A stretch of 64,000 nucleotides of DNA from Stakelama saccharophila (GTDB lineage Bacteria > Pseudomonadota > Alphaproteobacteria > Sphingomonadales > Sphingomonadaceae). Within the stretch, counting starts at the first letter, position 1, and every line of letters starts with the position of its first letter. The stretch is taken from contig NZ_CP135076.1 of NCBI RefSeq assembly GCF_032229225.1, forward strand, positions 1,593,001 through 1,657,000. Direction: 5' to 3'. Shown in pieces: positions 1 to 64,000 of this stretch. Both the position numbers and the translations under genes were made by a program. The notes beneath the pieces are model-generated. The model made no database searches. It worked only from the letters and a program-made list of their open reading frames with translations, and was not told the DNA's origin.

Positions 1-1
1 T

Positions 2-385
2 GCCGGTGCCGTCGCGGGGCGCTGGTATCGCCGGCTGGCGCCGGCCGCCGGGCTGGAGGATTTCGGCGTCAGCCACGTGACGCTGAAACCCGGCGCCTGG
101 TCGTCGCAGCGCCACTGGCACGCCGGCGAGGACGAGTTCGTGGTGATGCTGTCGGGCGAAGCGGTGCTGGTCGACGACACCGGCGAAACCAGGCTTCGCG
201 CCGGAGACTGTGCCGCCTTTCCCAAGGGCGACGGCAACGGCCATGTGCTGCAGAACCGCAGCGGTTCGGAATGCGTGTTCGTGGCGGTCGGCCGGCCGTC
301 GAATACCGCCTGCCACTATCCCGACGTCGACATGCAGTTGGTGCCGGGCGAGGGGTTCCGGCGCCGCGACGGCAGCGCGTTCTGA
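2..385 (+). CDS. Cupin domain protein (5' end outside window)
   Basis: The frame ending at TGA 383-385 stays open back to base 2, so the N-terminus lies beyond the left edge; 127 residues are visible. The stretch HWHAGEDEFVVMLSG fits cupin motif 1 (HxH, four residues, E, six residues, G). GDCAAFPKGDGNGH fits motif 2, so this is a small single-domain cupin with a probable metal site. A GTG at 77 could be mistaken for the start, but it lies inside the domain and the frame is open before it. Substrate and reaction cannot be inferred. The next gene is convergent. Confidence 0.7.
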   Translation, partial: AGAVAGRWYRRLAPAAGLEDFGVSHVTLKPGAWSSQRHWHAGEDEFVVMLSGEAVLVDDTGETRLRAGDCAAFPKGDGNGHVLQNRSGSECVFVAVGRPSNTACHYPDVDMQLVPGEGFRRRDGSAF

Positions 386-395
386 CGCGGGCGAG

Positions 396-560
396 TCAAT
401 CGGTTCCCTCGTCCTTCGACGAACCGGACGGCATGGCGATGCCGAGCGCGAGGCCGATGGCGATGCCGACACCAATATTGTCCATCGCCACACCGACGGC
501 GACGCCGATCGCAACGCCGATACCGATATTCCTGCCGGAACCCGCGTGCCGCCGCTTCAT
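396..560 (-). CDS. Small glycine-zipper-like hydrophobic protein
   Basis: A 54-residue protein whose ATG (558-560) overlaps the TGA of the upstream GST gene as ATGA, the usual sign of translational coupling. After a basic N-terminus (MKRRHAGSGR) it has about 34 residues of Gly/Ala/Ile/Val in a repeating GIAIG/GVAVG pattern, then an acidic hydrophilic tail ending in EGTD. The pattern resembles glycine-zipper membrane segments. The DNA shows degenerate copies of a GGCGATGCC-type unit. No function can be assigned. The overlap and the clean amphipathic layout argue that it is real rather than a chance frame. Confidence 0.5.
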   Translation of the reverse strand: MKRRHAGSGRNIGIGVAIGVAVGVAMDNIGVGIAIGLALGIAMPSGSSKDEGTD

Positions 561-1225
561 TGCGACGCCGGCTGTTCGTAGCGTTCGATCACCCAATCCT
601 CCTCCTGCGCGCCGGCGATCCAGTCCTGCATGAAGGGATGGGCGATCACCGCCTGCATATAGGCCGGGGCGAAACGCGCGACCGGCAGCGAATAGGTGAT
701 GATGCGGGTGACGACGGGCGCGAACATGATGTCCGCCGCGCCGAATGCGCCGAACAGGAAGGCACCGGCGCCGCCATAGCGTGCCCTGGCCTGCGCCCAT
801 AATTCCATAACGCGCTGCAATTCCGCGACGACATCCGCGTCGGGCTGTTTCGGCGCGAAGGTCTGGCGGATGTTCATGGGATGCTTGCTGCGCAGCGCGG
901 GAAAGCTGGAATGCATTTCCGCCGCCATCGAGCGGGCCATGGCGCGGGCTGCGGGATCGTCGGGCCAGAAAAGGCGGTTGCCGGTCTGGTCGTTGAGGTG
1001 TTCGATGATCGCCAGGCTGTCCCACACCACATCGTCGCCGTCCCACAGCACCGGCACCTTGCCGGAGGACGGCGCGAACTCGTCGCCCCGGCGGCGCTTT
1101 TCCCAATCCTGATCGTAGAGCGGAACGACCGCTTCCTCGAACGGAAGGCCCGACTGCTTCATGGCGAGCCAGCCGCGCAGCGACCAGGAGGAATAGGCCT
1201 TATTGCCGATGATGAGCTTGCGCAT
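557..1225 (-). CDS. Glutathione S-transferase family protein
   Basis: 222 residues, a normal length for cytosolic GSTs. Residues 1-80 form the thioredoxin-like N-domain: IIGNKAYSSWSLRGW carries the likely catalytic serine pair, GKVPVLWDGD the cis-proline loop, and DSLAIIEHL the glutathione-contacting segment. Residues 90-215 are the helical C-domain. It probably conjugates or isomerises electrophiles with glutathione in the cytoplasm. The substrate is unknown. It overlaps the small downstream gene by ATGA. Confidence 0.85.
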   Translation of the reverse strand: MRKLIIGNKAYSSWSLRGWLAMKQSGLPFEEAVVPLYDQDWEKRRRGDEFAPSSGKVPVLWDGDDVVWDSLAIIEHLNDQTGNRLFWPDDPAARAMARSMAAEMHSSFPALRSKHPMNIRQTFAPKQPDADVVAELQRVMELWAQARARYGGAGAFLFGAFGAADIMFAPVVTRIITYSLPVARFAPAYMQAVIAHPFMQDWIAGAQEEDWVIERYEQPASQ

Positions 1226-1277
1226 GGCACCGGCATAGCGGTGCGACCGGCGCGGAGCAATCCGCGCCGGATGCGGG

Positions 1278-1937
1278 TCAGTCGGGCTGGTCGGCCGCCG
1301 GGACCGGCGTCAGCGCATAGATGTCGAGACCGTCCGGATCGCTGTGCGGGACCACCAGTCGCCACTGGAACGGGCCGACCCGTTCGACGACGCCGGCGAT
1401 GTCGCGATCCGGCTGTGCGCCGTAGCCGAGCGAATTCTCGCCCGGCGCGTCCTGCTGCGCGCCGAGGAAGACGAGCCGGTTCGCATCTTCGTCGTGATAC
1501 AGCCAACCGGCGGGAAGATCGGTTCCGGTCTGTTTCAGGAAGCTGAGATGCTCCGGCCCGTCGCTTTTCACATAGCAGAAGAAGGGCGGGAAGGATTCGA
1601 AGCCGCGCCGGTTGGCATAGGCGCCCAGCCGGATGACGCGGCAGCGATAGGAACCCGGCGGCAGCGCCGGGTGATCGAGCGCGCCGTCGGCCTGCGTGAA
1701 CGGCGCTTCCTTTTCGAGCGAGGCGGCCTTGTGCTTCTCCGCAAGGGCCAGCGCATCGCTCCAGATGCGATCGAGTTCGGCGAGCCTGGCCTCGTCGTCG
1801 GGACGGATCGTCGCACGCCAGCCCGTTTCCTCGATCGCCGCCGCGGAGACCGGCTCGACCGTATCCGTACGGGACGCCATATTGGCGCAGCCGGCCAGCA
1901 GAATGCTCGTCAGGAGCGCGGAAATGTGCGCGCGCAT
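1278..1937 (-). CDS. DUF4893 domain lipoprotein
   Basis: 219 residues with a lipoprotein signal: a short basic start, hydrophobic ISALLTSILLAG and lipobox LAGC with Cys at about 17. The rest matches the DUF4893 family common in sphingomonads, including a YRCRVIRLG core, paired cysteines (YRCRV and FFCYVKSDG) and an FLKQTGTDLPAGWLY segment. It is likely a periplasm-facing membrane-anchored protein of unknown role. It lies 52 bp upstream of the GST gene on the same strand and may be transcribed with it. Confidence 0.75.
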   Translation of the reverse strand: MRAHISALLTSILLAGCANMASRTDTVEPVSAAAIEETGWRATIRPDDEARLAELDRIWSDALALAEKHKAASLEKEAPFTQADGALDHPALPPGSYRCRVIRLGAYANRRGFESFPPFFCYVKSDGPEHLSFLKQTGTDLPAGWLYHDEDANRLVFLGAQQDAPGENSLGYGAQPDRDIAGVVERVGPFQWRLVVPHSDPDGLDIYALTPVPAADQPD

Positions 1938-2064
1938 CGCCGTCTATCCTTTTCGCAAAGGGCGTTAGAAAAGGATTAACGCCAACATGGTAAAGAAAGG
2001 GTTAACGGTGGATCGGATCACGGCAGCGGGCCGGACCGGGCATCGATCCCGTCGGTGCCACCGG

Positions 2065-2084
2065 GCTCCCGCCTTCGCGGGAGC
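2065..2084. repeat. REP-like palindrome
   Basis: A perfect 8-bp inverted repeat, GCTCCCGC / GCGGGAGC with loop CTTC, in the 240-bp gap between DUF4893 and yihA. It belongs to the same extragenic family as 7860-7883 and 11161-11184 (variants of GCTCCTGC-GCAGGAGC). Confidence 0.7.
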
Positions 2085-2177
2085 GCAAGGAAGGTGGAGT
2101 TGGAACGAGACTCTTCCTGGGCCGGCTCAAGGGGCGGTACGACGTTTACAGTCGGCCGAACCTACCTCTGAACGGCG

Positions 2178-2813
2178 TTAGAGGATCGCTTCGAGGACGA
2201 CGGCGCGCAGATCGGCGATGCCCATTCCCTTCTCGCTCGACGTGGCGAGGATGTCGGGATGGGCGGCTGGACGCTTGCGGACTTCGGCGGCGGTCCGATC
2301 GATCGTTTCGGCGAGCGCGCTCGCCTTGATCTTGTCCGCCTTGGTGAGGACGATGCGGTAGCTGACCGCCGCCTTGTCGAGCATGTCCAGAATGTCGCGG
2401 TCGATTTCCTTCACGCCGTGGCGCGAATCGATGAGGACCAGCGTACGCTTCAGCACGGCGCGGCCGCGCAGGAAATCGTTCACCAGATAGCGCCACTTCT
2501 TCACCACGTCCTTCGGCGCCTTGGCGAAGCCGTAGCCCGGCATGTCGACGAGACGGAAGGTCAGGGGATCGCCTACGTCGAAAAAGTTCAATTCCTGCGT
2601 GCGGCCGGGCGTGACGGACGTGCGCGCCAGGCTGTTGCGGCCGGTGAGCGCGTTGATCAGCGACGACTTGCCGACGTTCGAGCGGCCGGCAAAGGCGATT
2701 TCCGGCACGGACGGATCCGGCAGGAACTGAAGCTGCGGCGCGGATTTCAGGAAGGTGATCGGGCCGGCGAAGACTTTCCGCGCCTGTTCAATCGGTTCGG
2801 GATCGAAGCTCAT
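2178..2813 (-). CDS. yihA: Ribosome biogenesis GTPase YihA/EngB (YsxC)
   Basis: 211 residues, the normal size. GTPase motifs are intact: G1 GRSNVGKS (43-50), G2 region with TSVTPGRTQ (about 65-73), G3 DMPG (90-93), G4 TKAD (157-160), and an ATSSEKG G5-like stretch. YihA is a circularly unpermuted TRAFAC GTPase needed for large-subunit ribosome assembly. It is the last gene of the rpmH-rnpA-yidD-yidC-yihA cluster, 70 bp after yidC, an order typical of Alphaproteobacteria. Confidence 0.95.
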
Positions 2814-2883
2814 GTCGGTTCTGCGCGACGGCCGGTCCGGCGGCGGACGGACGTCCGGTCGAACGTCGCATCCGCCGTGCGGT

Positions 2884-4599
2884 TCATTCCGCCTTCGCCT
2901 TTTCCTTCTGCTGCTTGAGCTGCGGATGGCGGCTGTAGAGATATTGCTGCTGCGCGATGGTCACCAGATTGGACGTGATCCAGTAGATCTGCAGGCCGAC
3001 CGCGAACGGCGCCATCACGAACATCAGCACCCACGGCATCAGGCCGAAGATCTGCTTCTGCGTGTCGTCCATCGGCGCCGGATTGAGGCGGAACTGAAAG
3101 AACATCGAAATGCCGAGCAGGATCGGAATCACGCCGATTGCGATGAAATGCGGCGGGGTGAAATCGAGCAGGCCGAACAGGTTCACCGGCGTCAGCGGAT
3201 CGGGCGCGGACAGATCCTTGATCCACAGAACAAAGGGCTTGTGGCGCATCTCGATGGTGAGCTGCAGCACCTTGTAGAGCGCGAAGAAGACCGGAATCTG
3301 CAGCAGCGTCGGCGCGCAGCCGCCGAGCGGATTGACCTTTTCCTCCTTGTAGAGCTGCATCATCTCCTGCTGGAGGCGCGGCTTGTCGTCCTTGTGGCGT
3401 TCCTGCAGCGCCTTCATCTTCGGCTGGATCGCGCGCATGCCCGCCATGGAGCGGAACTGGCGCTGGGCGATCGGGAACATCGCGCCGCGAATGGTAAGCG
3501 TCAGCAGGATGATCGCGATGCCGAAATTGCCGACATGGCGGAACAGCCAGTCGAGATAATAGAAGATCGGCTTTTCGACGATTTCGAACCAGCCCCAGTC
3601 GATCGCCTTGTCGAACAGCGGGACGCCGGCACTCTGATAATGCTGGAGGAGCGATACCTCCTTGCCGCCGGCGAAGAAGCGGGAAGTGTAGCTCGTCTGC
3701 TGCCCCGGCTGGAGCAGCCTGGGCTGCGTCGGGGTGTAGTCGCTCTGGTAGGTCTGGTTGGCGCCGGAGCGGAACTGGGCGCTTACCGGGCGCGACTGAT
3801 CGGGGACGAGCGCGGTCAGCCAGTATTTGTCGGTAAAGCCCATCCAGCCGCCGGTGGTGTCGAACGCGGCGGGCTTTTCGTCCAGGTCGTCGAAGTCGAT
3901 GTCGTAATCGGCCGCGCCGCCGTGAACGGCCATCGGCCCGGTATGGATCGTCCAGGTATCGGCGTCTTCGGACTCGCCGCTGCGGTTCACCAGCGCATAG
4001 GGGCGGACCTGCACGGGCGCGTTTCCGGCATTGGCCACGGTCTGCTTGACGGTGAACATATACTGATCGTCGACGCCGATGGTGATGGCGAAGCGCTGGC
4101 CACGGCCGTTTTGCGCCGTCAGCGTGACCGGACGACCCGGCGTCAGTATCTTGCTGTCGGCCTGCCACACCGTGTCGGGGCCGGGCGGGACGATTCCCTG
4201 TGCCCGCCAGCCGAACCCGGCGAAATAGGCGTGGGGGGTGCCGGCCGGCGACAGCAGGCGGATCGGCGGCGAATCCTCGGCGATGGTCTGGCGGTATTCG
4301 GGCAGGACGAGATCGTCGATCCGCGCGCCCTTCAGATTGATCGAGCCTTTGAGATGCGGCGTGTCGATCCGCACGCGCGGCGTTTCCGCGATCACCTTTG
4401 CCCGGTCGCGGACCACCGCGGGCGCTTCGGCGGTGGGGTCCGCCTTCGGGTTCGCCTTCGGCTCCATCTCGGCGCCGCTCTCGACCGTCGTCGGCCGCGG
4501 GTTGGAGGGGAAGAAGCGATCCACGATCGGCTGCCACGCGAACAGCACGAGCGCGGCGATCACCGCGAAGAGGATGAAATTCTTCTGATCGTTCTTCAC
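2884..4599 (-). CDS. yidC: Membrane protein insertase YidC
   Basis: 571 residues starting at GTG 4599, with GGGGATCAGA upstream as a ribosome site. Layout is typical of Gram-negative YidC: N-terminal membrane segment (about 8-24), a periplasmic beta-domain (about 60-340), then the conserved five-helix insertase domain. Arg371 in [12 protein letters not shown] sits where the positively charged groove residue is expected. [17 protein letters not shown] (near 420-440) is the family core, and the tail is basic. It inserts and folds inner-membrane proteins alone or with Sec. The 46-bp gap from yidD suggests one transcript. Confidence 0.97.
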
Positions 4600-4645
4600 T
4601 CTGATCCCCGCAACCCTCTTTGACCTATGGCACCGGCCCGCATGT

Positions 4646-4858
4646 TCACGGGACCGGATCGTGCCCGAATCCGCCCCATGGATGGCAGCGCGCGATGCGC
4701 CGGATCGCCAACCAGCCTCCCTTCAGTGCGCCATATCGACGCAGCGCCTGAATCGCATAGCTGGAACAGGACGGCGTGTAGCGGCAGGTTGGCGGCATTA
4801 CCATGGATGGTCCGAGCTGCCAGCCCCGCGCGAGCAGGATAAGCAGCCTGGCGATCAC
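4646..4858 (-). CDS. yidD: Membrane protein insertion efficiency factor YidD
   Basis: 70 residues, starting at GTG 4858, which overlaps the rnpA stop (GTGA). The family hallmark [15 protein letters not shown] is at 25-39, and the GGFGHDPVP end is typical. YidD is a small amphipathic inner-membrane protein that helps YidC-dependent insertion. Its place between rnpA and yidC is conserved across bacteria. Confidence 0.93.
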
Positions 4859-5352
4859 GCGTCTGCTCCGTTCCGCGTGTCGGCCCCGCGCCGGGCGATC
4901 TTCGCCAGCGCCTTGCGCAGTTCGGTGCGAAGCTGATCGAAGGCGCGCTCGATACCGGAAGCGCGGCCGATCAGGACGTGATCGGCGCCGGGATGGCCGC
5001 AGGTGGGCAGGATTTCCCGGGCAAGCGCGCGAAAACGCCGTTTCATGCGATTGCGCACGACGGCGTTCCCGACCTTTTTCGACACGGTGATGCCGATCCG
5101 CATGGTCGGATCGTCGTCGCGGCGGTCGCGCACCAGCAGGACGAATCCCGGCATCGGCGCACGCGCGCCGCGATTGGCCGCGAGAAACTCGCTCCGCCGC
5201 TTGAGCCCGGTTACGCCGACAGCTTCTTGCGGCCGCGCGCCCGGCGCGCCCGGATCACCTTGCGACCGCCCGGCGTCGCCATGCGGGCACGGAAACCGTG
5301 CCGGCGTGCACGCACGAGGTTGCTCGGCTGAAAGGTCCGCTTCATCACTCAT
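4855..5352 (-). CDS. rnpA: Ribonuclease P protein component, with unusual upstream start
   Basis: The conserved RnpA fold begins at [14 protein letters not shown] (residue 49 of this frame). It includes the RNA-binding signature [18 protein letters not shown] (91-108), so the enzyme subunit that helps RNase P trim tRNA 5' ends is intact. The start is the problem. Between the end of rpmH and the conserved region there is no ATG, GTG, TTG or CTG in frame. The first in-frame canonical start is ATG 5352, 7 bases before the rpmH ATG, which would give 165 residues with rpmH nested entirely inside. The only later ATG (near residue 67) would remove the first helix. Either a long N-terminal extension is made, as described for Thermus, or a rare start codon is used. 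Confidence 0.9.
5211..5345 (-). CDS. rpmH: 50S ribosomal protein L34
   Basis: 44 residues, beginning [19 protein letters not shown] and ending RGRKKLSA: an unmistakable full-length L34. On the minus strand the start is preceded by TTGAGGA at a good distance, giving GAGGAATGAGTGATG, where the second ATG is L34. The first ATG (5350-5352) lies immediately after the ribosome site in the rnpA frame. First gene of the insertase/RNase P operon. Confidence 0.97.
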
Positions 5353-5436
5353 TCCTCAAGGATCGAAACTAAAAGGGCCGCCCCGACGGGGGACGACCTG
5401 CTTGGCCGCAGCCCTTACGCAAGGACGGGGCCCAAG

Positions 5437-5694
5437 TCAACGCGCGGCTTTCTTCGCCAGGTTGCGCCGCCGCCGGGCGCTGCGGCGGCGCAAGGCGCGG
5501 TCGGCCAGATGCCCAAAGCGCGGCCAGCGCAGCTTGGCCCGCACGAAGACGCGTCGTGCCCAGAGTGAGTTGCGCAGAACGAGGACAAGGCCTCCGGCGA
5601 ACACGAATATCCCGCCCGGACCGGGAATGGCGCCGACCAGCGGCGACAGCAGCATGACCAGGATGCCGGTGCACAGAAGCAGAAAGCGGATCAT
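5437..5694 (-). CDS. PGPGW-type small membrane protein
   Basis: 85 residues from ATG 5692-5694. Two hydrophobic segments (IRFLLLCTGILVMLLSPL and GGIFVFAGGLVLVL) surround a PGPGG turn, as in the PGPGW transmembrane family. A strongly basic C-terminus (RRRSARRRRNLAKKAAR) follows. A longer frame upstream lacks such character, so the inner ATG is preferred. Function unknown. It is divergent from comM, with 154 bp between. Confidence 0.7.
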   Translation of the reverse strand: MIRFLLLCTGILVMLLSPLVGAIPGPGGIFVFAGGLVLVLRNSLWARRVFVRAKLRWPRFGHLADRALRRRSARRRRNLAKKAAR

Positions 5695-5848
5695 GAAGCC
5701 GAGGCGGGAAGCGGAGGATGCACAGACGCTATCTGGTGCACCGGGGCGCCCTGCGCAACCGCGCTCGCGACGGAGCGAGCGTGGCGGACGGCCCATGGTG
5801 GCGCGTGCCGGCAAACGCGCTATGCAGGGCGCGAACAGGGGGGAATCG

Positions 5849-7357
5849 ATGGTCGCGATCGTATCGACGGTAGCCTATCTGGGGCTGGAGGCGCGGGCGG
5901 TGGAGGTGCAGGTCCAGGTCGCACCGGGCGTGCCCGCCTTCGTGGTGGTGGGATTGCCGGACAAGGCGGTCGCCGAAAGCCGTGAGCGGGTGCGTGCCGC
6001 CATCGCCGCCATCGGCCTGTCGCTGCCGCCGAAGCGCATCACCGTGAACCTGTCGCCGGCCGACCTGCCCAAGGAGGGATCGCATTACGATCTGCCCATC
6101 GCGCTCGGCCTGCTGAGCGCGATGGGCGTGGTCGATGCCGAGACGCTGGCCGGCTATGTCGTGGTCGGCGAGCTGGGCCTGAACGGGCGCATCGCGCCGT
6201 CGCCCGGCGTGCTGCTTGCCGCGCTGCATGCCGGCGAGCGGGATCGGGGGCTGATCTGTCCGGTCGAGCAGGGGGCGGAGGCGGCCTGGGCCGGTTCGGT
6301 CGAGGTGCTGGCCGCGCCCGATCTCATCGCGCTCACCAATCATCTGAAGGGCGAGCAGTTGTTGCCGGCGCCGCCGGCGGGCGAGATGATCGCGGCGGAA
6401 ACGGGGCCGGACCTGAAGAAGGTCAAGGGCCAGGAAATCGCGAAACGGGCGCTGGAGATCGCGGCGGCGGGCGGTCACAACCTGCTGATGGTCGGGCCGC
6501 CCGGTGCGGGCAAGTCGCTGCTGGCGTCCTGCCTGCCCGGCATCCTGCCCCCGCTCGATGCGGCCGAGGCGCTGGAAGTTTCGATGGTCGCGTCGGTGGC
6601 GGGAACCATGACGGACGGCAAGCTGACGCGCCGGCGGCCGTTTCGCGACCCGCATCACTCGGCATCCATGGCGGCGCTGACCGGTGGCGGGCTGAAGGTG
6701 AAGCCGGGCGAGGTGAGCATGGCGCATCTGGGCGTCCTGTTCCTGGACGAACTGCCGGAATTCCAGCGGGCCGTGCTCGATTCGCTGCGGCAGCCGCTGG
6801 AAACGGGAACGGTGAGCGTCGCCCGCGCCAATGCGCATGTCACCTTTCCCGCACGGGTCCAGCTCGTCGCGGCGATGAACCCGTGCCGCTGCGGGCATCT
6901 GGGCGATGCGGCGCTCGCCTGTTCGCGCGCGCCGAAATGCGCGGTCGATTATCAGGCCAAGGTTTCCGGCCCGCTGCTCGACCGGATCGACCTTCATGTC
7001 GAGGTCGATGCGGTGAGCGCGGCCGACCTGGTGCTGCCGCCGCCGGCCGAAGGTTCCGTTGAGGTGGCCGCGCGGGTCGCCGCCGCACGCCAGGCGCAGA
7101 CGCAGCGATACGAAGCGGCGACAGCGCGGACCAATGCCGAAATCGACGGCGATCTGCTGGAAACCGCGGCGACGCCCGACGAACCGGGCCGGGCGTTGCT
7201 GGCGCAGGCGGCCGAGGCCACGCGGATGTCCGCGCGCGGCTATACGCGGGTGCTCCGGGTCGCACGCACGGTTGCGGATCTGGCAGGCGCCGACGAGGTC
7301 GCCCGCATCCATGTGGCCGAAGCGCTCAGCTATCGGCGGCAGGCCCCGCGAGCTTGA
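5849..7357 (+). CDS. comM: YifB/ComM family Mg-chelatase-like AAA ATPase
   Basis: 502 residues from ATG 5849, with AGGGGGGAATCG as ribosome site; the open frame extends further upstream but without family sequence. Residues 1-165 are the Lon-S5-like ChlI domain (AYLGLEARAVEVQVQV, GLPDKAVAESRERVRAA). The AAA+ domain has Walker A GPPGAGKS (216-223) and Walker B GVLFLDEL (295-302). A Cys cluster (MNPCRCGHLGD) and the C-terminal Mg-chelatase domain (ARGYTRVLRVARTVADL) follow. ComM homologues are hexameric helicases that promote branch migration during natural transformation. Confidence 0.93.
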   Translation: MVAIVSTVAYLGLEARAVEVQVQVAPGVPAFVVVGLPDKAVAESRERVRAAIAAIGLSLPPKRITVNLSPADLPKEGSHYDLPIALGLLSAMGVVDAETLAGYVVVGELGLNGRIAPSPGVLLAALHAGERDRGLICPVEQGAEAAWAGSVEVLAAPDLIALTNHLKGEQLLPAPPAGEMIAAETGPDLKKVKGQEIAKRALEIAAAGGHNLLMVGPPGAGKSLLASCLPGILPPLDAAEALEVSMVASVAGTMTDGKLTRRRPFRDPHHSASMAALTGGGLKVKPGEVSMAHLGVLFLDELPEFQRAVLDSLRQPLETGTVSVARANAHVTFPARVQLVAAMNPCRCGHLGDAALACSRAPKCAVDYQAKVSGPLLDRIDLHVEVDAVSAADLVLPPPAEGSVEVAARVAAARQAQTQRYEAATARTNAEIDGDLLETAATPDEPGRALLAQAAEATRMSARGYTRVLRVARTVADLAGADEVARIHVAEALSYRRQAPRA

Positions 7358-7668
7358 AGAAACGCAACGGTGGCGAGCTGCCGTTTATTTCCCCTCCCTT
7401 TCTAGAGACTTCTGCGAAACTCCCCGTCATCCCGGACTTGTTCCGGGGGCCACGGAGCCACGAACCCGTATGGTGCCGGTTTGCTGCGCCGTGGATGCCG
7501 GAACAAGTCCGGCATGACGAAAAGAGGCCTTCTTGCAAGGGAAGGGAGGACGGCCATCATTGGGTCGGGCTGGGCTATCGCCGGCGGGCACCGGAGTTGA
7601 TCGCCGCCGGCGGCTCGGGAACGGACATCTTGCGATGGTGTCGCCGATCGTCTAGCGCACCGGCGAGT
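7358..7668. other. Intergenic region with a paired palindrome element
   Basis: About 310 bp between comM and tRNA-Leu with no convincing gene. It contains two inverted copies of CCGGACTTGTTCCGG (7432-7446) and CCGGAACAAGTCCGG (7498-7512), each flanked on the outside by GTCAT/ATGAC. No terminator with a clear T-run was found after comM. Confidence 0.6.
7431..7513. repeat. REPIN-like doublet of short palindromes
   Basis: Two imperfect palindromes (7431-7447, 7497-7513), exact inverted copies over 15 bp, about 50 bp apart. CGTCAT lies outside the left copy and ATGACG outside the right copy. The same architecture recurs at 11016-11107 and 36576-36666, indicating a dispersed non-coding repeat family. 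Confidence 0.65.
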
Positions 7669-7753
7669 GCCCCTGTGGCGGAATTGGTAGACGCGCTCGA
7701 CTCAAAATCGAGTGCCGCAAGGCGTGCTGGTTCGACTCCGGCCAGGGGCACCA
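7669..7753 (+). tRNA. tRNA-Leu (anticodon CAA)
   Basis: 85 bases with encoded CCA. The acceptor stem GCCCCTG pairs with CAGGGGC, discriminator A. The anticodon stem CTCGA/TCGAG encloses the loop CTCAAAA, giving CAA, which reads UUG. The long variable arm (GCCGCAAGGC) is typical of class II tRNA-Leu, and the T-arm GGTTCGACTCC is normal. Confidence 0.95.
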
Positions 7754-7859
7754 TTCCCGTCGAATACTATCCATCAGGTCGATATGCCGCCGGCATCGGC
7801 GCTGTGGCCCGGCGCGGCATGCGTTCGGCTTTACGCCGGCTACCCGAGCAATGGTGCCC

Positions 7860-7883
7860 GTGTTCCTGCGTTCGCAGGAGCAC
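7860..7883. repeat. REP-like palindrome
   Basis: GTGTTCCTGCG / CGCAGGAGCAC around a TT loop, one G-T pair in an 11-bp stem. Same family as 2065-2084 and 11161-11184. It lies between tRNA-Leu and the aldose epimerase. Confidence 0.65.
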
Positions 7884-7959
7884 AAGAAGGGTGATCCGGC
7901 CCGACCGGAAAACGCACTTGATGGATATCTTCTCTTGTTACATCGGCAAAAGCTTGTCA

Positions 7960-7973
7960 TTTGTCTGACTAAA
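7960..7973 (+). promoter_or_regulatory. Putative operator, TTTGTCTGACTAAA
   Basis: One of four copies of a TTTGTCTGASTA-like motif, each at the head of an arabinose-locus transcript. It lies 27 bp before the epimerase ATG, where a repressor could block a promoter. TTGTC-T-GACTA is half of an odd-length palindrome (TTGTC-N-GACAA), the layout many GntR/FCD regulators bind. Binding by the GntR protein encoded at 22963 is inference. Confidence 0.5.
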
Positions 7974-7999
7974 TCACGGTGACGCGAGAGGGTAGGCGC

Positions 8000-9142
8000 A
8001 TGCGAGGAAGGAATATCGGGCCGGCGGTTCTGACGGCGGCGCTGGCAACGGTGGCGCAGCCGGCCGTCGCCGCGGACGCGGTTCGCGCGCCGTTCGGCAA
8101 GCTGGCGGATGGCACCGCGATCGAAAAGGTGACGCTGACGAACGACAACGGCATGTCGGTGACGACGATGGCACTGGGCGCGTCGGTGCAATCGCTGAGC
8201 GTGCCCGACCGCGACGGCAAGCGTGCGGACGTCGTTCTCGGCTATGACACGCCGGCGGAGTACCTCGCCGACCCGCAATATTTCGGGGCGACCGTCGGCC
8301 GCTTCGCCAACCGTATCGACAGGGGCCGCTTCCCCCTCGACGGCAAGCAGTATCAGCTCGAGATCAACGACGGACCCAACTCGCTGCACGGTGGCAAGCA
8401 GGGCTTCGACAAGCGCGTGTGGGAGGTCGCGTCGGTGGAGAGCGGACCGACCGCGAGCGTCACCTATCGCTATGTCAGTGCCGATGGCGAGGGCGGCTAT
8501 CCCGGCACCGTCACGGCGACGGCGACCTATTCGCTGGGCAGGGACAATGCGCTTCACGTGACCTATCGCGCGACGACCGATGCACCGACGATCGTCAACA
8601 TGAGCAACCACAGCTATTGGAACCTGGCCGGCGCGACGTCGGACACCGGATCGATGGACGATCTGCTGACGATTGATGCCTCGGCCTTCACGCCGGTGAG
8701 TGGGACGCTCATCCCGACCGGCGAGATTCGCCCCGTCGCGGGCACCCCGTTCGATTTCCGCAAGCCGACCCGCATCGGCGCGCGCGTGCGCGACGGATCG
8801 AGCGAACAGCTTCGCTATGGCCATGGCTATGACCACAATTTCGTGATCGACGGCGATGCGGGCACGATGCGACGCATGGCGCGGGTGGAGGATTCGGGCT
8901 CCGGCCGGGTGATGGAGGTCTGGTCGGCAGCGCCGGGCCTGCAATTCTATTCCGGCAACTTCCTGGACGGCACGACGCTGGGCAAGGGACAGCACATCTA
9001 CCGCGAAGGCGATGCACTGGTGTTCGAGCCGCAGCTTTTCCCCGACGCGCCGAACCATCCCGATTTTCCCAGCGCCCGGCTCGACCCTGGCGAAACCTAT
9101 ACCAACAGCATGATCTTCAAATTCTCGGTGGCGGACGATTGA
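8000..9142 (+). CDS. galM: Aldose 1-epimerase (mutarotase), exported
   Basis: 380 residues from ATG 8000, chosen over GTG 7979 because GAGAGGG stands 8 bp before it. A signal peptide ([25 protein letters not shown]) indicates periplasmic location. GalM family features: [12 protein letters not shown] (100-111), [15 protein letters not shown] (127-141), catalytic His204 in [10 protein letters not shown] and catalytic Glu343 in [12 protein letters not shown]. It interconverts the anomers of free aldoses released by arabinanases so that transporters or dehydrogenases receive the right form. It overlaps the following dehydratase by one base. Confidence 0.9.
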
Positions 9143-10962
9143 TGACCGATGACAGTGTGAATACCGACGATATCAGAAACGGGCGGACCCTGCGTTCGCG
9201 CGCCTGGTTCGACGATCCGAGCAATGCGGACATGACCGCGCTCTATCTGGAGCGCTACATGAATTTCGGCATCAGTCTGGAAGAGCTGCAATCGGGCAAG
9301 CCGATCATCGGCATCGCACAATCGGGCAGCGACCTCAGCCCGTGCAATCGGCATCACCTGGTGCTGGCCGAGCGGGTGCGCGAAGGTATCCGCGAGGCCG
9401 GCGGCATCGCCATCGAATTTCCCGTCCACCCCATCCAGGAGACGGGCAAGCGCCCGACCGCGGGGCTCGACCGGAACCTGTCCTATCTCGGGCTGGTCGA
9501 GATCCTGTTCGGCTATCCGCTCGACGGGGTGGTGCTGACGATCGGTTGCGACAAGACCACGCCGGCCGCGCTGATGGCCGCGGCCACGGTGAACATGCCG
9601 GCGATCGCGTTGTCGGTGGGGCCGATGCTCAATGGTTGGCACAAGGGCGAACGGACCGGATCGGGCACGATCGTGTGGAAGGCGCGCGAACTGCTCGCCG
9701 CCGGTGAGATCGATTATCAGGGCTTCATCAAGCTGGTCGCCTCGTCCGCGCCGTCGACGGGCTATTGCAACACGATGGGTACGGCGACGACGATGAATTC
9801 CCTGACGGAAGCGCTGGGCATGTCGCTGCCCGGATCGGCCGCGATCCCCGCGCCCTATCGCGACCGGCAGGAGGCCGCGTACCGGACCGGCAGGCAGATC
9901 GTCGAGATGGTCCATGCCGACCGCAAGCCCTCCGACATCATGACGCGCGAGGCCTTCGTGAACGCCATCCGCGTCAATTCGGCGATCGGCGGCTCGACCA
10001 ACGCGCCGATCCACATCAATGCGATTGCCCGGCACATGGGCGTCGAGCTGAAGATCGAGGATTGGGAGAGCGAGGGCCGCAAGGTGCCGCTGCTCGTCAA
10101 CCTGCAGCCGGCCGGCGAATATCTGGGCGAGGATTATTACCGCGCCGGCGGCGTACCGGCGGTGATCGCGCAGTTGATGGGCCAAGGGCTGATTCACGAG
10201 AATGCGTTGACCGTCAACGGCAGGTCGATCGGCGACAATTGCCGCGACGCGACAATCGAGGACGAGCGCGTCATCCACCCGTTCGACGATGCCCTGCGGC
10301 CCGATGCGGGCTTTTCGGTGCTGCACGGCAATTTGTTCGACAGCGCGATCATGAAACTGTCGGTGATCTCCGACGAGTTTCGCGAGCGTTTCCTGTCCGA
10401 TCCCGACGACCCCTGGGCGTTCGAGGGACGCGTCGTCGTTTTCGACGGGCCGGAGGATTATCATGCGCGGATCGACGATCCTGCTCTCGACGTCGACGAA
10501 CGGACGCTATTGATCATGCGCGGTGCCGGGCCCGTCGGCTATCCCGGTGCGGCCGAGGTGGTGAACATGCGACCGCCGGCCAAGCTCCTGAAAATGGGCA
10601 TTCATGCGCTGCCCTGCATGGGCGACGGGCGGCAGTCGGGCACGAGCGGCAGTCCGTCGATCCTCAACGCCTCACCGGAAGCGGCGGCGGGCGGGGGGCT
10701 GGCGTTGCTGCGCACCGGCGACCGCATTCGTATCGACCTGAACAAGGGCGAGGCGAACATGCTGGTGTCGGACGAGGAACTCGACCGCCGTCGCAAGGAA
10801 CTGGAGGCGGCGGGCGGCTTCGCCTATCCGGGCAGCCAGACGCCGTGGCAGGAAATGCAGCGCGGCGTCACCGGGCAGATGGGCACCGGCGCGGTGCTTG
10901 AACCCGCCGTGAAATATCAGCGTATCGTCCAGAAGTACGGTGTGCCGCGGCATAATCATTAG
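9142..10962 (+). CDS. IlvD/Edd family sugar-acid dehydratase, probable L-arabonate dehydratase
   Basis: 606 residues from ATG 9142, which shares its A with the epimerase stop TGA. The three cysteines that ligate the [2Fe-2S] cluster in arabinonate/xylonate dehydratases are present: Cys68 (SDLSPCN), Cys136 (TIGCDKTT) and Cys209 (GYCNTMGT). The substrate-loop [16 protein letters not shown] and the end PRHNH are typical. It should convert L-arabonate to L-2-keto-3-deoxyarabonate. The call for arabonate rather than xylonate rests on location among arabinose genes; a paralogue at 46136 sits with the xylose genes. The two are clearly homologous but differ throughout. Confidence 0.85.
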
Positions 10963-10990
10963 GCGGCCGGCGCGACGAGCCTTCCTTTCA

Positions 10991-11145
10991 GGATGCCTCT
11001 GCGAAACCCATTCTCGTCACCTCGGCGAAGGCCGGGGTCCACGAGCCGCTCAGCCTAAGCATTTGATATTGCGGCCAAGTGGATGCTGAATCAAGTTCAG
11101 CATGACGAAAGAGATTTCCATTTCGCGCCTTTCGCAGAGGCATCC
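10991..11145. repeat. 155-bp element with 16-bp perfect inverted ends
   Basis: GGATGCCTCTGCGAAA (10991-11006) and its exact complement TTTCGCAGAGGCATCC (11130-11145) bound a segment holding two REP-like palindromes. These are CCTCGGCGAAGGCCGGGG (about 11020-11037) and ATGCTGAATCAAGTTCAGCAT (11083-11103). No open frame is evident. The structure suggests a small non-autonomous mobile element or a nested REPIN. Confidence 0.65.
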
Positions 11146-11160
11146 TTTCAGGGCCTTCCC

Positions 11161-11184
11161 GTGCTCCTGCCTGCGCAGGAGCAC
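11161..11184. repeat. REP-like palindrome
   Basis: A perfect 10-bp stem, GTGCTCCTGC / GCAGGAGCAC, with loop CTGC. It lies 10 bp past the GH127 stop on that gene's transcript side, so it may also fold in the mRNA 3' end. No T-run is present. Confidence 0.65.
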
Positions 11185-11194
11185 TGCTGGCCCC

Positions 11195-13528
11195 TCAGGC
11201 GCCCGCCGCCGCTTCGAGCATCCGGACCTCGTAGATGCGCGCGTCGGTGCCGCGAGTCTCGAAGCGGACGCGGACGTTGTGCTTGCCGCGGGTGAGGGCC
11301 TCAGGGATCGGATAGTCCTGCGCCACCCATTCCTTCACCGGCGGGACCGAACGGTGCTCCTCGGCGAGTAAATGGCCATCGATTTCGATGGCGAAATCCT
11401 TATCGACCTCTTCGCCCCAATAGAGTGCGCGCAGCACCATCGGTCCGGGGCGGACGGCGAGGGTGAATTCGATGTAATTGCCCGTGCCCCAGGGAAGCAG
11501 GCGCCCGCTCTTGCCCGCCCAGCTTTGCAGGTCGGCATGGTTGAAGGCGATGTCGTGGTCGCGCTCGGGCTGCTGCTCGCCGATATCGATTCCATCGACG
11601 GTGCGCTTCTTCAGCGCTTGCCTGGCCCGCTGATCGGCGATGAAGGCGGCTTCCTCCGCATTCCAGCGCTCCCTTGTGAAGGTCGGGAAATAGACGGCGG
11701 TACGGCGGTCATACTGGTTGAAGAAGGGAAGGAGCGTGACCGCTTCGGGCTTTGTCCCCGTGAGACGGAAGCGGTGCGCCGCGGCGTCGATCGGCGTAGC
11801 GGCCTGTTCCGGCGTCGCGGCGACCAGCGCCGGCGGCAGGCCGTCCCAATCCTCGGATGCCGGGCCGAGATCGGCGCCGAGCACGATAGGGCCGTGCGTG
11901 TAGGCGACGATGCCCGGATCGTCGGGCGTGGGCTCGACCGTGAGCGCCATCGGCACCGTCAGCTCGATCCGGTCGCCCGCGCGCCATTCGCGGCGCAGGA
12001 CGGCATAGCCGTTGCGACGCTCCAACCGCGCGGGCGCGCCGTTGACGGCGACGCTCGGCGCCTTGCTCCAGCCGGGGAGGCGCAGCGCGATGGCGTGCTT
12101 CATCGGCGCATTGATCGTCAGGGTGATCGTATCGCTGAAGGGATAGTCGGTCGACAGGTCGAGCCTGCCGCCCTCCCAGTCGAGCGTCGAGGGGATGAAC
12201 AGATTGACGTAGAGCGTGTCGGCGTCGTGCCAGTAGATGGAATCGCCGTGCTTGGCATGGCTTTCCATCCCCGACCCGACGCAGCACCAGAAGCTGTCAT
12301 GGGGCGTCGACCAGGTCCGCTTCGCGCCGGCCGACAGCGGCATGAAATAGGCGAACATGCCCGTCTCGGGATTCTGGCTGGCGAGCACATGGTTGAGGTG
12401 AACCCGCTCGTAGAAGTCGAACAGTGCGGCGTCGGGCGCCCAGCCATATTGGTGGCGCGTCAGTTTGAGCATGTTGTAGCTGTTGCAATGCTCGCAGGTG
12501 CGTTCGGTAATTGCATCGCTGAGCTGGTCGGGCGGGCCGAAATGCTCTGCCTGCGAATTGCCGCCGATCACATAGCTGTGATGGTTCGCGACGGTGTTGC
12601 GGAAGAAGCGGGCGGCGATGCGGTCGCGCGGCTCGCCGTTCAGCTCGTAGATGCGTGCCAGCCCGATCAGCTTGGGGATCTGTGTATTCGCGTGAAGCCC
12701 GGCAAGCCTGTCCTTCTCTGCGGTCAGCGGGTCGAGCACGCGGCGGTCGTAGATTTTCTCCGCCACGCGCAGCCAGCGCGGATCGCCGGTAATCGCGTGG
12801 GTGTTGGCGTAGCTTTCGTTCAACCCGCCATATTCGGCCTTGAGCAGCGTCTGCATCTGCGCGTCGCTCAAGCCTTCCAAGATCGTGGCGAGATAGCCCG
12901 CCATGCCGAGCATGACCGGCAGGGCGCGTTCGACCTTGCCGGTCCGGTAGGCGTCGATCAGCCCGGCATGAACCTTGTGCCAGGTATAGAGCGGCACCCA
13001 GCCGCCATTGACGTCGAACCCGCCGCTTTCGATTGTACCGCGGCGGATTTCCTCGAAGACGATCTTGCCGTCGACTTCCTTGCCGTCCCGCTCGACCGTG
13101 GTGCCGCCGATATAGCCGTCGCCATGCGCAGCCTGGCAGGCGGCGAGTTCATCGACGATGTAATGGATATGGTCGCGCACGGCGGGGTCGCCGGTCTGGG
13201 CGTGCATCAGCGAGCAGGCGGAGAGATAGTGGCCGAGCGTGTGCCCGGCGATGCCGCGCGCCTCCCAGCCGCCATAGACGGGCGCCTTGGGTTGAAGCCC
13301 GGCGCTCGCGCGGAAATTGTGCAGGAGACGGTCGGCGTCGAGCGACAGGAGATATTCGCGGTTACGCGCGACCGCGTTCAGAAACGGCCCGGGTTTGAGC
13401 CGGACGCTTTCCAGCGGCACCGGCTGCACGCGGATGCGCGGACCCGCTGCCGGTGCAGAGCGCGCCGCGACCGGCCCGGCGAGCGCAACTATGCTCACCG
13501 AAGCCAGGAATGCGCGGCGCGTCCACAT
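11195..13528 (-). CDS. GH127 beta-L-arabinofuranosidase (DUF1680), exported
   Basis: 777 residues. The N-terminus MWTRRAFLASVSIVALAGPVAA has a twin-arginine-like signal. The (alpha/alpha)6 barrel carries the zinc/cysteine centre of GH127: CEHC with Glu346 and Cys348, and WCC with Cys415 and Cys416 in FWCCVGSGMESHAKHGDSIYW. Glu328 in GGNSQAEHFG fits the acid/base. Characterised members cleave beta-1,2-linked L-arabinofuranosides, found on plant extensins, by a retaining mechanism with Cys as nucleophile. The start overlaps the upstream GH51 stop by one base (TGATG). Last gene of the araD1-dehydrogenase-GH51-GH127 operon. Confidence 0.88.
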   Translation of the reverse strand: MWTRRAFLASVSIVALAGPVAARSAPAAGPRIRVQPVPLESVRLKPGPFLNAVARNREYLLSLDADRLLHNFRASAGLQPKAPVYGGWEARGIAGHTLGHYLSACSLMHAQTGDPAVRDHIHYIVDELAACQAAHGDGYIGGTTVERDGKEVDGKIVFEEIRRGTIESGGFDVNGGWVPLYTWHKVHAGLIDAYRTGKVERALPVMLGMAGYLATILEGLSDAQMQTLLKAEYGGLNESYANTHAITGDPRWLRVAEKIYDRRVLDPLTAEKDRLAGLHANTQIPKLIGLARIYELNGEPRDRIAARFFRNTVANHHSYVIGGNSQAEHFGPPDQLSDAITERTCEHCNSYNMLKLTRHQYGWAPDAALFDFYERVHLNHVLASQNPETGMFAYFMPLSAGAKRTWSTPHDSFWCCVGSGMESHAKHGDSIYWHDADTLYVNLFIPSTLDWEGGRLDLSTDYPFSDTITLTINAPMKHAIALRLPGWSKAPSVAVNGAPARLERRNGYAVLRREWRAGDRIELTVPMALTVEPTPDDPGIVAYTHGPIVLGADLGPASEDWDGLPPALVAATPEQAATPIDAAAHRFRLTGTKPEAVTLLPFFNQYDRRTAVYFPTFTRERWNAEEAAFIADQRARQALKKRTVDGIDIGEQQPERDHDIAFNHADLQSWAGKSGRLLPWGTGNYIEFTLAVRPGPMVLRALYWGEEVDKDFAIEIDGHLLAEEHRSVPPVKEWVAQDYPIPEALTRGKHNVRVRFETRGTDARIYEVRMLEAAAGA

Positions 13529-15075
13529 CAGCGTTGCTCGACGGCGACCACCGCGACCGACTTGGCCGGCAGGTCGAAGGCGAGCTTGCCGCCGTCCGAG
13601 GTGCCTTCATATGCCACCGGGTGAATGGTGTTCGGCGCCTCGAACGTGTTGTGCGTGTCCATCTTCGGCCCTGTCAGAATGCGTCCTCTGGCCGTTCCCG
13701 TCATGCCGGTGACGATATGCGCCGGTTCGTCCGGGTTCAGGTTGACGAGCGCCAGATAGAGCGTGCCGTCCCCGGCCTTCGCCGCCGAGGCATCGACCAT
13801 CGGCAGGTCGATATCGCCATGCTTGTAGCGCGGCGTGTCGATGTCGACGGGATAGGGAGTCGCGCCCTGGAAGACCTTGTACATGTCGAACACATGATAG
13901 GTGGGCGTCAGCACCATCTGGTCGCCCTTCGTCAGGATCATCGCCTGAAGCACGTTCACCATCTGCGCGATTGCGGCGAGCTTTACCCGGTCGGAATGGC
14001 GGTGAAAGATGTTGAGCGTCAGCGCCGCGACCTCGGCGTCGCGCAAGCTGTTCTGCTGATAAAGGAAGCCCGGATGCGACCCTGGTTCCTGGTCGTACCA
14101 GGTGCCCCATTCGTCGACATAGAGGCCGACCCGCTTTTCGGGATCGTACTTGTCCATGATCGCCGAATGCTTCGTGATCAGTTCGTCCATGTGCCGCGCG
14201 TTCTTCAGCGTGGAGGCCCACGCATCCTCGGTGAAGCCGGTCGCCGCGCCCTTGTTCTCCCAGCTTCCCGGGAAGGTATAGTAATGCAGGCTGAGCGCAT
14301 CCATCATGCGCCCGGCCGTCTTCATCATCGCCTCGGTCCAGTGATAGTCGTCGACATTGGCGCCCGACGCGACCTTGGTGATCGGCGGGCTGTCGCCGGC
14401 CTTCCAGACGAAGGTGGCGTAGCGGCGGTGCATCTCCGCGGCGAATTCGGCGGTCATGTTGCCGCCGCAGCCCCAAGTTTCATTGCCGACGCCGAAATAT
14501 TTCAGGTTCGTCCACGGTTTGTCGCGACCGTTTTCGCGCCGCATGTCCGCCAGCGTGGAATCGCCGGCGAAGGTCATATATTCGATCCACTGCTGCATGT
14601 CGTGCGGGGTCATCGACCCCATGTTGCCGGCGACATAGGCATCGGCACCGACCAACTCGGTATAGTTCATGAACTCGTTGGTGCCGAAGCTGTTGTCATA
14701 GGTGACGCCGCCCCAGGTGACGTTGACGCGGACCGGCCGCTTATCCCGCGGGCCGATGCCGTCGCGCCAGTCATACTGGTCGGCGAAGCAGCCGCCCGGC
14801 CAGCGGATCACCGGCGGGTTCAGCTTTCTGATCGCCTGCATCACGTCGTTGCGATAGCCGTCGGTATTGGGAATCTTCGAATCCGGCCCAACCCAGACGC
14901 CGCCATAGATGCCCCGGCCGAGATCCTCGGCGAACTGGCCCTGGACGGCGGGGTCGATGGTCGCCCCCGGACGGGCGGTGTCGATCGAGACCGATGCGCG
15001 TTCCTGCGCATAAAGCGGCGCGGTCAGCGCCAGCACCCCTGCCAGCGACATGCCGGCATGTTTCAGCAATTTCAT
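13528..15075 (-). CDS. GH51 alpha-L-arabinofuranosidase, exported
   Basis: 515 residues from ATG 15073-15075; the open frame continues upstream without family sequence. The signal peptide is MKLLKHAGMSLAGVLALTAPLYAQ. The TIM barrel contains the acid/base Glu199 in GVGNETWGCGG and the nucleophile Glu322 in YVDEWGTWYD. WPGGCFADQYDWRDG and NEFMNY are typical GH51 segments. It removes terminal alpha-L-arabinofuranosyl groups from arabinan or arabinoxylan oligosaccharides in the periplasm. A second GH51 at 23771 lacks a signal and works in the cytoplasm. The 32-bp gap to the dehydrogenase upstream suggests a shared transcript. Confidence 0.9.
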   Translation of the reverse strand: MKLLKHAGMSLAGVLALTAPLYAQERASVSIDTARPGATIDPAVQGQFAEDLGRGIYGGVWVGPDSKIPNTDGYRNDVMQAIRKLNPPVIRWPGGCFADQYDWRDGIGPRDKRPVRVNVTWGGVTYDNSFGTNEFMNYTELVGADAYVAGNMGSMTPHDMQQWIEYMTFAGDSTLADMRRENGRDKPWTNLKYFGVGNETWGCGGNMTAEFAAEMHRRYATFVWKAGDSPPITKVASGANVDDYHWTEAMMKTAGRMMDALSLHYYTFPGSWENKGAATGFTEDAWASTLKNARHMDELITKHSAIMDKYDPEKRVGLYVDEWGTWYDQEPGSHPGFLYQQNSLRDAEVAALTLNIFHRHSDRVKLAAIAQMVNVLQAMILTKGDQMVLTPTYHVFDMYKVFQGATPYPVDIDTPRYKHGDIDLPMVDASAAKAGDGTLYLALVNLNPDEPAHIVTGMTGTARGRILTGPKMDTHNTFEAPNTIHPVAYEGTSDGGKLAFDLPAKSVAVVAVEQR

Positions 15076-15107
15076 TGTTCTTCCTCTCCCCTTTTCCCGC
15101 CGCCGCT

Positions 15108-16046
15108 TTAGCGGTCGGGCTGTTCGTCGAAAGCGTGGATGGTGGTGCGCTCGCCCATGAAGAAGGCGTCGGCGACATGGTGGAAGGGCGCCAGATCGAC
15201 GTCGCACTGCCGCGCATCGACCAGTTCGGCGAACCGGCGGTAAAGCCTGGCATATTCGGTCTCGTCGCCGACATCGACGGGCTGGCCATCGATCGCCAGT
15301 TGCGAGGCGCCCTTGGACAGGTTGAGCGTGCCGTTATCGGTTTCGACGTCGATGTCCCAGGTCTGCGGCCCGCGCTGGTCGAAATCGAATTCGACGCGCA
15401 CCGGCGCATCGCCATGCGAATAATCGAGATCGGCAGCGATCGGCGCCGCCTTGTTTTCGGGAAAGCGGAGCTTCGCCTGTTCCAGCACCAGCGGCATCGG
15501 CAGGATCGCCGTCAGCACCGACAGCGCATTGATGCCGGGATCGAAGACGCCGATGCCGGGTTCCCAGATCCATTCCTGGCCCGGGTGCCAGACGCGCACA
15601 TCCTCTTTCCAGTTGCACGCGACGCGCCGGATTTCGCACCCCTTCAGCCAGTCGCGCGCCGGCGCCACGCCCGCCGCCTCGCGCGAATGCCAGGTGGCGT
15701 AGAGGATGCGGTCGGCGGCGCGCGCCATCGCGGCGAAACCGTCGGCTTCACTGACGGTGGCGGCCGGCGGCTTCTCGATCATCAGATCGAGACCGTGGCG
15801 GAAACCGTCCGCCATCAGCGCGGTACGCCCGCGCGGCGGCGTGCAGATGGAAAGCGCCTGGACGTCCGGCACCGCCTGCATCATGGCGTCGACCGTGGCG
15901 AAACCGGGAACCCCTTCGGGCGGGGCATGGCCGGTGACGGCGGCGACGAGTTCGAACCGGTCGCTGACGGCGATGCTGGGGATATGCTGGTCGCGGGCGA
16001 TCTTGCCGATGCCGGCCAGGGCGATGCGGATGGGTTTGCTGCTCAT
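15108..16046 (-). CDS. Gfo/Idh/MocA sugar dehydrogenase, probable L-arabinose/D-galactose 1-dehydrogenase
   Basis: 312 residues from ATG 16044-16046, overlapping the upstream araD1 stop. The Rossmann motif AGIGKIA (11-17) and the family motif EKPPA (91-95) are present. The C-domain segment WEPGIGVFDPGINALSVL matches the Gfo/Idh sugar-1-dehydrogenase branch that includes Azospirillum L-arabinose 1-dehydrogenase and galactose 1-dehydrogenases. Expected reaction: L-arabinose plus NAD(P)+ to L-arabino-lactone, the first step of the oxidative arabinose route. Activity on galactose is possible, since the C4 configuration is shared. Confidence 0.8.
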   Translation of the reverse strand: MSSKPIRIALAGIGKIARDQHIPSIAVSDRFELVAAVTGHAPPEGVPGFATVDAMMQAVPDVQALSICTPPRGRTALMADGFRHGLDLMIEKPPAATVSEADGFAAMARAADRILYATWHSREAAGVAPARDWLKGCEIRRVACNWKEDVRVWHPGQEWIWEPGIGVFDPGINALSVLTAILPMPLVLEQAKLRFPENKAAPIAADLDYSHGDAPVRVEFDFDQRGPQTWDIDVETDNGTLNLSKGASQLAIDGQPVDVGDETEYARLYRRFAELVDARQCDVDLAPFHHVADAFFMGERTTIHAFDEQPDR

Positions 16047-17041
16047 AGGGGACGCACCTCTACCGTTTCCGGCGCCATGGGACACAGCCGATTGCGCAGC
16101 GGAATGGTAAAGGGCGGGGCCGAAATCTCGAAAATGTCGCCGGGGGCGGTTTCCACGCCGTCGGCAAAGGACAGGGTGGCGGTGCCGAAGAAGTGGATGT
16201 GGATATCGCCGGGCCGGCGGAACAGGCCGTATTTGAAATGGTGGCGTTCGAGGTTGGCGATGCTGTGCGACATGTTCGCTTCACCGGACAGAAACGGCTT
16301 TTCCCACAGCGTCTCGCCATCGCGCAAAATGCTGCTGGTGCCCCGAATGTCGCTCGGCAGATCGCCCACGAGCAGTTCCGCGCCGAGCGCAGCGTGGCGC
16401 AATTTCGAATGTGCCAGCCATAGATAATTGCCCTTTTCCGTCACGTGGTCGGAAAATTCGTTGGCGAGCGTGAAGCCCAGGCGCCGCGGCGTGCCGGCGC
16501 CGTCGATGATATAGATGCCGGCGATTTCCGGCTCTTCGCTGCCGTCGAGCGCGAATGCGGGCGAGGGGAGATCCTCGGACGGGCCGACGATGCAGGAACC
16601 ATCGCCCTTGTAGAACCATTCGGGCTGGACGCCGTCTTCACCGGCGCGCGGCTTTCCCCCCTCCATGCCCATCAGGAACATGCGCATGGAATCGGTAAGG
16701 TCTCCGCTGGCGGCCGCCCGGTGCATCTGGTCGCGGCCTTCGGCCGAGCCGAGATGGGTGAGGCCGGTGCCGGTGACGTGGCAATGCGCCGGGTCGGGGT
16801 GCGCGATCGGCGAGAGAAGCCGGCTCTCGCGCTGCAAGGCGTCCACATCCAGCCGTGCGCCGCGCGCCTCCCCGACCAGGTCCGACAGGGCGACGTTGCC
16901 GGAGATCGCCGCGTTGGCGAGGTCGTAGATGCTCGACCAGCGTTCCAGCGCGCAAAAGTCGTCGCCATCGGATGCGGCAACCCGCCGCTCGCCGTCCTCG
17001 GCGCGATACTGGACCAGCCGCAATGTCAAAGTTCTCTCCAT
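16043..17041 (-). CDS. araD1: AraD1/GguC family L-2-keto-3-deoxyarabonate dehydratase
   Basis: 332 residues, fumarylacetoacetate-hydrolase superfamily. The segment PEWFYKGDGSCIVGP, the Glu-rich SEEPEIAGIYII metal-ligand region, and ERHHFKYGLFRRPGDIHIHFFGTATLSF near the end match the AraD1/GguC group. It should dehydrate L-2-keto-3-deoxyarabonate to 2-oxoglutarate semialdehyde, a job done by an unrelated DHDPS-family enzyme in Azospirillum. First gene of a four-gene minus-strand operon. Its promoter region holds a TGTCTGAGT motif 38 bp upstream. Confidence 0.8.
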   Translation of the reverse strand: MERTLTLRLVQYRAEDGERRVAASDGDDFCALERWSSIYDLANAAISGNVALSDLVGEARGARLDVDALQRESRLLSPIAHPDPAHCHVTGTGLTHLGSAEGRDQMHRAAASGDLTDSMRMFLMGMEGGKPRAGEDGVQPEWFYKGDGSCIVGPSEDLPSPAFALDGSEEPEIAGIYIIDGAGTPRRLGFTLANEFSDHVTEKGNYLWLAHSKLRHAALGAELLVGDLPSDIRGTSSILRDGETLWEKPFLSGEANMSHSIANLERHHFKYGLFRRPGDIHIHFFGTATLSFADGVETAPGDIFEISAPPFTIPLRNRLCPMAPETVEVRPL

Positions 17042-17078
17042 AGCCGATGAGGCGCCACCGCGGGATCGCGCAGCGCAA

Positions 17079-17094
17079 TTTTAACTCAGACATA
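17079..17094 (-). promoter_or_regulatory. Putative operator, TATGTCTGAGTTAAAA on minus strand
   Basis: Read on the minus strand it shares TGTCTGAGT with the sites at 17257 and 29587 and faces araD1. With 17257 it gives the 286-bp divergent region one site for each direction. The regulator assignment (GntR/FCD at 22963) is inference. Confidence 0.45.
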
Positions 17095-17256
17095 TCGGCA
17101 AGGCCGGAGGGAATCAACAAGCTTGGCGCGCGCTATAAAGGGGTGCCGCTGGGAATAAAAATTCACGGAATTTCGGGATTAGCGCGTGTACGGCGGGATA
17201 TTGTCCGAGAATATCGCACTTTCCGGTTGCGCTGGCGGCAGAGCGGCACTAGAAGT

Positions 17257-17270
17257 TTTGTCTGAGTATT
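17257..17270 (+). promoter_or_regulatory. Putative operator, TTTGTCTGAGTATT
   Basis: Best match to the repeated arabinose-locus motif, 58 bp before the TonB receptor start. It differs from the 7960 and 29587 copies only at the last few bases. Confidence 0.5.
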
Positions 17271-17327
17271 GCCGCGATAAAGATCGGCCTCCGAGCCGGC
17301 GAAAAATGGCGGTGCAGGAGGGGAGAA

Positions 17328-20252
17328 ATGATGGCGATCAAGCTGTGCGCGCTCGGATCCGCGTCGGTGCTGGCGATGACTATGGTCGCGGCGCCGGTTC
17401 ACGCTCAGGCTGTCGAGGCCGGGCAACAAACCAACCCGCAGCCAATACCCGAGTCGATGCCGGCCGACCGGCAGGACGATCAGGAAAGCGAGACATCGGT
17501 TCCCAACGAGATCGTCGTGACCGGCGTGCGTGCTTCGCTGGTCAGGGCGCTGGAGGTGAAGCGGCAGGCGACGCAGGTAGTAGAGTCCGTGGTGGCCGAA
17601 GACATCGGCAAGCTGCCTGACAACAACGTGGTCGAGGCGCTGCAACGGATAACCGGCATCCAGGTGACGGACCGGGCGAGCGACGAGGCCAACACGATCA
17701 CCATTCGCGGCCTGCCGGACATCACCACCACGCTCAACGGTCGCATGGTGTTCACCGCATCGGGCCGGCAACTGGCGCTGGCAGACGTGCCCGCCACGCT
17801 GGTGGGCAGGATCGACGTCTATAAGACGCGCGGGGCCGATCAATTGCCCACCGGCCTTGCCGGGCAGATCGACATCCGCACGCGGCGGCCGTTCGATTTC
17901 GACGGGTTCGCGCTGTCCGGCTATGCCCGCGGCATCTATAGCGAGCAGGCGGACGAGGTGAATCCGCATCTCAGCGCGCTGGTCAGCGATCGCTGGGAAA
18001 CGGGGATCGGCGACATCGGCGTGCTGGTGAATGCGAGCTATGCCCGCACGCGCTATCGCGACCAGGTGCTTACGGCAGGCGCGCTCGTGCCGTTCGCGTC
18101 GGCGACCAATCCGCCGCCGGGAAGCGGGGCCGCCAATAGCTGCGATCCTTCGAACCCGAATGGCTGGATTCCGCTGGAGCGCATCCAACCCACCGATTGC
18201 CGCGCCCCCGGCCAGCAGATCTGGGTTCCGGGGCTGCAGACCGGGCTTCCCTATGCCGAAGGGTCGACCTTCACCATCAACGGCGAGGAGGTGCCCTACC
18301 TCCTGTCGCGTGACGCGGTGTTCCAGTCGGACCTGCACGGTGAACGGGAACGGCCCGCGGTCAACGCCATGGTGCAGTGGGCGCCCGACGAAGCCTCCAC
18401 CTATAGCTTCGAGTTCTTCTGGAACGGATTCCGCAGCACGACCTTCAACAGCCTGCTGTTCAACTTCGTCGATTATGCCGGCGGCGTGCAGGACGATCCT
18501 GCGGGATCGATCACGACCTATGACGGCACCAATATCGTTCATTCACGCCATGTGAATTTTCCGTACAACTTCACGAGCGGCGACCTGACCAAGTCCTCGA
18601 CCGACAGCTATGTCTATGCCCTGAACGGCGATTGGGACCTGGGGCAGCTTCACCTGACGGCGGACGCTTCGTACCAGACGAGCACGTTCGAATCGCGGTT
18701 CATCGCGCTCCGCACCAACCGCGTGCCGGCGTCGATCGACGTCAACTTCAATGCCGGCGGCGGGCTGCCGTCCTTCCATTACGGCGATGACAGCCTGGCG
18801 ACCGATCCGTCGCAGTGGCAACTCGGGGAGTTCTACGACAACGCCAATCGCAACAAGGGTGATGCGATCACCTTTACCGCCGATGGCGATTATGAATTTT
18901 CCGAGGGCATCTTCAAGAAGTTGAGTTTCGGCCTGCGCTATGATGATCGCGGGGCGTCGGAGGCGCAGCGGACGCAGGATGCGCCGGTGCTGAACCAGCC
19001 GTTCGATCAGCTCGATTCCGGCTTCTTCTACACCAACAGCGGCTATTATGACGGTCGGGCCGACGTGCCGACGAGCTGGGTGGTGCCCAATGGATATTAT
19101 CTGCTCGATCATGCCGACGAGATCCGGCAGCTCTATCAGAACAGCGTCGATCCCGGCATCCAGACCAGCGACCAGCTCGCGCTGCGGCGCACCTTCAACG
19201 TCGACGAGATCACCATGGCGGCCTATGTGCAGGGAGATTTCGAGACCCGCATCTTCGATCGGCCCCTGCGCCTGCAGGTGGGCGCGCGCTATGTCGACGT
19301 GGATACCGATCTGACCTTCACCGACCTGCTGACGGGCACGACCACACGCGATTCCAAGGCGGCGGCGAGCATGCTGCCCAGCGTCACCGTGATGTACGAC
19401 ATCACCGACGACCTGCGGATGCGGTTCAACTTCGGCAAGACGCTGCGCCGGCCGAACTTCGTCGACCTGAACCCGAACTATACGCTGACGGGGGACCTTA
19501 CCAATGTCGGCTATGGCAGCGGCACGGGCGGCAATCCGGACCTGAACCCGACCAAGGCGACCAATTACGACCTGTCGCTCGAATGGTATTTCGAAAACGA
19601 CAGCGCCCTTTACGGCACGCTGTTCCGCCGCGAGGTCGACGGGCTGGTCGTGCCGCTGCGGCAGTTCGTCACCATTCCGGGAAGCGATCTGAACACCGAC
19701 AATTTCATCATCACGCGGCCGGCCAATGCCTCTGACGGCGTGCTGAAGGGGGCCGAACTGGGCTTCGTCTATTTCCCCGATTTCCTGCCGGGAATCCTGG
19801 ACGGCCTGGGCGCGCAGGGCAGTCTGACGCTGCTGGATTCGAAACAGAACATCCCGATCACCGACAATGAAGGCAATGTCGTGGACGAACGGGAGACAGG
19901 GTTCTTCGGCGTGTCGGACACCTCCTACAACATCACCGGCATCTATGAACACGGCCCCGTCGGCGTCCGGCTGTCCTATGTCTGGCGCAAGAACTTCCTC
20001 GCCAATAACGAGGCGTCGCTCTTCGCCAATCCGATCGGCGTGTGGCGGCGGCCGGAAAGCAGCCTGGACTTCCAGTTCAACTACGACATCACCGACCGGC
20101 TGGCGCTGTCGTTCGACGCGACCAACCTGACCAACGAACTGAGCCAGGCCTATTACCGGTTCGGCGACGCGGGCGGGCCGGACATGTTCAATCTGGGCAA
20201 TACCATCATCGACCGGACCTTCGCGCTCGGTGTCCGGTATTCGCTGGACTAG
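17328..20252 (+). CDS. TonB-dependent receptor (arabino-oligosaccharide uptake, inferred)
   Basis: 974 residues. Starts at ATG 17328 after GGAGGGGAGAA. The signal peptide ends near APVHAQA (27). A linker leads to the TonB-box-like/plug start NEIVVTGVRASL (60-71), then the plug motif EDIGKLPDNNVVEALQRITG and IRGLPDITTTLNGR. The remainder is a 22-strand barrel ending in an aromatic-rich strand (FALGVRYSLD). This is the Caulobacter/Sphingomonas receptor class that imports glycans. The neighbouring GH43, permease and arabinose genes suggest arabinan fragments as ligand. It is probably co-transcribed with the GH43 gene immediately downstream. Confidence 0.93.
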   Translation: MMAIKLCALGSASVLAMTMVAAPVHAQAVEAGQQTNPQPIPESMPADRQDDQESETSVPNEIVVTGVRASLVRALEVKRQATQVVESVVAEDIGKLPDNNVVEALQRITGIQVTDRASDEANTITIRGLPDITTTLNGRMVFTASGRQLALADVPATLVGRIDVYKTRGADQLPTGLAGQIDIRTRRPFDFDGFALSGYARGIYSEQADEVNPHLSALVSDRWETGIGDIGVLVNASYARTRYRDQVLTAGALVPFASATNPPPGSGAANSCDPSNPNGWIPLERIQPTDCRAPGQQIWVPGLQTGLPYAEGSTFTINGEEVPYLLSRDAVFQSDLHGERERPAVNAMVQWAPDEASTYSFEFFWNGFRSTTFNSLLFNFVDYAGGVQDDPAGSITTYDGTNIVHSRHVNFPYNFTSGDLTKSSTDSYVYALNGDWDLGQLHLTADASYQTSTFESRFIALRTNRVPASIDVNFNAGGGLPSFHYGDDSLATDPSQWQLGEFYDNANRNKGDAITFTADGDYEFSEGIFKKLSFGLRYDDRGASEAQRTQDAPVLNQPFDQLDSGFFYTNSGYYDGRADVPTSWVVPNGYYLLDHADEIRQLYQNSVDPGIQTSDQLALRRTFNVDEITMAAYVQGDFETRIFDRPLRLQVGARYVDVDTDLTFTDLLTGTTTRDSKAAASMLPSVTVMYDITDDLRMRFNFGKTLRRPNFVDLNPNYTLTGDLTNVGYGSGTGGNPDLNPTKATNYDLSLEWYFENDSALYGTLFRREVDGLVVPLRQFVTIPGSDLNTDNFIITRPANASDGVLKGAELGFVYFPDFLPGILDGLGAQGSLTLLDSKQNIPITDNEGNVVDERETGFFGVSDTSYNITGIYEHGPVGVRLSYVWRKNFLANNEASLFANPIGVWRRPESSLDFQFNYDITDRLALSFDATNLTNELSQAYYRFGDAGGPDMFNLGNTIIDRTFALGVRYSLD

Positions 20253-20254
20253 GC

Positions 20255-21376
20255 GTGGGCACCGCATGCCGCTCTTTCGTCCGTGGCCATGATGTTTGGA
20301 GGTGGCGAGCGGCGGCCGGTCCGCTGATCGCCGCCGCCATGCTGCTGAGCGGGTGCGGCGGTAACAATGGCGGCATAGGCGGGGTCGTCTCGCCGTCGCC
20401 CGCTCCTTCGCCCACACCCCCGCCGATCGCGACGCCTGCGCCTGCGCCGGAGGCGTTGACGCTTTCCGGCGATACGGCGCCGGTTCACGATCCCTCGATC
20501 CTCGCCGGCGATGGCGGATATTATCTGTTCACCACCGGCAATCGGGACGATCCCGAGGGGTTGCTGGCGGTGCGGACCTCACCCGATCTGCGGCACTGGA
20601 CCTATCGCGGTGCCGTGTTCGAGGCCATTCCGGCCTGGGCGCACGCCGCGGTGCCGGGAACCCATGGCATCTGGGCGCCCGACATTTCCCGGCGGAACGG
20701 CGAATACCGTCTTTATTATTCGGTTTCGACGTTCGGCAAGAACCGCTCGGCAATCGGGCTCGCGACCCGATCGACACTGACGCCGTCGGACGCGGCGGAG
20801 GGGTGGCGCGACCGCGGCGAGGTGATCGCGTCGCACGAAGGCGACGACTTCAACGCCATCGATCCGAATGTGTTCGAGGATGCAAACGATCGCCAGTGGC
20901 TGGTCTTCGGCAGCTTCTGGTCGGGGATCAAGATGGTTCGGCTCGATCCGGCCACAGGCAAGCGCCTGGCGGCGGAACCCGTGCGCTCGCTCGCCCGGCG
21001 ACCGCAGGCCGGTGCGATCGAGGCGCCTTATGTGATCCGCCACGGGGACCATTATTATCTGTTCGCCTCGTTCGATTATTGCTGTCGCGGCGCGGACAGC
21101 AGCTATTACACCGTCGTCGGGCGGTCCGCCGAGCCGACGGGGCCGTATGTCGACCGGGACGGAACCCCGATGCTGCAGGGCGGGGGAACGATCGTCCTCA
21201 CATCTGGACAGGCTGAGGGCAGCCGCTATGTCGGGCGGGGTCACGTCGCCATAGTGCGGGGTGACGACGGCGATTATATTACTTATCACGCCTATGATAC
21301 GCAGCGGAACGGCCTTCCCACGCTTCGCATTCGCCCGATCGAATGGACGACGGACGGGTGGCCGATTGCGCGATAG
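20255..21376 (+). CDS. GH43 endo-arabinanase-like lipoprotein (start uncertain)
   Basis: Five-bladed beta-propeller of GH43. The expected acids are seen: Asp in PVHDPSIL, Asp in NAIDPNVFED, Glu in GAIEAPYV. GTHGIWAPDISRRNGEYRLYYSVS and the end GLPTLRIRPIEWTTDGWP match arabinan endo-1,5-alpha-L-arabinosidases. A lipobox MLLSGC follows the hydrophobic AAAGPLIAAA, then a Pro/Ser-rich spacer, so the enzyme is a surface or periplasmic lipoprotein. No ATG precedes the signal in frame. GTG 20255, three bases after the receptor stop, is the best canonical start (373 residues). A GGAGG at 20297 serves no in-frame start, so a small indel near the start is possible. Confidence 0.8.
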   Translation: MGTACRSFVRGHDVWRWRAAAGPLIAAAMLLSGCGGNNGGIGGVVSPSPAPSPTPPPIATPAPAPEALTLSGDTAPVHDPSILAGDGGYYLFTTGNRDDPEGLLAVRTSPDLRHWTYRGAVFEAIPAWAHAAVPGTHGIWAPDISRRNGEYRLYYSVSTFGKNRSAIGLATRSTLTPSDAAEGWRDRGEVIASHEGDDFNAIDPNVFEDANDRQWLVFGSFWSGIKMVRLDPATGKRLAAEPVRSLARRPQAGAIEAPYVIRHGDHYYLFASFDYCCRGADSSYYTVVGRSAEPTGPYVDRDGTPMLQGGGTIVLTSGQAEGSRYVGRGHVAIVRGDDGDYITYHAYDTQRNGLPTLRIRPIEWTTDGWPIAR

Positions 21377-21404
21377 AAGAATAACGGGTCACCAGGAGTA
21401 GTCG

Positions 21405-22727
21405 ATGGTAGCAGGCGTTTCCAGTTCTCCGTCCGGCGCGGCACGTCCGCGCAAGACCTATACCGCCGCGCTGGCGGTACTCGCCTCGCTGTTCTTCATG
21501 TGGGGCTTCATCACGGTCCTGAACGACATCCTGATTCCGCACCTGAAGATCGTCTTCGATCTGAACTATACGCAGGCATTGCTGGTGCAGTTCGTCTGGT
21601 TCATCGCCTATTTCGTGATGTCGATTCCGTCGGCGAAGCTGCTCGAACGCGCCGGGTACAAATGGTCGATCGTCATCGGCCTGGCGATCATGGCCGTGGG
21701 TGCGCTGGGGTTTCTTCCGGCGTCGCAATTCGTCTCCTACGCCTTTTTCCTGACGGCGTTGTTCGTTCTGGCATCGGGCATCACGCTGCTGCAGGTCGCG
21801 GCGAACCCTTACGTGTCCGTACTGGGGCCGCCGGAAACCTCTTCTTCGCGGCTGAACCTGGTGCAGGCGATGAATTCGGCGGGAACGTGGGTCGCGCCGA
21901 TCTTCGGCAGCCTGCTCATCCTGGGGCGCAGCAGCTCCGGCTCGGTCGAGGGCGGCGACGCGGTCGCGACGAAGCTGACGGCGGCGCAGAAGCTCGCCGA
22001 CGCGCAGTCGGTTCAGCTTCCCTATATCGGCATCGTCATCGTGCTGGTGCTGCTCGCGGTCGTGTTCGCGTTGATCAAGCTGCCCGACCTGGGCGGCGAG
22101 ACGCGCCGCGTCGCACGCGAGGAGCGCCGGAAGCACAGCCTGTGGAAGCACCGCAACCTCGTCTTCGGCATTCCCGCGATCTTTATCTACCTGATCGCGG
22201 AAATCGGGGTCGGCAGCCTGCTGATCAGCTTCATCACCCGTCCCGATATCGGTGCGCTGACGCCGGAGGATGCCGGCTTCTATCTGACGCTGCTGTGGGG
22301 CGGGATGATGGTCGGCCGCTTCGCCGGCAGCTTCATGATGCGCTTCATCCGCGCCGAAATGATGCTTGCGGGCGCTGCGGTCGGGGCGTTCGCGCTGCTG
22401 ATGATCGTGATCTTCGGCACGGGCCACCTGTCGATGTGGGCGCTGGTGCTCGTCGGGCTGTTCCACTCGATCATGTTTCCGACGATCTTCACCTTGGGCA
22501 TTCGCGGCTTGGGACCGCTGACCGAGGAAGGCTCCGGATTGCTGATCATGGCGATCGCCGGCGGTGCGCTGGCTACCGGGCAGGGCTGGATCGCGGATCA
22601 TTACGGGCTGCAATGGTCGTTCCTGCTGCCGGCGGTGTGCGAGCTGTACGTGCTGTTCTACGCATTGTGGGGCAGCCGGCCGACCGCGGCGCTGCCTGAA
22701 GAGACGCTCGCCGCCGAAGCGGAATGA
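21405..22727 (+). CDS. FucP-like MFS sugar permease
   Basis: 440 residues, about 12 membrane helices. Start ATG 21405 follows ACCAGGAG. Family features of the fucose/glucose-galactose H+ symporter group: FFMWGFITVLNDILIPHLK (helix 1), LVQFVWFIAYFVMSIPSAKLLERAGYK, VAANPYVSVLGPPETSSSRLNLVQAMNSAGT, and FHSIMFPTIFTLGIRGLG near the end. It likely moves L-arabinose, or L-fucose or D-galactose, across the inner membrane. It lies 28 bp after the GH43 gene, completing a receptor-hydrolase-permease set. Confidence 0.87.
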   Translation: MVAGVSSSPSGAARPRKTYTAALAVLASLFFMWGFITVLNDILIPHLKIVFDLNYTQALLVQFVWFIAYFVMSIPSAKLLERAGYKWSIVIGLAIMAVGALGFLPASQFVSYAFFLTALFVLASGITLLQVAANPYVSVLGPPETSSSRLNLVQAMNSAGTWVAPIFGSLLILGRSSSGSVEGGDAVATKLTAAQKLADAQSVQLPYIGIVIVLVLLAVVFALIKLPDLGGETRRVAREERRKHSLWKHRNLVFGIPAIFIYLIAEIGVGSLLISFITRPDIGALTPEDAGFYLTLLWGGMMVGRFAGSFMMRFIRAEMMLAGAAVGAFALLMIVIFGTGHLSMWALVLVGLFHSIMFPTIFTLGIRGLGPLTEEGSGLLIMAIAGGALATGQGWIADHYGLQWSFLLPAVCELYVLFYALWGSRPTAALPEETLAAEAE

Positions 22728-22794
22728 GCTCACCGTTTGCGCCGGGTTTGCGGAAGCGCTGCTCTTTCCTTCGACCGTGAGGAGAAGAACGGCT

Positions 22795-22901
22795 CTTCGA
22801 CAAGCTCAGGGCGGACGGAGGATTTGTGCAATTCGAGCGACAATTCCGAGAGCGGAAGATCGATTCGAGCGCCGCCTCCGTTTGTGCTGAGCTTGTCGAA
22901 G
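22795..22901. repeat. Inverted repeat pair, CTTCGACAAGCTCAG
   Basis: CTTCGACAAGCTCAG (22795-22809) and its exact complement CTGAGCTTGTCGAAG (22887-22901) lie in the convergent gap between the permease and the GntR gene. They belong to the same loosely related palindrome class as the REPIN doublets. The 235-bp gap shows no gene. Confidence 0.6.
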
Positions 22902-22962
22902 CACTGTTCTTCTTCGGCCTGTGCGAGAACCGTAGCCGCTCGTGCTCGCTGCGGTAACCGAA

Positions 22963-23724
22963 TCAGGCCCGCGCTTTGGGGGCCAGCGAGCGTTCGGTGT
23001 CGAGGAAGGCGAGGTCGACTAGGTCCGACATGGCGCGGTGCGCCGCGCCGGCATTGCGGGCGGCGACCGCATCGAACACGCGGGCATGGTCGGGAACGGG
23101 ATCGCGCCTGAGCGGCATGTTGCGCTGCTTGAAGATGGTGGTCCAGGCGACCGCCGCGCCGACGCCGCTGGTCAGGGTGACGAGGAACGGGTTGCCCGAT
23201 GCACCGAGCAGGGCGGCATGAAAATCCTGGTCGGCGGTGCGACCTTCCTCCGACGCCAGTGTGTGCTTGCCCATCCGCTCCAGCGCGTCCCTCATCCGTT
23301 CCACATGCGCATCTGTGCGGCGCTGGGCGGCCAGCGCCGCCGCTTCGGGCTCGACGATCTTGCGCAGCTCGAACAGGCTGGCGAGCAGGTCGTCTTCGGG
23401 TTCGAACTCGAAAATCCAGGACAGCACGTCGGGATCGAGCAGGTGCCAGTTGGTCCGCTCGCTTACCCGGGTGCCCGTTTTGGGACGGGATTCGACCAAC
23501 CCCTTGGCCGAGAGCATGCGCAACGCCTCGCGATAGGCGGTGCGCGAGACATTGAGCCGATCGCTCGCCTCCACCTCGCCATTCAGCGTTTCGCCCGGCC
23601 GGTATTTGCCGGTGACGATCATGATGCCGAGATCGCGCGCGATGGTGCCGTGGATGCGCAGCGCCTTGCCGCGCCCGGCCGGCACCGGCTCCGTGCTCCT
23701 CTTGCGTCTGTCCCTGGCCGTCAT
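22963..23724 (-). CDS. GntR family (FCD subgroup) transcription regulator
   Basis: 253 residues from ATG 23724, preceded by CGGAGG with a short spacer; GTG 23757 would add 11 residues. The winged helix occupies about 20-90 (RLNVSRTAYREALRMLSAKGLVESRPKTGTRV). The FCD ligand domain has FELRKIVEPEAAALAAQRR, DQDFHAALLGASGN and the metal-contact-like DHARVFDAVAARN. Such proteins sense sugar acids or keto acids. It is the last gene of the ABC importer/GH51 operon, so it probably controls the arabinose locus through the repeated TTTGTCTGA motif. Target and ligand are inferred. Confidence 0.88.
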   Translation of the reverse strand: MTARDRRKRSTEPVPAGRGKALRIHGTIARDLGIMIVTGKYRPGETLNGEVEASDRLNVSRTAYREALRMLSAKGLVESRPKTGTRVSERTNWHLLDPDVLSWIFEFEPEDDLLASLFELRKIVEPEAAALAAQRRTDAHVERMRDALERMGKHTLASEEGRTADQDFHAALLGASGNPFLVTLTSGVGAAVAWTTIFKQRNMPLRRDPVPDHARVFDAVAARNAGAAHRAMSDLVDLAFLDTERSLAPKARA

Positions 23725-23770
23725 ATCCTCCGTTGTATCGCGCGTGGTTGGTTTCACAACCGATACCGGT

Positions 23771-25279
23771 TCAGGCCGGCATCGTCACGAACATGTTCCA
23801 GGACAGCGGCTTGAGCGTCGCGGAGAGCGTACCGTTGGCGAGTTCGACTGCCGGGTGATCGGCGGGCGCCACCGTGTCGGGCGCGTCCTTCGAGTTGATC
23901 GCCTTCAGGTCGGCGTGGTGCAGTTGCTGTGCGGTTTCGATGCGGCGGTCGCCCATGCCGCGCAATTCGACGGTCAGATCCATCGCCGCGTCGGTGCTGC
24001 GGTTGAGCGCGAAGACGGTGACGCGGCCCGTGTCGGGGTCGTCGATCACCGAGCTGACGAGCAGCGGCGCCGCCTTCTGCTTGCCCGCGGCGAAGGTGTC
24101 GGTCGTGACTTTCGTGCGCAAGGCGTTGCCGCGGCCGTAGCGCGCGGCCTGGGCGAAGGGATGGAAGATCGTCTGTCGCCACGCCGGGCCGCCGGTCTCC
24201 GTCATGATCGGGCCGATGACGTTGACGAGTTGCGCCAGGCACGCGGCCTTCACCCGATCGGAATGGTTGATCATCGTGAGCAGCGCGCCGCCGATGACGA
24301 GCGCATCCTCGAAATTGTAGATCTCCTCGAGCAGATGCGGCGCCTGCGGCCAGCCGACCCCGCGCAGTTGTTCGCCCGAGCGTGCGCGATACCAGACATT
24401 CCATTCATCGAGCGACAACATGATGCGCTTGTCGGATCGGCGCTTGGCGGCCACCGCGTCGGCGATGCCCGCGACCTCGACGATGAAGCTTTCGAGATCG
24501 TCGATGACGGTGAGAAAGCGGTCGACCTCGTCCTCCTGATTTTCGAAATACTGGTGGAGCGAGATATAGTCGACATGCTCGAAACAATGGTCGAGCACGG
24601 TATATTCCCATGCGCCGAAGGTCGGCATGTCGCGGAAGGACGAGCCGCACACCGCGAGCTTCAGCCCGTCCTTGGTCCAGCGCATCATCTTTGCCGTTTC
24701 GGTGGCGATGCGGCCATATTCCTCGGCCGTCTTCGCGCAGGTCTGCCAGGGGCCGTCCATTTCGTTGCCGAGGCACCAGAAGGCGATGTCGTGCGGCTGT
24801 TCATAGCCGTGGCGCTTGCGCAGGTCGGAATAATGCGTGCCGCCGGGATGGCAGCAATATTCGAGGAAGTTCTGCGCCTCCGCCGGCCCGCGCGTGCCGA
24901 GATTGACGGCGAACATCGGCTCTACGTCCGCTTGCCGGCACCAGTCCATGAACTCGTTGGTGCCGAACTGGTTGGTTTCGGTCGAACCCCAGGCGAGATC
25001 GAGGCGGATGGGGCGCTCGTCCTTCGGCCCGACGCCGTCTTCCCAATCATAGCCCGAGACGAAATTGCCGCCGGGGTAGCGCACGATCGATACGCCGAGT
25101 TCGCGCGTGAGGTCGAGCACGTCGCGGCGGAAACCGTGTTCGTCCGCGCTCGGATGCCCCGGCTCGTAGATGCCGCCATAGACGCAGCGGCCGAGATGCT
25201 CGACGAAGCTGCCGTAGATGTGCCGGTTGACGGGGGCGATCACGAAGTCGCGGTCGGCGATGATGTGCGATTTGGCCAT
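23771..25279 (-). CDS. GH51 alpha-L-arabinofuranosidase, cytoplasmic
   Basis: 502 residues from ATG 25277-25279 (AGAGGACCCCA upstream). There is no signal peptide, so it acts inside the cell. Acid/base Glu173 in CLGNEMDGPW and nucleophile Glu292 in SLDEWNVWY are in place. HIYGSFVEHLGRCVYGGIYEPG and YPGGNFVSGYDWEDGVGP are the classic N-terminal GH51 signature. It would cut arabino-oligosaccharides delivered by the ABC importer encoded by the same operon. The gene lies 17 bp after the binding protein and 46 bp before the regulator start. Confidence 0.93.
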   Translation of the reverse strand: MAKSHIIADRDFVIAPVNRHIYGSFVEHLGRCVYGGIYEPGHPSADEHGFRRDVLDLTRELGVSIVRYPGGNFVSGYDWEDGVGPKDERPIRLDLAWGSTETNQFGTNEFMDWCRQADVEPMFAVNLGTRGPAEAQNFLEYCCHPGGTHYSDLRKRHGYEQPHDIAFWCLGNEMDGPWQTCAKTAEEYGRIATETAKMMRWTKDGLKLAVCGSSFRDMPTFGAWEYTVLDHCFEHVDYISLHQYFENQEDEVDRFLTVIDDLESFIVEVAGIADAVAAKRRSDKRIMLSLDEWNVWYRARSGEQLRGVGWPQAPHLLEEIYNFEDALVIGGALLTMINHSDRVKAACLAQLVNVIGPIMTETGGPAWRQTIFHPFAQAARYGRGNALRTKVTTDTFAAGKQKAAPLLVSSVIDDPDTGRVTVFALNRSTDAAMDLTVELRGMGDRRIETAQQLHHADLKAINSKDAPDTVAPADHPAVELANGTLSATLKPLSWNMFVTMPA

Positions 25280-25296
25280 TGGGGTCCTCTTGAGCG

Positions 25297-26625
25297 TCAG
25301 ATGTGCTGAAGAACGGCGTTCACGCGCCGCTCCATGTCGGTGAGCGCCTGGTCGACGGACTTGGCGCCGGTGATGGCTGCGCCGGCTTCCTGACCGACGA
25401 TGGTCTCGATCGGGAATTGGCGGCGGATCTGCTTGGGCAGCGGCGTGGCCGTCTCGGTCAGCCGCGCAAGGTCTTCGCGGTGCGGCAGCGCCTGCCACGC
25501 ATCGGCCTCGACCACCCGGGAAAAAGCGGGCAGGTGGCCGGTGCGCGACCAGTCGATGTCGTGAGCGGCGAAGAACTTCAGGAATTTGCGCGCGGCCTGT
25601 CGCTCGGCGGGCGTGCGGTCGGGATCGTGCGGCATCACCCAGTTGTGGCCGTCGGCGAAGGTTACGTCCTTGGCGAAGATGGCGGGGTAGGGGACGACCG
25701 CATAGCCGTTCGACAGCGGCCGATCGGGCTTGCGCGATGCGGTGTCGAAATCCTGCACCATCCAGGTGCCGACGAGGAACACACCGCCGGCGCCGTTCAG
25801 AAAGCCCGATACGGCCGAGGAATAGTCCATGTTCCGCGTCATCAGCCCGCGGCGGTAGAGCGTGCGGAACAGCTCGAGCGCGCGGCGGGCCTCGGGCGTC
25901 TGGAAATTGGCGTGGCGCGGGCCGGTGTAGACCCGGCCGCCCTGCTGCATCACCATGGTATAGAAGTTGCGGGTGAAGCTGGCATATTCGTTGGCGGTCG
26001 GGGCGACGAAATAGGGCTTGCCGGTGCGGCGCCCGAACTGCTCGGCCTGCGCCAGAAGCGCGTCCGGCGAATGGGGCAGGACGGGCCTGCCGTTTTCCAC
26101 CAGCCCGGCCTTGCGGAACAGGTTCATGTTGATGTGCCACAGCGTCGCCCAGCTATCGAGCGGCATACCCCAGACCCTGCCGTTGATGGTCACGGCGCGG
26201 CGGGCCGCGGGGGTGAACTGGTCGGGCGTGATGCCGATCGCGGCAAGGTCCGGCCCCAGCGGATCGAGCAGGCCGCGCGCCTGATAATCGGCGATCACCG
26301 ATCCGTGCATGGTGACGAGGTCGGGCGCGTCGTTGGCGGCAAGCTGTGCCGTCAACTGGTCGTAGCCGGGCCAGAAGACGACATTCTGCTTCACCTCGAT
26401 ATCGGGATTGGCCTTTTCGAAGGCGTTGATGATCGAGGTCATGATGCCGCATTCGCCCTCGGCCGAGGCGATATCGGTATTCGCGCCGTATTCGGCCTCG
26501 CACGACCCGAAGAAGCGCTGAATGACGAGCGTGGTCCGGCCCTCGTCCTTTGCGGAACCACATGCCGCGAGGGTGAGGGCCAGAACCAGCGCGAACCAGG
26601 TTCGGATGGGCGCGGTCGCCCTCAT
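25297..26625 (-). CDS. ABC sugar importer, solute-binding lipoprotein
   Basis: 442 residues from ATG 26623-26625. The signal MRATAPIRTWFALVLALTLAAC has its lipobox Cys at 22. The body is a family-1 extracellular solute-binding protein (FWPGYDQLTAQLAANDAPDLV, TINGRVWGMPLDSWATLWHINMNLF, GVFLVGTWMVQDFD). Two unusual cysteines occur near the mature N-terminus (FGSCEAEYG, EGECGIM). It probably binds arabino-oligosaccharides. It is separated from the permease genes by a strong hairpin (26641-26679), a layout often used to raise binding-protein expression. Confidence 0.9.
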   Translation of the reverse strand: MRATAPIRTWFALVLALTLAACGSAKDEGRTTLVIQRFFGSCEAEYGANTDIASAEGECGIMTSIINAFEKANPDIEVKQNVVFWPGYDQLTAQLAANDAPDLVTMHGSVIADYQARGLLDPLGPDLAAIGITPDQFTPAARRAVTINGRVWGMPLDSWATLWHINMNLFRKAGLVENGRPVLPHSPDALLAQAEQFGRRTGKPYFVAPTANEYASFTRNFYTMVMQQGGRVYTGPRHANFQTPEARRALELFRTLYRRGLMTRNMDYSSAVSGFLNGAGGVFLVGTWMVQDFDTASRKPDRPLSNGYAVVPYPAIFAKDVTFADGHNWVMPHDPDRTPAERQAARKFLKFFAAHDIDWSRTGHLPAFSRVVEADAWQALPHREDLARLTETATPLPKQIRRQFPIETIVGQEAGAAITGAKSVDQALTDMERRVNAVLQHI

Positions 26626-26640
26626 CCTTCCGCGCCTTCG

Positions 26641-26679
26641 GCGCTCCCTCCCTCTCCCATCGGGAGAGGGAGGGAGCGC
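26641..26679. repeat. 18-bp perfect hairpin inside the ABC operon
   Basis: GCGCTCCCTCCCTCTCCC and GGGAGAGGGAGGGAGCGC enclose a 3-base loop (ATC), between the MalG-type permease and the binding-protein gene. There is no T-run on the transcript strand, so it looks like an mRNA-stability or REP-type element rather than a terminator. Confidence 0.65.
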
Positions 26680-26723
26680 GCGCGCCACGGCGTGGGAAGG
26701 GTGATGGCAAACAACAGATCGTC

Positions 26724-27551
26724 TCATCGTCCGGCCGCTCCCGCCACCGCCTGAACGATATATTTCTGGAAGAAAAGGTAGACGATCAGGATCGGCAGCC
26801 CGGCGAACACCGCCTGCGCCATCAGGAAACCCAGCCCTTCGGTCTGGGCGAAGTTCATCTGCGTCGAGGCGATGCCGACGGTCAGCGTGTACATCGCCTT
26901 GTTGGTTGCCGAGATGAGCGGCCACCAATAATCGTTCCACGCAGTCAGGAAGGTGAAGATGCCGAGCGTGGCCTGTGCCGGTATGGTGAGCGGCAGCAGC
27001 ACACGCAGGAAGATGCGCAGGCGTGAGGCGCCGTCGAGCATTGCGGCTTCGTCGATATCGCGCGGGATCGCCTTGAAATATTGCGTCATCAGGAACACCC
27101 CGAACGGGGCCGACATGCCCGGCAGCATCAGCGCAATGTAGGTGTTGTGCATCGACACCGCGCTGAACATCTGGTGCCGCGCGATGATGACCGCCTGCTC
27201 GGGCACGGCGAGTCCCAGCAGGACGACCACGAACAGCGCCCCGCGCCCCGGAAATTCCAGCCGCGCAAAGCCGTAACCGGCGAGCGAGGAGAGAACGAGC
27301 ACCCCCGCCGTCATCCCCAGCGAGACGATCAGGCTGTTGCCGATCCAGCGGAACACCTGCCCGTCGCCGAACAGGATGCGGTAGTTTTCGAGCGTATAAG
27401 GCGCGTGGAAGACCGAATTGGTGTCGGCGAGCAGCGCCGCATTGGCCTTGAGCGAGAGCGCTAGCACCCAGCCCAAAGGCAGCAGCATCAGGATCGCCGC
27501 GAATATGACGAGCGCGATCGCCACCGGGTGCGTCCTGCCGACGCGCATCAT
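26724..27551 (-). CDS. ABC sugar importer permease (MalG type)
   Basis: 275 residues starting at ATG 27551, overlapping the stop of the upstream permease; a second ATG follows at once (27548). About six membrane helices. The EAA loop RDIDEAAMLDGASRLRIFLRVLLPLTIP contacts the ATPase. Typical of the second permease of CUT1 (oligosaccharide) importers. Confidence 0.92.
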   Translation of the reverse strand: MMRVGRTHPVAIALVIFAAILMLLPLGWVLALSLKANAALLADTNSVFHAPYTLENYRILFGDGQVFRWIGNSLIVSLGMTAGVLVLSSLAGYGFARLEFPGRGALFVVVLLGLAVPEQAVIIARHQMFSAVSMHNTYIALMLPGMSAPFGVFLMTQYFKAIPRDIDEAAMLDGASRLRIFLRVLLPLTIPAQATLGIFTFLTAWNDYWWPLISATNKAMYTLTVGIASTQMNFAQTEGLGFLMAQAVFAGLPILIVYLFFQKYIVQAVAGAAGR

Positions 27552-28468
27552 GTCTCCTCCCTGCGAGACGACACCCGGTACTGCGCCATCGCCGCGAGCA
27601 GGATCATCACGAACAGCACCTGCGCGGCGGCCGAGGCATAGCCCAGCTCCCATTGCCGCCAGCCGGTTTCGTAGATGAACAGTACGATCGGCCGCGTCGC
27701 GTTGTTGGGACCGCCCAGCGTCATCAGTTGCGGCTGTCCGAAGAGCTGGAACTGCAGGATGATCTCGATAATCAACACGAGCATGAAGGTGCGCCGGATC
27801 GCCGGCAGCGTGATCCTGGTCAGCGTCGTCCAGCGCGAGGCGTTGTCGAGCGCGGCCGCTTCGTACAGGTCACGCGGCACCTGTTGCAGGGCGGCGAGGA
27901 ACAGGACCATCGGCAGACCGATGCACCACCAGATGGTGGTGATCGCGATCGCCGGCATGGCGAGCGTTTCGTCGTTGAGGAACGCGACCGGCGTGCCGCC
28001 CAGCGCCTTCGTCACCACCGCGAGCAGGCCGCCATCGGGCAGGAAGACCAGCCGCCAGACCAAGGTAACCACCGTCACCGACAAGACCGTCGAGGCGAAG
28101 AAGATCGTCCGCAGCACCGCCGCCCAGCGCGTCTGCCGGTTGAGCACGAGCGCCAGCGCCAGCCCGATCGCGGCGAGGGCGGGCACGGTCAGCAGGACGA
28201 AGTAAAAGGTATTCCACACCGTTTCGAGGAAGATCGGATCGCGGAACAGGCGGATGAAATTGGCCAGGCCGACCCAGCGGTCGGTGCCGAACAGGTCGCC
28301 TTTCGTCGTCGACAGCCAGATGCCCCAGCCGAGCGGGATGACCAGCATGATCGCGAACACGGTGAGATACGGCACCACGAACAGCAGATTGCCCCAGGTC
28401 GCCGCCTGCCGCCGCTTTGGCGGTTCGGCCGGGATCGGCGCGGTGGGTTCGGAAAAGGCCGTCGCCAT
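27548..28468 (-). CDS. ABC sugar importer permease (MalF type)
   Basis: 306 residues from ATG 28466-28468, one base overlapping the ATPase stop (TGATG). Six membrane helices follow a Pro-rich cytoplasmic head (MATAFSEPTAPIPAEPPKRR). The EAA loop is RDLYEAAALDNASRWTTLTRITLP. Partner of the MalG-type permease downstream. Confidence 0.92.
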   Translation of the reverse strand: MATAFSEPTAPIPAEPPKRRQAATWGNLLFVVPYLTVFAIMLVIPLGWGIWLSTTKGDLFGTDRWVGLANFIRLFRDPIFLETVWNTFYFVLLTVPALAAIGLALALVLNRQTRWAAVLRTIFFASTVLSVTVVTLVWRLVFLPDGGLLAVVTKALGGTPVAFLNDETLAMPAIAITTIWWCIGLPMVLFLAALQQVPRDLYEAAALDNASRWTTLTRITLPAIRRTFMLVLIIEIILQFQLFGQPQLMTLGGPNNATRPIVLFIYETGWRQWELGYASAAAQVLFVMILLAAMAQYRVSSRREET

Positions 28469-29577
28469 CAGCCGGCCCCTTCCGGGTGGTGACCGAGGCC
28501 ATGCGCATCGAACAGGTGCGCGGCGTCGGTGTCGAGCGACACGCCGACCACATCGCCGACGCGAATGGACGAGACGCCTGCATCCTCGGCGACCAGTGTT
28601 TCGCCGTCGGACAGCGTCACGTGAACCAGCGTCCGTTCGCCGAGCCGTTCGACAACCGCGGCCTTGCCTTGCATCACCGCCCGCTCCATCGGCACCGGCC
28701 GCACGCATTCGGGCCGGATGCCGAGATTCATGTTGTCTGCATTGTCGAGGCTTTCGGCCGCGATCTTCGTCACGACGCGCGTTCCGTCGCCCAGCCGCAC
28801 GATCGCGTGGCCCGCCTCGGCATCGTCCATCGCGGCGGGCAGCAGGTTGATGCGCGGCGAACCGACAAAGGTCGCGACGAACTGCGTGCGCGGGCGAAGA
28901 TAGATTTCCATCGGCGTGCCGACCTGTTCGATCCCGCCGCCGTTCAGGATGACGATGCGGTCGGCGAGCGTCATCGCCTCCACCTGGTCGTGGGTGACGA
29001 AGATCATCGTCGCGCCCAGCCGTTGGTGGAGCTGCGCGATTTCCAGCCGCGTGCGGTTCCTGAGCGCGGCGTCGAGGTTCGACAGCGGCTCGTCGAGCAG
29101 GAACAATGCCGGTTCCTTGACGATCGCGCGGGCGATGGCGACGCGCTGCCGCTGACCGCCGGAAAGCTGTCCGGGCTTGCGGTCGAGAAGCGCAGATATC
29201 TCCAGGCTCTCGGCCGCCGCTTCGGCCCGGCGGGTGATCTCCGCCTTGTCGACGCCGGCGTTGCGCAGGCCGAACGCCATGTTCTCGCGCACCGTCATGT
29301 GCGGGTAGAGCGCATAATGCTGGAACACCATCGCCACGCCGCGTTTGCCGGGCGGCAGATGGTCCACACGGGCATCGCCGATATGGATCGCACCCGAATC
29401 AACCGTCTCCAGCCCCGCGATCATGCGCAGCAATGTCGATTTTCCGCAGCCCGACGGACCCAGGAACACGACGAACTCGCCGGGCGCGATCTCCAACGAC
29501 AGCCGGTCGACCACTCGCAGCGATCCGTAGCTCTTGCTGACCTGCGCCAGGGTTACGCCCGACAAGCCATCCTCCAC
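28468..29577 (-). CDS. ABC sugar importer ATPase (UgpC/MalK family)
   Basis: 369 residues. Walker A GPSGCGKST (40-48), Q-loop FQHYALYP, signature LSGGQ (138-142), Walker B LFLLDEP (158-164) and switch His in FVTHDQVEAMTLADR. The C-terminal regulatory TOBE domain runs from about 235. It powers import by the two permeases. First gene of a six-gene minus-strand operon: ATPase, two permeases, binding protein, GH51, GntR regulator. A TTTGTCTGAGTAGT motif lies about 10 bp upstream of the start. Confidence 0.95.
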   Translation of the reverse strand: MEDGLSGVTLAQVSKSYGSLRVVDRLSLEIAPGEFVVFLGPSGCGKSTLLRMIAGLETVDSGAIHIGDARVDHLPPGKRGVAMVFQHYALYPHMTVRENMAFGLRNAGVDKAEITRRAEAAAESLEISALLDRKPGQLSGGQRQRVAIARAIVKEPALFLLDEPLSNLDAALRNRTRLEIAQLHQRLGATMIFVTHDQVEAMTLADRIVILNGGGIEQVGTPMEIYLRPRTQFVATFVGSPRINLLPAAMDDAEAGHAIVRLGDGTRVVTKIAAESLDNADNMNLGIRPECVRPVPMERAVMQGKAAVVERLGERTLVHVTLSDGETLVAEDAGVSSIRVGDVVGVSLDTDAAHLFDAHGLGHHPEGAG

Positions 29578-29586
29578 CTCTTCTTA

Positions 29587-29600
29587 TTTGTCTGAGTAGT
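29587..29600 (+). promoter_or_regulatory. Putative operator, TTTGTCTGAGTAGT
   Basis: Fourth copy of the arabinose-locus motif, in the 165-bp divergent region between the ABC operon and the halogenase trio. It could control either or both directions. It is the only recognisable regulatory repeat before the halogenase genes. Confidence 0.5.
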
Positions 29601-29742
29601 GGAGCGAATGGCACGACGCTGTCAACCGATCGTGCGGCCGGCGTCGTTCCGGCCCGCGCGCCGGCGGCGGCTCGGGCGAGATATTGTCGCCAGGTGCCCG
29701 GCGGATATGGTAGCGGTCCCGCAACGGGAAGGAGAGGGAGCG

Positions 29743-31242
29743 ATGGCCGAGCGCGTGCGCGTGACGATCGTCGGCGGCGGGACGGCGGGTTGGATGGCCG
29801 CGGCGGCCCTGGCGGCGCTGTTGCCGCGCAAATGCGCCGTCACGCTGATCGAATCGGAAGCGATCGGCATCATCGGCGTGGGCGAGGCGACGCTGCCGCA
29901 TCTCAAGGCGTTCAACGACCGGCTCGGCTTCAACGAGGCGGCGTTCATGGCGGCGACGCGCGCGACCTATAAGCTGGGGATCGAATTTCGCGACTGGGCG
30001 CGCATCGGCGACAGCTACATTCACCCCTTCGGCGCGTTCGGCAACGATATCGGCGGCGTTGGTTTCCACCACTATTGGCACCGCGCACGTGCGGCCGGAC
30101 AGGCGGAGGACCTGGACGCCTATTCGCTGCCGGTGGTCGCGGCGCGCATGGCGCGCTTCACGCCGGCCGACACCATCGCCCGGGCGCCACACGGGTTCAG
30201 CCATGCCTATCAGTTCGATTCGACGCTGTACGCGCCCTATCTGCGCCGCTTCGCCGAGGCGCGCGGCGTGGAACGCATAGAAGGCAAAGTGGTGGACGTG
30301 GCCCGCCACGGCGAAAGCGGCGATATTCGCGCCGTGACGCTGGAGGACGGCCGGTCTTTCGAGGGCGACCTGTTCCTCGACTGCTCCGGTTTTCGCGCGC
30401 TGCTGATCGACGGCGTGCTGGAAGAACCGTTCGAGGACTGGTCGCGCTGGTTGCCATGCGACCGTGCGGCGGCGGTGCCGTGCGCAGTACAGGCGGGGCC
30501 GCTTCTGCCCTATACGAGCGCGATCGCGATGCCGTCGGGCTGGCGGTGGCGCATTCCGCTGCAGCACCGGGTCGGCAACGGCTATGTCTATGCTTCCGGC
30601 CATTGTTCGGATGACGAAGCGGTGGCGGCGATCCTGGGCGCGATCGAGGGCGAGCCGATCGCTGAACCGCGCATCCTGCGCTTTCGCGCCGGTCGGCGAC
30701 GGCGCGGCTGGGTGAACAATTGTGTGAGCGTGGGCCTTTCGGGCGGCTTTTTGGAACCGCTCGAATCGACGAGCATTTATCTGGTCCAGCTTTGCGTGCA
30801 GACGCTGATCGAGCTGTTTCCGCAGGACGGCGTCGCCGCGATCGACCGCGACGAGTTCAACCGGGTGCTCGATCTGGAATATGACCGGATTCGCGACTTT
30901 CTGATCCTGCATTATCACGCGACGCAGCGGAGCGATTCGGCATTCTGGGAACGGATGCGGACGCTCGATATTCCCGACAGCCTGGCGGAAAAGATAGAGT
31001 TGTACCGTCGCCGCGGGCGCGTGGCGCAATATGGTCGCGGACTGTTCCTCGAACCGAGCTGGATTGCCGTTTATGCGGGGCAGCGGATCGTCCCCGACGG
31101 CTTCGACCAGCGGGCCGGGGCGGGGTCGATCGAAGCGGTGGCGAAGGGGATGGAGGCGTTCCGCCGGCGCACGGCCGAAGTCGCCGCGGGGATGCCGGGC
31201 CATGTCGACTATATGATGCGAACCGGCGCGATGGCGGCATGA
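29743..31242 (+). CDS. Flavin-dependent tryptophan-halogenase family protein 1
   Basis: 499 residues from ATG 29743, strong ribosome site (GGAAGGAGAGGGAG). All marks of active flavin halogenases are present: FAD motif GGGTAGW (11-17), GVGEATLP, catalytic Lys77 in TYKLGIEF, WxWxIP as WRWRIP (267-272), and Glu341 in EPLESTSIY. The family uses FADH2, O2 and halide to make hypohalous acid that is passed to the lysine. The substrate in carbohydrate loci of this kind is unknown; free tryptophan is unlikely to be the only one. First of three genes with 4-base overlaps, next to arabinose importer genes. Free FADH2 would come from a reductase elsewhere. Confidence 0.88.
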   Translation: MAERVRVTIVGGGTAGWMAAAALAALLPRKCAVTLIESEAIGIIGVGEATLPHLKAFNDRLGFNEAAFMAATRATYKLGIEFRDWARIGDSYIHPFGAFGNDIGGVGFHHYWHRARAAGQAEDLDAYSLPVVAARMARFTPADTIARAPHGFSHAYQFDSTLYAPYLRRFAEARGVERIEGKVVDVARHGESGDIRAVTLEDGRSFEGDLFLDCSGFRALLIDGVLEEPFEDWSRWLPCDRAAAVPCAVQAGPLLPYTSAIAMPSGWRWRIPLQHRVGNGYVYASGHCSDDEAVAAILGAIEGEPIAEPRILRFRAGRRRRGWVNNCVSVGLSGGFLEPLESTSIYLVQLCVQTLIELFPQDGVAAIDRDEFNRVLDLEYDRIRDFLILHYHATQRSDSAFWERMRTLDIPDSLAEKIELYRRRGRVAQYGRGLFLEPSWIAVYAGQRIVPDGFDQRAGAGSIEAVAKGMEAFRRRTAEVAAGMPGHVDYMMRTGAMAA

Positions 31243-32717
31243 CGGCGCGGCCGATCACGCGGATCGCCATCGCCGGCGGCGGGGTGGCGGCCTGGGCGGC
31301 GGCGCTCGCCTTTGCCCGGCGGCTGCCCGGAACGCAGGTGACGGTGGTGCCGACGGATGATGCGCCGTGCGGGATGGCGGACCGGTTCGGCACGATGCAG
31401 GTATCGGCGCGAGACTTCCATCTGCGCGCCGGGATCGACGAGCGCAAGCTGCTCGCGACATGCGGGGGCGCCTTTCGCCTCGGCACGCGCTTCGACGGCT
31501 GGATGCGCATGGGCGGACATTTCGTCCGGCCGATCGGCGGCCATGGCCGGTCCGTCAGCGGCGTGCCCTTCCATCAGGCGTGGATCGCGGCGGCGCACCG
31601 CGGTGCGGCACCGGCGTTCGATCGCTTTTCTCCCGCCGCCGCCCTGATCTCTGCTGGACGGTTTCGACCGCCGGCGGTGGACGCACGGTCGCCGTTCTGG
31701 GGCTTCGACGTTGCGATCGCGGTGGATCCGGCCGCCTATCGCGAGGTGCTGAGACAGGCGGCGCTTGCGGCGAACGTCGCGACCGCGTCGCGCCTGTGCG
31801 GCGTGTCGGCGACGGGCGAGCGGGTGACGGGCCTGCACGGAGTGGACGGCGAAACGATCGACGCCGATCTGTACGTCGATGCAAGCGGGTCGGCGGCGGC
31901 GCTGCTGTCGAGCCTGGAGGGAGGCGATGCGCGCCGCGACTGGTCGCACTGGCTGCCGAACGACCGGGTTCAGGTGACGCGCGAGCGATCGGGACCCGAG
32001 CTGATACCGGCGGACATCGTCATGGCGGAGCGGGTCGGCTGGCGCCTGACAAGTGATTTGCCGGCGGGGCGCACCATCGCACGCGTTTATTCCTCCCGGC
32101 GGCTGAAGGACGAGACGGTCGCGCGCGCCCTCGGCGACGCAGCCGAGCGGCTGGAAATCCGGCCGGGCCGGCGCGCGGCTGCCTGGATCGGCAATTGTGT
32201 CGCGATCGGTGATGCGGCGGTCGAATGCGAGCCGCTGGAGGCGCCGCATTGCCATCTGATCCATGCGGCGATCGATCGTATTCTGAACCTGTTGCCCGAC
32301 ACGGAGTTCGCGCCGCTGGAACTTGCCCGCTATAACCGCGAATGGGGCGAGGAGGCGGACCGGCTGCGCGACTTCCTGATCCTGCATCATGCCGTTTCAG
32401 GCCGGAACGACCCCTGTTGGAAGCGGCTGCGCGACGTCGAGCTGCCGGACGAACTGAATTACGCGCTGGCGCTGTTCCGCGAACGCGGGCGATTGCCGTT
32501 GCGCAACTTCGGAAGTTTCGGTCCGGAGGCCTGGTATGCGGTGCTGCTGGGGGCGTCCGTGTTGCCGCGCCATGCCGACGCGCTTGCCGATAACCTTACG
32601 GCGCAGCAGTTCGCGTCCTTCGCCGACACCTTCCTCGGCGCGATGGCGACGGAGCTGAACGCCGCTCCGCGCCACGATACCGTCCTGGCGCGGCTGCGCA
32701 GCGCGCGGGCAGCATGA
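31239..32717 (+). CDS. Degenerate tryptophan-halogenase-like flavoprotein
   Basis: 492 residues, same fold and length as its neighbours and overlapping both by 4 bases (ATGA). Key sites have changed: the catalytic Lys is Arg80 (AFRLGTRFDGW), the WxWxIP motif is WRLTSDLP (268-275), and EPLESTS is EPLEAPHCH (331-339, Glu334 kept). The FAD loop is AGGGVAAW rather than GGGTAGW. Domains such as DLYVDASGSAAALL and the C-terminal DFLILHHAVSGRND still align. It is not expected to halogenate by the known mechanism. It may be a subunit or regulator of its neighbours, or a different flavoenzyme. The frame is intact, so selection keeps it. Confidence 0.8.
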   Translation: MTARPITRIAIAGGGVAAWAAALAFARRLPGTQVTVVPTDDAPCGMADRFGTMQVSARDFHLRAGIDERKLLATCGGAFRLGTRFDGWMRMGGHFVRPIGGHGRSVSGVPFHQAWIAAAHRGAAPAFDRFSPAAALISAGRFRPPAVDARSPFWGFDVAIAVDPAAYREVLRQAALAANVATASRLCGVSATGERVTGLHGVDGETIDADLYVDASGSAAALLSSLEGGDARRDWSHWLPNDRVQVTRERSGPELIPADIVMAERVGWRLTSDLPAGRTIARVYSSRRLKDETVARALGDAAERLEIRPGRRAAAWIGNCVAIGDAAVECEPLEAPHCHLIHAAIDRILNLLPDTEFAPLELARYNREWGEEADRLRDFLILHHAVSGRNDPCWKRLRDVELPDELNYALALFRERGRLPLRNFGSFGPEAWYAVLLGASVLPRHADALADNLTAQQFASFADTFLGAMATELNAAPRHDTVLARLRSARAA

Positions 32718-34231
32718 ACGGCGGCGCGGACCAGCGGCTGCGCGACGTCGTGATTGTCGGCGGCGGGACGGCGGGATGGATGGCGGCCGCCGCCTATGGC
32801 CGGTTCCTCAACAACGGCCATACGCGCGTCACGCTCATTGAATCCGACGCGATCGGAACCGTTGGCGTGGGCGAGGCGACGATCCCGACCATTCTGGGCT
32901 TCAACCAGATGCTGGGCATCGACGAAGCGGCGTTCCTGCGGGCGACGGGCGGAACGTTCAAGCTGGGCATCGAATTCAGCGACTGGGGGGCGGTCGGCGA
33001 CCGCTATCTGCATCCGTTCAGCAGTTACGGCCAGCCGCTTCAGGGCGTGCAGTTCCACCATATCCGCGAAAAGCTGGCGCGGCTCGGCAGGGCCGGGCCG
33101 CTGGAGGAATATTCGCTTTGTGCCGCGGCGGCGGCGCGGGGTCGCTTCGCGCACCGCGCTGGCGATTCGCGCTCGCCCTTTTCGCGCCCGGTTTACGCCT
33201 ATCATTTCGATGCCGGCCACTATGCCAGATTCCTGCGCGACTATGCAGAGCGGCTGGGCGTGCAGCGTATCGAGGGGCGGATCGAGGAGGTCGAGCAGGA
33301 CGGGCAGAGCGGATTCGTCACCGCCGTGCGGCTTTCGGACGACCGGCGTGTCGCGGGCGACCTGTTTCTGGACTGTTCGGGGTTTCGCGCGCTGCTGCTG
33401 GGGCGAACGCTGGGTGTCGGGTTCGAGGATTGGAGCCATTGGCTGCCATGCAACCGCGCTGTCGCGGTGCCCAGCGAAGCCACCGCGCGGCCGCGGCCTT
33501 ATACCCAGGCTTTCGCCCGCCCGGCGGGGTGGCAATGGCGCATTCCGCTGCAGCATCGCACTGGCAATGGCCATGTCTATTGCGATGCGTACATGACGCC
33601 GGACGAGGCAGAAGCGACATTGCTCGAGACCCTGGAGACAAAGGCGACGGCGCCGCCGCGCCATCTTGCCTTCACCGCGGGACGGCGCGAGCGCTTCTGG
33701 GAGAAGAACGTCGTCGCCATCGGCTTGTCGAGCGGTTTTCTGGAGCCGCTGGAATCGACCAGCATCCATCTGATCCAGACCGGTATTTCCAAGCTGATGG
33801 CGCTGATGCCGGACCGCCGCTTCGCCGCGATCGAGCGCGATACCTACAACCGGCTGATGCGCCGAACGGTCGACGGCGTGCGCGACTTCATCATCCTGCA
33901 TTATGCCGCGACCCAGCGGGACGACACGCCGTTCTGGAACCGGTTGCGGACCATGGAGCTGCCGGACAGCCTGGCCGAGAAGATCGCGCTGTTCCGCGAC
34001 AAGGGGCGTTTCTTCCGCTATGACGACGAACTGTTCGACCTGTCCAACTGGGTGGCGGTGATGGTGGGCCAGAACTGGACTCCGCAGGGATACGACCCCA
34101 TCACCGACGCGCTGGACGAGGACCGGCTGGCGGCGGCGCTGGAGCAGATGCGCCGCATCATTCGGGACAATGCCGCACAGATGCCGCTGCACGGCGACTA
34201 TGTACGCGATTTCTGCGCCGCGGGGCGATGA
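32714..34231 (+). CDS. Flavin-dependent tryptophan-halogenase family protein 2
   Basis: 505 residues. Start ATG 32714 overlaps the preceding stop. GGGTAGW (16-22), Lys83 in TFKLGIEF, WQWRIP (273-278) and Glu347 in EPLESTSIH are all present, so it should be catalytically competent. It resembles the halogenase at 57623 more than the first gene of this trio does (shared GFLEPLEST, WQWRIPLQHRTG and similar flanks). Third gene of the unit; GH67 follows after 94 bp with its own putative operator. Confidence 0.88.
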   Translation: MNGGADQRLRDVVIVGGGTAGWMAAAAYGRFLNNGHTRVTLIESDAIGTVGVGEATIPTILGFNQMLGIDEAAFLRATGGTFKLGIEFSDWGAVGDRYLHPFSSYGQPLQGVQFHHIREKLARLGRAGPLEEYSLCAAAAARGRFAHRAGDSRSPFSRPVYAYHFDAGHYARFLRDYAERLGVQRIEGRIEEVEQDGQSGFVTAVRLSDDRRVAGDLFLDCSGFRALLLGRTLGVGFEDWSHWLPCNRAVAVPSEATARPRPYTQAFARPAGWQWRIPLQHRTGNGHVYCDAYMTPDEAEATLLETLETKATAPPRHLAFTAGRRERFWEKNVVAIGLSSGFLEPLESTSIHLIQTGISKLMALMPDRRFAAIERDTYNRLMRRTVDGVRDFIILHYAATQRDDTPFWNRLRTMELPDSLAEKIALFRDKGRFFRYDDELFDLSNWVAVMVGQNWTPQGYDPITDALDEDRLAAALEQMRRIIRDNAAQMPLHGDYVRDFCAAGR

Positions 34232-34277
34232 GCATGTAATGGGTGTCGCTGCTTGGTTGCCGATTGCGCCGGTGTCT

Positions 34278-34293
34278 GTGATACCGCTACCAA
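34278..34293 (+). promoter_or_regulatory. LacI-type operator before GH67
   Basis: GTGATACCGCTACCAA, three mismatches from the perfect palindrome at 44720; 32 bp before the GH67 start. Confidence 0.55.
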
Positions 34294-34325
34294 CAATGCG
34301 GGCGATCAGACGCGGGAGAGGTTGA

Positions 34326-36476
34326 ATGCGGATGCTGCGCGGAATGTGCCTTTGGCTGCTGGCGGCGATGGTGCTGGCGCCGGTGGCCCGAGCCGAGGAC
34401 GGATACCGGCTCTGGCTGCGCTATGACGCACTGAGCGCGCAGCGGGCGGGTGCGGTTGCGCAGCGCGCCGCGAGCATCACCGGGCCGGACCGCCCCTCTG
34501 CGGTGGTCGCATCGGCGATCAGCGAGCTTCAGCGCGGGCTGGGCGGAATGCTGGCGCGCGAAATCCCGGCGGGGACGCAAATTTCCGCCGGAACGGTGAT
34601 TCTCGCCAACCCATCGGTGCAGGCGCGCCTCGGCATCGACCTGCCGCTTTCCGACCTGGGAGCCGAAGGATATCTGCTGCGCAGCATGACGCTGGACGGA
34701 AAACCCGTCACCGTGGTCGCGGCGAATGGCGATGCCGGCCTTCTATACGGTGCCTTCGCGCTTCTCGAACATATCCAGCGCGGACTTCCGATCGACGAAA
34801 TGAACATGCGATCGGCGCCGAAGCTGCAACTTCGCGTGCTCGACCATTGGGATAATCTCGACGGGTCGGTGGAGCGCGGCTATGCCGGGCAGTCGATCTG
34901 GAACTGGTGGACGCTGCCCGAGCATGTCGATCCGCGGCTGGTCGATTACGCCCGCGCCAACGCTTCGATCGGCATCAACGGTGCGGTACTCAACAACGTC
35001 AATGCCAGCGCACTGAGCCTGACGCCACGCTACATCGCAAAGGCGGCGGCGATCGCGGACACCCTGCGCCCCTGGGGGATGAAGGTCTATCTGTCGGCGC
35101 GCTTTTCCGCGCCGATCGAGCTGGGCGGGCTCGACACCGCTGACCCGCTCGACCCGGAGGTGGCCGCCTGGTGGAAGGCGAAGGCGGACGAGATCTACGC
35201 AAGCATCCCCGATTTCGGCGGGTTCCTGGTGAAGGCGAATTCCGAAGGGCAGCCGGGGCCGCAGGATTATCACCGCAGCCATGCCGAGGGTGCGAACATG
35301 CTGGCAGCGGCGGTGGCACCGCATGGCGGCATCGTGATGTGGCGCGCCTTCGTCTATTCGGCCGAGGACGCGACCGACCGGGCGAAACAGGCCTATGCCG
35401 AGTTCAAGCCGCTGGACGGCACGTTCGCGGACAATGTGCTGTTGCAGGTGAAGAACGGGCCGATCGATTTCCAGCCGCGAGAGCCGTTCCACCCGCTGTT
35501 CGGCGCGATGCCGGAAACGCCGCTGATGATGGAATTCCAGATCACCAAGGAATATCTGGGGCAGGCCACGCACCTCGTCTATCTCGGTCCGTTATGGGAA
35601 GAGGTGCTGGAGGCGGACACCCGCCGGCACGGTGAGGGGGCGACCGTCGCCAAGGTGATCGAGGGGCGGTACGGCGCACACAAGCTGACCGGCATGGCCG
35701 GCGTCGCCAATATCGGCGACGATCGCGATTGGACGGGATCGACGTTTAACCAGGCCAACTGGTTCGCGTTCGGCCGGATGGCCTGGAACCCGCAAAGCTC
35801 GGCGCGCAACATCGCGGTCGAATGGGCGGAACTGACTTTCGGCCCGCGCGACGACGTGACGCGCACCGTGCTCGACATGATGATGACCTCGCGCGAGGCG
35901 GTGGTGAACTATATGACGCCGCTGGGTCTGGCGCACCAGATGGCGACGGGGCATCATTACGGACCGGGACCGTGGGTCAGCGATCTCGGCCGGCCGGAAT
36001 GGAATCCGGCTTATTACAACCGCGCGGATAAAGACGGCATCGGCTTCGACCGCACGGCGAGCGGCAGCAACGCGATCGCACAATATGCGCCGCCGGTCGC
36101 GAAAGAGTTCGGCGATCTCGCCGCCGTGCCCGACCGGGACCTGCTATGGTTTCACCATCTGGCCTGGGACTACCGGATGCGATCGGGCGAGACGCTGTGG
36201 CAATCGCTGCTCGATCATTATCAGACCGGTGTCGAACAGGTGCAGGCGATGGAGCGGCAGTGGCAGTCGCTGAAGGGCGACATCGACCCGCGCCGCTTCG
36301 CCAAGACGGCCGATTTCCTGCGCATTCAGGAAAAGGAAGCGAAATGGTGGCGCGACGCCTCGGTGCTGTATTGGGAAAGCGTGTCGGGCAAGCGGGCGCC
36401 GGAAGGATATCCGGAACCGGCGCATGATCTGGACTATTACAAGGCGCTGCGCTTTCCCAACGCGCCGGGGCATTAG
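34326..36476 (+). CDS. GH67 alpha-glucuronidase, exported
   Basis: 716 residues with signal MRMLRGMCLWLLAAMVLAPVARA; ribosome site GGGAGAGG. The GH67 hallmark DHWDNLDGSVERGYAGQSIW is followed by GFLVKANSEGQPGP (acid/base Glu) and the catalytic carboxylate region FKPLDG...NVLLQVKNGPIDFQPREP. The C-terminal helical domain includes WVSDLGRPEWNPAYYNRAD. It removes 4-O-methyl-glucuronic acid from the non-reducing end of xylo-oligosaccharides, needed to finish glucuronoxylan breakdown. The signal peptide places it in the periplasm, whereas many GH67 enzymes are cytoplasmic. Confidence 0.93.
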   Translation: MRMLRGMCLWLLAAMVLAPVARAEDGYRLWLRYDALSAQRAGAVAQRAASITGPDRPSAVVASAISELQRGLGGMLAREIPAGTQISAGTVILANPSVQARLGIDLPLSDLGAEGYLLRSMTLDGKPVTVVAANGDAGLLYGAFALLEHIQRGLPIDEMNMRSAPKLQLRVLDHWDNLDGSVERGYAGQSIWNWWTLPEHVDPRLVDYARANASIGINGAVLNNVNASALSLTPRYIAKAAAIADTLRPWGMKVYLSARFSAPIELGGLDTADPLDPEVAAWWKAKADEIYASIPDFGGFLVKANSEGQPGPQDYHRSHAEGANMLAAAVAPHGGIVMWRAFVYSAEDATDRAKQAYAEFKPLDGTFADNVLLQVKNGPIDFQPREPFHPLFGAMPETPLMMEFQITKEYLGQATHLVYLGPLWEEVLEADTRRHGEGATVAKVIEGRYGAHKLTGMAGVANIGDDRDWTGSTFNQANWFAFGRMAWNPQSSARNIAVEWAELTFGPRDDVTRTVLDMMMTSREAVVNYMTPLGLAHQMATGHHYGPGPWVSDLGRPEWNPAYYNRADKDGIGFDRTASGSNAIAQYAPPVAKEFGDLAAVPDRDLLWFHHLAWDYRMRSGETLWQSLLDHYQTGVEQVQAMERQWQSLKGDIDPRRFAKTADFLRIQEKEAKWWRDASVLYWESVSGKRAPEGYPEPAHDLDYYKALRFPNAPGH

Positions 36477-36575
36477 AGCGTTTCCCGGTCAGGTTGGATC
36501 ATCCTTCTTTTGCTTGCAGGAACACGAATCCACGACGCCGGGAATATCCCAAAGGAGACTTCGACCAACTTTAAC

Positions 36576-36666
36576 CGTCATGCTGAACTCGTTTCGGCAT
36601 CCGTCTTTCGTCTTGCTCCGCTCGTGCTTGTTGATCGGTGGACCCTGAAACAAGCTCAGGGTGACG
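36576..36666. repeat. REPIN-like doublet
   Basis: ATGCTGAACTCGTTTCGGCAT (36580-36600) and CCTGAAACAAGCTCAGG (36644-36660), each flanked by CGTC or GACG on the outside and GGA/TCC-type bases on the inside. Same layout as 7431-7513 and 11016-11107. Confidence 0.55.
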
Positions 36667-36731
36667 AGCGGCGTTTAGAACTGATCGAATTCACCTCTAT
36701 AGCTTCAAGCGACACTGCTCGCTGCTCCGGA

Positions 36732-36750
36732 CCCCGGATCAAATCCGGGG
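36732..36750. repeat. REP-like palindrome
   Basis: A perfect 8-bp stem, CCCCGGAT / ATCCGGGG, with loop CAA, followed by GGCGACGG. A single-copy relative of the doublet units. Confidence 0.6.
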
Positions 36751-36815
36751 GCGACGGAAGAAATGAGGTCGTTCCGTTCAGCGAGATTCGTATCAGAACA
36801 CGAGCAGCACCCACG

Positions 36816-36847
36816 AAAAAGGCCGGCGCGCGAGTGGCGCGCCGGCC
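36816..36847 (-). terminator. Rho-independent terminator of the dehydrogenase operon
   Basis: An 11-bp perfect stem GGCCGGCGCGC / GCGCGCCGGCC with a 5-base loop. On the minus strand it is followed by TTTTTCG. It lies 22 bp after the stop at 36869. Confidence 0.85.
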
Positions 36848-36868
36848 TGGTCCCCGCGACAGGCTCGC

Positions 36869-38431
36869 TTATTCGGACTCGCCGTCGACAATGCGCGGCA
36901 GGTGGAGCGGATTGTCGTGCTTCACCGCCTTGGGCAGCAGCGCGTCGGGCAGGTCCTGATAGCAGACAGGGCGCAGGAAGCGTTCGATCGCCGCCGTGCC
37001 GACCGAAGTCGTGCGCGGATCGGAGGTGGCGGGGAAGGGGCCGCCGTGAACCATGGCGTAGCTTACCTCGACACCCGTGGGCCATGCGTTGGCAAGGATG
37101 CGGCCGGCCTTGCGTTCCAGGATCGGCACCAACTTCTTCGCCGTCTCGTGATCGCCTTCGTCGATCTGCAGCGTGGCGGTGAGCTGGCCTTCCATGCCTT
37201 CGAGCACCTGGGCGACCTGGTCGAAGTCGGTGCAGCGCACGATGATCGAGGCCGCGCCGAACACTTCGTGCGCCAACTCGGGGTTGCGAATGAACGCCTC
37301 GCCCGTCGTCTCGAACAGCGCCGCCCGGCCACGGTTGCACCCCGTCCCTTCGGCCCCGCGGGCGAGGGTTTTCACGTCGCTCTGCCCCGAAAGTTTCTGC
37401 ACGCCCTGGTCATAATTCTTGTGGATCCCGCCCGTCAGCATGACCTGCGGCTGCGCTTCCTCCAGCGCCTTGGCGGCGGTGTCGGCGAACGCATCGAGAT
37501 CGGGCCCGTCGAGCGCGACGACGACGCCTGGATTGGTGCAGAACTGGCCTGAACCCAGCGTCAGCGATCCGACATAGGCCTTGCCCAGATCCTTGCCGCG
37601 TGCCTTCAGCGCTTCGGGGAAGAGGATGACCGGGTTGATGCTCGACATCTCCGCATAGACCGGGATCGGCTCGGGGCGCTTCTGCGCGATCTCGACCAGT
37701 GCCAGGCCGCCGCCGCGCGAACCGGTAAAGCCCACGGCCTTGATGCGCGGATCCTTGACCAGTGCGGCGCCGAGATCGTTCGACGTACCCTGCACCAGCG
37801 AGAACACGCCTTCGTGCAGCCCGCATTTCTTCACCGCACTCTGAATGGCGCGGCCGACCAGCACCGAGGTGCCGGGATGCGCGGGATGGCCCTTGCACAC
37901 CACCGGGCAACCGGCGGCGAGCGCCGAGGCGGTATCGCCACCCGCGACAGAGAAAGCGAGCGGGAAGTTGGACGCGCCGAACACGGCGACGGGGCCAATG
38001 GCGATGCGGCGCTGACGAAGGTCGGCGCGCGGCATCGGCTGGCGATCGGGCATGGCGTTGTCGACCACGACATTGGCCCAGCGGCCCTGACGCAGCAGCT
38101 TCGCGAACAGCCGGAGCTGCCCGCAGGTCCGGCCGCGCTCGCCGGTCAGGCGTGCCTCGGGCAGGCCGCTTTCGGCCACCGCGCGTTCGACAAGGCCGTC
38201 CGTCCCCTCGATCTCCGCCGCAATGGTCTCCAGAAACGTCGCGCGATCTTCCGGGTCGGTTTCGCGGTAGCTGTCGAACGCATCCGCTGCGAGCTTACAG
38301 GCCTCGGCCACGTGATCCGTGGTCGAGACCGCGAAATCAGTGTCGAGGGCTTCGTCGGTCGAGGGATCGATCGCCCGGAACGTCTCGTCGGTCGTGAGAG
38401 CGCGCGATCCGATGAGGAAGCTTCCATCCAT
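36869..38431 (-). CDS. xylA: 2-oxoglutarate (alpha-ketoglutaric) semialdehyde dehydrogenase
   Basis: 520 residues from ATG 38429-38431 (ribosome site CGGAGATTG). Aldehyde dehydrogenase superfamily: NAD loop FTGSRGGG (235-242), general base Glu261 in [10 protein letters not shown] and nucleophile Cys298 in [10 protein letters not shown]. The N-terminus and the [20 protein letters not shown] stretch match the KGSADH group of pentose-acid pathways. It oxidises 2-oxoglutarate semialdehyde to 2-oxoglutarate, the last step shared by the arabinose and xylose routes here. The only such gene in the window, 25 bp after a GH3 gene. The symbol follows Caulobacter xylXABCD usage and does not mean xylose isomerase. 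Confidence 0.9.
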
Positions 38432-38456
38432 GAGTTCAATCTCCGTTAAATCGTGG

Positions 38457-40910
<2,454 letters not shown>

Positions 40911-40968
40911 CCGGCTTCTCTCCTGTTAACCGACTCCGGCGTTTCGCGCCTTACCATAATCATATGTC

Positions 40969-40984
40969 CTGAGAGCGCTATCAT
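40969..40984 (-). promoter_or_regulatory. LacI-type operator before GH3/dehydrogenase operon
   Basis: CTGAGAGCGCTATCAT, three mismatches from the perfect palindrome, between the GH10 stop and the GH3 start. It marks a separate promoter for the downstream pair. Confidence 0.6.
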
Positions 40985-40997
40985 TTCACGCGAGAAT

Positions 40998-42203
40998 TCA
41001 GGATCTGGCTTGCCGAGGCCGCGCGAAAGCGTCGGCGATCGCGCCGCGTAGCGGCTTGACCCGGAAGCTGGCGTCATAGGGGCAGGGGCGCTTGGGGCGA
41101 CCATCGGCGCGGGGGTCCCGATTCTGCAGCCAGCTATATTTGTCGCACATCCCCCAGACGAGGACGTCGCGGAGCTGCGGATAGGCGAACATCACGTCCA
41201 GATAGGCGTGTGCATAATCGGCCATCGCACGATCCCGCGCGGTGACATCGGCGGGAAGGGCATCGCCGCGCACGTCCAGTTCGGTGATCACGAGGTCATA
41301 GCCCATGCCCGTCACCCGATCGAGAAAGTCCCGCCATTCGGGCGTGTAGTCCGCTGCAAGCTGGTCGACCGGCCGATCTTCGAAGATGCCGATATGCGAT
41401 TGTACGCCCAGGACATCGACCGGCACCCCGCGGTCCCGAAAACCCTTCAGCAGCTTCAGCACGCCCGCGCGATGTTCGGCGTTGTCCGGCTCCCAGCTCA
41501 TATAGTCGTTATAGACGAGCTGCGCGTCGGGGCTTTCCTCGCGCGCGGTGCGAAAGGCGAGGTCGAGCGTCGCCTCCGCGCTGCCGATCGCATCGGACAG
41601 GGCAGTGGTGTAGAGCGTACCGTCTTGATTGCTGACGGCTTCGTTGACGACATCCCAGCTATGGATCCGGTCCTTGTAGCGGCCCATCACGGTGCGGATA
41701 TGCTCGATCAGGAGCCGCTTGCCTTCGGCTTTCGGGTCCGGACCGAAGTCGTGATTGCGTTCCCAGGCAGGCATCCATTTCGGTTGGTGCCACAACAGAT
41801 TATGGCCGCGTACCGCGAGGCCTTGCCGGGTGGCATAGTCCATCATGGCGTCGAACCGATCGAAGTCGAAGGTCGTCGCGCTGGGGCGGACCGCCTGCCA
41901 CTTCATCTCGTTCTCGGGCACCAGGATGCCGCAATCGCGTTCCAGCAGCGCGGCATAATCCGGATTGGCGAACGATCCGGCGTCGGCGCCCGGCGGGCTC
42001 CACGCATAAGCCGAGCCGAAGCGCATGTTGCGCTTGCGCGCGGCCTGGTTGAGCGATGCCGTGGGAGTCGGCGCGGGCCCAGGGGATCGCGTGGGGCTGG
42101 GGGCCGCCGGCGTCGCCATGCCGCCGCCGCCGCCGCTGCAAGCGCCGGCGGCAAGCCCGATCAGCGCGGCAAGTCCTTCGCGGCGGGTCCAGTTCCGTTT
42201 CAT
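40998..42203 (-). CDS. GH10 endo-1,4-beta-xylanase lipoprotein
   Basis: 401 residues from ATG 42201-42203. N-terminal arginine pair MKRNWTRREG, then ALIGLAAGAC with lipobox Cys22, a Gly and Pro/Thr-rich spacer (25-50), and the catalytic barrel. Acid/base Glu188 in WDVVNEAVS, nucleophile Glu308 in VITELDVRG, plus VRGHNLLWHQPKW. It cuts the xylan backbone at or near the cell surface. It is 53 bp after the GH3 xylosidase gene on the same strand and probably co-transcribed. Confidence 0.93.
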   Translation of the reverse strand: MKRNWTRREGLAALIGLAAGACSGGGGGMATPAAPSPTRSPGPAPTPTASLNQAARKRNMRFGSAYAWSPPGADAGSFANPDYAALLERDCGILVPENEMKWQAVRPSATTFDFDRFDAMMDYATRQGLAVRGHNLLWHQPKWMPAWERNHDFGPDPKAEGKRLLIEHIRTVMGRYKDRIHSWDVVNEAVSNQDGTLYTTALSDAIGSAEATLDLAFRTAREESPDAQLVYNDYMSWEPDNAEHRAGVLKLLKGFRDRGVPVDVLGVQSHIGIFEDRPVDQLAADYTPEWRDFLDRVTGMGYDLVITELDVRGDALPADVTARDRAMADYAHAYLDVMFAYPQLRDVLVWGMCDKYSWLQNRDPRADGRPKRPCPYDASFRVKPLRGAIADAFARPRQARS

Positions 42204-42256
42204 CGCATTCTCCCGGAAGGTGGTCGATGACAGACGATACGAGGTGGTGCCGGCTT

Positions 42257-44662
42257 TCAGCCCGTCACGGTCAGCGTCGCTTCTTTCAGGTCGACCGAGT
42301 CCGATCCGGTCATGATCGTGAAGTCGCCGGGTTCGACCACCCGGTCCATATCGATGTTCCACAATTCCAGATCATGCGGCGTCAGGGTGAAGGTGACGGT
42401 GCGCTTCTCGCCCGGCTTCAGCGTCACCCGGCGGAACCCGCGCAGTTTCTTCACCGGTTGCGTCACCGAACTGACCTGATCGCGGATATAGAGCTGCACC
42501 ACCTCGTCGCCGGTACGGTCGCTGGTATTGGTGATGTCGACCGCCACGTCGACCGAGCCGCCGACGCCGATCGTCTGTTGCGACAGGCGGGGCGCGGAGA
42601 GTGCGAAGGTCGAATAGCTGAGCCCGTAGCCGAAGGGAAAGAGCGGCTTTTCGCTGGAGAACAGATAGCCGCGATGCGCCGACGGCTTGTGATCGTAATA
42701 GATCGGCAACTGGCCGACACTGCGCGCGATCGTGACCGGCAGCTTGCCGCCCGGATTGGCGTCGCCGAACAGGATGTCAGCCATCGCATTGCCGCCCTGC
42801 TCGCCGAGATACCAGCCCTCGACCAGCGCGTTCGCTTCGTCGGCGACCTTTTCGGTGGCGAGCGGCTTGCCGTTGATCAGCACCACGGTGATGGGTTTGC
42901 CGAGCGCCTTCAGGGCGTCGAACAGTTCCTGCTGCTGCCCCACCATCTTCAGATCGGTGCGGTCGCCCAGATGGCTGTCGGCCCAGCCTTCGCGGCTGGT
43001 CTGCTCATTGCCGCCGATGCACAGGACGATGCGGTCGACGCCGCGCGCGGCTTCCACCGCCTCCTGGATCAGGCGGCGGTTCTCGGCCGGATCGGCCAGT
43101 TCGACCTTGTCCGCCCACCAGTCGTCGTTCCTGGTGATCTTCACGCCCTTGGCGAAGACGATATCGGCCTTGTCGCCGGCCTTCGCCCTGATGCCGTCAA
43201 GGATGGAGACGGTGTGCGGCGGGATGCCGTAATAACCGCCCAGCCGCGCGACATTCGCATTGGGGCCGATGACGGCGATCTTTCCCTCGGGCTTCAGCGG
43301 CAGCATGCCGTCATTCTTCAGAAGGACGACGGACTTCTGCGCGGCGGTGCGGGCAAGCGCGCGCGCCTCTGCGTTGTTGGTGATTGCAACCGCCGCCTCC
43401 GGATCGGCATAGGGATGCTCGAACAGACCGGCGCGGAATTTCAGCGCCAGCATCTTGCGCACCGCCTCGTCGACCTGCGACTGCCGCACCTTGCCCTGGC
43501 GGACCATGTCGACCAGCAACCGATAGGCCTCGCCATCGGGCAGATCGCTGTCGACGCCGGCGTCGAGCGCGAGCTTCGCCGCGTCCTCCAGGCTGCCGGC
43601 GACATGATGCAGGCGCATGAGCTGGGCGATGGCATCATAGTCGGAGACGATCGCCCCCTGGAATCCCCACTCGCCGCGCAAAACGTCCTGCAGCAGCCAT
43701 TTGTTGGCATGCGACGGCACACCGTCGATCTCGTTGTACGAGGCCATTACCGCCTCGATACCGGTACGCTTCACAACCTCTTCGAACGGCGGGAAAAAAT
43801 ATTCGCGCAATTCACGTTCGGAAATGGGGGCGGGGCCGACATTGTTGCCGCTCTGCGGCTGGCCGTGGCCGGTGAGGTGCTTGAGCGTGGCGAAAACCTT
43901 TCCGGGTTGAAGGGCGCGCTCGTGCCCCTTGCCCTGCAAGCCCTCGACCGCGGCGACGCCCATTTCGCCGACCAGATACGGATCCTCGCCGAAGGTTTCC
44001 TCGATCCGGCCCCAGCGCGGGTCGCGGGCGATGTCGACCACGGGCGACAGCGCCAGGCTGACGCCGCGGGCGCGGATCTCGCGCGCGGTCACGGCATTGA
44101 CGCGACGGACGAGATCGGGGTCCCAGGACGAGGCGAGGGCGATCGCCTGCGGAAAGCTGGTCGCGCCGAGCGCGGCATAGCCATGCAGCCCCTCTTCGTG
44201 GAACAGGATGGGGATGCCGAGGCGCGTCTTCGTCACCGCGTAACGCTGCATGGCGTTGACGAGCTTGATTGTCCGGCGAACATCGCGGCCGGGCAGCTCG
44301 CGCGGGCTGATCGGCCCCTTGGCGTCCGACGGGCGGGCGACCTGGCCGATATTGTGCGGGAAGACCTTCGCCATCTTTGCGGGATCGAACTGCAGGTCGT
44401 CGTCGAAGATCTTTTCCTTGCCGCCCCAGACCGTCATGATCTGGGCGACCTTTTCCTCCAGCGTCATGCGCGACAGCAGATCGTCGACCCGCGCCGCCAC
44501 GGGAGCGGATGCGTCCTTATAGAGCGGCGCCTGATGGCGTTCCGCCTGCGCGGCGGGAACGGGAGCGGTTGTTGCTACCGCTGCCGCGCCGGAGGCGGTC
44601 GTGACGAGTAGCGCGGACAGCGCGATGCGGGATAACAGGCAGTTATATTTCGAGTACGGCAT
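42257..44662 (-). CDS. GH3 beta-xylosidase/beta-glucosidase, exported
   Basis: 801 residues from ATG 44660-44662 (GGAGGGGAAAG upstream). Signal about 1-30. GH3 barrel with FHEEGLHGYAALGATSFPQ, KHLTGHG, and nucleophile Asp341 in AIVSDYDAI. The second domain starts near VVLLKNDGMLPL, and a fibronectin-III-like end (VTLKPGEKRTVTFTLTPHDLELW) follows. The EEGLHG version and length fit the xylosidase/BglX branch that trims xylo-oligosaccharides in the periplasm. It leads the GH3-GH10 operon, with a perfect LacI-type palindrome 58 bp upstream. Confidence 0.92.
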   Translation of the reverse strand: MPYSKYNCLLSRIALSALLVTTASGAAAVATTAPVPAAQAERHQAPLYKDASAPVAARVDDLLSRMTLEEKVAQIMTVWGGKEKIFDDDLQFDPAKMAKVFPHNIGQVARPSDAKGPISPRELPGRDVRRTIKLVNAMQRYAVTKTRLGIPILFHEEGLHGYAALGATSFPQAIALASSWDPDLVRRVNAVTAREIRARGVSLALSPVVDIARDPRWGRIEETFGEDPYLVGEMGVAAVEGLQGKGHERALQPGKVFATLKHLTGHGQPQSGNNVGPAPISERELREYFFPPFEEVVKRTGIEAVMASYNEIDGVPSHANKWLLQDVLRGEWGFQGAIVSDYDAIAQLMRLHHVAGSLEDAAKLALDAGVDSDLPDGEAYRLLVDMVRQGKVRQSQVDEAVRKMLALKFRAGLFEHPYADPEAAVAITNNAEARALARTAAQKSVVLLKNDGMLPLKPEGKIAVIGPNANVARLGGYYGIPPHTVSILDGIRAKAGDKADIVFAKGVKITRNDDWWADKVELADPAENRRLIQEAVEAARGVDRIVLCIGGNEQTSREGWADSHLGDRTDLKMVGQQQELFDALKALGKPITVVLINGKPLATEKVADEANALVEGWYLGEQGGNAMADILFGDANPGGKLPVTIARSVGQLPIYYDHKPSAHRGYLFSSEKPLFPFGYGLSYSTFALSAPRLSQQTIGVGGSVDVAVDITNTSDRTGDEVVQLYIRDQVSSVTQPVKKLRGFRRVTLKPGEKRTVTFTLTPHDLELWNIDMDRVVEPGDFTIMTGSDSVDLKEATLTVTG

Positions 44663-44719
44663 CTTTCCCCTCCCTCCCGGCATATTCCCGGATAATTCGG
44701 TCGCTAGCGACGACCATTA

Positions 44720-44735
44720 TTGATAGCGCTATCAA
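44720..44735. promoter_or_regulatory. Perfect LacI-type operator palindrome
   Basis: TTGATAGCGCTATCAA is a perfect 16-bp palindrome with the central CG typical of LacI-family sites. It lies between the divergent GH3 and lacI-type genes and is the reference for seven other copies. Confidence 0.8.
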
Positions 44736-44937
44736 TCTAGGCGGGAGCGGGCCTTGTCAATAGGGCCCGGCGAAGCGGCAGCCGGCCGCCGCCGCGGCGG
44801 GATGTTGGGGCGTTGGCATCCTGGAAAAATTCCAACGGATGCTGGACTAGCCGGGTATTGCTGATGCAAGGAAATAGTGCGCCGTCCGCCGAAACACGCA
44901 TCGGGCGGACGGCGACGCTATTTGAAGGAGCTGCACT

Positions 44938-46032
44938 ATGGCCACCTCGCCGCGCAAGCGCCGCAACGTCGCCGGGCGGCAGGGAACGGCGCCGACGATT
45001 TCCGATGTCGCCAAGCTGGCGGGCGTGTCGCCGATGACGGTGTCGCGCGTCATCAACGCCGATTCCAACGTACGCGAGACCACGCGCGAGGCGGTGAACG
45101 AAGCGATCGCGCGGTTGAACTATTCGCCCAATCCCGCCGCTCGCAGCCTGGCGGGCGCGGGACAGCGGCGGGTCGCGCTGCTCTACAGCAACCCGTCCGC
45201 CGCCTATTTGAGTGAATTCCTGGTCGGCAGCCTCGACCAGGCTAGCCGCAGCGACGTGCAGTTGATCGTCGAGAAATGCGATATTGGCGACCATGAGATC
45301 GAGGTGGCGGAGCATCTGATCAAGACCGGGATCGATGGCATGATCCTGCCGTCGCCATTGTGCGATTCGCCGGACCTGCTGCAGATCCTGATTGATGAGA
45401 AGGTTCCGGCCGTCTCGGTCGGCGCGGGGCGGCCGGTCGCGGAGCTTCACGCCGTCAGCATCGACGAGCAGGCGGCGGCCCGTGCGATGACGCGCCACCT
45501 CATCAACCTGGGCCATCAGCGGATCGGCTTCATCATCGGCAGCCCGAAGCAGACCGCCAGCGGCCAGCGGCTCGACGGATATCTGTCCGCGCTGGAGGAA
45601 GCGGGGATCGCGCGCGACGACAAGCTGATCGCACAGGGTTTCTTCTCCTATCGTTCCGGTCTCGATGCCGCCGAGACCTTGCTGGATCAGGAGGTGCCGC
45701 CCACGGCCATCTTCGCCAGCAACGACGACATGGCCGCAGCCTCGGTGGCGGTCGCCCACCGCAAGGGGATCGACGTGCCGGGGGACCTGACCGTGTGCGG
45801 CTTCGACGATACCGCGCTCGCAACGGCGATCTGGCCGGAATTGACGACCATCCATCAACCGATCGCCGACATGTCGCGCGCGGCGGTGGAACTGATCGTA
45901 TCGACGTTGCGGGCGAAGCCGAAAGCGCCGAAACAGGCGATCCGGCATCTTCAGGTCGATTATACGCTCGTCCGCCGCCAATCCGATGCGGCACCGCGCC
46001 GCCGGCCCGGAGGCCGTCTGCTGAGCGCGTAG
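44938..46032 (+). CDS. LacI family transcription regulator of the xylan/xylose locus
   Basis: 364 residues; AAGGAG 10 bp before ATG 44938. Helix-turn-helix at about 20-40 (TISDVAKLAGVSPMTVSRVIN), hinge LNYSPNPAARSLAG, then the periplasmic-binding-like effector domain (IGFIIGSPKQTASGQRLDGY, AIFASNDDMAAASVAVAHRKG, VCGFDDTALATAIWPELTTI). The MTVSRVIN recognition helix is standard for sites with a central CG. It is divergent from the GH3-GH10 operon and adjacent to xylD. It most likely represses the genes carrying the TTGATAGCGCTATCAA motif until a xylose-derived inducer binds. Confidence 0.93.
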   Translation: MATSPRKRRNVAGRQGTAPTISDVAKLAGVSPMTVSRVINADSNVRETTREAVNEAIARLNYSPNPAARSLAGAGQRRVALLYSNPSAAYLSEFLVGSLDQASRSDVQLIVEKCDIGDHEIEVAEHLIKTGIDGMILPSPLCDSPDLLQILIDEKVPAVSVGAGRPVAELHAVSIDEQAAARAMTRHLINLGHQRIGFIIGSPKQTASGQRLDGYLSALEEAGIARDDKLIAQGFFSYRSGLDAAETLLDQEVPPTAIFASNDDMAAASVAVAHRKGIDVPGDLTVCGFDDTALATAIWPELTTIHQPIADMSRAAVELIVSTLRAKPKAPKQAIRHLQVDYTLVRRQSDAAPRRRPGGRLLSA

Positions 46033-46070
46033 TTCGCCGGTGCGGCATAGCTTGCCAGGGCGCGGCGGTG

Positions 46071-46086
46071 TTGATAGCGCTCCCAT
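46071..46086 (+). promoter_or_regulatory. LacI-type operator before xylD
   Basis: TTGATAGCGCTCCCAT: the left half is perfect, the right half has mismatches. 50 bp before the xylD start. Confidence 0.6.
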
Positions 46087-46135
46087 GACGATCGCGCGGT
46101 GTGGGAGCGACCATGCCGCAAACCGGGAGAGATCC

Positions 46136-47917
46136 GTGACCCGCACCCCCGAAAAGCCGTTTCGTTCACGCGACTGGTTCGCCGATCCCGAGCGTTCCGA
46201 CATGACCGCGCTCTACCTGGAGCGCTTCATGAACTATGGGCTGACGCCGGAGGAATTGCGATCGGGCCGGCCCATTATCGGCATCGCGCAGACGGGCAGC
46301 GACCTCAGCCCGTGCAACCGCATTCATGTCGACCTGGCGCGGCGCGTGCGCGAGGGAATCCGCGATGCGGGCGGCATTCCGATGGAATTCCCGACCATTC
46401 CGATCTTTGAGAATTGCCGCCGGCCGACGGCCGCGATCGACCGCAATCTGGCATATATGACGCTGGTCGAGACGCTGTACGGCTATCCCATCGACGCGGT
46501 GGTCTTGACCACCGGCTGCGACAAGACGACTCCGTCCGGCATCATGGCGGCGTCGACCGTCGATATTCCGGCCATCGTGCTGTCGGGCGGACCGATGCTC
46601 GACGGCTGGCATGACGGCGAGCTGGTCGGTTCGGGCACCGTGATCTGGCGGTCGCGGCGCAAACTGGCCGCGGGTGAGATCGACCAGGAGGAATTTCTTC
46701 GCCGCGCAACGTGCAGCGCGCCGTCGGCGGGCCATTGCAACACGATGGGCACGGCGTCGACGATGAACGCGGTGGCCGAAGCGCTGGGCCTGTCGCTGCC
46801 CGGTTGTTCCGCGATCCCTGCGCCGTATCGCGAGCGCGGGCAGATGGCCTATGAAACCGGCCGACGCATCGTCGACATGGCCTATGAGGACCTGCGGCCG
46901 TCGCACGTGCTGACGCGCGACGCGTTCCTGAACGCGATACGGCTCGTCAGCGCCGTCGGCGGGTCGAGCAACGCACAACCGCACATCATGGCGATGGCGG
47001 CCCATGCCGGGGTCGACTTGCGCGCCGACGACTGGACCGAGCACGGCTATGACATTCCGCTGATCCTGAACATGCAGCCGGCGGGCCAGTATCTGGGCGA
47101 GCGGTTTCACCGCGCGGGTGGGGTGCCGGCGATATTGTTCGAGCTGGCGAAGGCCGGCAAGCTGAACGGCGACTGCCTGACCATCACCGGGCGGACGGTG
47201 GCTGAGAATATCGCCGGGCGCGAGACCAAGGACCGCGAGATGATCCGCACGGTGGCGCAGCCGCTGATGGACAAGGCCGGCTATCTGGTGCTTCGCGGCA
47301 ATCTGTTCGATTTCGGCATCCTGAAAACGTCGGTAATCGCCGACGATTTCCGCGAACGCTATCTGTCGCGGCCCGGTGAAGAGAATGCGTTCGAAGCGCG
47401 CGCGGTCGTCTTCGACGGATCGGACGATTATCACCACCGGATCAACGACCCCGCGCTCGCTATCGACGAGAATTGCATCCTCGTCATTCGCGGCGCCGGG
47501 CCGATCGGCTGGCCGGGATCGGCCGAGGTGGTGAACATGCAGCCGCCCGACGCGCTGATCCGCAAGGGTGTCCTGACGCTGCCGACGCTCGGCGACGGGC
47601 GGCAATCGGGTACGTCGGACAGTCCGTCCATTCTCAACATCTCGCCGGAAAGCGCGGTCGGCGGCGGGCTTTCCTGGTTGCGCGACGGTGATGTCATCCG
47701 CATCGACCTGAATGCCGGCACCTGCAACGCGCTGGTGGAGGAAGACGAGATTGCACGGCGCAAGCGCGAGGAACCGGCGCCGCCCGTGCCCGACAGCCAT
47801 ACACCCTGGGAGGAATTGTTTCGCGAGAAGACGGGGCAACTCGATCGAGGCGGCGTGCTCGACTTCGCGCTGAAATATCGCGGCGTCGCGGCCAAGACGC
47901 CGCGGCACAACCACTGA
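46136..47917 (+). CDS. xylD: D-xylonate dehydratase
   Basis: 593 residues from GTG 46136, supported by GGGAGAG; ATG 46085 would begin inside the operator and add non-family sequence. Cluster cysteines Cys60 (SDLSPCN), Cys128 (TTGCDKTT) and Cys201 (GHCNTMGT). [16 protein letters not shown] and the PRHNH end are as in characterised pentonate dehydratases; length is near Caulobacter XylD. It dehydrates D-xylonate to 2-keto-3-deoxy-D-xylonate. A bidirectional terminator lies 170 bp downstream. Confidence 0.9.
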   Translation: MTRTPEKPFRSRDWFADPERSDMTALYLERFMNYGLTPEELRSGRPIIGIAQTGSDLSPCNRIHVDLARRVREGIRDAGGIPMEFPTIPIFENCRRPTAAIDRNLAYMTLVETLYGYPIDAVVLTTGCDKTTPSGIMAASTVDIPAIVLSGGPMLDGWHDGELVGSGTVIWRSRRKLAAGEIDQEEFLRRATCSAPSAGHCNTMGTASTMNAVAEALGLSLPGCSAIPAPYRERGQMAYETGRRIVDMAYEDLRPSHVLTRDAFLNAIRLVSAVGGSSNAQPHIMAMAAHAGVDLRADDWTEHGYDIPLILNMQPAGQYLGERFHRAGGVPAILFELAKAGKLNGDCLTITGRTVAENIAGRETKDREMIRTVAQPLMDKAGYLVLRGNLFDFGILKTSVIADDFRERYLSRPGEENAFEARAVVFDGSDDYHHRINDPALAIDENCILVIRGAGPIGWPGSAEVVNMQPPDALIRKGVLTLPTLGDGRQSGTSDSPSILNISPESAVGGGLSWLRDGDVIRIDLNAGTCNALVEEDEIARRKREEPAPPVPDSHTPWEELFREKTGQLDRGGVLDFALKYRGVAAKTPRHNH

Positions 47918-48080
47918 CGCGGCGCGTTCGTGCTGCCCGTGCGACGGGCGAGGGGGCTGGCGCGCTTGGCGAGGTGCAGGATCCACCATCCTGAGCACCC
48001 GCACCGCCGGCGGCTTCATCGGCGTCATGGCCGGGCCGTTCGCCGTCCGCGCCGACGGAACGACAGCGCCCCGGCCCAAG

Positions 48081-48121
48081 AAAAGAGGCGGGCGACGGTG
48101 ATGCCGTCGCCCGCCCTTTTT
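48081..48121. terminator. Bidirectional rho-independent terminator
   Basis: A 12-bp perfect stem GGCGGGCGACGG / CCGTCGCCCGCC with a 5-base loop, CTTTTTG on the plus side and TCTTTTC on the minus side. It serves convergent xylD and the xylE end of the other operon. Confidence 0.85.
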
Positions 48122-48143
48122 GTTGTCGCCGTCGGCGGAGGGA

Positions 48144-49556
48144 TCAGCCCTCCATGTCCTCCAGCTCGCGGCCGCGAGTTTCGTTGATCATCGCCTTGAC
48201 GAAGAAGAAGGAGACGAAGGCGGCCGCGGCATAGAAGCCGTAGGTGATCGGCAGGCCGATCCCGGCCGCCATCGCCGGGAAGCTGACCGAAATCGCGAAG
48301 TTCGCACCCCATTGCGCGAAGCCCGAGACGGCGAGCCCCGAGCCGCGAATTTGGTTCGGGAACATCTCGCCCAGCATCACCCACATCACCGGACCCCAGC
48401 TCGCGTTGAAGAAGATGACATAGAGATTGGCCGAAATCAGCGCGATCAGGCCGTAATTGTCGGAAAGCTGCAACTGACCGTCGATCAGCGAGCCGGTCGA
48501 GAAGCACAGGGCGACGACCGCCAGCGTCACCGCCATGCCGGCCGAACCGATCAGGAGCAGCGGCTTGCGGCCGATCTTGTCGATGGTGAAGATCGTGAAG
48601 ATACACGCCAGGATCGACAGCGTGCCCGACAGGATGTTGATCTGCAGCGCGTCGCTTTCGCTGAAGCCGACCGACTGCCACAGCACCGCGCCGTAATAGA
48701 AGACGACGTTGATGCCGACGAGCTGCTGGAAAACGGCGAGGCCGATACCGGCCCACACGATCCGGCGCACACGGCCGGTCGTCCTGTCCATCAGGTCGGA
48801 CAGCCGCGGACGGTGATGGTCGGCGGCGAGCGATGCGCGGATTTCCGCCACCTTCTTCGCGGCCACGGCCGGGCCCATGATGCGGGCCATGACCTGTTCG
48901 GCTTCGTCGTGGCGCTCCTTCATCACCAGATAGCGCGGGCTGTCGGGGATGAGCAGCAGGGTGACGAGATAGATGCCCGCGGGAATGACCTGTGCCCAGA
49001 ACATCCAGCGCCAGGCCGGATAGCCCAGCCAGAACTCTGCGGTCGAGGCGCCCGCGGTTGCCGCCAGCCAGTAATTGACGAGGAATGCGCCGGTCAGGCC
49101 GCCGATGATCATCACCTGCTGGATACTGGCGAGGCGACCGCGCACATTGGCCGGCGTGACTTCCGAGATATAGACCGGCGACAGCACGCTGGCGGCGCCG
49201 ACCGCGAGGCCGGCGATGAAGCGGGTGATGACGAACAGCCAGTCATTGGGCGCGGCGCCGGCGGCGAGCGCGCTGAGGATGAAGACGAGCGCCGACAGCA
49301 TCATGACCGCGCGGCGCCCCATCGCATCCGCCAGCCGGCCGGCGATGAAGGCACCGAAGGCGCAGCCCGGCAGCAGCGCTGCGACGGAAATGCCCAGCCC
49401 GACCTCGCCCAGGCCGAACGTCTGTCTCAGGCCGTCCTGCGTGCCGTTGATCACGCCGGAATCGTATCCGAACATGAAGCCGCCAATGGTGGCGACGATG
49501 ACGATGAGCGCGACGAGCCTGCCGTTCACGCGCTCCTGCTGCTGAGCTGTTTCCAC
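48144..49556 (-). CDS. xylE: XylE-like MFS sugar porter (D-xylose:H+ symporter)
   Basis: 470 residues from GTG 49556 (GGGGAGGAACCG upstream). Twelve membrane helices with sugar-porter family marks: FGYDSGVINGT (helix 1), GRLADAMGRRAVMM, RFIAGLAVGAASVLSPVYISEVTPANVRG, PDSPRYLV, FQQLVGINVVFYYG, DKIGRKPLLLIG. The central loop and length match XylE/GLUT-type pentose porters. Last gene of the xylX-xylB-xylC-xylE operon, so D-xylose is the likely substrate. Confidence 0.9.
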   Translation of the reverse strand: METAQQQERVNGRLVALIVIVATIGGFMFGYDSGVINGTQDGLRQTFGLGEVGLGISVAALLPGCAFGAFIAGRLADAMGRRAVMMLSALVFILSALAAGAAPNDWLFVITRFIAGLAVGAASVLSPVYISEVTPANVRGRLASIQQVMIIGGLTGAFLVNYWLAATAGASTAEFWLGYPAWRWMFWAQVIPAGIYLVTLLLIPDSPRYLVMKERHDEAEQVMARIMGPAVAAKKVAEIRASLAADHHRPRLSDLMDRTTGRVRRIVWAGIGLAVFQQLVGINVVFYYGAVLWQSVGFSESDALQINILSGTLSILACIFTIFTIDKIGRKPLLLIGSAGMAVTLAVVALCFSTGSLIDGQLQLSDNYGLIALISANLYVIFFNASWGPVMWVMLGEMFPNQIRGSGLAVSGFAQWGANFAISVSFPAMAAGIGLPITYGFYAAAAFVSFFFVKAMINETRGRELEDMEG

Positions 49557-49596
49557 CGGTTCCTCCCCAAATGGCGCGCTGGCCGCCGCCTGATTG

Positions 49597-50466
49597 TTAA
49601 AGCGTGATGTCCTTTACCGGTACGCCCGGCACGTCCACCCGGAACGTGAAAAGGTCGCCGGCATCGCCCTGTTCGGCGAGTTGCGCTTCGCGCAACCCCT
49701 TGCGCGCGCTGGTCGCATATGCGGTACGCCCGTCGGGGCCGCCCAGGGCCATTTTCGTGATATTCGCCGCGGGAAAGCGCACGGTATCGGTGCAGGTGCC
49801 GTCGGGCGCATAGCGCCGCGCCGCCCAGCCGCCGAAGAAGCACACCCAGACGCCGCCCTCGGCATCGGCGATCGCGCCGTCGGGATTGCCCTCCACATCG
49901 GCGAGGTCGACGAAGACGCGTCCCGCGCCCAGCGTACCGTCGTCGCGCATTTCGTGTGCGTTGACGCGGCGTCCGACGGTGTCGACGGCATAAAGCGTGC
50001 GCTGATCGGGCGCTATGGCCGGACCGTTGGTGATAACGATCTGTTCGGCGCCGGTATCGGTGATCTTGCCGGCATCCCAGCAATAAAGTCGCCCCGTGGG
50101 GTCGCGCTCTTCATTATCCATCGAGCCGAACCAGACCCTGCCCGTCGCATCGGCCGCGGCGTCGTTCAGCCGGTTGCCGGCGCGATCCTCTACCTTGACG
50201 AGGAAATTGAACGCGCCGGTCGCGGGATCGAAGCGGTGGAGCCCCGTCTGCAGGCCGGCGAGAAAGGCGCCGCCGGTGGCAGGCAGGATCCAGCCGACCT
50301 GCGCCGGCGCATCCCACCGGTCCAGCCCGCCGTCCTCGGGGCGAAAGCGATAGACGCACGGCGCCTTGATATCGACGAAATAGAGCGCTTCCTCGCGGGC
50401 GACCCAGACCGGCCCTTCGCCCAGCGTGGCGCCAACGGTGCGGATGCTGGTCGCCTGTTTATCCAT
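49597..50466 (-). CDS. xylC: Xylonolactonase (SMP-30/gluconolactonase family)
   Basis: 289 residues, the same length as Caulobacter XylC. ATG 50464-50466 lies 2 bp after the xylB stop. Six-bladed propeller with the metal ligand Glu17 in GATLGEGPVW, the Asn/Asp region NDAAADATGRVWFGSMD and YAVDTVGRRVNAHE (Asp). It hydrolyses D-xylono-lactone to D-xylonate. As the only lactonase recognised in the window, it may also serve the arabinose branch. Confidence 0.9.
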   Translation of the reverse strand: MDKQATSIRTVGATLGEGPVWVAREEALYFVDIKAPCVYRFRPEDGGLDRWDAPAQVGWILPATGGAFLAGLQTGLHRFDPATGAFNFLVKVEDRAGNRLNDAAADATGRVWFGSMDNEERDPTGRLYCWDAGKITDTGAEQIVITNGPAIAPDQRTLYAVDTVGRRVNAHEMRDDGTLGAGRVFVDLADVEGNPDGAIADAEGGVWVCFFGGWAARRYAPDGTCTDTVRFPAANITKMALGGPDGRTAYATSARKGLREAQLAEQGDAGDLFTFRVDVPGVPVKDITL

Positions 50467-50468
50467 GT

Positions 50469-51275
50469 TCAGCGCCAGCCTGCATCGACAAAATATCCAT
50501 GGCCGGTGCACATACGCGCATCATCGGACGCAAGGAAGAGGGCCATTGCCGCGACATCGGCCGGCAGCACGCGCTCCTTCAGGCATTGCTGATCGAGGAT
50601 GCGCTGTGTTTCCCCGTCGTCATGCCACAGCGCGTCCTGGCGCGGCGTCTTGATACCGCCCGGAATAATCGTGTTCACGCGGATATTGTGCACGCCGAGG
50701 TCGCGGGCGAGCGCCCGTGTCATCCCCTCGATGCCGGCCTTCGACGTTTGATAGAGGACGATATCCGGCAGGGCGAGGTGCCAGGAGATGGAACCAAGGT
50801 TCAGGATGACGCCGCCGCCCGACCGTTTCATCGACGGCACGGCCGCCTGCGAGGTGAAGAACAGGTGGCGCAGATTGGTGGCGATGCGTTCGTCCCAATA
50901 TTCGGGCGTCACGTCCTCCATCTTGTGTCGATCGTCGTTCGCGGCGTTGTTGACGACGACGTCGATCCCGCCGAAATCGCGCTCGATCCCGGCAAGGGTC
51001 GATTGCAGCAGCGCCAGATCGCGAAGGTCGACCTCATGGAATTGCGGCACGTGCGCCGCCTCCGGTGCGAGCCGCTCGACCAGCTTGCCGGAATCCTCCG
51101 CCGCGATGTCGAGAAACGCGACCCGCGCGCCCTGCCCGACGAAACCTTCCACGAAGGCTTTGCCGATGCCGGAGCCACCGCCGGTAACGACCACGCGCTT
51201 GTCCTTCAGACTGGGATAGACGGCGCGCCGTTCCTCGGCTTTCGTTTCTTGCAACACGCGATGATTCTCCGACAT
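50469..51275 (-). CDS. xylB: D-xylose 1-dehydrogenase (SDR family)
   Basis: 268 residues from ATG 51273-51275. Classical SDR: TGGGSGIGKAF (31-41), NNAAN, catalytic Ser162 with Tyr175 and Lys179 (YQTSK), and IIPGGIKTPRQDALWHDD. The sequence pattern fits the Caulobacter NAD+-dependent xylose dehydrogenase XylB. It oxidises D-xylose to D-xylono-lactone in the cytoplasm. 29 bp after xylX and 2 bp before xylC. The ribosome site is weak (AAGAAAAA), so coupling to xylX may matter. Confidence 0.88.
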   Translation of the reverse strand: MSENHRVLQETKAEERRAVYPSLKDKRVVVTGGGSGIGKAFVEGFVGQGARVAFLDIAAEDSGKLVERLAPEAAHVPQFHEVDLRDLALLQSTLAGIERDFGGIDVVVNNAANDDRHKMEDVTPEYWDERIATNLRHLFFTSQAAVPSMKRSGGGVILNLGSISWHLALPDIVLYQTSKAGIEGMTRALARDLGVHNIRVNTIIPGGIKTPRQDALWHDDGETQRILDQQCLKERVLPADVAAMALFLASDDARMCTGHGYFVDAGWR

Positions 51276-51304
51276 TTTTTCTTGGATCTTTGGGGTGGCC
51301 GCGA

Positions 51305-52456
51305 TCAGGCCGTGATGAGCCCGCGGGCGGCGAGATTGCGGATGAGCGCGCCAGTGCCGAACGACCAGGGTTCGGCCTGCTTCGACGTCGTCACCTGGTT
51401 GACGAGCGTCCCCAGCCTGGGCGTGGCGATGCGCACGACGTCGCCGATCTTGTGCGTGAACCCGCGCCCCGGTTGGTCGCGATCTTGCGTCGGCGCGAAC
51501 AGCGTTCCCAGATAGAGAACGAATCCGTCGGGATAGTGATGCTCGCTCATCGCCTGGCGCATGAGGTCTTCCGGGTCGCGGCTGATCTGGTTCATCGAAC
51601 TGCGGCCGTCCAGCGCATATCCGTCCGGACCATCGATGCGCAGCGTGATTTCGCTGCCACGCACGTCGTCCATGGTGAAATCGTCGTCGAACAACCGAAT
51701 GAACGGGCCGAGCGAGGCGGAGGCGTTGTTGTCCTTGGCCTTGCCGAGCAGCAGCGCCGAGCGCCCCTCGAAATCGCGCAGGTTGACGTCGTTGCCGAGG
51801 ACCGCGCCCACGGCCTTGCCGTCCGGCCCGGCGACGAGGGCGACTTCGGGCTCGGGATTGTTCCAGGTGGAATCGGACCGGACGCCGATATCCGCGCCCC
51901 ATCCGACCGTCGACATGGAGGGACATTTGGTGAAGATCTCCGCGTCCGGGCCGATCGCGACCTCCAGATATTGCGACCACATCCCGTCTTCGATCAGCGC
52001 GGCTTTCAGCGCGGCGGCTTCTTCCGAACCGGGAACGATGGTGCCGATACTGCCGCCGATACGCGCCTCCAGCCCTTCACGCACGGCTGCCGCTCGGGCC
52101 GCGTCGCCGCGAGCGCGTTCTTCGATCACCCGCTCCAGCGCGGAAACGGCGAAGGTGACGCCTGATGCCTTCACGCATTGCAGATCGACCGGGCTGAGGA
52201 TTCGCGGGGTAGCGTCGCGTTCTGCCGAGAGCGACAGTCCATCGAGCGGCCCCAGCGACCGCCCGTGCACGGCGTCGCAGGCAGCATCGGCGACGAGCAT
52301 GGAAACGGTGGGGGCCACGCCGGACATGTCGAAAACCTCGCCAGCCTCCACCAGCACCGGCAGCGGACCGTCGCCGCGATCAATCCGGCCCAGCAGCCGC
52401 GCCTGTTTCCAGTCCGAGGGCAAAGCCTCGAGCAAACTCTCCGAATCCCTTTTCAT
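51305..52456 (-). CDS. xylX: 2-keto-3-deoxy-D-xylonate dehydratase (FAH family)
   Basis: 383 residues (GGAAGAGGCGC before ATG 52456). The C-terminal fumarylacetoacetase fold includes a metal site region YLEVAIGPDAEIFTKCPSMS, STWNNPEPEVALV (Glu pair) and LGNDVNLRDFEGRSALLLGKAKD. Its position with xylB, xylC and xylE matches Caulobacter XylX, which turns 2-keto-3-deoxy-xylonate into 2-oxoglutarate semialdehyde. It is not close to the 332-residue AraD1 enzyme in layout, so the two branches use separate FAH-superfamily dehydratases. First gene of the operon. Confidence 0.88.
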   Translation of the reverse strand: MKRDSESLLEALPSDWKQARLLGRIDRGDGPLPVLVEAGEVFDMSGVAPTVSMLVADAACDAVHGRSLGPLDGLSLSAERDATPRILSPVDLQCVKASGVTFAVSALERVIEERARGDAARAAAVREGLEARIGGSIGTIVPGSEEAAALKAALIEDGMWSQYLEVAIGPDAEIFTKCPSMSTVGWGADIGVRSDSTWNNPEPEVALVAGPDGKAVGAVLGNDVNLRDFEGRSALLLGKAKDNNASASLGPFIRLFDDDFTMDDVRGSEITLRIDGPDGYALDGRSSMNQISRDPEDLMRQAMSEHHYPDGFVLYLGTLFAPTQDRDQPGRGFTHKIGDVVRIATPRLGTLVNQVTTSKQAEPWSFGTGALIRNLAARGLITA

Positions 52457-52475
52457 GCGCCTCTTCCATTCTTGC

Positions 52476-52491
52476 TTGGTAGCGTTACCGT
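52476..52491 (-). promoter_or_regulatory. LacI-type operator before xylXBCE operon
   Basis: TTGGTAGCGTTACCGT, 20 bp upstream of xylX. The TGGTAGCGTTACC core is a near palindrome. Confidence 0.55.
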
Positions 52492-52532
52492 CATGCCGCG
52501 CGCGCTGGCCGCATGCAATGTCTGATTAATGC

Positions 52533-54632
52533 TCATCCGGCACATGTGCCGGAAAGGTCGGGGTGCGGCGGCGCCGGGAGGGTGATAGCGCGATCGGCCA
52601 CGGCCGCGCTCAGGGTCGCGCTGGGCCCCGGCAGGCGCAGGTCGACGGCGCTACGGTAGAAGGGATCCCGTTCCGCCGCCGCCAGCGACGTGAACCGAAA
52701 CCCCATCTGTTCATAGAGATCCAGCAACCGCGGCAGCATATGGGCGTCGAACGCACCGAGGTGCATCAAGAGAATATAAGGGATGTCCCGTCCCAGTGCG
52801 GCCTGCGCGGCCCGGCGCTCATATTCCGCTTCCGCACGGGCAGCATCGAGATAGGATCGCTCCAGCGCCGCAACGGCTGTATCGTCACCCTTGGCCCTGC
52901 ACCGGGCATAAGCGGGATTCCACGCATAGTCGCCGAAACTCATCGTGACCGCGGCCACCCGGTAGCCGCGCCTGCGCAGAAAGTCGCGAAAGGCCCCGCG
53001 GCGATCCGGTGTGTCGCCTTCGCTCAGAAAGGGATAGCGGAACCAGTGCCAATCACTGTTTCCGGTAGCCGCCGCCAGGACCGATTCGTTGCGCAGAACG
53101 TCCTGCTGAAACGCCGCAAGGGGCTTTTCGGCGAGGTTCCAGTGCGAATAGCTGTGATTGCCGAGCGGAAAGCCGGCGGAACGCCATGCCGCCACCACGC
53201 CGGGAGACTGCGGATCGTCGATGCCGAAACCGCCGTTCAGAAACCCGTGCGGCTTGCGGACGCCATGCGCCTTCAGCGCGGCGATAATGTCGTTCACCAC
53301 GTCGAGGCGATCGACGCCCGGCGGTAGCGGCCCGTGTGCGGGAAGGTCGTCGAAGGTGACGGCGATGGCCGGCCGATCCGGCTTCGCGATCTCCGGTTCC
53401 GCAAACAGGGACAGGGGGATCGCTGCGGCCATGGCCCGGTAGCCGCGGTCGGACGGATGGAGGCCGTCACCCGAGTCATAGGCCGGGTTCAGGCGGTCGG
53501 GGCGTTCGGGATCGCGCATCACCGCGTCGAAATCGACGACGGCGTCGAAGATGTCGCTCGTGCGGATAAAGGCGTTGATCTTCTGCCGGTCCGCCTCGGT
53601 GGCGGGGCCGGGGTGGTAATAGTCGTTCCCGGCGAACGGCATGATCGTTCCGGCGATCATCTTCAGCCCGGCGGCGTGCGCATCCGCGGCGACCTCGCGA
53701 TAGGCCGCAACGATGTCGCGCACCATCGCGTCGTGCCGAGATTGCGGCACGGCCCGGTCGCGGGTGAGTACGCCGAGATCGTTTACGCCTTCGAGCATGA
53801 TGACATATCTAGCGCCGCTCAGGCCCGCCGTGTCCCGGTGGAACCGCTCGACCATCTTGGGGCCGAGACCGTATTCAAGAACACGGTTGCCGCCGATGCC
53901 GGTATTCACAACCCCCAATTGCCGCTGTCCCGCAATGCGGCGGACCCGTCCGGCGAGATAATCCGGCCAGCGGGTATTGCGATCGGTGCCGCTGCCATGG
54001 CCGTCCGTGATGGAATCGCCGATGGCCACGATCGTCGCGGCGCCGGGCGCGGCCGCGACGTCGACCGCGGATAGCTGGAACCAATGCTCGGTCGTCGCCG
54101 GATCGGTGAGCGTTTCGTCGCCCACATGATTGCCGTGGACGAGATAGGATGTCGCGCGCGCGCCGGGATGGCTGGTCTGGCGCGCCGGGGGACGGGCGAG
54201 GTAGATGCTGACGGCGAGGTCGCTTCCCGGCAGCATCGACAGGGTGACCGGATCGGAAAACACTTCTTCGCCGGCGGGAATGGTCACGCTCGACGCGCCG
54301 CCGAAGTGCAGCGGCGTATCGGTGTCGGGCAGGATCGCCGGATGGCCGGATCGTATCGCGCGCGCGGCGTGCGCCGCGTCGATGGTCAGCGGCTCGCTGC
54401 CATGGAGATTGCTCAGCCGGATGCGGAGCCGGGCGCCGCCGGCGGACAGATGGACGATCTGTCGCAGCGTGGCGTCGGTCAACTGTGCCGAATCGAGCGC
54501 ATTATGGGATTCGGGGATCTGCTGCGCCGATGCCCAGCTTGCGATCCAATGCCGTTCCGGCCGCGCATTTGCGGCGACGGGAACCAGGAACGCCGCGAAC
54601 ATGGTCAGCGCGATTGCCGCTAAGCGCCCCAT
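52533..54632 (-). CDS. Fused SGNH esterase / NodB polysaccharide deacetylase, exported
   Basis: 699 residues from ATG 54630-54632. Signal MGRLAAIALTMFAAFLVPVAANA. Residues about 27-190 form a beta-rich N-domain. The SGNH hydrolase (about 198-410) has Ser207 in GDSITDG, GIGGNRVLEYG, GVNDLG, and Asp389/His392 in DGLHPSDRG. Residues about 422-650 are a NodB/CE4-like domain with TFDD (426-429), the metal His pair His493 and His497 in GNHSYSHWNL, RYPF (532-535) and LMHLG near 625. The pairing suggests removal of acyl groups from acetylated xylan by two different chemistries in one periplasmic protein. The NodB His motif has Trp where Pro is usual. Not overlapping neighbours. Confidence 0.85.
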   Translation of the reverse strand: MGRLAAIALTMFAAFLVPVAANARPERHWIASWASAQQIPESHNALDSAQLTDATLRQIVHLSAGGARLRIRLSNLHGSEPLTIDAAHAARAIRSGHPAILPDTDTPLHFGGASSVTIPAGEEVFSDPVTLSMLPGSDLAVSIYLARPPARQTSHPGARATSYLVHGNHVGDETLTDPATTEHWFQLSAVDVAAAPGAATIVAIGDSITDGHGSGTDRNTRWPDYLAGRVRRIAGQRQLGVVNTGIGGNRVLEYGLGPKMVERFHRDTAGLSGARYVIMLEGVNDLGVLTRDRAVPQSRHDAMVRDIVAAYREVAADAHAAGLKMIAGTIMPFAGNDYYHPGPATEADRQKINAFIRTSDIFDAVVDFDAVMRDPERPDRLNPAYDSGDGLHPSDRGYRAMAAAIPLSLFAEPEIAKPDRPAIAVTFDDLPAHGPLPPGVDRLDVVNDIIAALKAHGVRKPHGFLNGGFGIDDPQSPGVVAAWRSAGFPLGNHSYSHWNLAEKPLAAFQQDVLRNESVLAAATGNSDWHWFRYPFLSEGDTPDRRGAFRDFLRRRGYRVAAVTMSFGDYAWNPAYARCRAKGDDTAVAALERSYLDAARAEAEYERRAAQAALGRDIPYILLMHLGAFDAHMLPRLLDLYEQMGFRFTSLAAAERDPFYRSAVDLRLPGPSATLSAAVADRAITLPAPPHPDLSGTCAG

Positions 54633-54651
54633 GAAACCCCTCTCCTTATCG

Positions 54652-54667
54652 TCGTTAGCGCTACCAA
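54652..54667. promoter_or_regulatory. LacI-type operator in divergent region
   Basis: TCGTTAGCGCTACCAA, three mismatches from the reference palindrome, 20 bp before the esterase/deacetylase start and 93 bp before the divergent cupin-like gene. Confidence 0.55.
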
Positions 54668-54759
54668 TAACGACAGCATGCGTACCTCGCAAGCAGTGCG
54701 ATGCGCCCGCTGACTTCGTGAAACTTGGCAACGGAGCGGCTGCGTCCTAACGTGCGCGC

Positions 54760-55788
54760 GTGTTTGCCGATGTGATAGCGCCAACGGATCGTCGTGTCAT
54801 CGAGCGCGAAGCGGTCGACGCGCATGAGTTTGCCGAGGGGATCGCAACCCGGTCGGCGCCGGTGGTGCTGCGCGGACAGGTTGCCGCCTGGCCGGCGGTC
54901 GCGGCGGGAAGGGGTGGCCACCGTGCGCTTGCGGACTATGTCGCCCGTTTTGCCGGGGGAGCGCCGGCGGAGACCCTGGTCGGGCCGCCGGAGATCGGCG
55001 GGCGTTTCTTCTATCGCGACGACATGCGGGGGCTCAATTTCAAGCGGGAGCAAATTCCCCTGCGGCGCCTGATGGTCGAATTGCTGCGCATCGCCGATCA
55101 GTCCGCCCCTCCCGCACTCTATGCCAATGCCGCCACCGCCGACGAGCATCTGCCGGGTTGGGCGGAGGAAAACCGACTGGCATTCGATCCCGGCGGCCCC
55201 GCGCGGCTGTGGGTAGGCAATGCCACCCAGGTCGCGACGCATTACGACCGGTCGCCCAATATAGCGTGTGTGGTCGCGGGCAAGCGCCGGTTCACGCTGT
55301 TCCCCCCGGATCAGATCGCGAATCTCTATATCGGGCCGATCGACCGCACGATTGCGGGACCGCCGGCCAGCATGGTCGATCCGGACGCACCGGATCTGAC
55401 CCGTTATCCCCGTTTTTCCGACGCCTTGAAACATGCGCAGGTGGCGGAGCTGGAGCCGGGCGACGCGCTCTTCATTCCGTCGCTGTGGTGGCATCATGTG
55501 CGTGCGTTCGGCGCGATCAACGTGCTGGTGAACTATTGGCGCGACGATGCCGAACTGCCGTCTCCCTTCGTCGCGCTGGTCCACGCCATGATGAGCGTGC
55601 GTGACCTGCCACATGCGGAGAAAACGGCGTGGCGTAGCTGGTTCGATCATTATGTCTTCGGCGCCAATGCCGATCGCGCGGCCGACCATCTGCCCGATTT
55701 CATCCGCGGGGTGCTCGGCCCGCCGAGCGCGGAGCGGACGAAGCAGCTTCGCGCCTATGTCATGGGGTCGCTGCACCAGGAGGGCTGA
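54760..55788 (+). CDS. Cupin-like (JmjC-type) oxygenase domain protein
   Basis: 342 residues from GTG 54760, with no clear ribosome site. A cupin_8/JmjC-like fold is indicated by VVLRGQVAAWPAV at the N-terminus, the metal-ligand pattern HYDRSPNIACVVAGKRRFTLFPP (His-x-Asp) and GDALFIPSLWWHHVRA (distal His). Such proteins are 2-oxoglutarate/Fe(II) hydroxylases or their relatives. In sphingomonads and Caulobacter they often occur with tryptophan-halogenase-like genes beside TonB receptors, as here. No substrate can be named. The gene points toward the GH9 gene, convergent, with a 20-bp gap. Confidence 0.75.
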   Translation: MFADVIAPTDRRVIEREAVDAHEFAEGIATRSAPVVLRGQVAAWPAVAAGRGGHRALADYVARFAGGAPAETLVGPPEIGGRFFYRDDMRGLNFKREQIPLRRLMVELLRIADQSAPPALYANAATADEHLPGWAEENRLAFDPGGPARLWVGNATQVATHYDRSPNIACVVAGKRRFTLFPPDQIANLYIGPIDRTIAGPPASMVDPDAPDLTRYPRFSDALKHAQVAELEPGDALFIPSLWWHHVRAFGAINVLVNYWRDDAELPSPFVALVHAMMSVRDLPHAEKTAWRSWFDHYVFGANADRAADHLPDFIRGVLGPPSAERTKQLRAYVMGSLHQEG

Positions 55789-55808
55789 TTGCGGCGCGGG
55801 CGCGGCGG

Positions 55809-57626
55809 CTATTCTCCTGCCGACGGCGTGAGATAGGATGCGATCCAGAGCAGTGGCGCATTCCAGTTGATCGCGACTTCGTTCATGGTGAACGCGCGTG
55901 GATCATCGCGCCAGCAGCGCATCGGCGCACACGTGCCGCGCATCGTTTCGGCCACCGGATCGCCCATGCTGGTGGAATTGGGGCCGCCCGAGAGCACGCC
56001 GGGCGGCGGCGGTGGAAGATCGGCGTCCAGCGAATGCGCCCAGAACCGGTGATGCGGCCGCTCCATCGGCCGGGTGCCGAACCCGCTGACATAAGACTGG
56101 TCGAGGGGGTTGCGGCCGAGGATGTAGTCCATCGCGTCGATCACGCCGGCCCGATATTTTTCGTCGCCGGTAAAGTCCGCCGCCAGTGCCAGCATCAGCG
56201 CACGGTTGAGGATGGTCGAGTTCGACCCCCAGGGATAGCGCAGCGTGGCATAAGGGATGTGGTAGCCGGATTGCGCTTCGTCCGCGAGAAAGCGGTCGGC
56301 TGCCGCGATGATGCGGGTTTGCGCGGCCTCGGCTCGCCTGGCGCTCGCCGTGTCGCCGTTCAGGGCCAGCGTGATCGCGCCCAGCGCCGCCACGTCGCCC
56401 CAGCTCGGCGCGTCGAGGGACGCCGCTGCCGCATCGAGGCGATCGAGCACCTTCGCGTAGGCTGGCTCGCCCGTCGTGGCATAGAGTTCCGCTGCCGCCC
56501 AGTAGAATTCGTCGTCGAGATGCCGGTCGCCATAGCTGCCGCTGCCCGTGAAGCTTTCCGGCGCATATATGTCTGGATGCCGCAAGGCGGCGGCGAAGGC
56601 GCGCCGCGCGGCGGCGAGGCAGCGATCGGCGAAATCGGGATCCGTCTTGCGCCGGATGCGGGCGCATTGCGCAGCGGTCGCCGCGAGGTTGAGCGTGGCT
56701 GCGGTGCTGACCGGATAGAGCGCGCGGGGCTGATCGTCCCGGGCGGGAGGGGTGGGGAGCGGAGTCCATTGCCGGTCCGCAACCTTGTGGTGGACCATCC
56801 CGCCGGCATCGATGGTGCGCAGGCGCAGAGGCCCCGCATCCGGCTGATCGACCGTCGGCACCGTCGCGGCCTCGCCCTCCGGTATCTGCATCGACAGCAG
56901 AAAGGCCATTTCCCACCGGGCCTCGTCCAGCAGATCGTTTGCCCCGTTGCCGGCCTCGGGCAGGCGGGCGGTGCCGTCCGCAAACGGTGGCGCCTCGCCG
57001 GATGCGCGAGCGCGTTCATAGAGGTTCTGGAGCGTCCAGAGTGTGATGCCGCCGTTCACGACATATTTGCCCTGGTCGCCGGCGTCGTACCATCCGCCGG
57101 TCACGTCCAGGCGGTAATCGCATCCCGGCCAGTCGGTGCCGCGTTGATCGGTGCCGGCGAAGCAGGAGACGACTTCGTGCGGATGCCCGGCCGGCCGCGC
57201 CCATTTCGCTCCGCCGGCATAGCGCGCCTCGATGGGGATGCCGGCGCGCGTCTGGTAGAAATAGTTGAGCGCGGCGCCGGCGAGCGGGGAATAGGGATCG
57301 CGGGTGACGGCAAAGGACTGGGGTGCGTGGCCTTCGACCTCCAGCCGGTAGCGTCCGACAGGCAAGACCCGGTCGAGCGCGATCAAATGGACATGGTCGC
57401 CCGAAGCGGCGTCGGCGCGGCCGGACATGCTTTTCCCGCGTGCGGCGACACTGCCGTCCTTTGCGCGGACGGTCCAGGCGAGCGGTCGATCGGCCGGATC
57501 GGCGACGATGATCCGCTTCGGCCCGTCCGGGATGAAGCCGAGCTGGTTCAGATGCACGTCGGGCGCGGCGGCCGCGCCCGGTGATGCGGCGGCCAGGGTC
57601 AGGGCGACTGCCGAAAACAGGGTCAT
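55809..57626 (-). CDS. GH9 endoglucanase-like hydrolase, exported
   Basis: 605 residues from ATG 57624-57626, which overlaps the halogenase stop as ATGA; TTG 57635 is an alternative with a closer GGAGG. Signal about 1-20 (AAASPGAAAA). An Ig-like CelD N-domain (about 22-110, VHLNQLGFIPDGPKRIIVAD) precedes the GH9 barrel. Asp181 and Asp184 lie in GGWYDAGDQGKYVVNG, and the acid Glu583 in NEVAINWNAPLLW. GH9 members attack beta-1,4-glucans, including glucomannan or xyloglucan backbones. It is co-transcribed with a halogenase gene, an unusual pairing. Confidence 0.9.
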   Translation of the reverse strand: MTLFSAVALTLAAASPGAAAAPDVHLNQLGFIPDGPKRIIVADPADRPLAWTVRAKDGSVAARGKSMSGRADAASGDHVHLIALDRVLPVGRYRLEVEGHAPQSFAVTRDPYSPLAGAALNYFYQTRAGIPIEARYAGGAKWARPAGHPHEVVSCFAGTDQRGTDWPGCDYRLDVTGGWYDAGDQGKYVVNGGITLWTLQNLYERARASGEAPPFADGTARLPEAGNGANDLLDEARWEMAFLLSMQIPEGEAATVPTVDQPDAGPLRLRTIDAGGMVHHKVADRQWTPLPTPPARDDQPRALYPVSTAATLNLAATAAQCARIRRKTDPDFADRCLAAARRAFAAALRHPDIYAPESFTGSGSYGDRHLDDEFYWAAAELYATTGEPAYAKVLDRLDAAAASLDAPSWGDVAALGAITLALNGDTASARRAEAAQTRIIAAADRFLADEAQSGYHIPYATLRYPWGSNSTILNRALMLALAADFTGDEKYRAGVIDAMDYILGRNPLDQSYVSGFGTRPMERPHHRFWAHSLDADLPPPPPGVLSGGPNSTSMGDPVAETMRGTCAPMRCWRDDPRAFTMNEVAINWNAPLLWIASYLTPSAGE

Positions 57627-59140
57627 GGCGTGCAATGCTCCTCCAGATAGCGACGATGATCGGGCATATGGCCCAGACAGATGTCGATGGTGCTTCGGAT
57701 GTGCGCGAGGCGGTTGCGCGTCTCTTCGATCGTCAGGACGTTGGCCATGGGATCGTATCCCGTCGCGGCGACATCCTGTCCCTGCAGCAGGGCGAACCAG
57801 CTCGTCGCGTTGAAGAGTTCGTCGTCGTCGCGAAAGGTCCGGCCGCGGTCCCGGAAAAGGGCGATCTTCTCGCTCACGCTATGCGGAACGTCCATGGCGC
57901 GGCACCGGCGCCAGAATTCCGAATCTGTGCGATCGGTGACGTGATAGTGGCAGATCAGGAAGTCGCGCACCTGTTCGTAGTCGCGCGCCATCAGCCGATT
58001 GTACCGGTCCGCGACGGCGGGATCGAAGCGCTTGTCGGGGAACAGGTTGAGCAACCTGGCCAGTCCGCTCTGGATCAGCCAGATGCCGGTCGATTCGAGC
58101 GGCTCCAAAAACCCGGAGGCAAGGCCCAGGGCGACGCAATTGCCGATCCAGAAGCGATCGCGCCGGCCGGTGCGGAAGGAAAGGGTGCGCGGCGCAGCGA
58201 GCGCCGTGCCGTCGAGGCCGTCCAGCAACATGGCCGTCGCTTCGTCCTCGCTCATGTGATCGCTGCAGAACACATGGCCGTGGCCGGTTCGGTGCTGCAA
58301 CGGGATGCGCCATTGCCAGCCGGCCGGCCGCGCGGTGGCTCGGGTAAGGCTGGGTAGGATCTTCGTTGCTTCCGTCGGCACGGTGACGGCCCGATCGCAC
58401 GGCAACCACCGCGACCAGTCGATATGGTTCGCGCCGAGTGCCTGCTGGATCAGCAGCCCGCGAAATCCGGAGCAATCGATGAAGAAGTCGCCGGCTACCC
58501 GGCTGCCGTCATCGAGGACGACCGACTCGATATGACCGCTTCCGCCGTCACGCACGGCGTCGACGATCCGTCCTTCACGCCGCACGAGACCATGTCGCTC
58601 CGCGAACCGCCGCAGAAAAGCGGCATAGCGTCCTGCCTCGAAATGATAGGCGTAGGTGATCTGCGACAGTGGGGAATTACCATTGTCGATCGGGTGCATG
58701 AAACGGCCCTGCCGGCCGGCGCGCGCCTGCAGCGAATAGGCATCCAGCGGATCGGCTTCGCCTGCAAGGTGCAACCGCTGCCAGAACGCCGAAAAGGAGA
58801 CGCCATGCATGTCGGTCCCGTAGCGGCCGAACGCATGGACATAGTGAGCGCCGATCCGGGCCCAGTCGCGGAACTCGATCCCCAGCTTGAAGCTGCCGCC
58901 GGTCGCGTCGAGGAACGCGTTCTCATCGATACCCAGCATGCGGTGGAACGTTACGATGGGAGGAATCGTGGCCTCGCCAACGCCGACAGTGCCGATCGCA
59001 TCCGATTCGATCAGCGTGACGGAAATACCGGCCGGTCCCAGCAGACGGCTCAGGCACGCACCGGCCATCCAGCCGGCCGTGCCGCCGCCGACGATTACGA
59101 TATGGCGGATACGGTTGGGGTCGTCGGCTTCGTGCGACAT
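57623..59140 (-). CDS. Flavin-dependent tryptophan-halogenase family protein 3
   Basis: 505 residues. Intact motifs: GGGTAGW (18-24), Lys85 in SFKLGIEF, WQWRIP (275-280), Glu349 in EPLESTGIW. It should be able to form and deliver hypohalous acid. Its stop overlaps the start of the GH9 gene, so the two are translated together. A LacI-type site 58 bp upstream links it to xylan regulation, and a TonB receptor is divergent. Substrate unknown. Confidence 0.88.
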   Translation of the reverse strand: MSHEADDPNRIRHIVIVGGGTAGWMAGACLSRLLGPAGISVTLIESDAIGTVGVGEATIPPIVTFHRMLGIDENAFLDATGGSFKLGIEFRDWARIGAHYVHAFGRYGTDMHGVSFSAFWQRLHLAGEADPLDAYSLQARAGRQGRFMHPIDNGNSPLSQITYAYHFEAGRYAAFLRRFAERHGLVRREGRIVDAVRDGGSGHIESVVLDDGSRVAGDFFIDCSGFRGLLIQQALGANHIDWSRWLPCDRAVTVPTEATKILPSLTRATARPAGWQWRIPLQHRTGHGHVFCSDHMSEDEATAMLLDGLDGTALAAPRTLSFRTGRRDRFWIGNCVALGLASGFLEPLESTGIWLIQSGLARLLNLFPDKRFDPAVADRYNRLMARDYEQVRDFLICHYHVTDRTDSEFWRRCRAMDVPHSVSEKIALFRDRGRTFRDDDELFNATSWFALLQGQDVAATGYDPMANVLTIEETRNRLAHIRSTIDICLGHMPDHRRYLEEHCTP

Positions 59141-59197
59141 CGCTCTCCCTTGTCGGCGCGGACGAACGTGGCGATCGCCGGCCGGCTGAACTTTTAT

Positions 59198-59213
59198 TCG
59201 TTAGCGTTCTCAT
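59198..59213 (-). promoter_or_regulatory. LacI-type operator before halogenase-GH9 operon
   Basis: TCGTTAGCGTTCTCAT, the weakest of the eight copies, 58 bp before the halogenase start in the divergent promoter region. Confidence 0.4.
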
Positions 59214-59342
59214 TACGCCACGATCTGCGCAAATGTCGAATGCACCGCAAAACGCGGATTCCTTCGTAAAACGACAGTTACACAAAAGCTTCTTGCGTCG
59301 CCACCATGGCTTGTATAACAAACTCGGTAAAGCAAGGCGCAC

Positions 59343-59358
59343 TTGATAGCGCTAACAA
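59343..59358 (+). promoter_or_regulatory. LacI-type operator before TonB receptor
   Basis: TTGATAGCGCTAACAA, one mismatch from the perfect palindrome, 15 bp before the receptor start and overlapping its leader. Confidence 0.7.
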
Positions 59359-59373
59359 CATGGGAGGGGGTAT

Positions 59374-62300
59374 ATGGCCAAGCCACAAGCCATTCTGGCG
59401 TCCACATTTCTCGAGCGCCGTTTCACGATTCGCCTGTTGGGAGGGGCGTCGTCCCTGGCGCTGTGCATGGCGGCCGCGCCTGCAATGGCCGCGGCACCGC
59501 ATGGAAGTCCTCGGAACCAGAGCGCGGGACAGCAGGACAGCAGCCGACCGCAGACGGGCGATCAGGACGAGGATCAGGATAATGGGGGCGTGGCGCCGAC
59601 CGACAGCGCCGCGACGGAGCCCCAGACGGACCAGCCGGTCAACGAGATCGTCGTCACCGGCATTCGCAGCAGCCTGAAGAGCGCTCAGGCGCTGAAGCGC
59701 AACTCCGATGTGGTGGGCGATTCGATCACGGCGGAAGATATCGGCGCGTTGCCGGACCGTTCGGTGACCGAGGCGCTGCAGCGCGTACCGGGCGTTTCGA
59801 TCAGCCATTTCGAGGCCGGGGTCGACCCGGATCACTTCTCGACCGAAGGTTCGGGAGTCGTCATCCGCGGGCTTACCTATACGCGTTCGGAGCTCAACGG
59901 GCGCGACACCTTTTCCGCCAACAATCAGCGCGGTCTGAGCTTCGCGGACGTTCCGTCGGAGCTTCTCGGCGGGGTCGACGTGTTCAAGAGCCCGTCGGCC
60001 GAGATGATCGAGGGCGGCATCGCCGGCACCGTCAACCTGCGTACGCGCAAGCCCTTCGACGCCGACGGGCTGGTGGTCGCCGGCACGGCGGAGATCAATT
60101 ATGGCGATTTCGTCGACAATTCCGCCCCGACGGTGTCGGCGCTGGTGAGCGACCGGTGGGATACCGGCATCGGCGAGTTCGGCGTGCTCGCCAGTTTCGT
60201 TCGCAGCGAGGTCGTATCGCGCGCCGACAGCGTGCAGATTTCCAACTGGGGCGAGCGTCTGCTCGGAAACGACGGTGTCCTGTATCAGCCCGGTGCGACA
60301 TACGACGACGGGGAGCCGATACCCGGAACGACGATGTACCTGCCGCGCGGTGCAGCGCAGCGCAGCCAGGAATTCGATCGAACGCGCTATGGCTATTCGG
60401 CCGCACTGCAATATCGCAGCCCCGACGAGTCGCTGAACGCGACGTTCCAATTCCTGCGTTCGGATTCGCGCCAGACCTGGACCGAACACTCGATCGAGGT
60501 CGCGACCGACAACGTCCTTTCAAACGGCGATGCCCAGCCCTATCCGGGAACGGAATTCGCATATGATGACGACAACGTCTTTACCGACGGCATCATCACG
60601 GCGCCGAACGGTTATCGCGCCGGCGACAATCCGCGGGCGCCGGAAAACGGATTGCAGAGCAACAACATCTCCCGCGGCAATAACGGCCGGTTCGTCACCA
60701 GCGACTATAGCGCCAACATCAAATGGAATGCGACGGACCGCCTCGCGGTCAACCTCGATTATCAGCACGTCGATTCCTTCGTCGACGTCTATGACATGAC
60801 GATCTGGGGATCGACGTTCCAGAACGCCGAGATCCACATGCACGGGGATGATCCGGCGACCGTCGACTTCCTGCCGATCGGGAACGAAACGACGCCGTAT
60901 TTCGACGAGGCGCACGATAGCTATCTCGATCCGTATAACAGCTTCTACCGCTCCGCGATGGACCATATCGAGCAGAGCAAGGGCAATGAGGATGCTGCCC
61001 GGATCGATCTGGATTATGCCTTTCCGGACGATCCGTGGCTGGAATCGCTCCGCGCTGGTTATCGCTTTTCCGATCGCAAGAACGTCTCCAAGTCGACCAG
61101 CTATAACTGGGGTGCCCTGAGCGAAATCTGGGGTGGCTCGGGTCCGGTCTGGTTCGATGAGTCCGTAGACGGCGACCCGAACAGCGCTGGCGGGAGCCCG
61201 GGACCGCAGGAAGCGTTCTTCTACGACAACTTCTTCCGCGGTCAGGCCAACGACGCATCGCACGGCGGTCGATTGTTTGCTCCGTCCGACCTGGTGCTGG
61301 ATTATGATGCGGCAAGCCAGGCCGGGCTCGCGATCGGCGACGAATGGCGAGACCGGCTGCTTGATGGATGTCCCCAAAACTGGGTGCCGGTGGCGCAACG
61401 TTGCGATACGCTGGACGGTACGCCGTTCCTGCCGGGAGAGGTCAATCCCATTCACGAGCGGACGCATGCCGCATACGTTCAGGCGAGCTGGGACCACGAC
61501 TTCAACAACGGGTGGGACCTGTCGGGCAATGTCGGGTTTCGGTATGTTCATACCGACAGAAGGGCGAGCGGCTTCCTGTCCTTTCCACAAAACACCGTCA
61601 CGTGCGAGGAGGCGGATGACGGTACTCCGCCGCGTCCGATCTGCTCTTACGGTCCTGAACTTATCGATGCGGTAAATCGCTTTCAGAATGGTGCGACAAC
61701 TGCGACGACGAGCGATCTTAGCTATGACTATCTGCTTCCGAGTCTGAACGCGAAGCTGTCCGTGGGCGGCGGATTGCAGTTCCGGCTTGCGATCAACCGG
61801 GCCATCGCACCACCGGATTTTGACGATACGCGCAACTATTACAACGTAGCCTTGAATACGGACGACCAGGTCGTGCTGTCGAATAACGGGCCGATCGGCA
61901 TCTTTCAGATCGGCAACCCGAATTTGAAGCCCGTGGTGGCGCACAATTACGATGCTACGGCCGAATGGTATTTCTCCGATGTCGGACAGCTAACATTGTC
62001 GCTGTTCCACAAGGACCTGTATAACGTCGCGACGACGTCGACGGAGCGGCAGAGCTTCACCAACAACGGCGAAACGTTCGACGCGATCGTGACGACGCCG
62101 TTGAATTCCGACGATGTCGGCAAGATCAACGGTCTGGAACTCGCCTATCAGCAGACCTATGATTTCCTGCCGGGCATATTGTCCGGTCTCGGTCTGTCGG
62201 CGAACTTCACTTATGTGGACTCCTCGGGGGTCTCGAACAGTTCGATCGATCCCGACGATCCGAATGTCGCGGACGGTAATCTGGTGTCGGTCGACACCAG

Positions 62301-62655
62301 CAAATTGCCGCTCGAGGGCCTGTCGAAATATCAGTTCAACGTGACGCCCTTTTATTCTCGAAACGGGCTGGAAATTCGGGCGGCCTATTCGTGGCGCTCG
62401 CGCAACCTCCTGACGACGCGGGACGTGATCGTACCGAACTCGCCGGTGTTCAACGAAGCCTATGGCCAGCTCGACGCGTCGATCTTCTATGCCGTGACGG
62501 ATAATATCCGCATGGGATTCCAGGCGGTGAACCTGACCAACTCGATCTCCGAGACGCAATATGTCATCAACGACGAACTGCTGAAGCGGCCGCGCAACTG
62601 GTTCATCAACGACACGCGCTTCACCTTCTCCATTCGGGCGCAGTTCGGCGACTGA
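59374..62655 (+). CDS. TonB-dependent receptor (xylo-oligosaccharide uptake, inferred)
   Basis: 1093 residues; GGGAGGGGG before ATG 59374. Long signal region to about APAMAA (40), then an acidic, Gln-rich linker (45-88) and NEIVVTGIRSSL (90-101). Plug motif EDIGALPDRSVTEALQRVPG and IRGLTYTRSELNGRDTF. The barrel ends FTFSIRAQFGD. Larger than the arabinose-side receptor by about 120 residues. The LacI-type site at its start and the nearby xylanolytic genes suggest xylan fragments as ligand. A terminator follows. Confidence 0.93.
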   Translation: MAKPQAILASTFLERRFTIRLLGGASSLALCMAAAPAMAAAPHGSPRNQSAGQQDSSRPQTGDQDEDQDNGGVAPTDSAATEPQTDQPVNEIVVTGIRSSLKSAQALKRNSDVVGDSITAEDIGALPDRSVTEALQRVPGVSISHFEAGVDPDHFSTEGSGVVIRGLTYTRSELNGRDTFSANNQRGLSFADVPSELLGGVDVFKSPSAEMIEGGIAGTVNLRTRKPFDADGLVVAGTAEINYGDFVDNSAPTVSALVSDRWDTGIGEFGVLASFVRSEVVSRADSVQISNWGERLLGNDGVLYQPGATYDDGEPIPGTTMYLPRGAAQRSQEFDRTRYGYSAALQYRSPDESLNATFQFLRSDSRQTWTEHSIEVATDNVLSNGDAQPYPGTEFAYDDDNVFTDGIITAPNGYRAGDNPRAPENGLQSNNISRGNNGRFVTSDYSANIKWNATDRLAVNLDYQHVDSFVDVYDMTIWGSTFQNAEIHMHGDDPATVDFLPIGNETTPYFDEAHDSYLDPYNSFYRSAMDHIEQSKGNEDAARIDLDYAFPDDPWLESLRAGYRFSDRKNVSKSTSYNWGALSEIWGGSGPVWFDESVDGDPNSAGGSPGPQEAFFYDNFFRGQANDASHGGRLFAPSDLVLDYDAASQAGLAIGDEWRDRLLDGCPQNWVPVAQRCDTLDGTPFLPGEVNPIHERTHAAYVQASWDHDFNNGWDLSGNVGFRYVHTDRRASGFLSFPQNTVTCEEADDGTPPRPICSYGPELIDAVNRFQNGATTATTSDLSYDYLLPSLNAKLSVGGGLQFRLAINRAIAPPDFDDTRNYYNVALNTDDQVVLSNNGPIGIFQIGNPNLKPVVAHNYDATAEWYFSDVGQLTLSLFHKDLYNVATTSTERQSFTNNGETFDAIVTTPLNSDDVGKINGLELAYQQTYDFLPGILSGLGLSANFTYVDSSGVSNSSIDPDDPNVADGNLVSVDTSKLPLEGLSKYQFNVTPFYSRNGLEIRAAYSWRSRNLLTTRDVIVPNSPVFNEAYGQLDASIFYAVTDNIRMGFQAVNLTNSISETQYVINDELLKRPRNWFINDTRFTFSIRAQFGD

Positions 62656-62692
62656 CCGTTCGAACGGGGTCTTCCTCCTCCCTGAACCTTCG

Positions 62693-62727
62693 GCCCGCTT
62701 CGCGTCATCGTGGAGCGGGCATTTTTT
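62693..62727 (+). terminator. Rho-independent terminator after TonB receptor
   Basis: A 7-bp stem GCCCGCT / AGCGGGC with a 14-base loop, followed by ATTTTTTG, 37 bp after the receptor stop. Confidence 0.75.
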
Positions 62728-62781
62728 GCCCGGCCGGTCCGTTGCCTTTTCGCCGCGCCGGGCATAAGCGGACGCGGTAGG

Positions 62782-62857
62782 GCCGGTTTAGCTCAGTTGG
62801 TAGAGCAGCGGTTTTGTAAACCGAAGGTCGCGGGTTCGAATCCTGCAACCGGCACCA
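62782..62857 (+). tRNA. tRNA-Thr (anticodon TGT)
   Basis: 76 bases with encoded CCA. Acceptor stem GCCGGTT / AACCGGC, discriminator A. D-arm GCTCAGTTGGTAGAGC, anticodon loop TTTGTAA giving TGT (reads ACA), T-arm GGGTTCGAATCC. Confidence 0.95.
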
Positions 62858-63299
62858 GCTCATTCGGAAAGATTGTAGAAGTTCGCAGAATTCTACGGGT
62901 GGTAGCCAGGCTGGCACCATAATCGACAACGGGATTATCCTGACGCAGCCGCCAAGGTGTCAAGGAAGGCGGGATCACGTCAGAAAACCCGCGGGTGTCC
63001 CGCAATTTGAAGAGCTTGGGCAGAACAGAGCGGAATCCCACTGCTCCGCTCCGCTCTCCGTCCGAACCCGCGCTCATACCTGGTCGAAGCGCAACGCACA
63101 GGGGTCGGTGACCGGCACCTTCGGCAAGTCTTCCACTATTACGGTTCCGGAATGGCGCCCGATCGCCGCCACGCGCCGGCCCCGCCTGGAATGAAGGAAA
63201 ATGCCTGTCCTTCCGCTTCAACCGCGATGGTGACGACATGAATCAGCACCGGGCCCATGCACGGGCGCGCGAGCACGTACATCTCCGGCCGGTCATGGC
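62858..63299. other. Intergenic or decayed sequence, no intact gene
   Basis: About 440 bp after tRNA-Thr with no convincing intact gene. On the minus strand two short frames past the GH78-like remnant read like protein tails. One ends in GAIPEP near 63140. The other, in a shifted frame, ends LPKVPVTDPCALRFDQV near 63080. They may be further pieces of the same broken gene, but no family is recognised. Confidence 0.35.
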
Positions 63300-63569
63300 C
63301 ACACGGTCATCGGATGGTCGGAAGGTGCGACGTTATACTTTCCGCGAACCGGTCCTCCGACGTTGAAAGGCCTGCTCGCGACGAAGACGCGATACGCTGT
63401 TTGCCGAACACTGCGGTCGGCCATTTCCAGACTGAGCGGATATTGGGTATATCCGACCTGCAAGCCGTCGATCGCGACGCCGGCCGGGTCGGACGCGCGC
63501 CTGCGCGGCGCGGCTGCCGGCCAGCGCCGTGCCGGTGGTGGCGAGGAATCGCCCGCGGCCAGGGTTCAT
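63300..63569 (-). pseudogene. Frameshifted N-terminal remnant, GH78 alpha-L-rhamnosidase-like
   Basis: ATG 63567-63569 overlaps the stop of the upstream beta-helix gene (ATGA) and begins a signal-like MNPGRGRFLATTGTALAG. Near 63500 the meaning moves to another frame, ASDPAGVAIDGLQVGY, then YPLSLEMADRSVRQTAYRVFVASRP split here for length: RQTAYRVFVAS is the characteristic opening of GH78 rhamnosidases. The frame stops soon after (PSDHPMTVWP, near 63297), far short of the usual 800 or more residues. At least one frameshift plus a large loss is implied. Family assignment rests on this short motif only. Confidence 0.45.
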
Positions 63570-64000
63570 CGCGCCCCCTCCCGCGCCGGCAGTTCGGGCG
63601 GTTCCTTGCCCGGCTCGATGCCCGACGCCTGCATCACCGCGCGCGCTTCCGCCGGCCAATCGTCGCCGGCGACCGGATGGTCGTCGAGGATCAGGTCGTT
63701 CTGATAGACGATCCACTGTCCGCCGATCTCGTCGCTATTGTGCCAGTTGCCGATCGCCTTGTTGTCGATGGTGATCCGCATCGGGTTGGCGGACTTCACC
63801 GTATTGTTGTTGAGCCAGCGACCCGTTCCGTCGACGACGTTGCGCTCGACATGGATGCCGCGCGACCCCTCGTCGAGATAGAGGCCGATATGGCCGTGCA
63901 GGTCGTACATATAGTTTTCGCGGATCTGCGAATGGGGATTGGCCGACAGGTTGTAGATCGCGCCGCCATCGACGAACAACTGCTTGACATCGTGCAACCG
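63566..64000 (-). CDS. Right-handed beta-helix protein, C-terminal part (5' end outside window)
   Basis: The frame is open to the right edge; the last 144 residues or so are visible. Repeated Asn/Gly/Ile turns (QLFVDGGAIYNLSANPH, NYMYDLHGHIGLYLDEGSRG, VERNVVDGTGRWLNNN) match parallel beta-helix proteins of the pectate-lyase-like superfamily. Many of these cut or bind plant polysaccharides. The C-terminus is Pro/Glu-rich (GKEPPELPAREGAR). The stop overlaps the start of the rhamnosidase-like remnant, suggesting a pectin-related operon extending beyond the window. Confidence 0.65.
   Translation of the reverse strand, partial: RLHDVKQLFVDGGAIYNLSANPHSQIRENYMYDLHGHIGLYLDEGSRGIHVERNVVDGTGRWLNNNTVKSANPMRITIDNKAIGNWHNSDEIGGQWIVYQNDLILDDHPVAGDDWPAEARAVMQASGIEPGKEPPELPAREGAR

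Follow-up and report, generated by a model that had tools for sequence, protein, structure and literature searches.

The organization of this locus raises the question of why a full-length yet degenerate halogenase-family gene should be maintained between two apparently intact ones. The window, that is, the whole stretch of 64,000 nucleotides of Stakelama saccharophila DNA that was analysed, carries a three-gene array (29743-34231) of uninterrupted frames, all on the + strand: H1 (29743..31242, 499 aa), H2 (31239..32717, 492 aa) and H3 (32714..34231, 505 aa). The stop of H1 overlaps the start of H2, and the stop of H2 the start of H3, by the sequence ATGA (31239..31242 and 32714..32717, + strand). 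The PF04820 model matched H1, H2 and H3 with 606, 294 and 630 bits, respectively (cut-off 21), and was covered nearly end to end. The GxGxxG, FAD-loop, Lys, WxWxIP and PLEST motifs are all present in H1 (GVGEATLP, Lys77, WRWRIP, EPLESTS) and in H3 (GVGEATIP, Lys83, WQWRIP, EPLESTS), and by these motifs both would be active-type halogenases. A sequence-only reading of the window had described three PF04820 genes joined by ATGA overlaps, with the middle one degenerate yet full length, and the frames, PF04820 scores and motifs bear this out.

The lesions of H2 are as follows (all coordinates on the + strand). DRFGTMQV (31380..31403) replaces the FAD loop GVGE(A/S)TIP, and the FAD-sensor Glu is absent; Arg80 (31476..31478) replaces the halogenase Lys; WRLTSDLP (32040..32063) replaces WxWRIPL; and EPLEAPHCH (32229..32255) replaces EPLESTS. 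The GxGxxG motif is not matched either, as H2 has GGGVAAW, with Ala for the last Gly. The middle gene had been described as stripped of catalytic residues: this holds for the Lys, WxWxIP and the FAD loop, but the Glu of PLE(ST) is retained (E334) and only the Ser/Thr after it is lost. The roles of these motifs come from PrnA, RebH, Thal and PyrH, tryptophan halogenases that are single active enzymes in biosynthetic clusters for natural products. The predicted fold of H2 is the same, but their FAD loop, Lys and WxWxIP are missing from it.

H2 was predicted as a complete halogenase fold (AF2, pLDDT 96.4). Compared with known structures, the model gave Z 52.3 to 9luq and Z 51.9 to BrvH of Brevundimonas BAL3 (PDB 6frl; 476 residues aligned, 1.8 Å), which belongs to the same PF04820 group and ranks among the two nearest solved structures. 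In 101 loci, 211/211 homologues that are not degenerate and reach 440 aa had GxGxxG, Lys, Glu and W-x-W/F-x-I all intact, a count that leaves out frames with an unaligned motif window. Because these are all intact, and because the whole clade occupying the same slot as H2 is degenerate, the motif loss in H2 is more than chance. Recent decay of H2 was rejected on the predicted fold and on the dN/dS values of its clade (below), from which H2 itself is excluded because its nearest relative there, 42% identical, is too far for synonymous counts.

We term the degenerate PF04820 copies D, the active clade tied to them A, and the third gene of an array C; H2 is a D protein, and the tree places H1 in A. 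D was selected by lack of GVGE, so the loss of GVGE in D is true by definition. The D set comprises 123 rows including genes seen in two loci; motifs were scored in 114 rows, or 113 distinct genes (one being a duplicate; L030 and L034 are truncated where the examined stretch ends), and dN/dS in a set of 111. Lys and Glu together were found in 0/113 distinct D, and singly the Lys survives in 9 and the Glu in 11. GxGxxG survives in 51/113 (52/114 rows), and a Glu at the FAD-sensor position in 4/113 (5/114 rows). Eighty columns are universal in the active forms, or 75 residues once five gap columns are subtracted; 27 of these are kept in <30% of D, among them FAD loop 48-51, Lys80, W270, I272 and E334, and 18 are kept in at least 70%. 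Identity to H2 ranges from 25 to 41% among 63 D proteins. The clade occurs in Sphingomonadaceae, Sphingosinicellaceae, Caulobacteraceae, Hyphomonadaceae, Parvularculaceae and Micropepsaceae.

D is under purifying selection. In 24 independent pairs the median dN/dS was 0.22 for D (0.08-0.43) and 0.12 for A, with D above A in 21/24, and D was ≤0.50 in all 85 usable of 87 pairs (median 0.25); these values were obtained by NG86 with no codon-bias correction, so in absolute terms they are rough. The rate of evolution of D is roughly double that of A. With C taken into account, the distances of D and A were still correlated (partial r 0.54; 0.37 for D and C given A; 41 loci).

D is monophyletic in an LG tree of 265 rows (support 99), in a FastTree of 451 rows (support 99), and under a site-mixture model with 20 D among 55 rows (support 100/98); this last, more careful tree omits every D of ≤440 aa and six D whose branches were among the longest, and two long D branches stayed in it. 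When rooted with other PF04820 genes, D branches before the split between A and the others (100/98; 88/85 for the latter split). This order in the tree is held loosely, since long branches could cause the same; a recent origin of D as a copy of A finds no support in it. In the 55-row tree L025, an A-clade gene without D, has to be included for the A rows to form a group (91/98).

The linkage of D to A was measured from both sides. An A profile detected 71 places in 65 of 397 family genomes, 68 of them A-clade genes and 3 outside the clade; a D gene lay directly 3′ of A in 68/68 of the A-clade genes, and every such D was open (gene order in one genome, G136, locus L194, was read directly and is counted among the 68). 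This profile was built from genes preceding D, so a divergent A without D could score lower, and its threshold of E 1e-229, with three candidates scored per genome, may miss divergent A. Across the class, 7 of 385 genomes had A-level matches (≥775 bits), and all 7 also had D. Conversely, 109/111 D genes are preceded by A, 107 as assigned by script and two more (L237, L238) by reading gene order, and the remaining two lie at sequence limits, that of the contig for L018 and that of the examined stretch for L034. In the D-seeded set 51/53 D genes are preceded by A, the available sequence stopping short of that position for the other two, and those 51 A genes fall within a clade of 53. The search favours D in part of this material, since H2-derived patterns were the source of loci L010-L089 (the best 80 of 100) and L156-L164 were chosen for a one-gene gap between two halogenases; furthermore, D genes were located as open frames, so that broken copies outside the 397-genome family survey would be missed. 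Two A-clade genes outside the 68, L024 and L025, are without D, hence A can exist alone. The prediction that the degenerate member always co-occurs therefore holds with respect to the upstream active gene in the family genomes. Neither an absent or broken middle gene nor relaxed selection, the two outcomes named beforehand as counting against it, was found, with D present at 68/68 A-clade genes and each of the usable pairs (85/87) giving a dN/dS far under 1.

The third gene behaves otherwise. It is polyphyletic (10 label changes on the tree); L153-L155 and loci like them have it on the opposite strand, in convergent orientation, and it is missing in L037 and within the examined stretch of L214 and L235. 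The trio as a conserved unit was thus rejected: of the three genes that had been read as one unit, the first two are linked and the third is variable, so that the conserved unit is the A-D pair. A 4-base overlap is present at the A-D junction in 94/107 pairs; it is also common at D-to-C (36/52) and active-to-active (36/48) junctions and is therefore no distinguishing mark of the pair; as sole proof of a complex it was rejected. The 101-locus set, with its 267 halogenase frames, contained no natural A-D fusion.

In the window, a GH67 α-glucuronidase gene (34326..36476), on the same + strand 94 bp 3′ of H3, gives the array a polysaccharide-utilisation context, and on the other side a divergent gene for an ABC ATPase with a TOBE_2 domain (28468..29577, − strand) is the first of an opposite ABC-importer operon. 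A fourth halogenase, H4 (57623..59140, − strand), lies between GH9 and TonB-dependent receptor genes; by the tree it is outside clade A, and no D adjoins it. Among 85 loci of at least 11 kb, a TonB receptor similar to either of the two in the window was found within 7 kb in at least 56, a lower bound because many stretches are short, and one or more of the GH families represented in the window occurred in 35. The window's own array adjoins the ABC importer instead, and a TonB receptor as a universal fixed partner was rejected. Many PF04820 halogenases in the sampled loci adjoin sugar-uptake genes, and Cupin_8 (JmjC-type) proteins are often neighbours of A-D loci.

What, then, does D do? If D were a duplicate in decay, retained as a passenger of the operon, it would be expected to evolve faster than its neighbour, to lose catalytic positions and to leave shortened forms, all of which is seen; the purifying selection, the open D beside every one of the 68 A genes and the spread of the clade over several families make this reading highly improbable, and it is already hard to hold. 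The sequence-only reading had offered a new reaction for the middle gene. The FAD loop is lost across the clade and some members lack the WxWxIP segment as well, which argues against catalysis by D and leaves that suggestion unsupported. In a related form of the idea, D would have its own chemistry or ligand in the pathway of A, with neither halogenation nor a complex with A. Selection on D fits this, as do consensus residues that differ from those of the active forms (e.g., His61 and Gly318) and a pocket region kept in most members (length ≥440 in 108/123 rows), but no common set of catalytic residues emerges, only three positions (two Gly and one Pro) being invariant among 64 aligned D, and forms without the WxWxIP segment (13/113), whose pocket sheet is gone, persist in the same gene slot. 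We regard it as unlikely.

It is very unlikely that D has remained a flavin enzyme whose FAD binding has changed, serving A, for instance, as a shuttle for flavin or a donor of peroxyflavin. Asp214/Gly217 and Trp316-Asn319-Gly324, which belong to the flavoprotein core, are kept, and GxGxxG survives in nearly half of D, but the FAD-sensor Glu is confined to the four genes mentioned above, and in H2 the FAD loop is missing entirely and GxGxxG is short of its third Gly. Dead enzymes often become sensors, and the TonB receptors and glycoside hydrolases at many of the loci could suit a stand-alone D that binds a small molecule of the pathway and signals to transport or transcription. D is linked to A, however, and not to any regulator or transporter: the neighbours change (TonB-dependent receptor, ABC importer, MFS, or amino-acid and acyl-CoA genes in L235) but A does not, and we consider a sensor quite improbable.

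Enzyme/pseudoenzyme pairs, in which a dead paralogue is kept beside an active one, offer an explanation that we find rather probable: A and D (here H1 and H2) would be an old, conserved pair of this kind, in which D works with A, and probably binds it, as a non-catalytic subunit. The pairing itself is seen in the single clade, the fixed adjacency, the conserved overlap, the purifying selection, the predicted fold and the selective loss of catalytic and cofactor positions; from it a complex may be inferred. A would carry the whole flavin-dependent halogenase machinery, and D, translated in tandem through the overlapping start, would be catalytically dead, its overall fold intact without the FAD-capture loop, the active-site Lys and WxWxIP. 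D would most likely be bound to A, probably by the face used in halogenase homodimers, and would stabilise A or help it recognise a substrate other than free tryptophan, and H3 would be an extra active halogenase of the type often added to the array. Given the fast evolution and great sequence variation of D, a shared interface would need to tolerate much change.

The same PF04820 group includes two characterized enzymes. The BrvH gene adjoins a second halogenase gene, FHal gene 13, and BrvH carries the conserved Lys and FAD motif, unlike H2 (PMC5945002); its substrates are indole derivatives, with bromination preferred (PMC7336383). The source passages on BrvH mention no degenerate partner, unlike the A-D arrangement. 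Xcc4156 of Xanthomonas campestris (PDB 6y1w) has an open substrate site, its native substrate possibly being peptides, and it has the FAD loop and sensor Glu57, the source of the roles assigned to these elements, both of which are absent from H2 (PMC7336383). Its crystallographic dimer is that of the Trp halogenases, but it may be a monomer in solution (PMC7336383), so the dimer face cannot be assumed for A and D. Comparison with NCBIfam profiles revealed weak similarity, far below the cut-offs, of H1 and H3 to QhpG and LodB, and of H2 to GoxB, its sole match there (19 bits against a cut-off of 400). QhpG, LodB and GoxB are flavoproteins that modify partner proteins, and relatives of the halogenase fold can thus act on proteins. 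A bolder and unlikely proposal is that A and D form a flavin enzyme that is an obligate heteromer. It would be the first halogenase in which a dead subunit regulates or binds the substrate, and together with Cupin_8 it would modify a protein or glycoconjugate of TonB-receptor uptake, the fast-evolving D setting the specificity.

No enzyme/pseudoenzyme pair of flavin-dependent halogenases was found described in the literature searched. In more than 100 related bacteria, a halogenase gene is directly followed by a dead copy that is usually full length and under selection. The finding supplies a reagent pair (A and D), natural A genes without D (L024 and L025) and a natural deletion series of D lacking the WxWxIP segment. 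If a clade of halogenases is indeed made with a dead paralogue, assays that leave out this partner may fail to show the real reaction; and if the heteromer were obligate, enzymes of this group assayed on their own, such as BrvH and Xcc4156, for which no native substrate is known, may have lacked a partner that they need.

On the plus strand, three open, overlapping PF04820 genes lie at 29743-31242 (H1), 31239-32717 (H2) and 32714-34231 (H3). By sequence inspection, all flavin-dependent halogenase motifs were present in both H1 and H3, which share 51% identity. H2 (identity 31.5% with H1, 31.6% with H3) was the only degenerate member among the four PF04820 homologues of the window; the genome carries six. 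The sequence-only reading had described this middle gene as stripped of its catalytic residues. That stands for the FAD loop (GVGEATIP), WxWxIP, the Lys (now Arg80) and the third Gly of the GxGxxG motif, all of which are gone, but not for the Glu of PLE(ST), which H2 still has.

Loci were gathered with H2-derived patterns (best 80 of 100), plus others by profile or position, and their halogenase frames were located by HMM; a frame of length 300 or more without GVGE at the FAD loop was scored as degenerate. The 53 degenerate frames in 101 loci all fell within a single clade (support 99), here termed D, as did the 123 degenerate rows of a 451-row tree (support 99) and, under a site-mixture model, all 20 degenerate rows sampled (100/98). 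An active halogenase was found directly upstream, on the same strand, of 51 of the 53 D genes; for the remaining two, at a contig end (L018) and a stretch edge (L034), the upstream gene lies outside the sequence covered. These 51 genes are within a single clade of 53 (support 100), termed A, to which H1 belongs. The third gene of the array (H3 in the window) is polyphyletic, with 10 changes on the tree, and in some loci it is on the other strand or absent, so that the trio cannot be regarded as the locked unit first proposed.

An alignment of A proteins (A2) was used for a profile search of 397 family genomes (E of 1e-229 or better), and the downstream gene was examined at all 71 places found, in 65 genomes. 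D came next at all 68 places occupied by A-clade genes (67 by script, one by eye), which bears out the expected co-occurrence of the degenerate member across sphingomonad genomes. The three remaining places, each the second in its genome (G010, G243, G153), lie outside the A clade and are later genes in arrays starting with A-D. The genes used to build the A profile all precede D, so that other kinds of A gene could be missed. A class-wide draw of 385 genomes gave A-level matches (at least 775 bits) in seven, with D in all seven. In the second family sampled, 11 of 82 genomes had matches: A-D was present in four (G626, G721, G904, G905), six were outside the A clade, and at L199 the sequence ends 291 bases past A. 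Counting against a fixed pairing, an A-clade gene without D was found in an alphaproteobacterial MAG (L024) and in Brevundimonas sp. A19_0 (L025), where either D was lost or a state predating the pairing persists. These halogenases (L024 and L025 8001-9506) carry WQFRIPL.

Residues were counted in 113 distinct D genes (114 rows). The Lys site held Lys in 9 and Arg in 51, WxWxIP was kept in 3 and its segment missing in 13, GxGxxG was intact in 51, and the Glu was kept in 11, never together with the Lys (0/113). Among non-degenerate frames (at least 440 aa, 101 loci, every motif window aligned), 211 of 211 kept GxGxxG, Lys, W-x-W/F-x-I and Glu. Active forms have 75 universal residues. Each of 27 of them survives in fewer than 30% of D proteins, among them the FAD loop, Lys80, W270, I272, several positions of the HRxGNG stretch that follows, and E334; 18 are kept at 70% or more, mostly core Gly, Pro, Trp, Asp and Asn. 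The loss is therefore centred on the cofactor and halide machinery; a published structure study assigns the role of FAD sensor to the loop and a conserved Glu (PMC7336383).

D proteins of only 335-378 aa, without the segment around WxWxIP, were observed in Caulobacter and sphingomonad-family loci (L014, L017, L019, L012, L020, L180, L182, L183, L185, L177, L207); they occur in lineages that appear independent, and form a natural deletion series. A distinct subclass of PF04820, marked by GVGEGTWP together with either WIWDIGL or WTWDIGL, was seen in Sphingopyxis, Lysobacter and Alteromonadales (L048, L054, L056, L057, L059, L064, L067, L071-L077, L079, L080, L082, L085, L086, L088), mostly in loci that also contain TonB receptors, LacI, GH3 or MFS genes.

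D is maintained. Over 24 independent locus pairs its median dN/dS was 0.22 (0.08-0.43), relative to 0.12 for A, and D exceeded A in 21 of the 24. Relaxed selection, the contrary outcome envisaged in the sequence-only reading, is not what these values indicate, the highest D value being 0.50 (85 usable pairs of 87; H2, too divergent from every other D, was excluded). An AlphaFold2 model of H2, built with 63 other D proteins (pLDDT 96.4, pTM 0.94), matched the solved halogenases 9luq (Z 52.3, 1.9 Å, 472 residues) and BrvH (6frl; Z 51.9, 1.8 Å, 476 residues) over its whole length. The short D of L014 (378 aa), in which the WxWxIP segment is absent, has a predicted fold with a pLDDT of 85.4.

Start and stop codons overlap by four bases at 94 of 107 A-to-D junctions (ATGA in 77), and the frequency is also high at control junctions (36/52 from D to the third gene, C; 36/48 between active genes). 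Over 41 loci, the distances of D correlate with those of A (r 0.88) and of C (0.85), the partial correlations being 0.54 (D-A given C) and 0.37 (D-C given A). Overlaps and correlations are consistent with joint inheritance, and are weak evidence of contact between A and D. Downstream of the A-D pair, a halogenase split across two frames was seen in L020 (9433-11013) and L230 (9530-11033), either a true break or a sequencing error.

The array sits inside a large polysaccharide-utilisation region, with GH67 94 bp downstream. The region further encodes GH10, two GH3, GH9, GH127, two genes of arabinofuranosidase type, an ABC importer oriented divergently to H1, MFS transporters, two TonB-dependent receptors, LacI and GntR regulators, and two IlvD-type dehydratases. 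A fourth halogenase (57623-59140, minus strand) is flanked by GH9 and a TonB receptor, and a Cupin_8 (JmjC-type) gene (54760-55788, plus strand) is 22 kb from the array. Elsewhere in the genome, two further modules (C1 389475-393825 and 732868-736068) have consecutive SapC, Cupin_8 and halogenase genes. Of the 85 D loci that span at least 11 kb, 46 contain Cupin_8-like genes. In a recurrent layout (L206, L208, L210-L212, L217-L219, L221, L223, L225, L226, L229-L231, L234, L239, L153-L155), such a gene on the opposite strand faces A-D, no more than about 330 bp from D, and its strand carries further halogenases in the stretches covered.

PF04820 enzymes, BrvH and Xcc4156 (6y1w) are already known, and a second halogenase gene adjoins that of BrvH, according to the BrvH paper (PMC5945002). 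In the literature searched, which covered few subscription papers, we found neither a description of a conserved degenerate halogenase partner nor a paper combining 'pseudoenzyme' and 'halogenase'; this silence is no proof of novelty.

The simplest account is that A and D form an enzyme/pseudoenzyme pair, in which A would carry out flavin-dependent chemistry and D would be a dead subunit supporting it. The structure study cited above for the FAD sensor reports a crystallographic dimer common to Trp halogenases, and that Xcc4156 is possibly a monomer in solution (PMC7336383); by analogy, the dimer face may offer a ready-made surface for an A-D heterodimer. The boldest proposal is that the substrate of A is a protein or glycoconjugate of the uptake system, put forward because the open site of Xcc4156 suggests acceptance of larger substrates, possibly peptides (PMC7336383), and because of the Cupin_8 genes in D loci and the SapC/Cupin_8/halogenase modules. 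The halogenases of L024 and L025 are natural test enzymes for activity in the absence of D.
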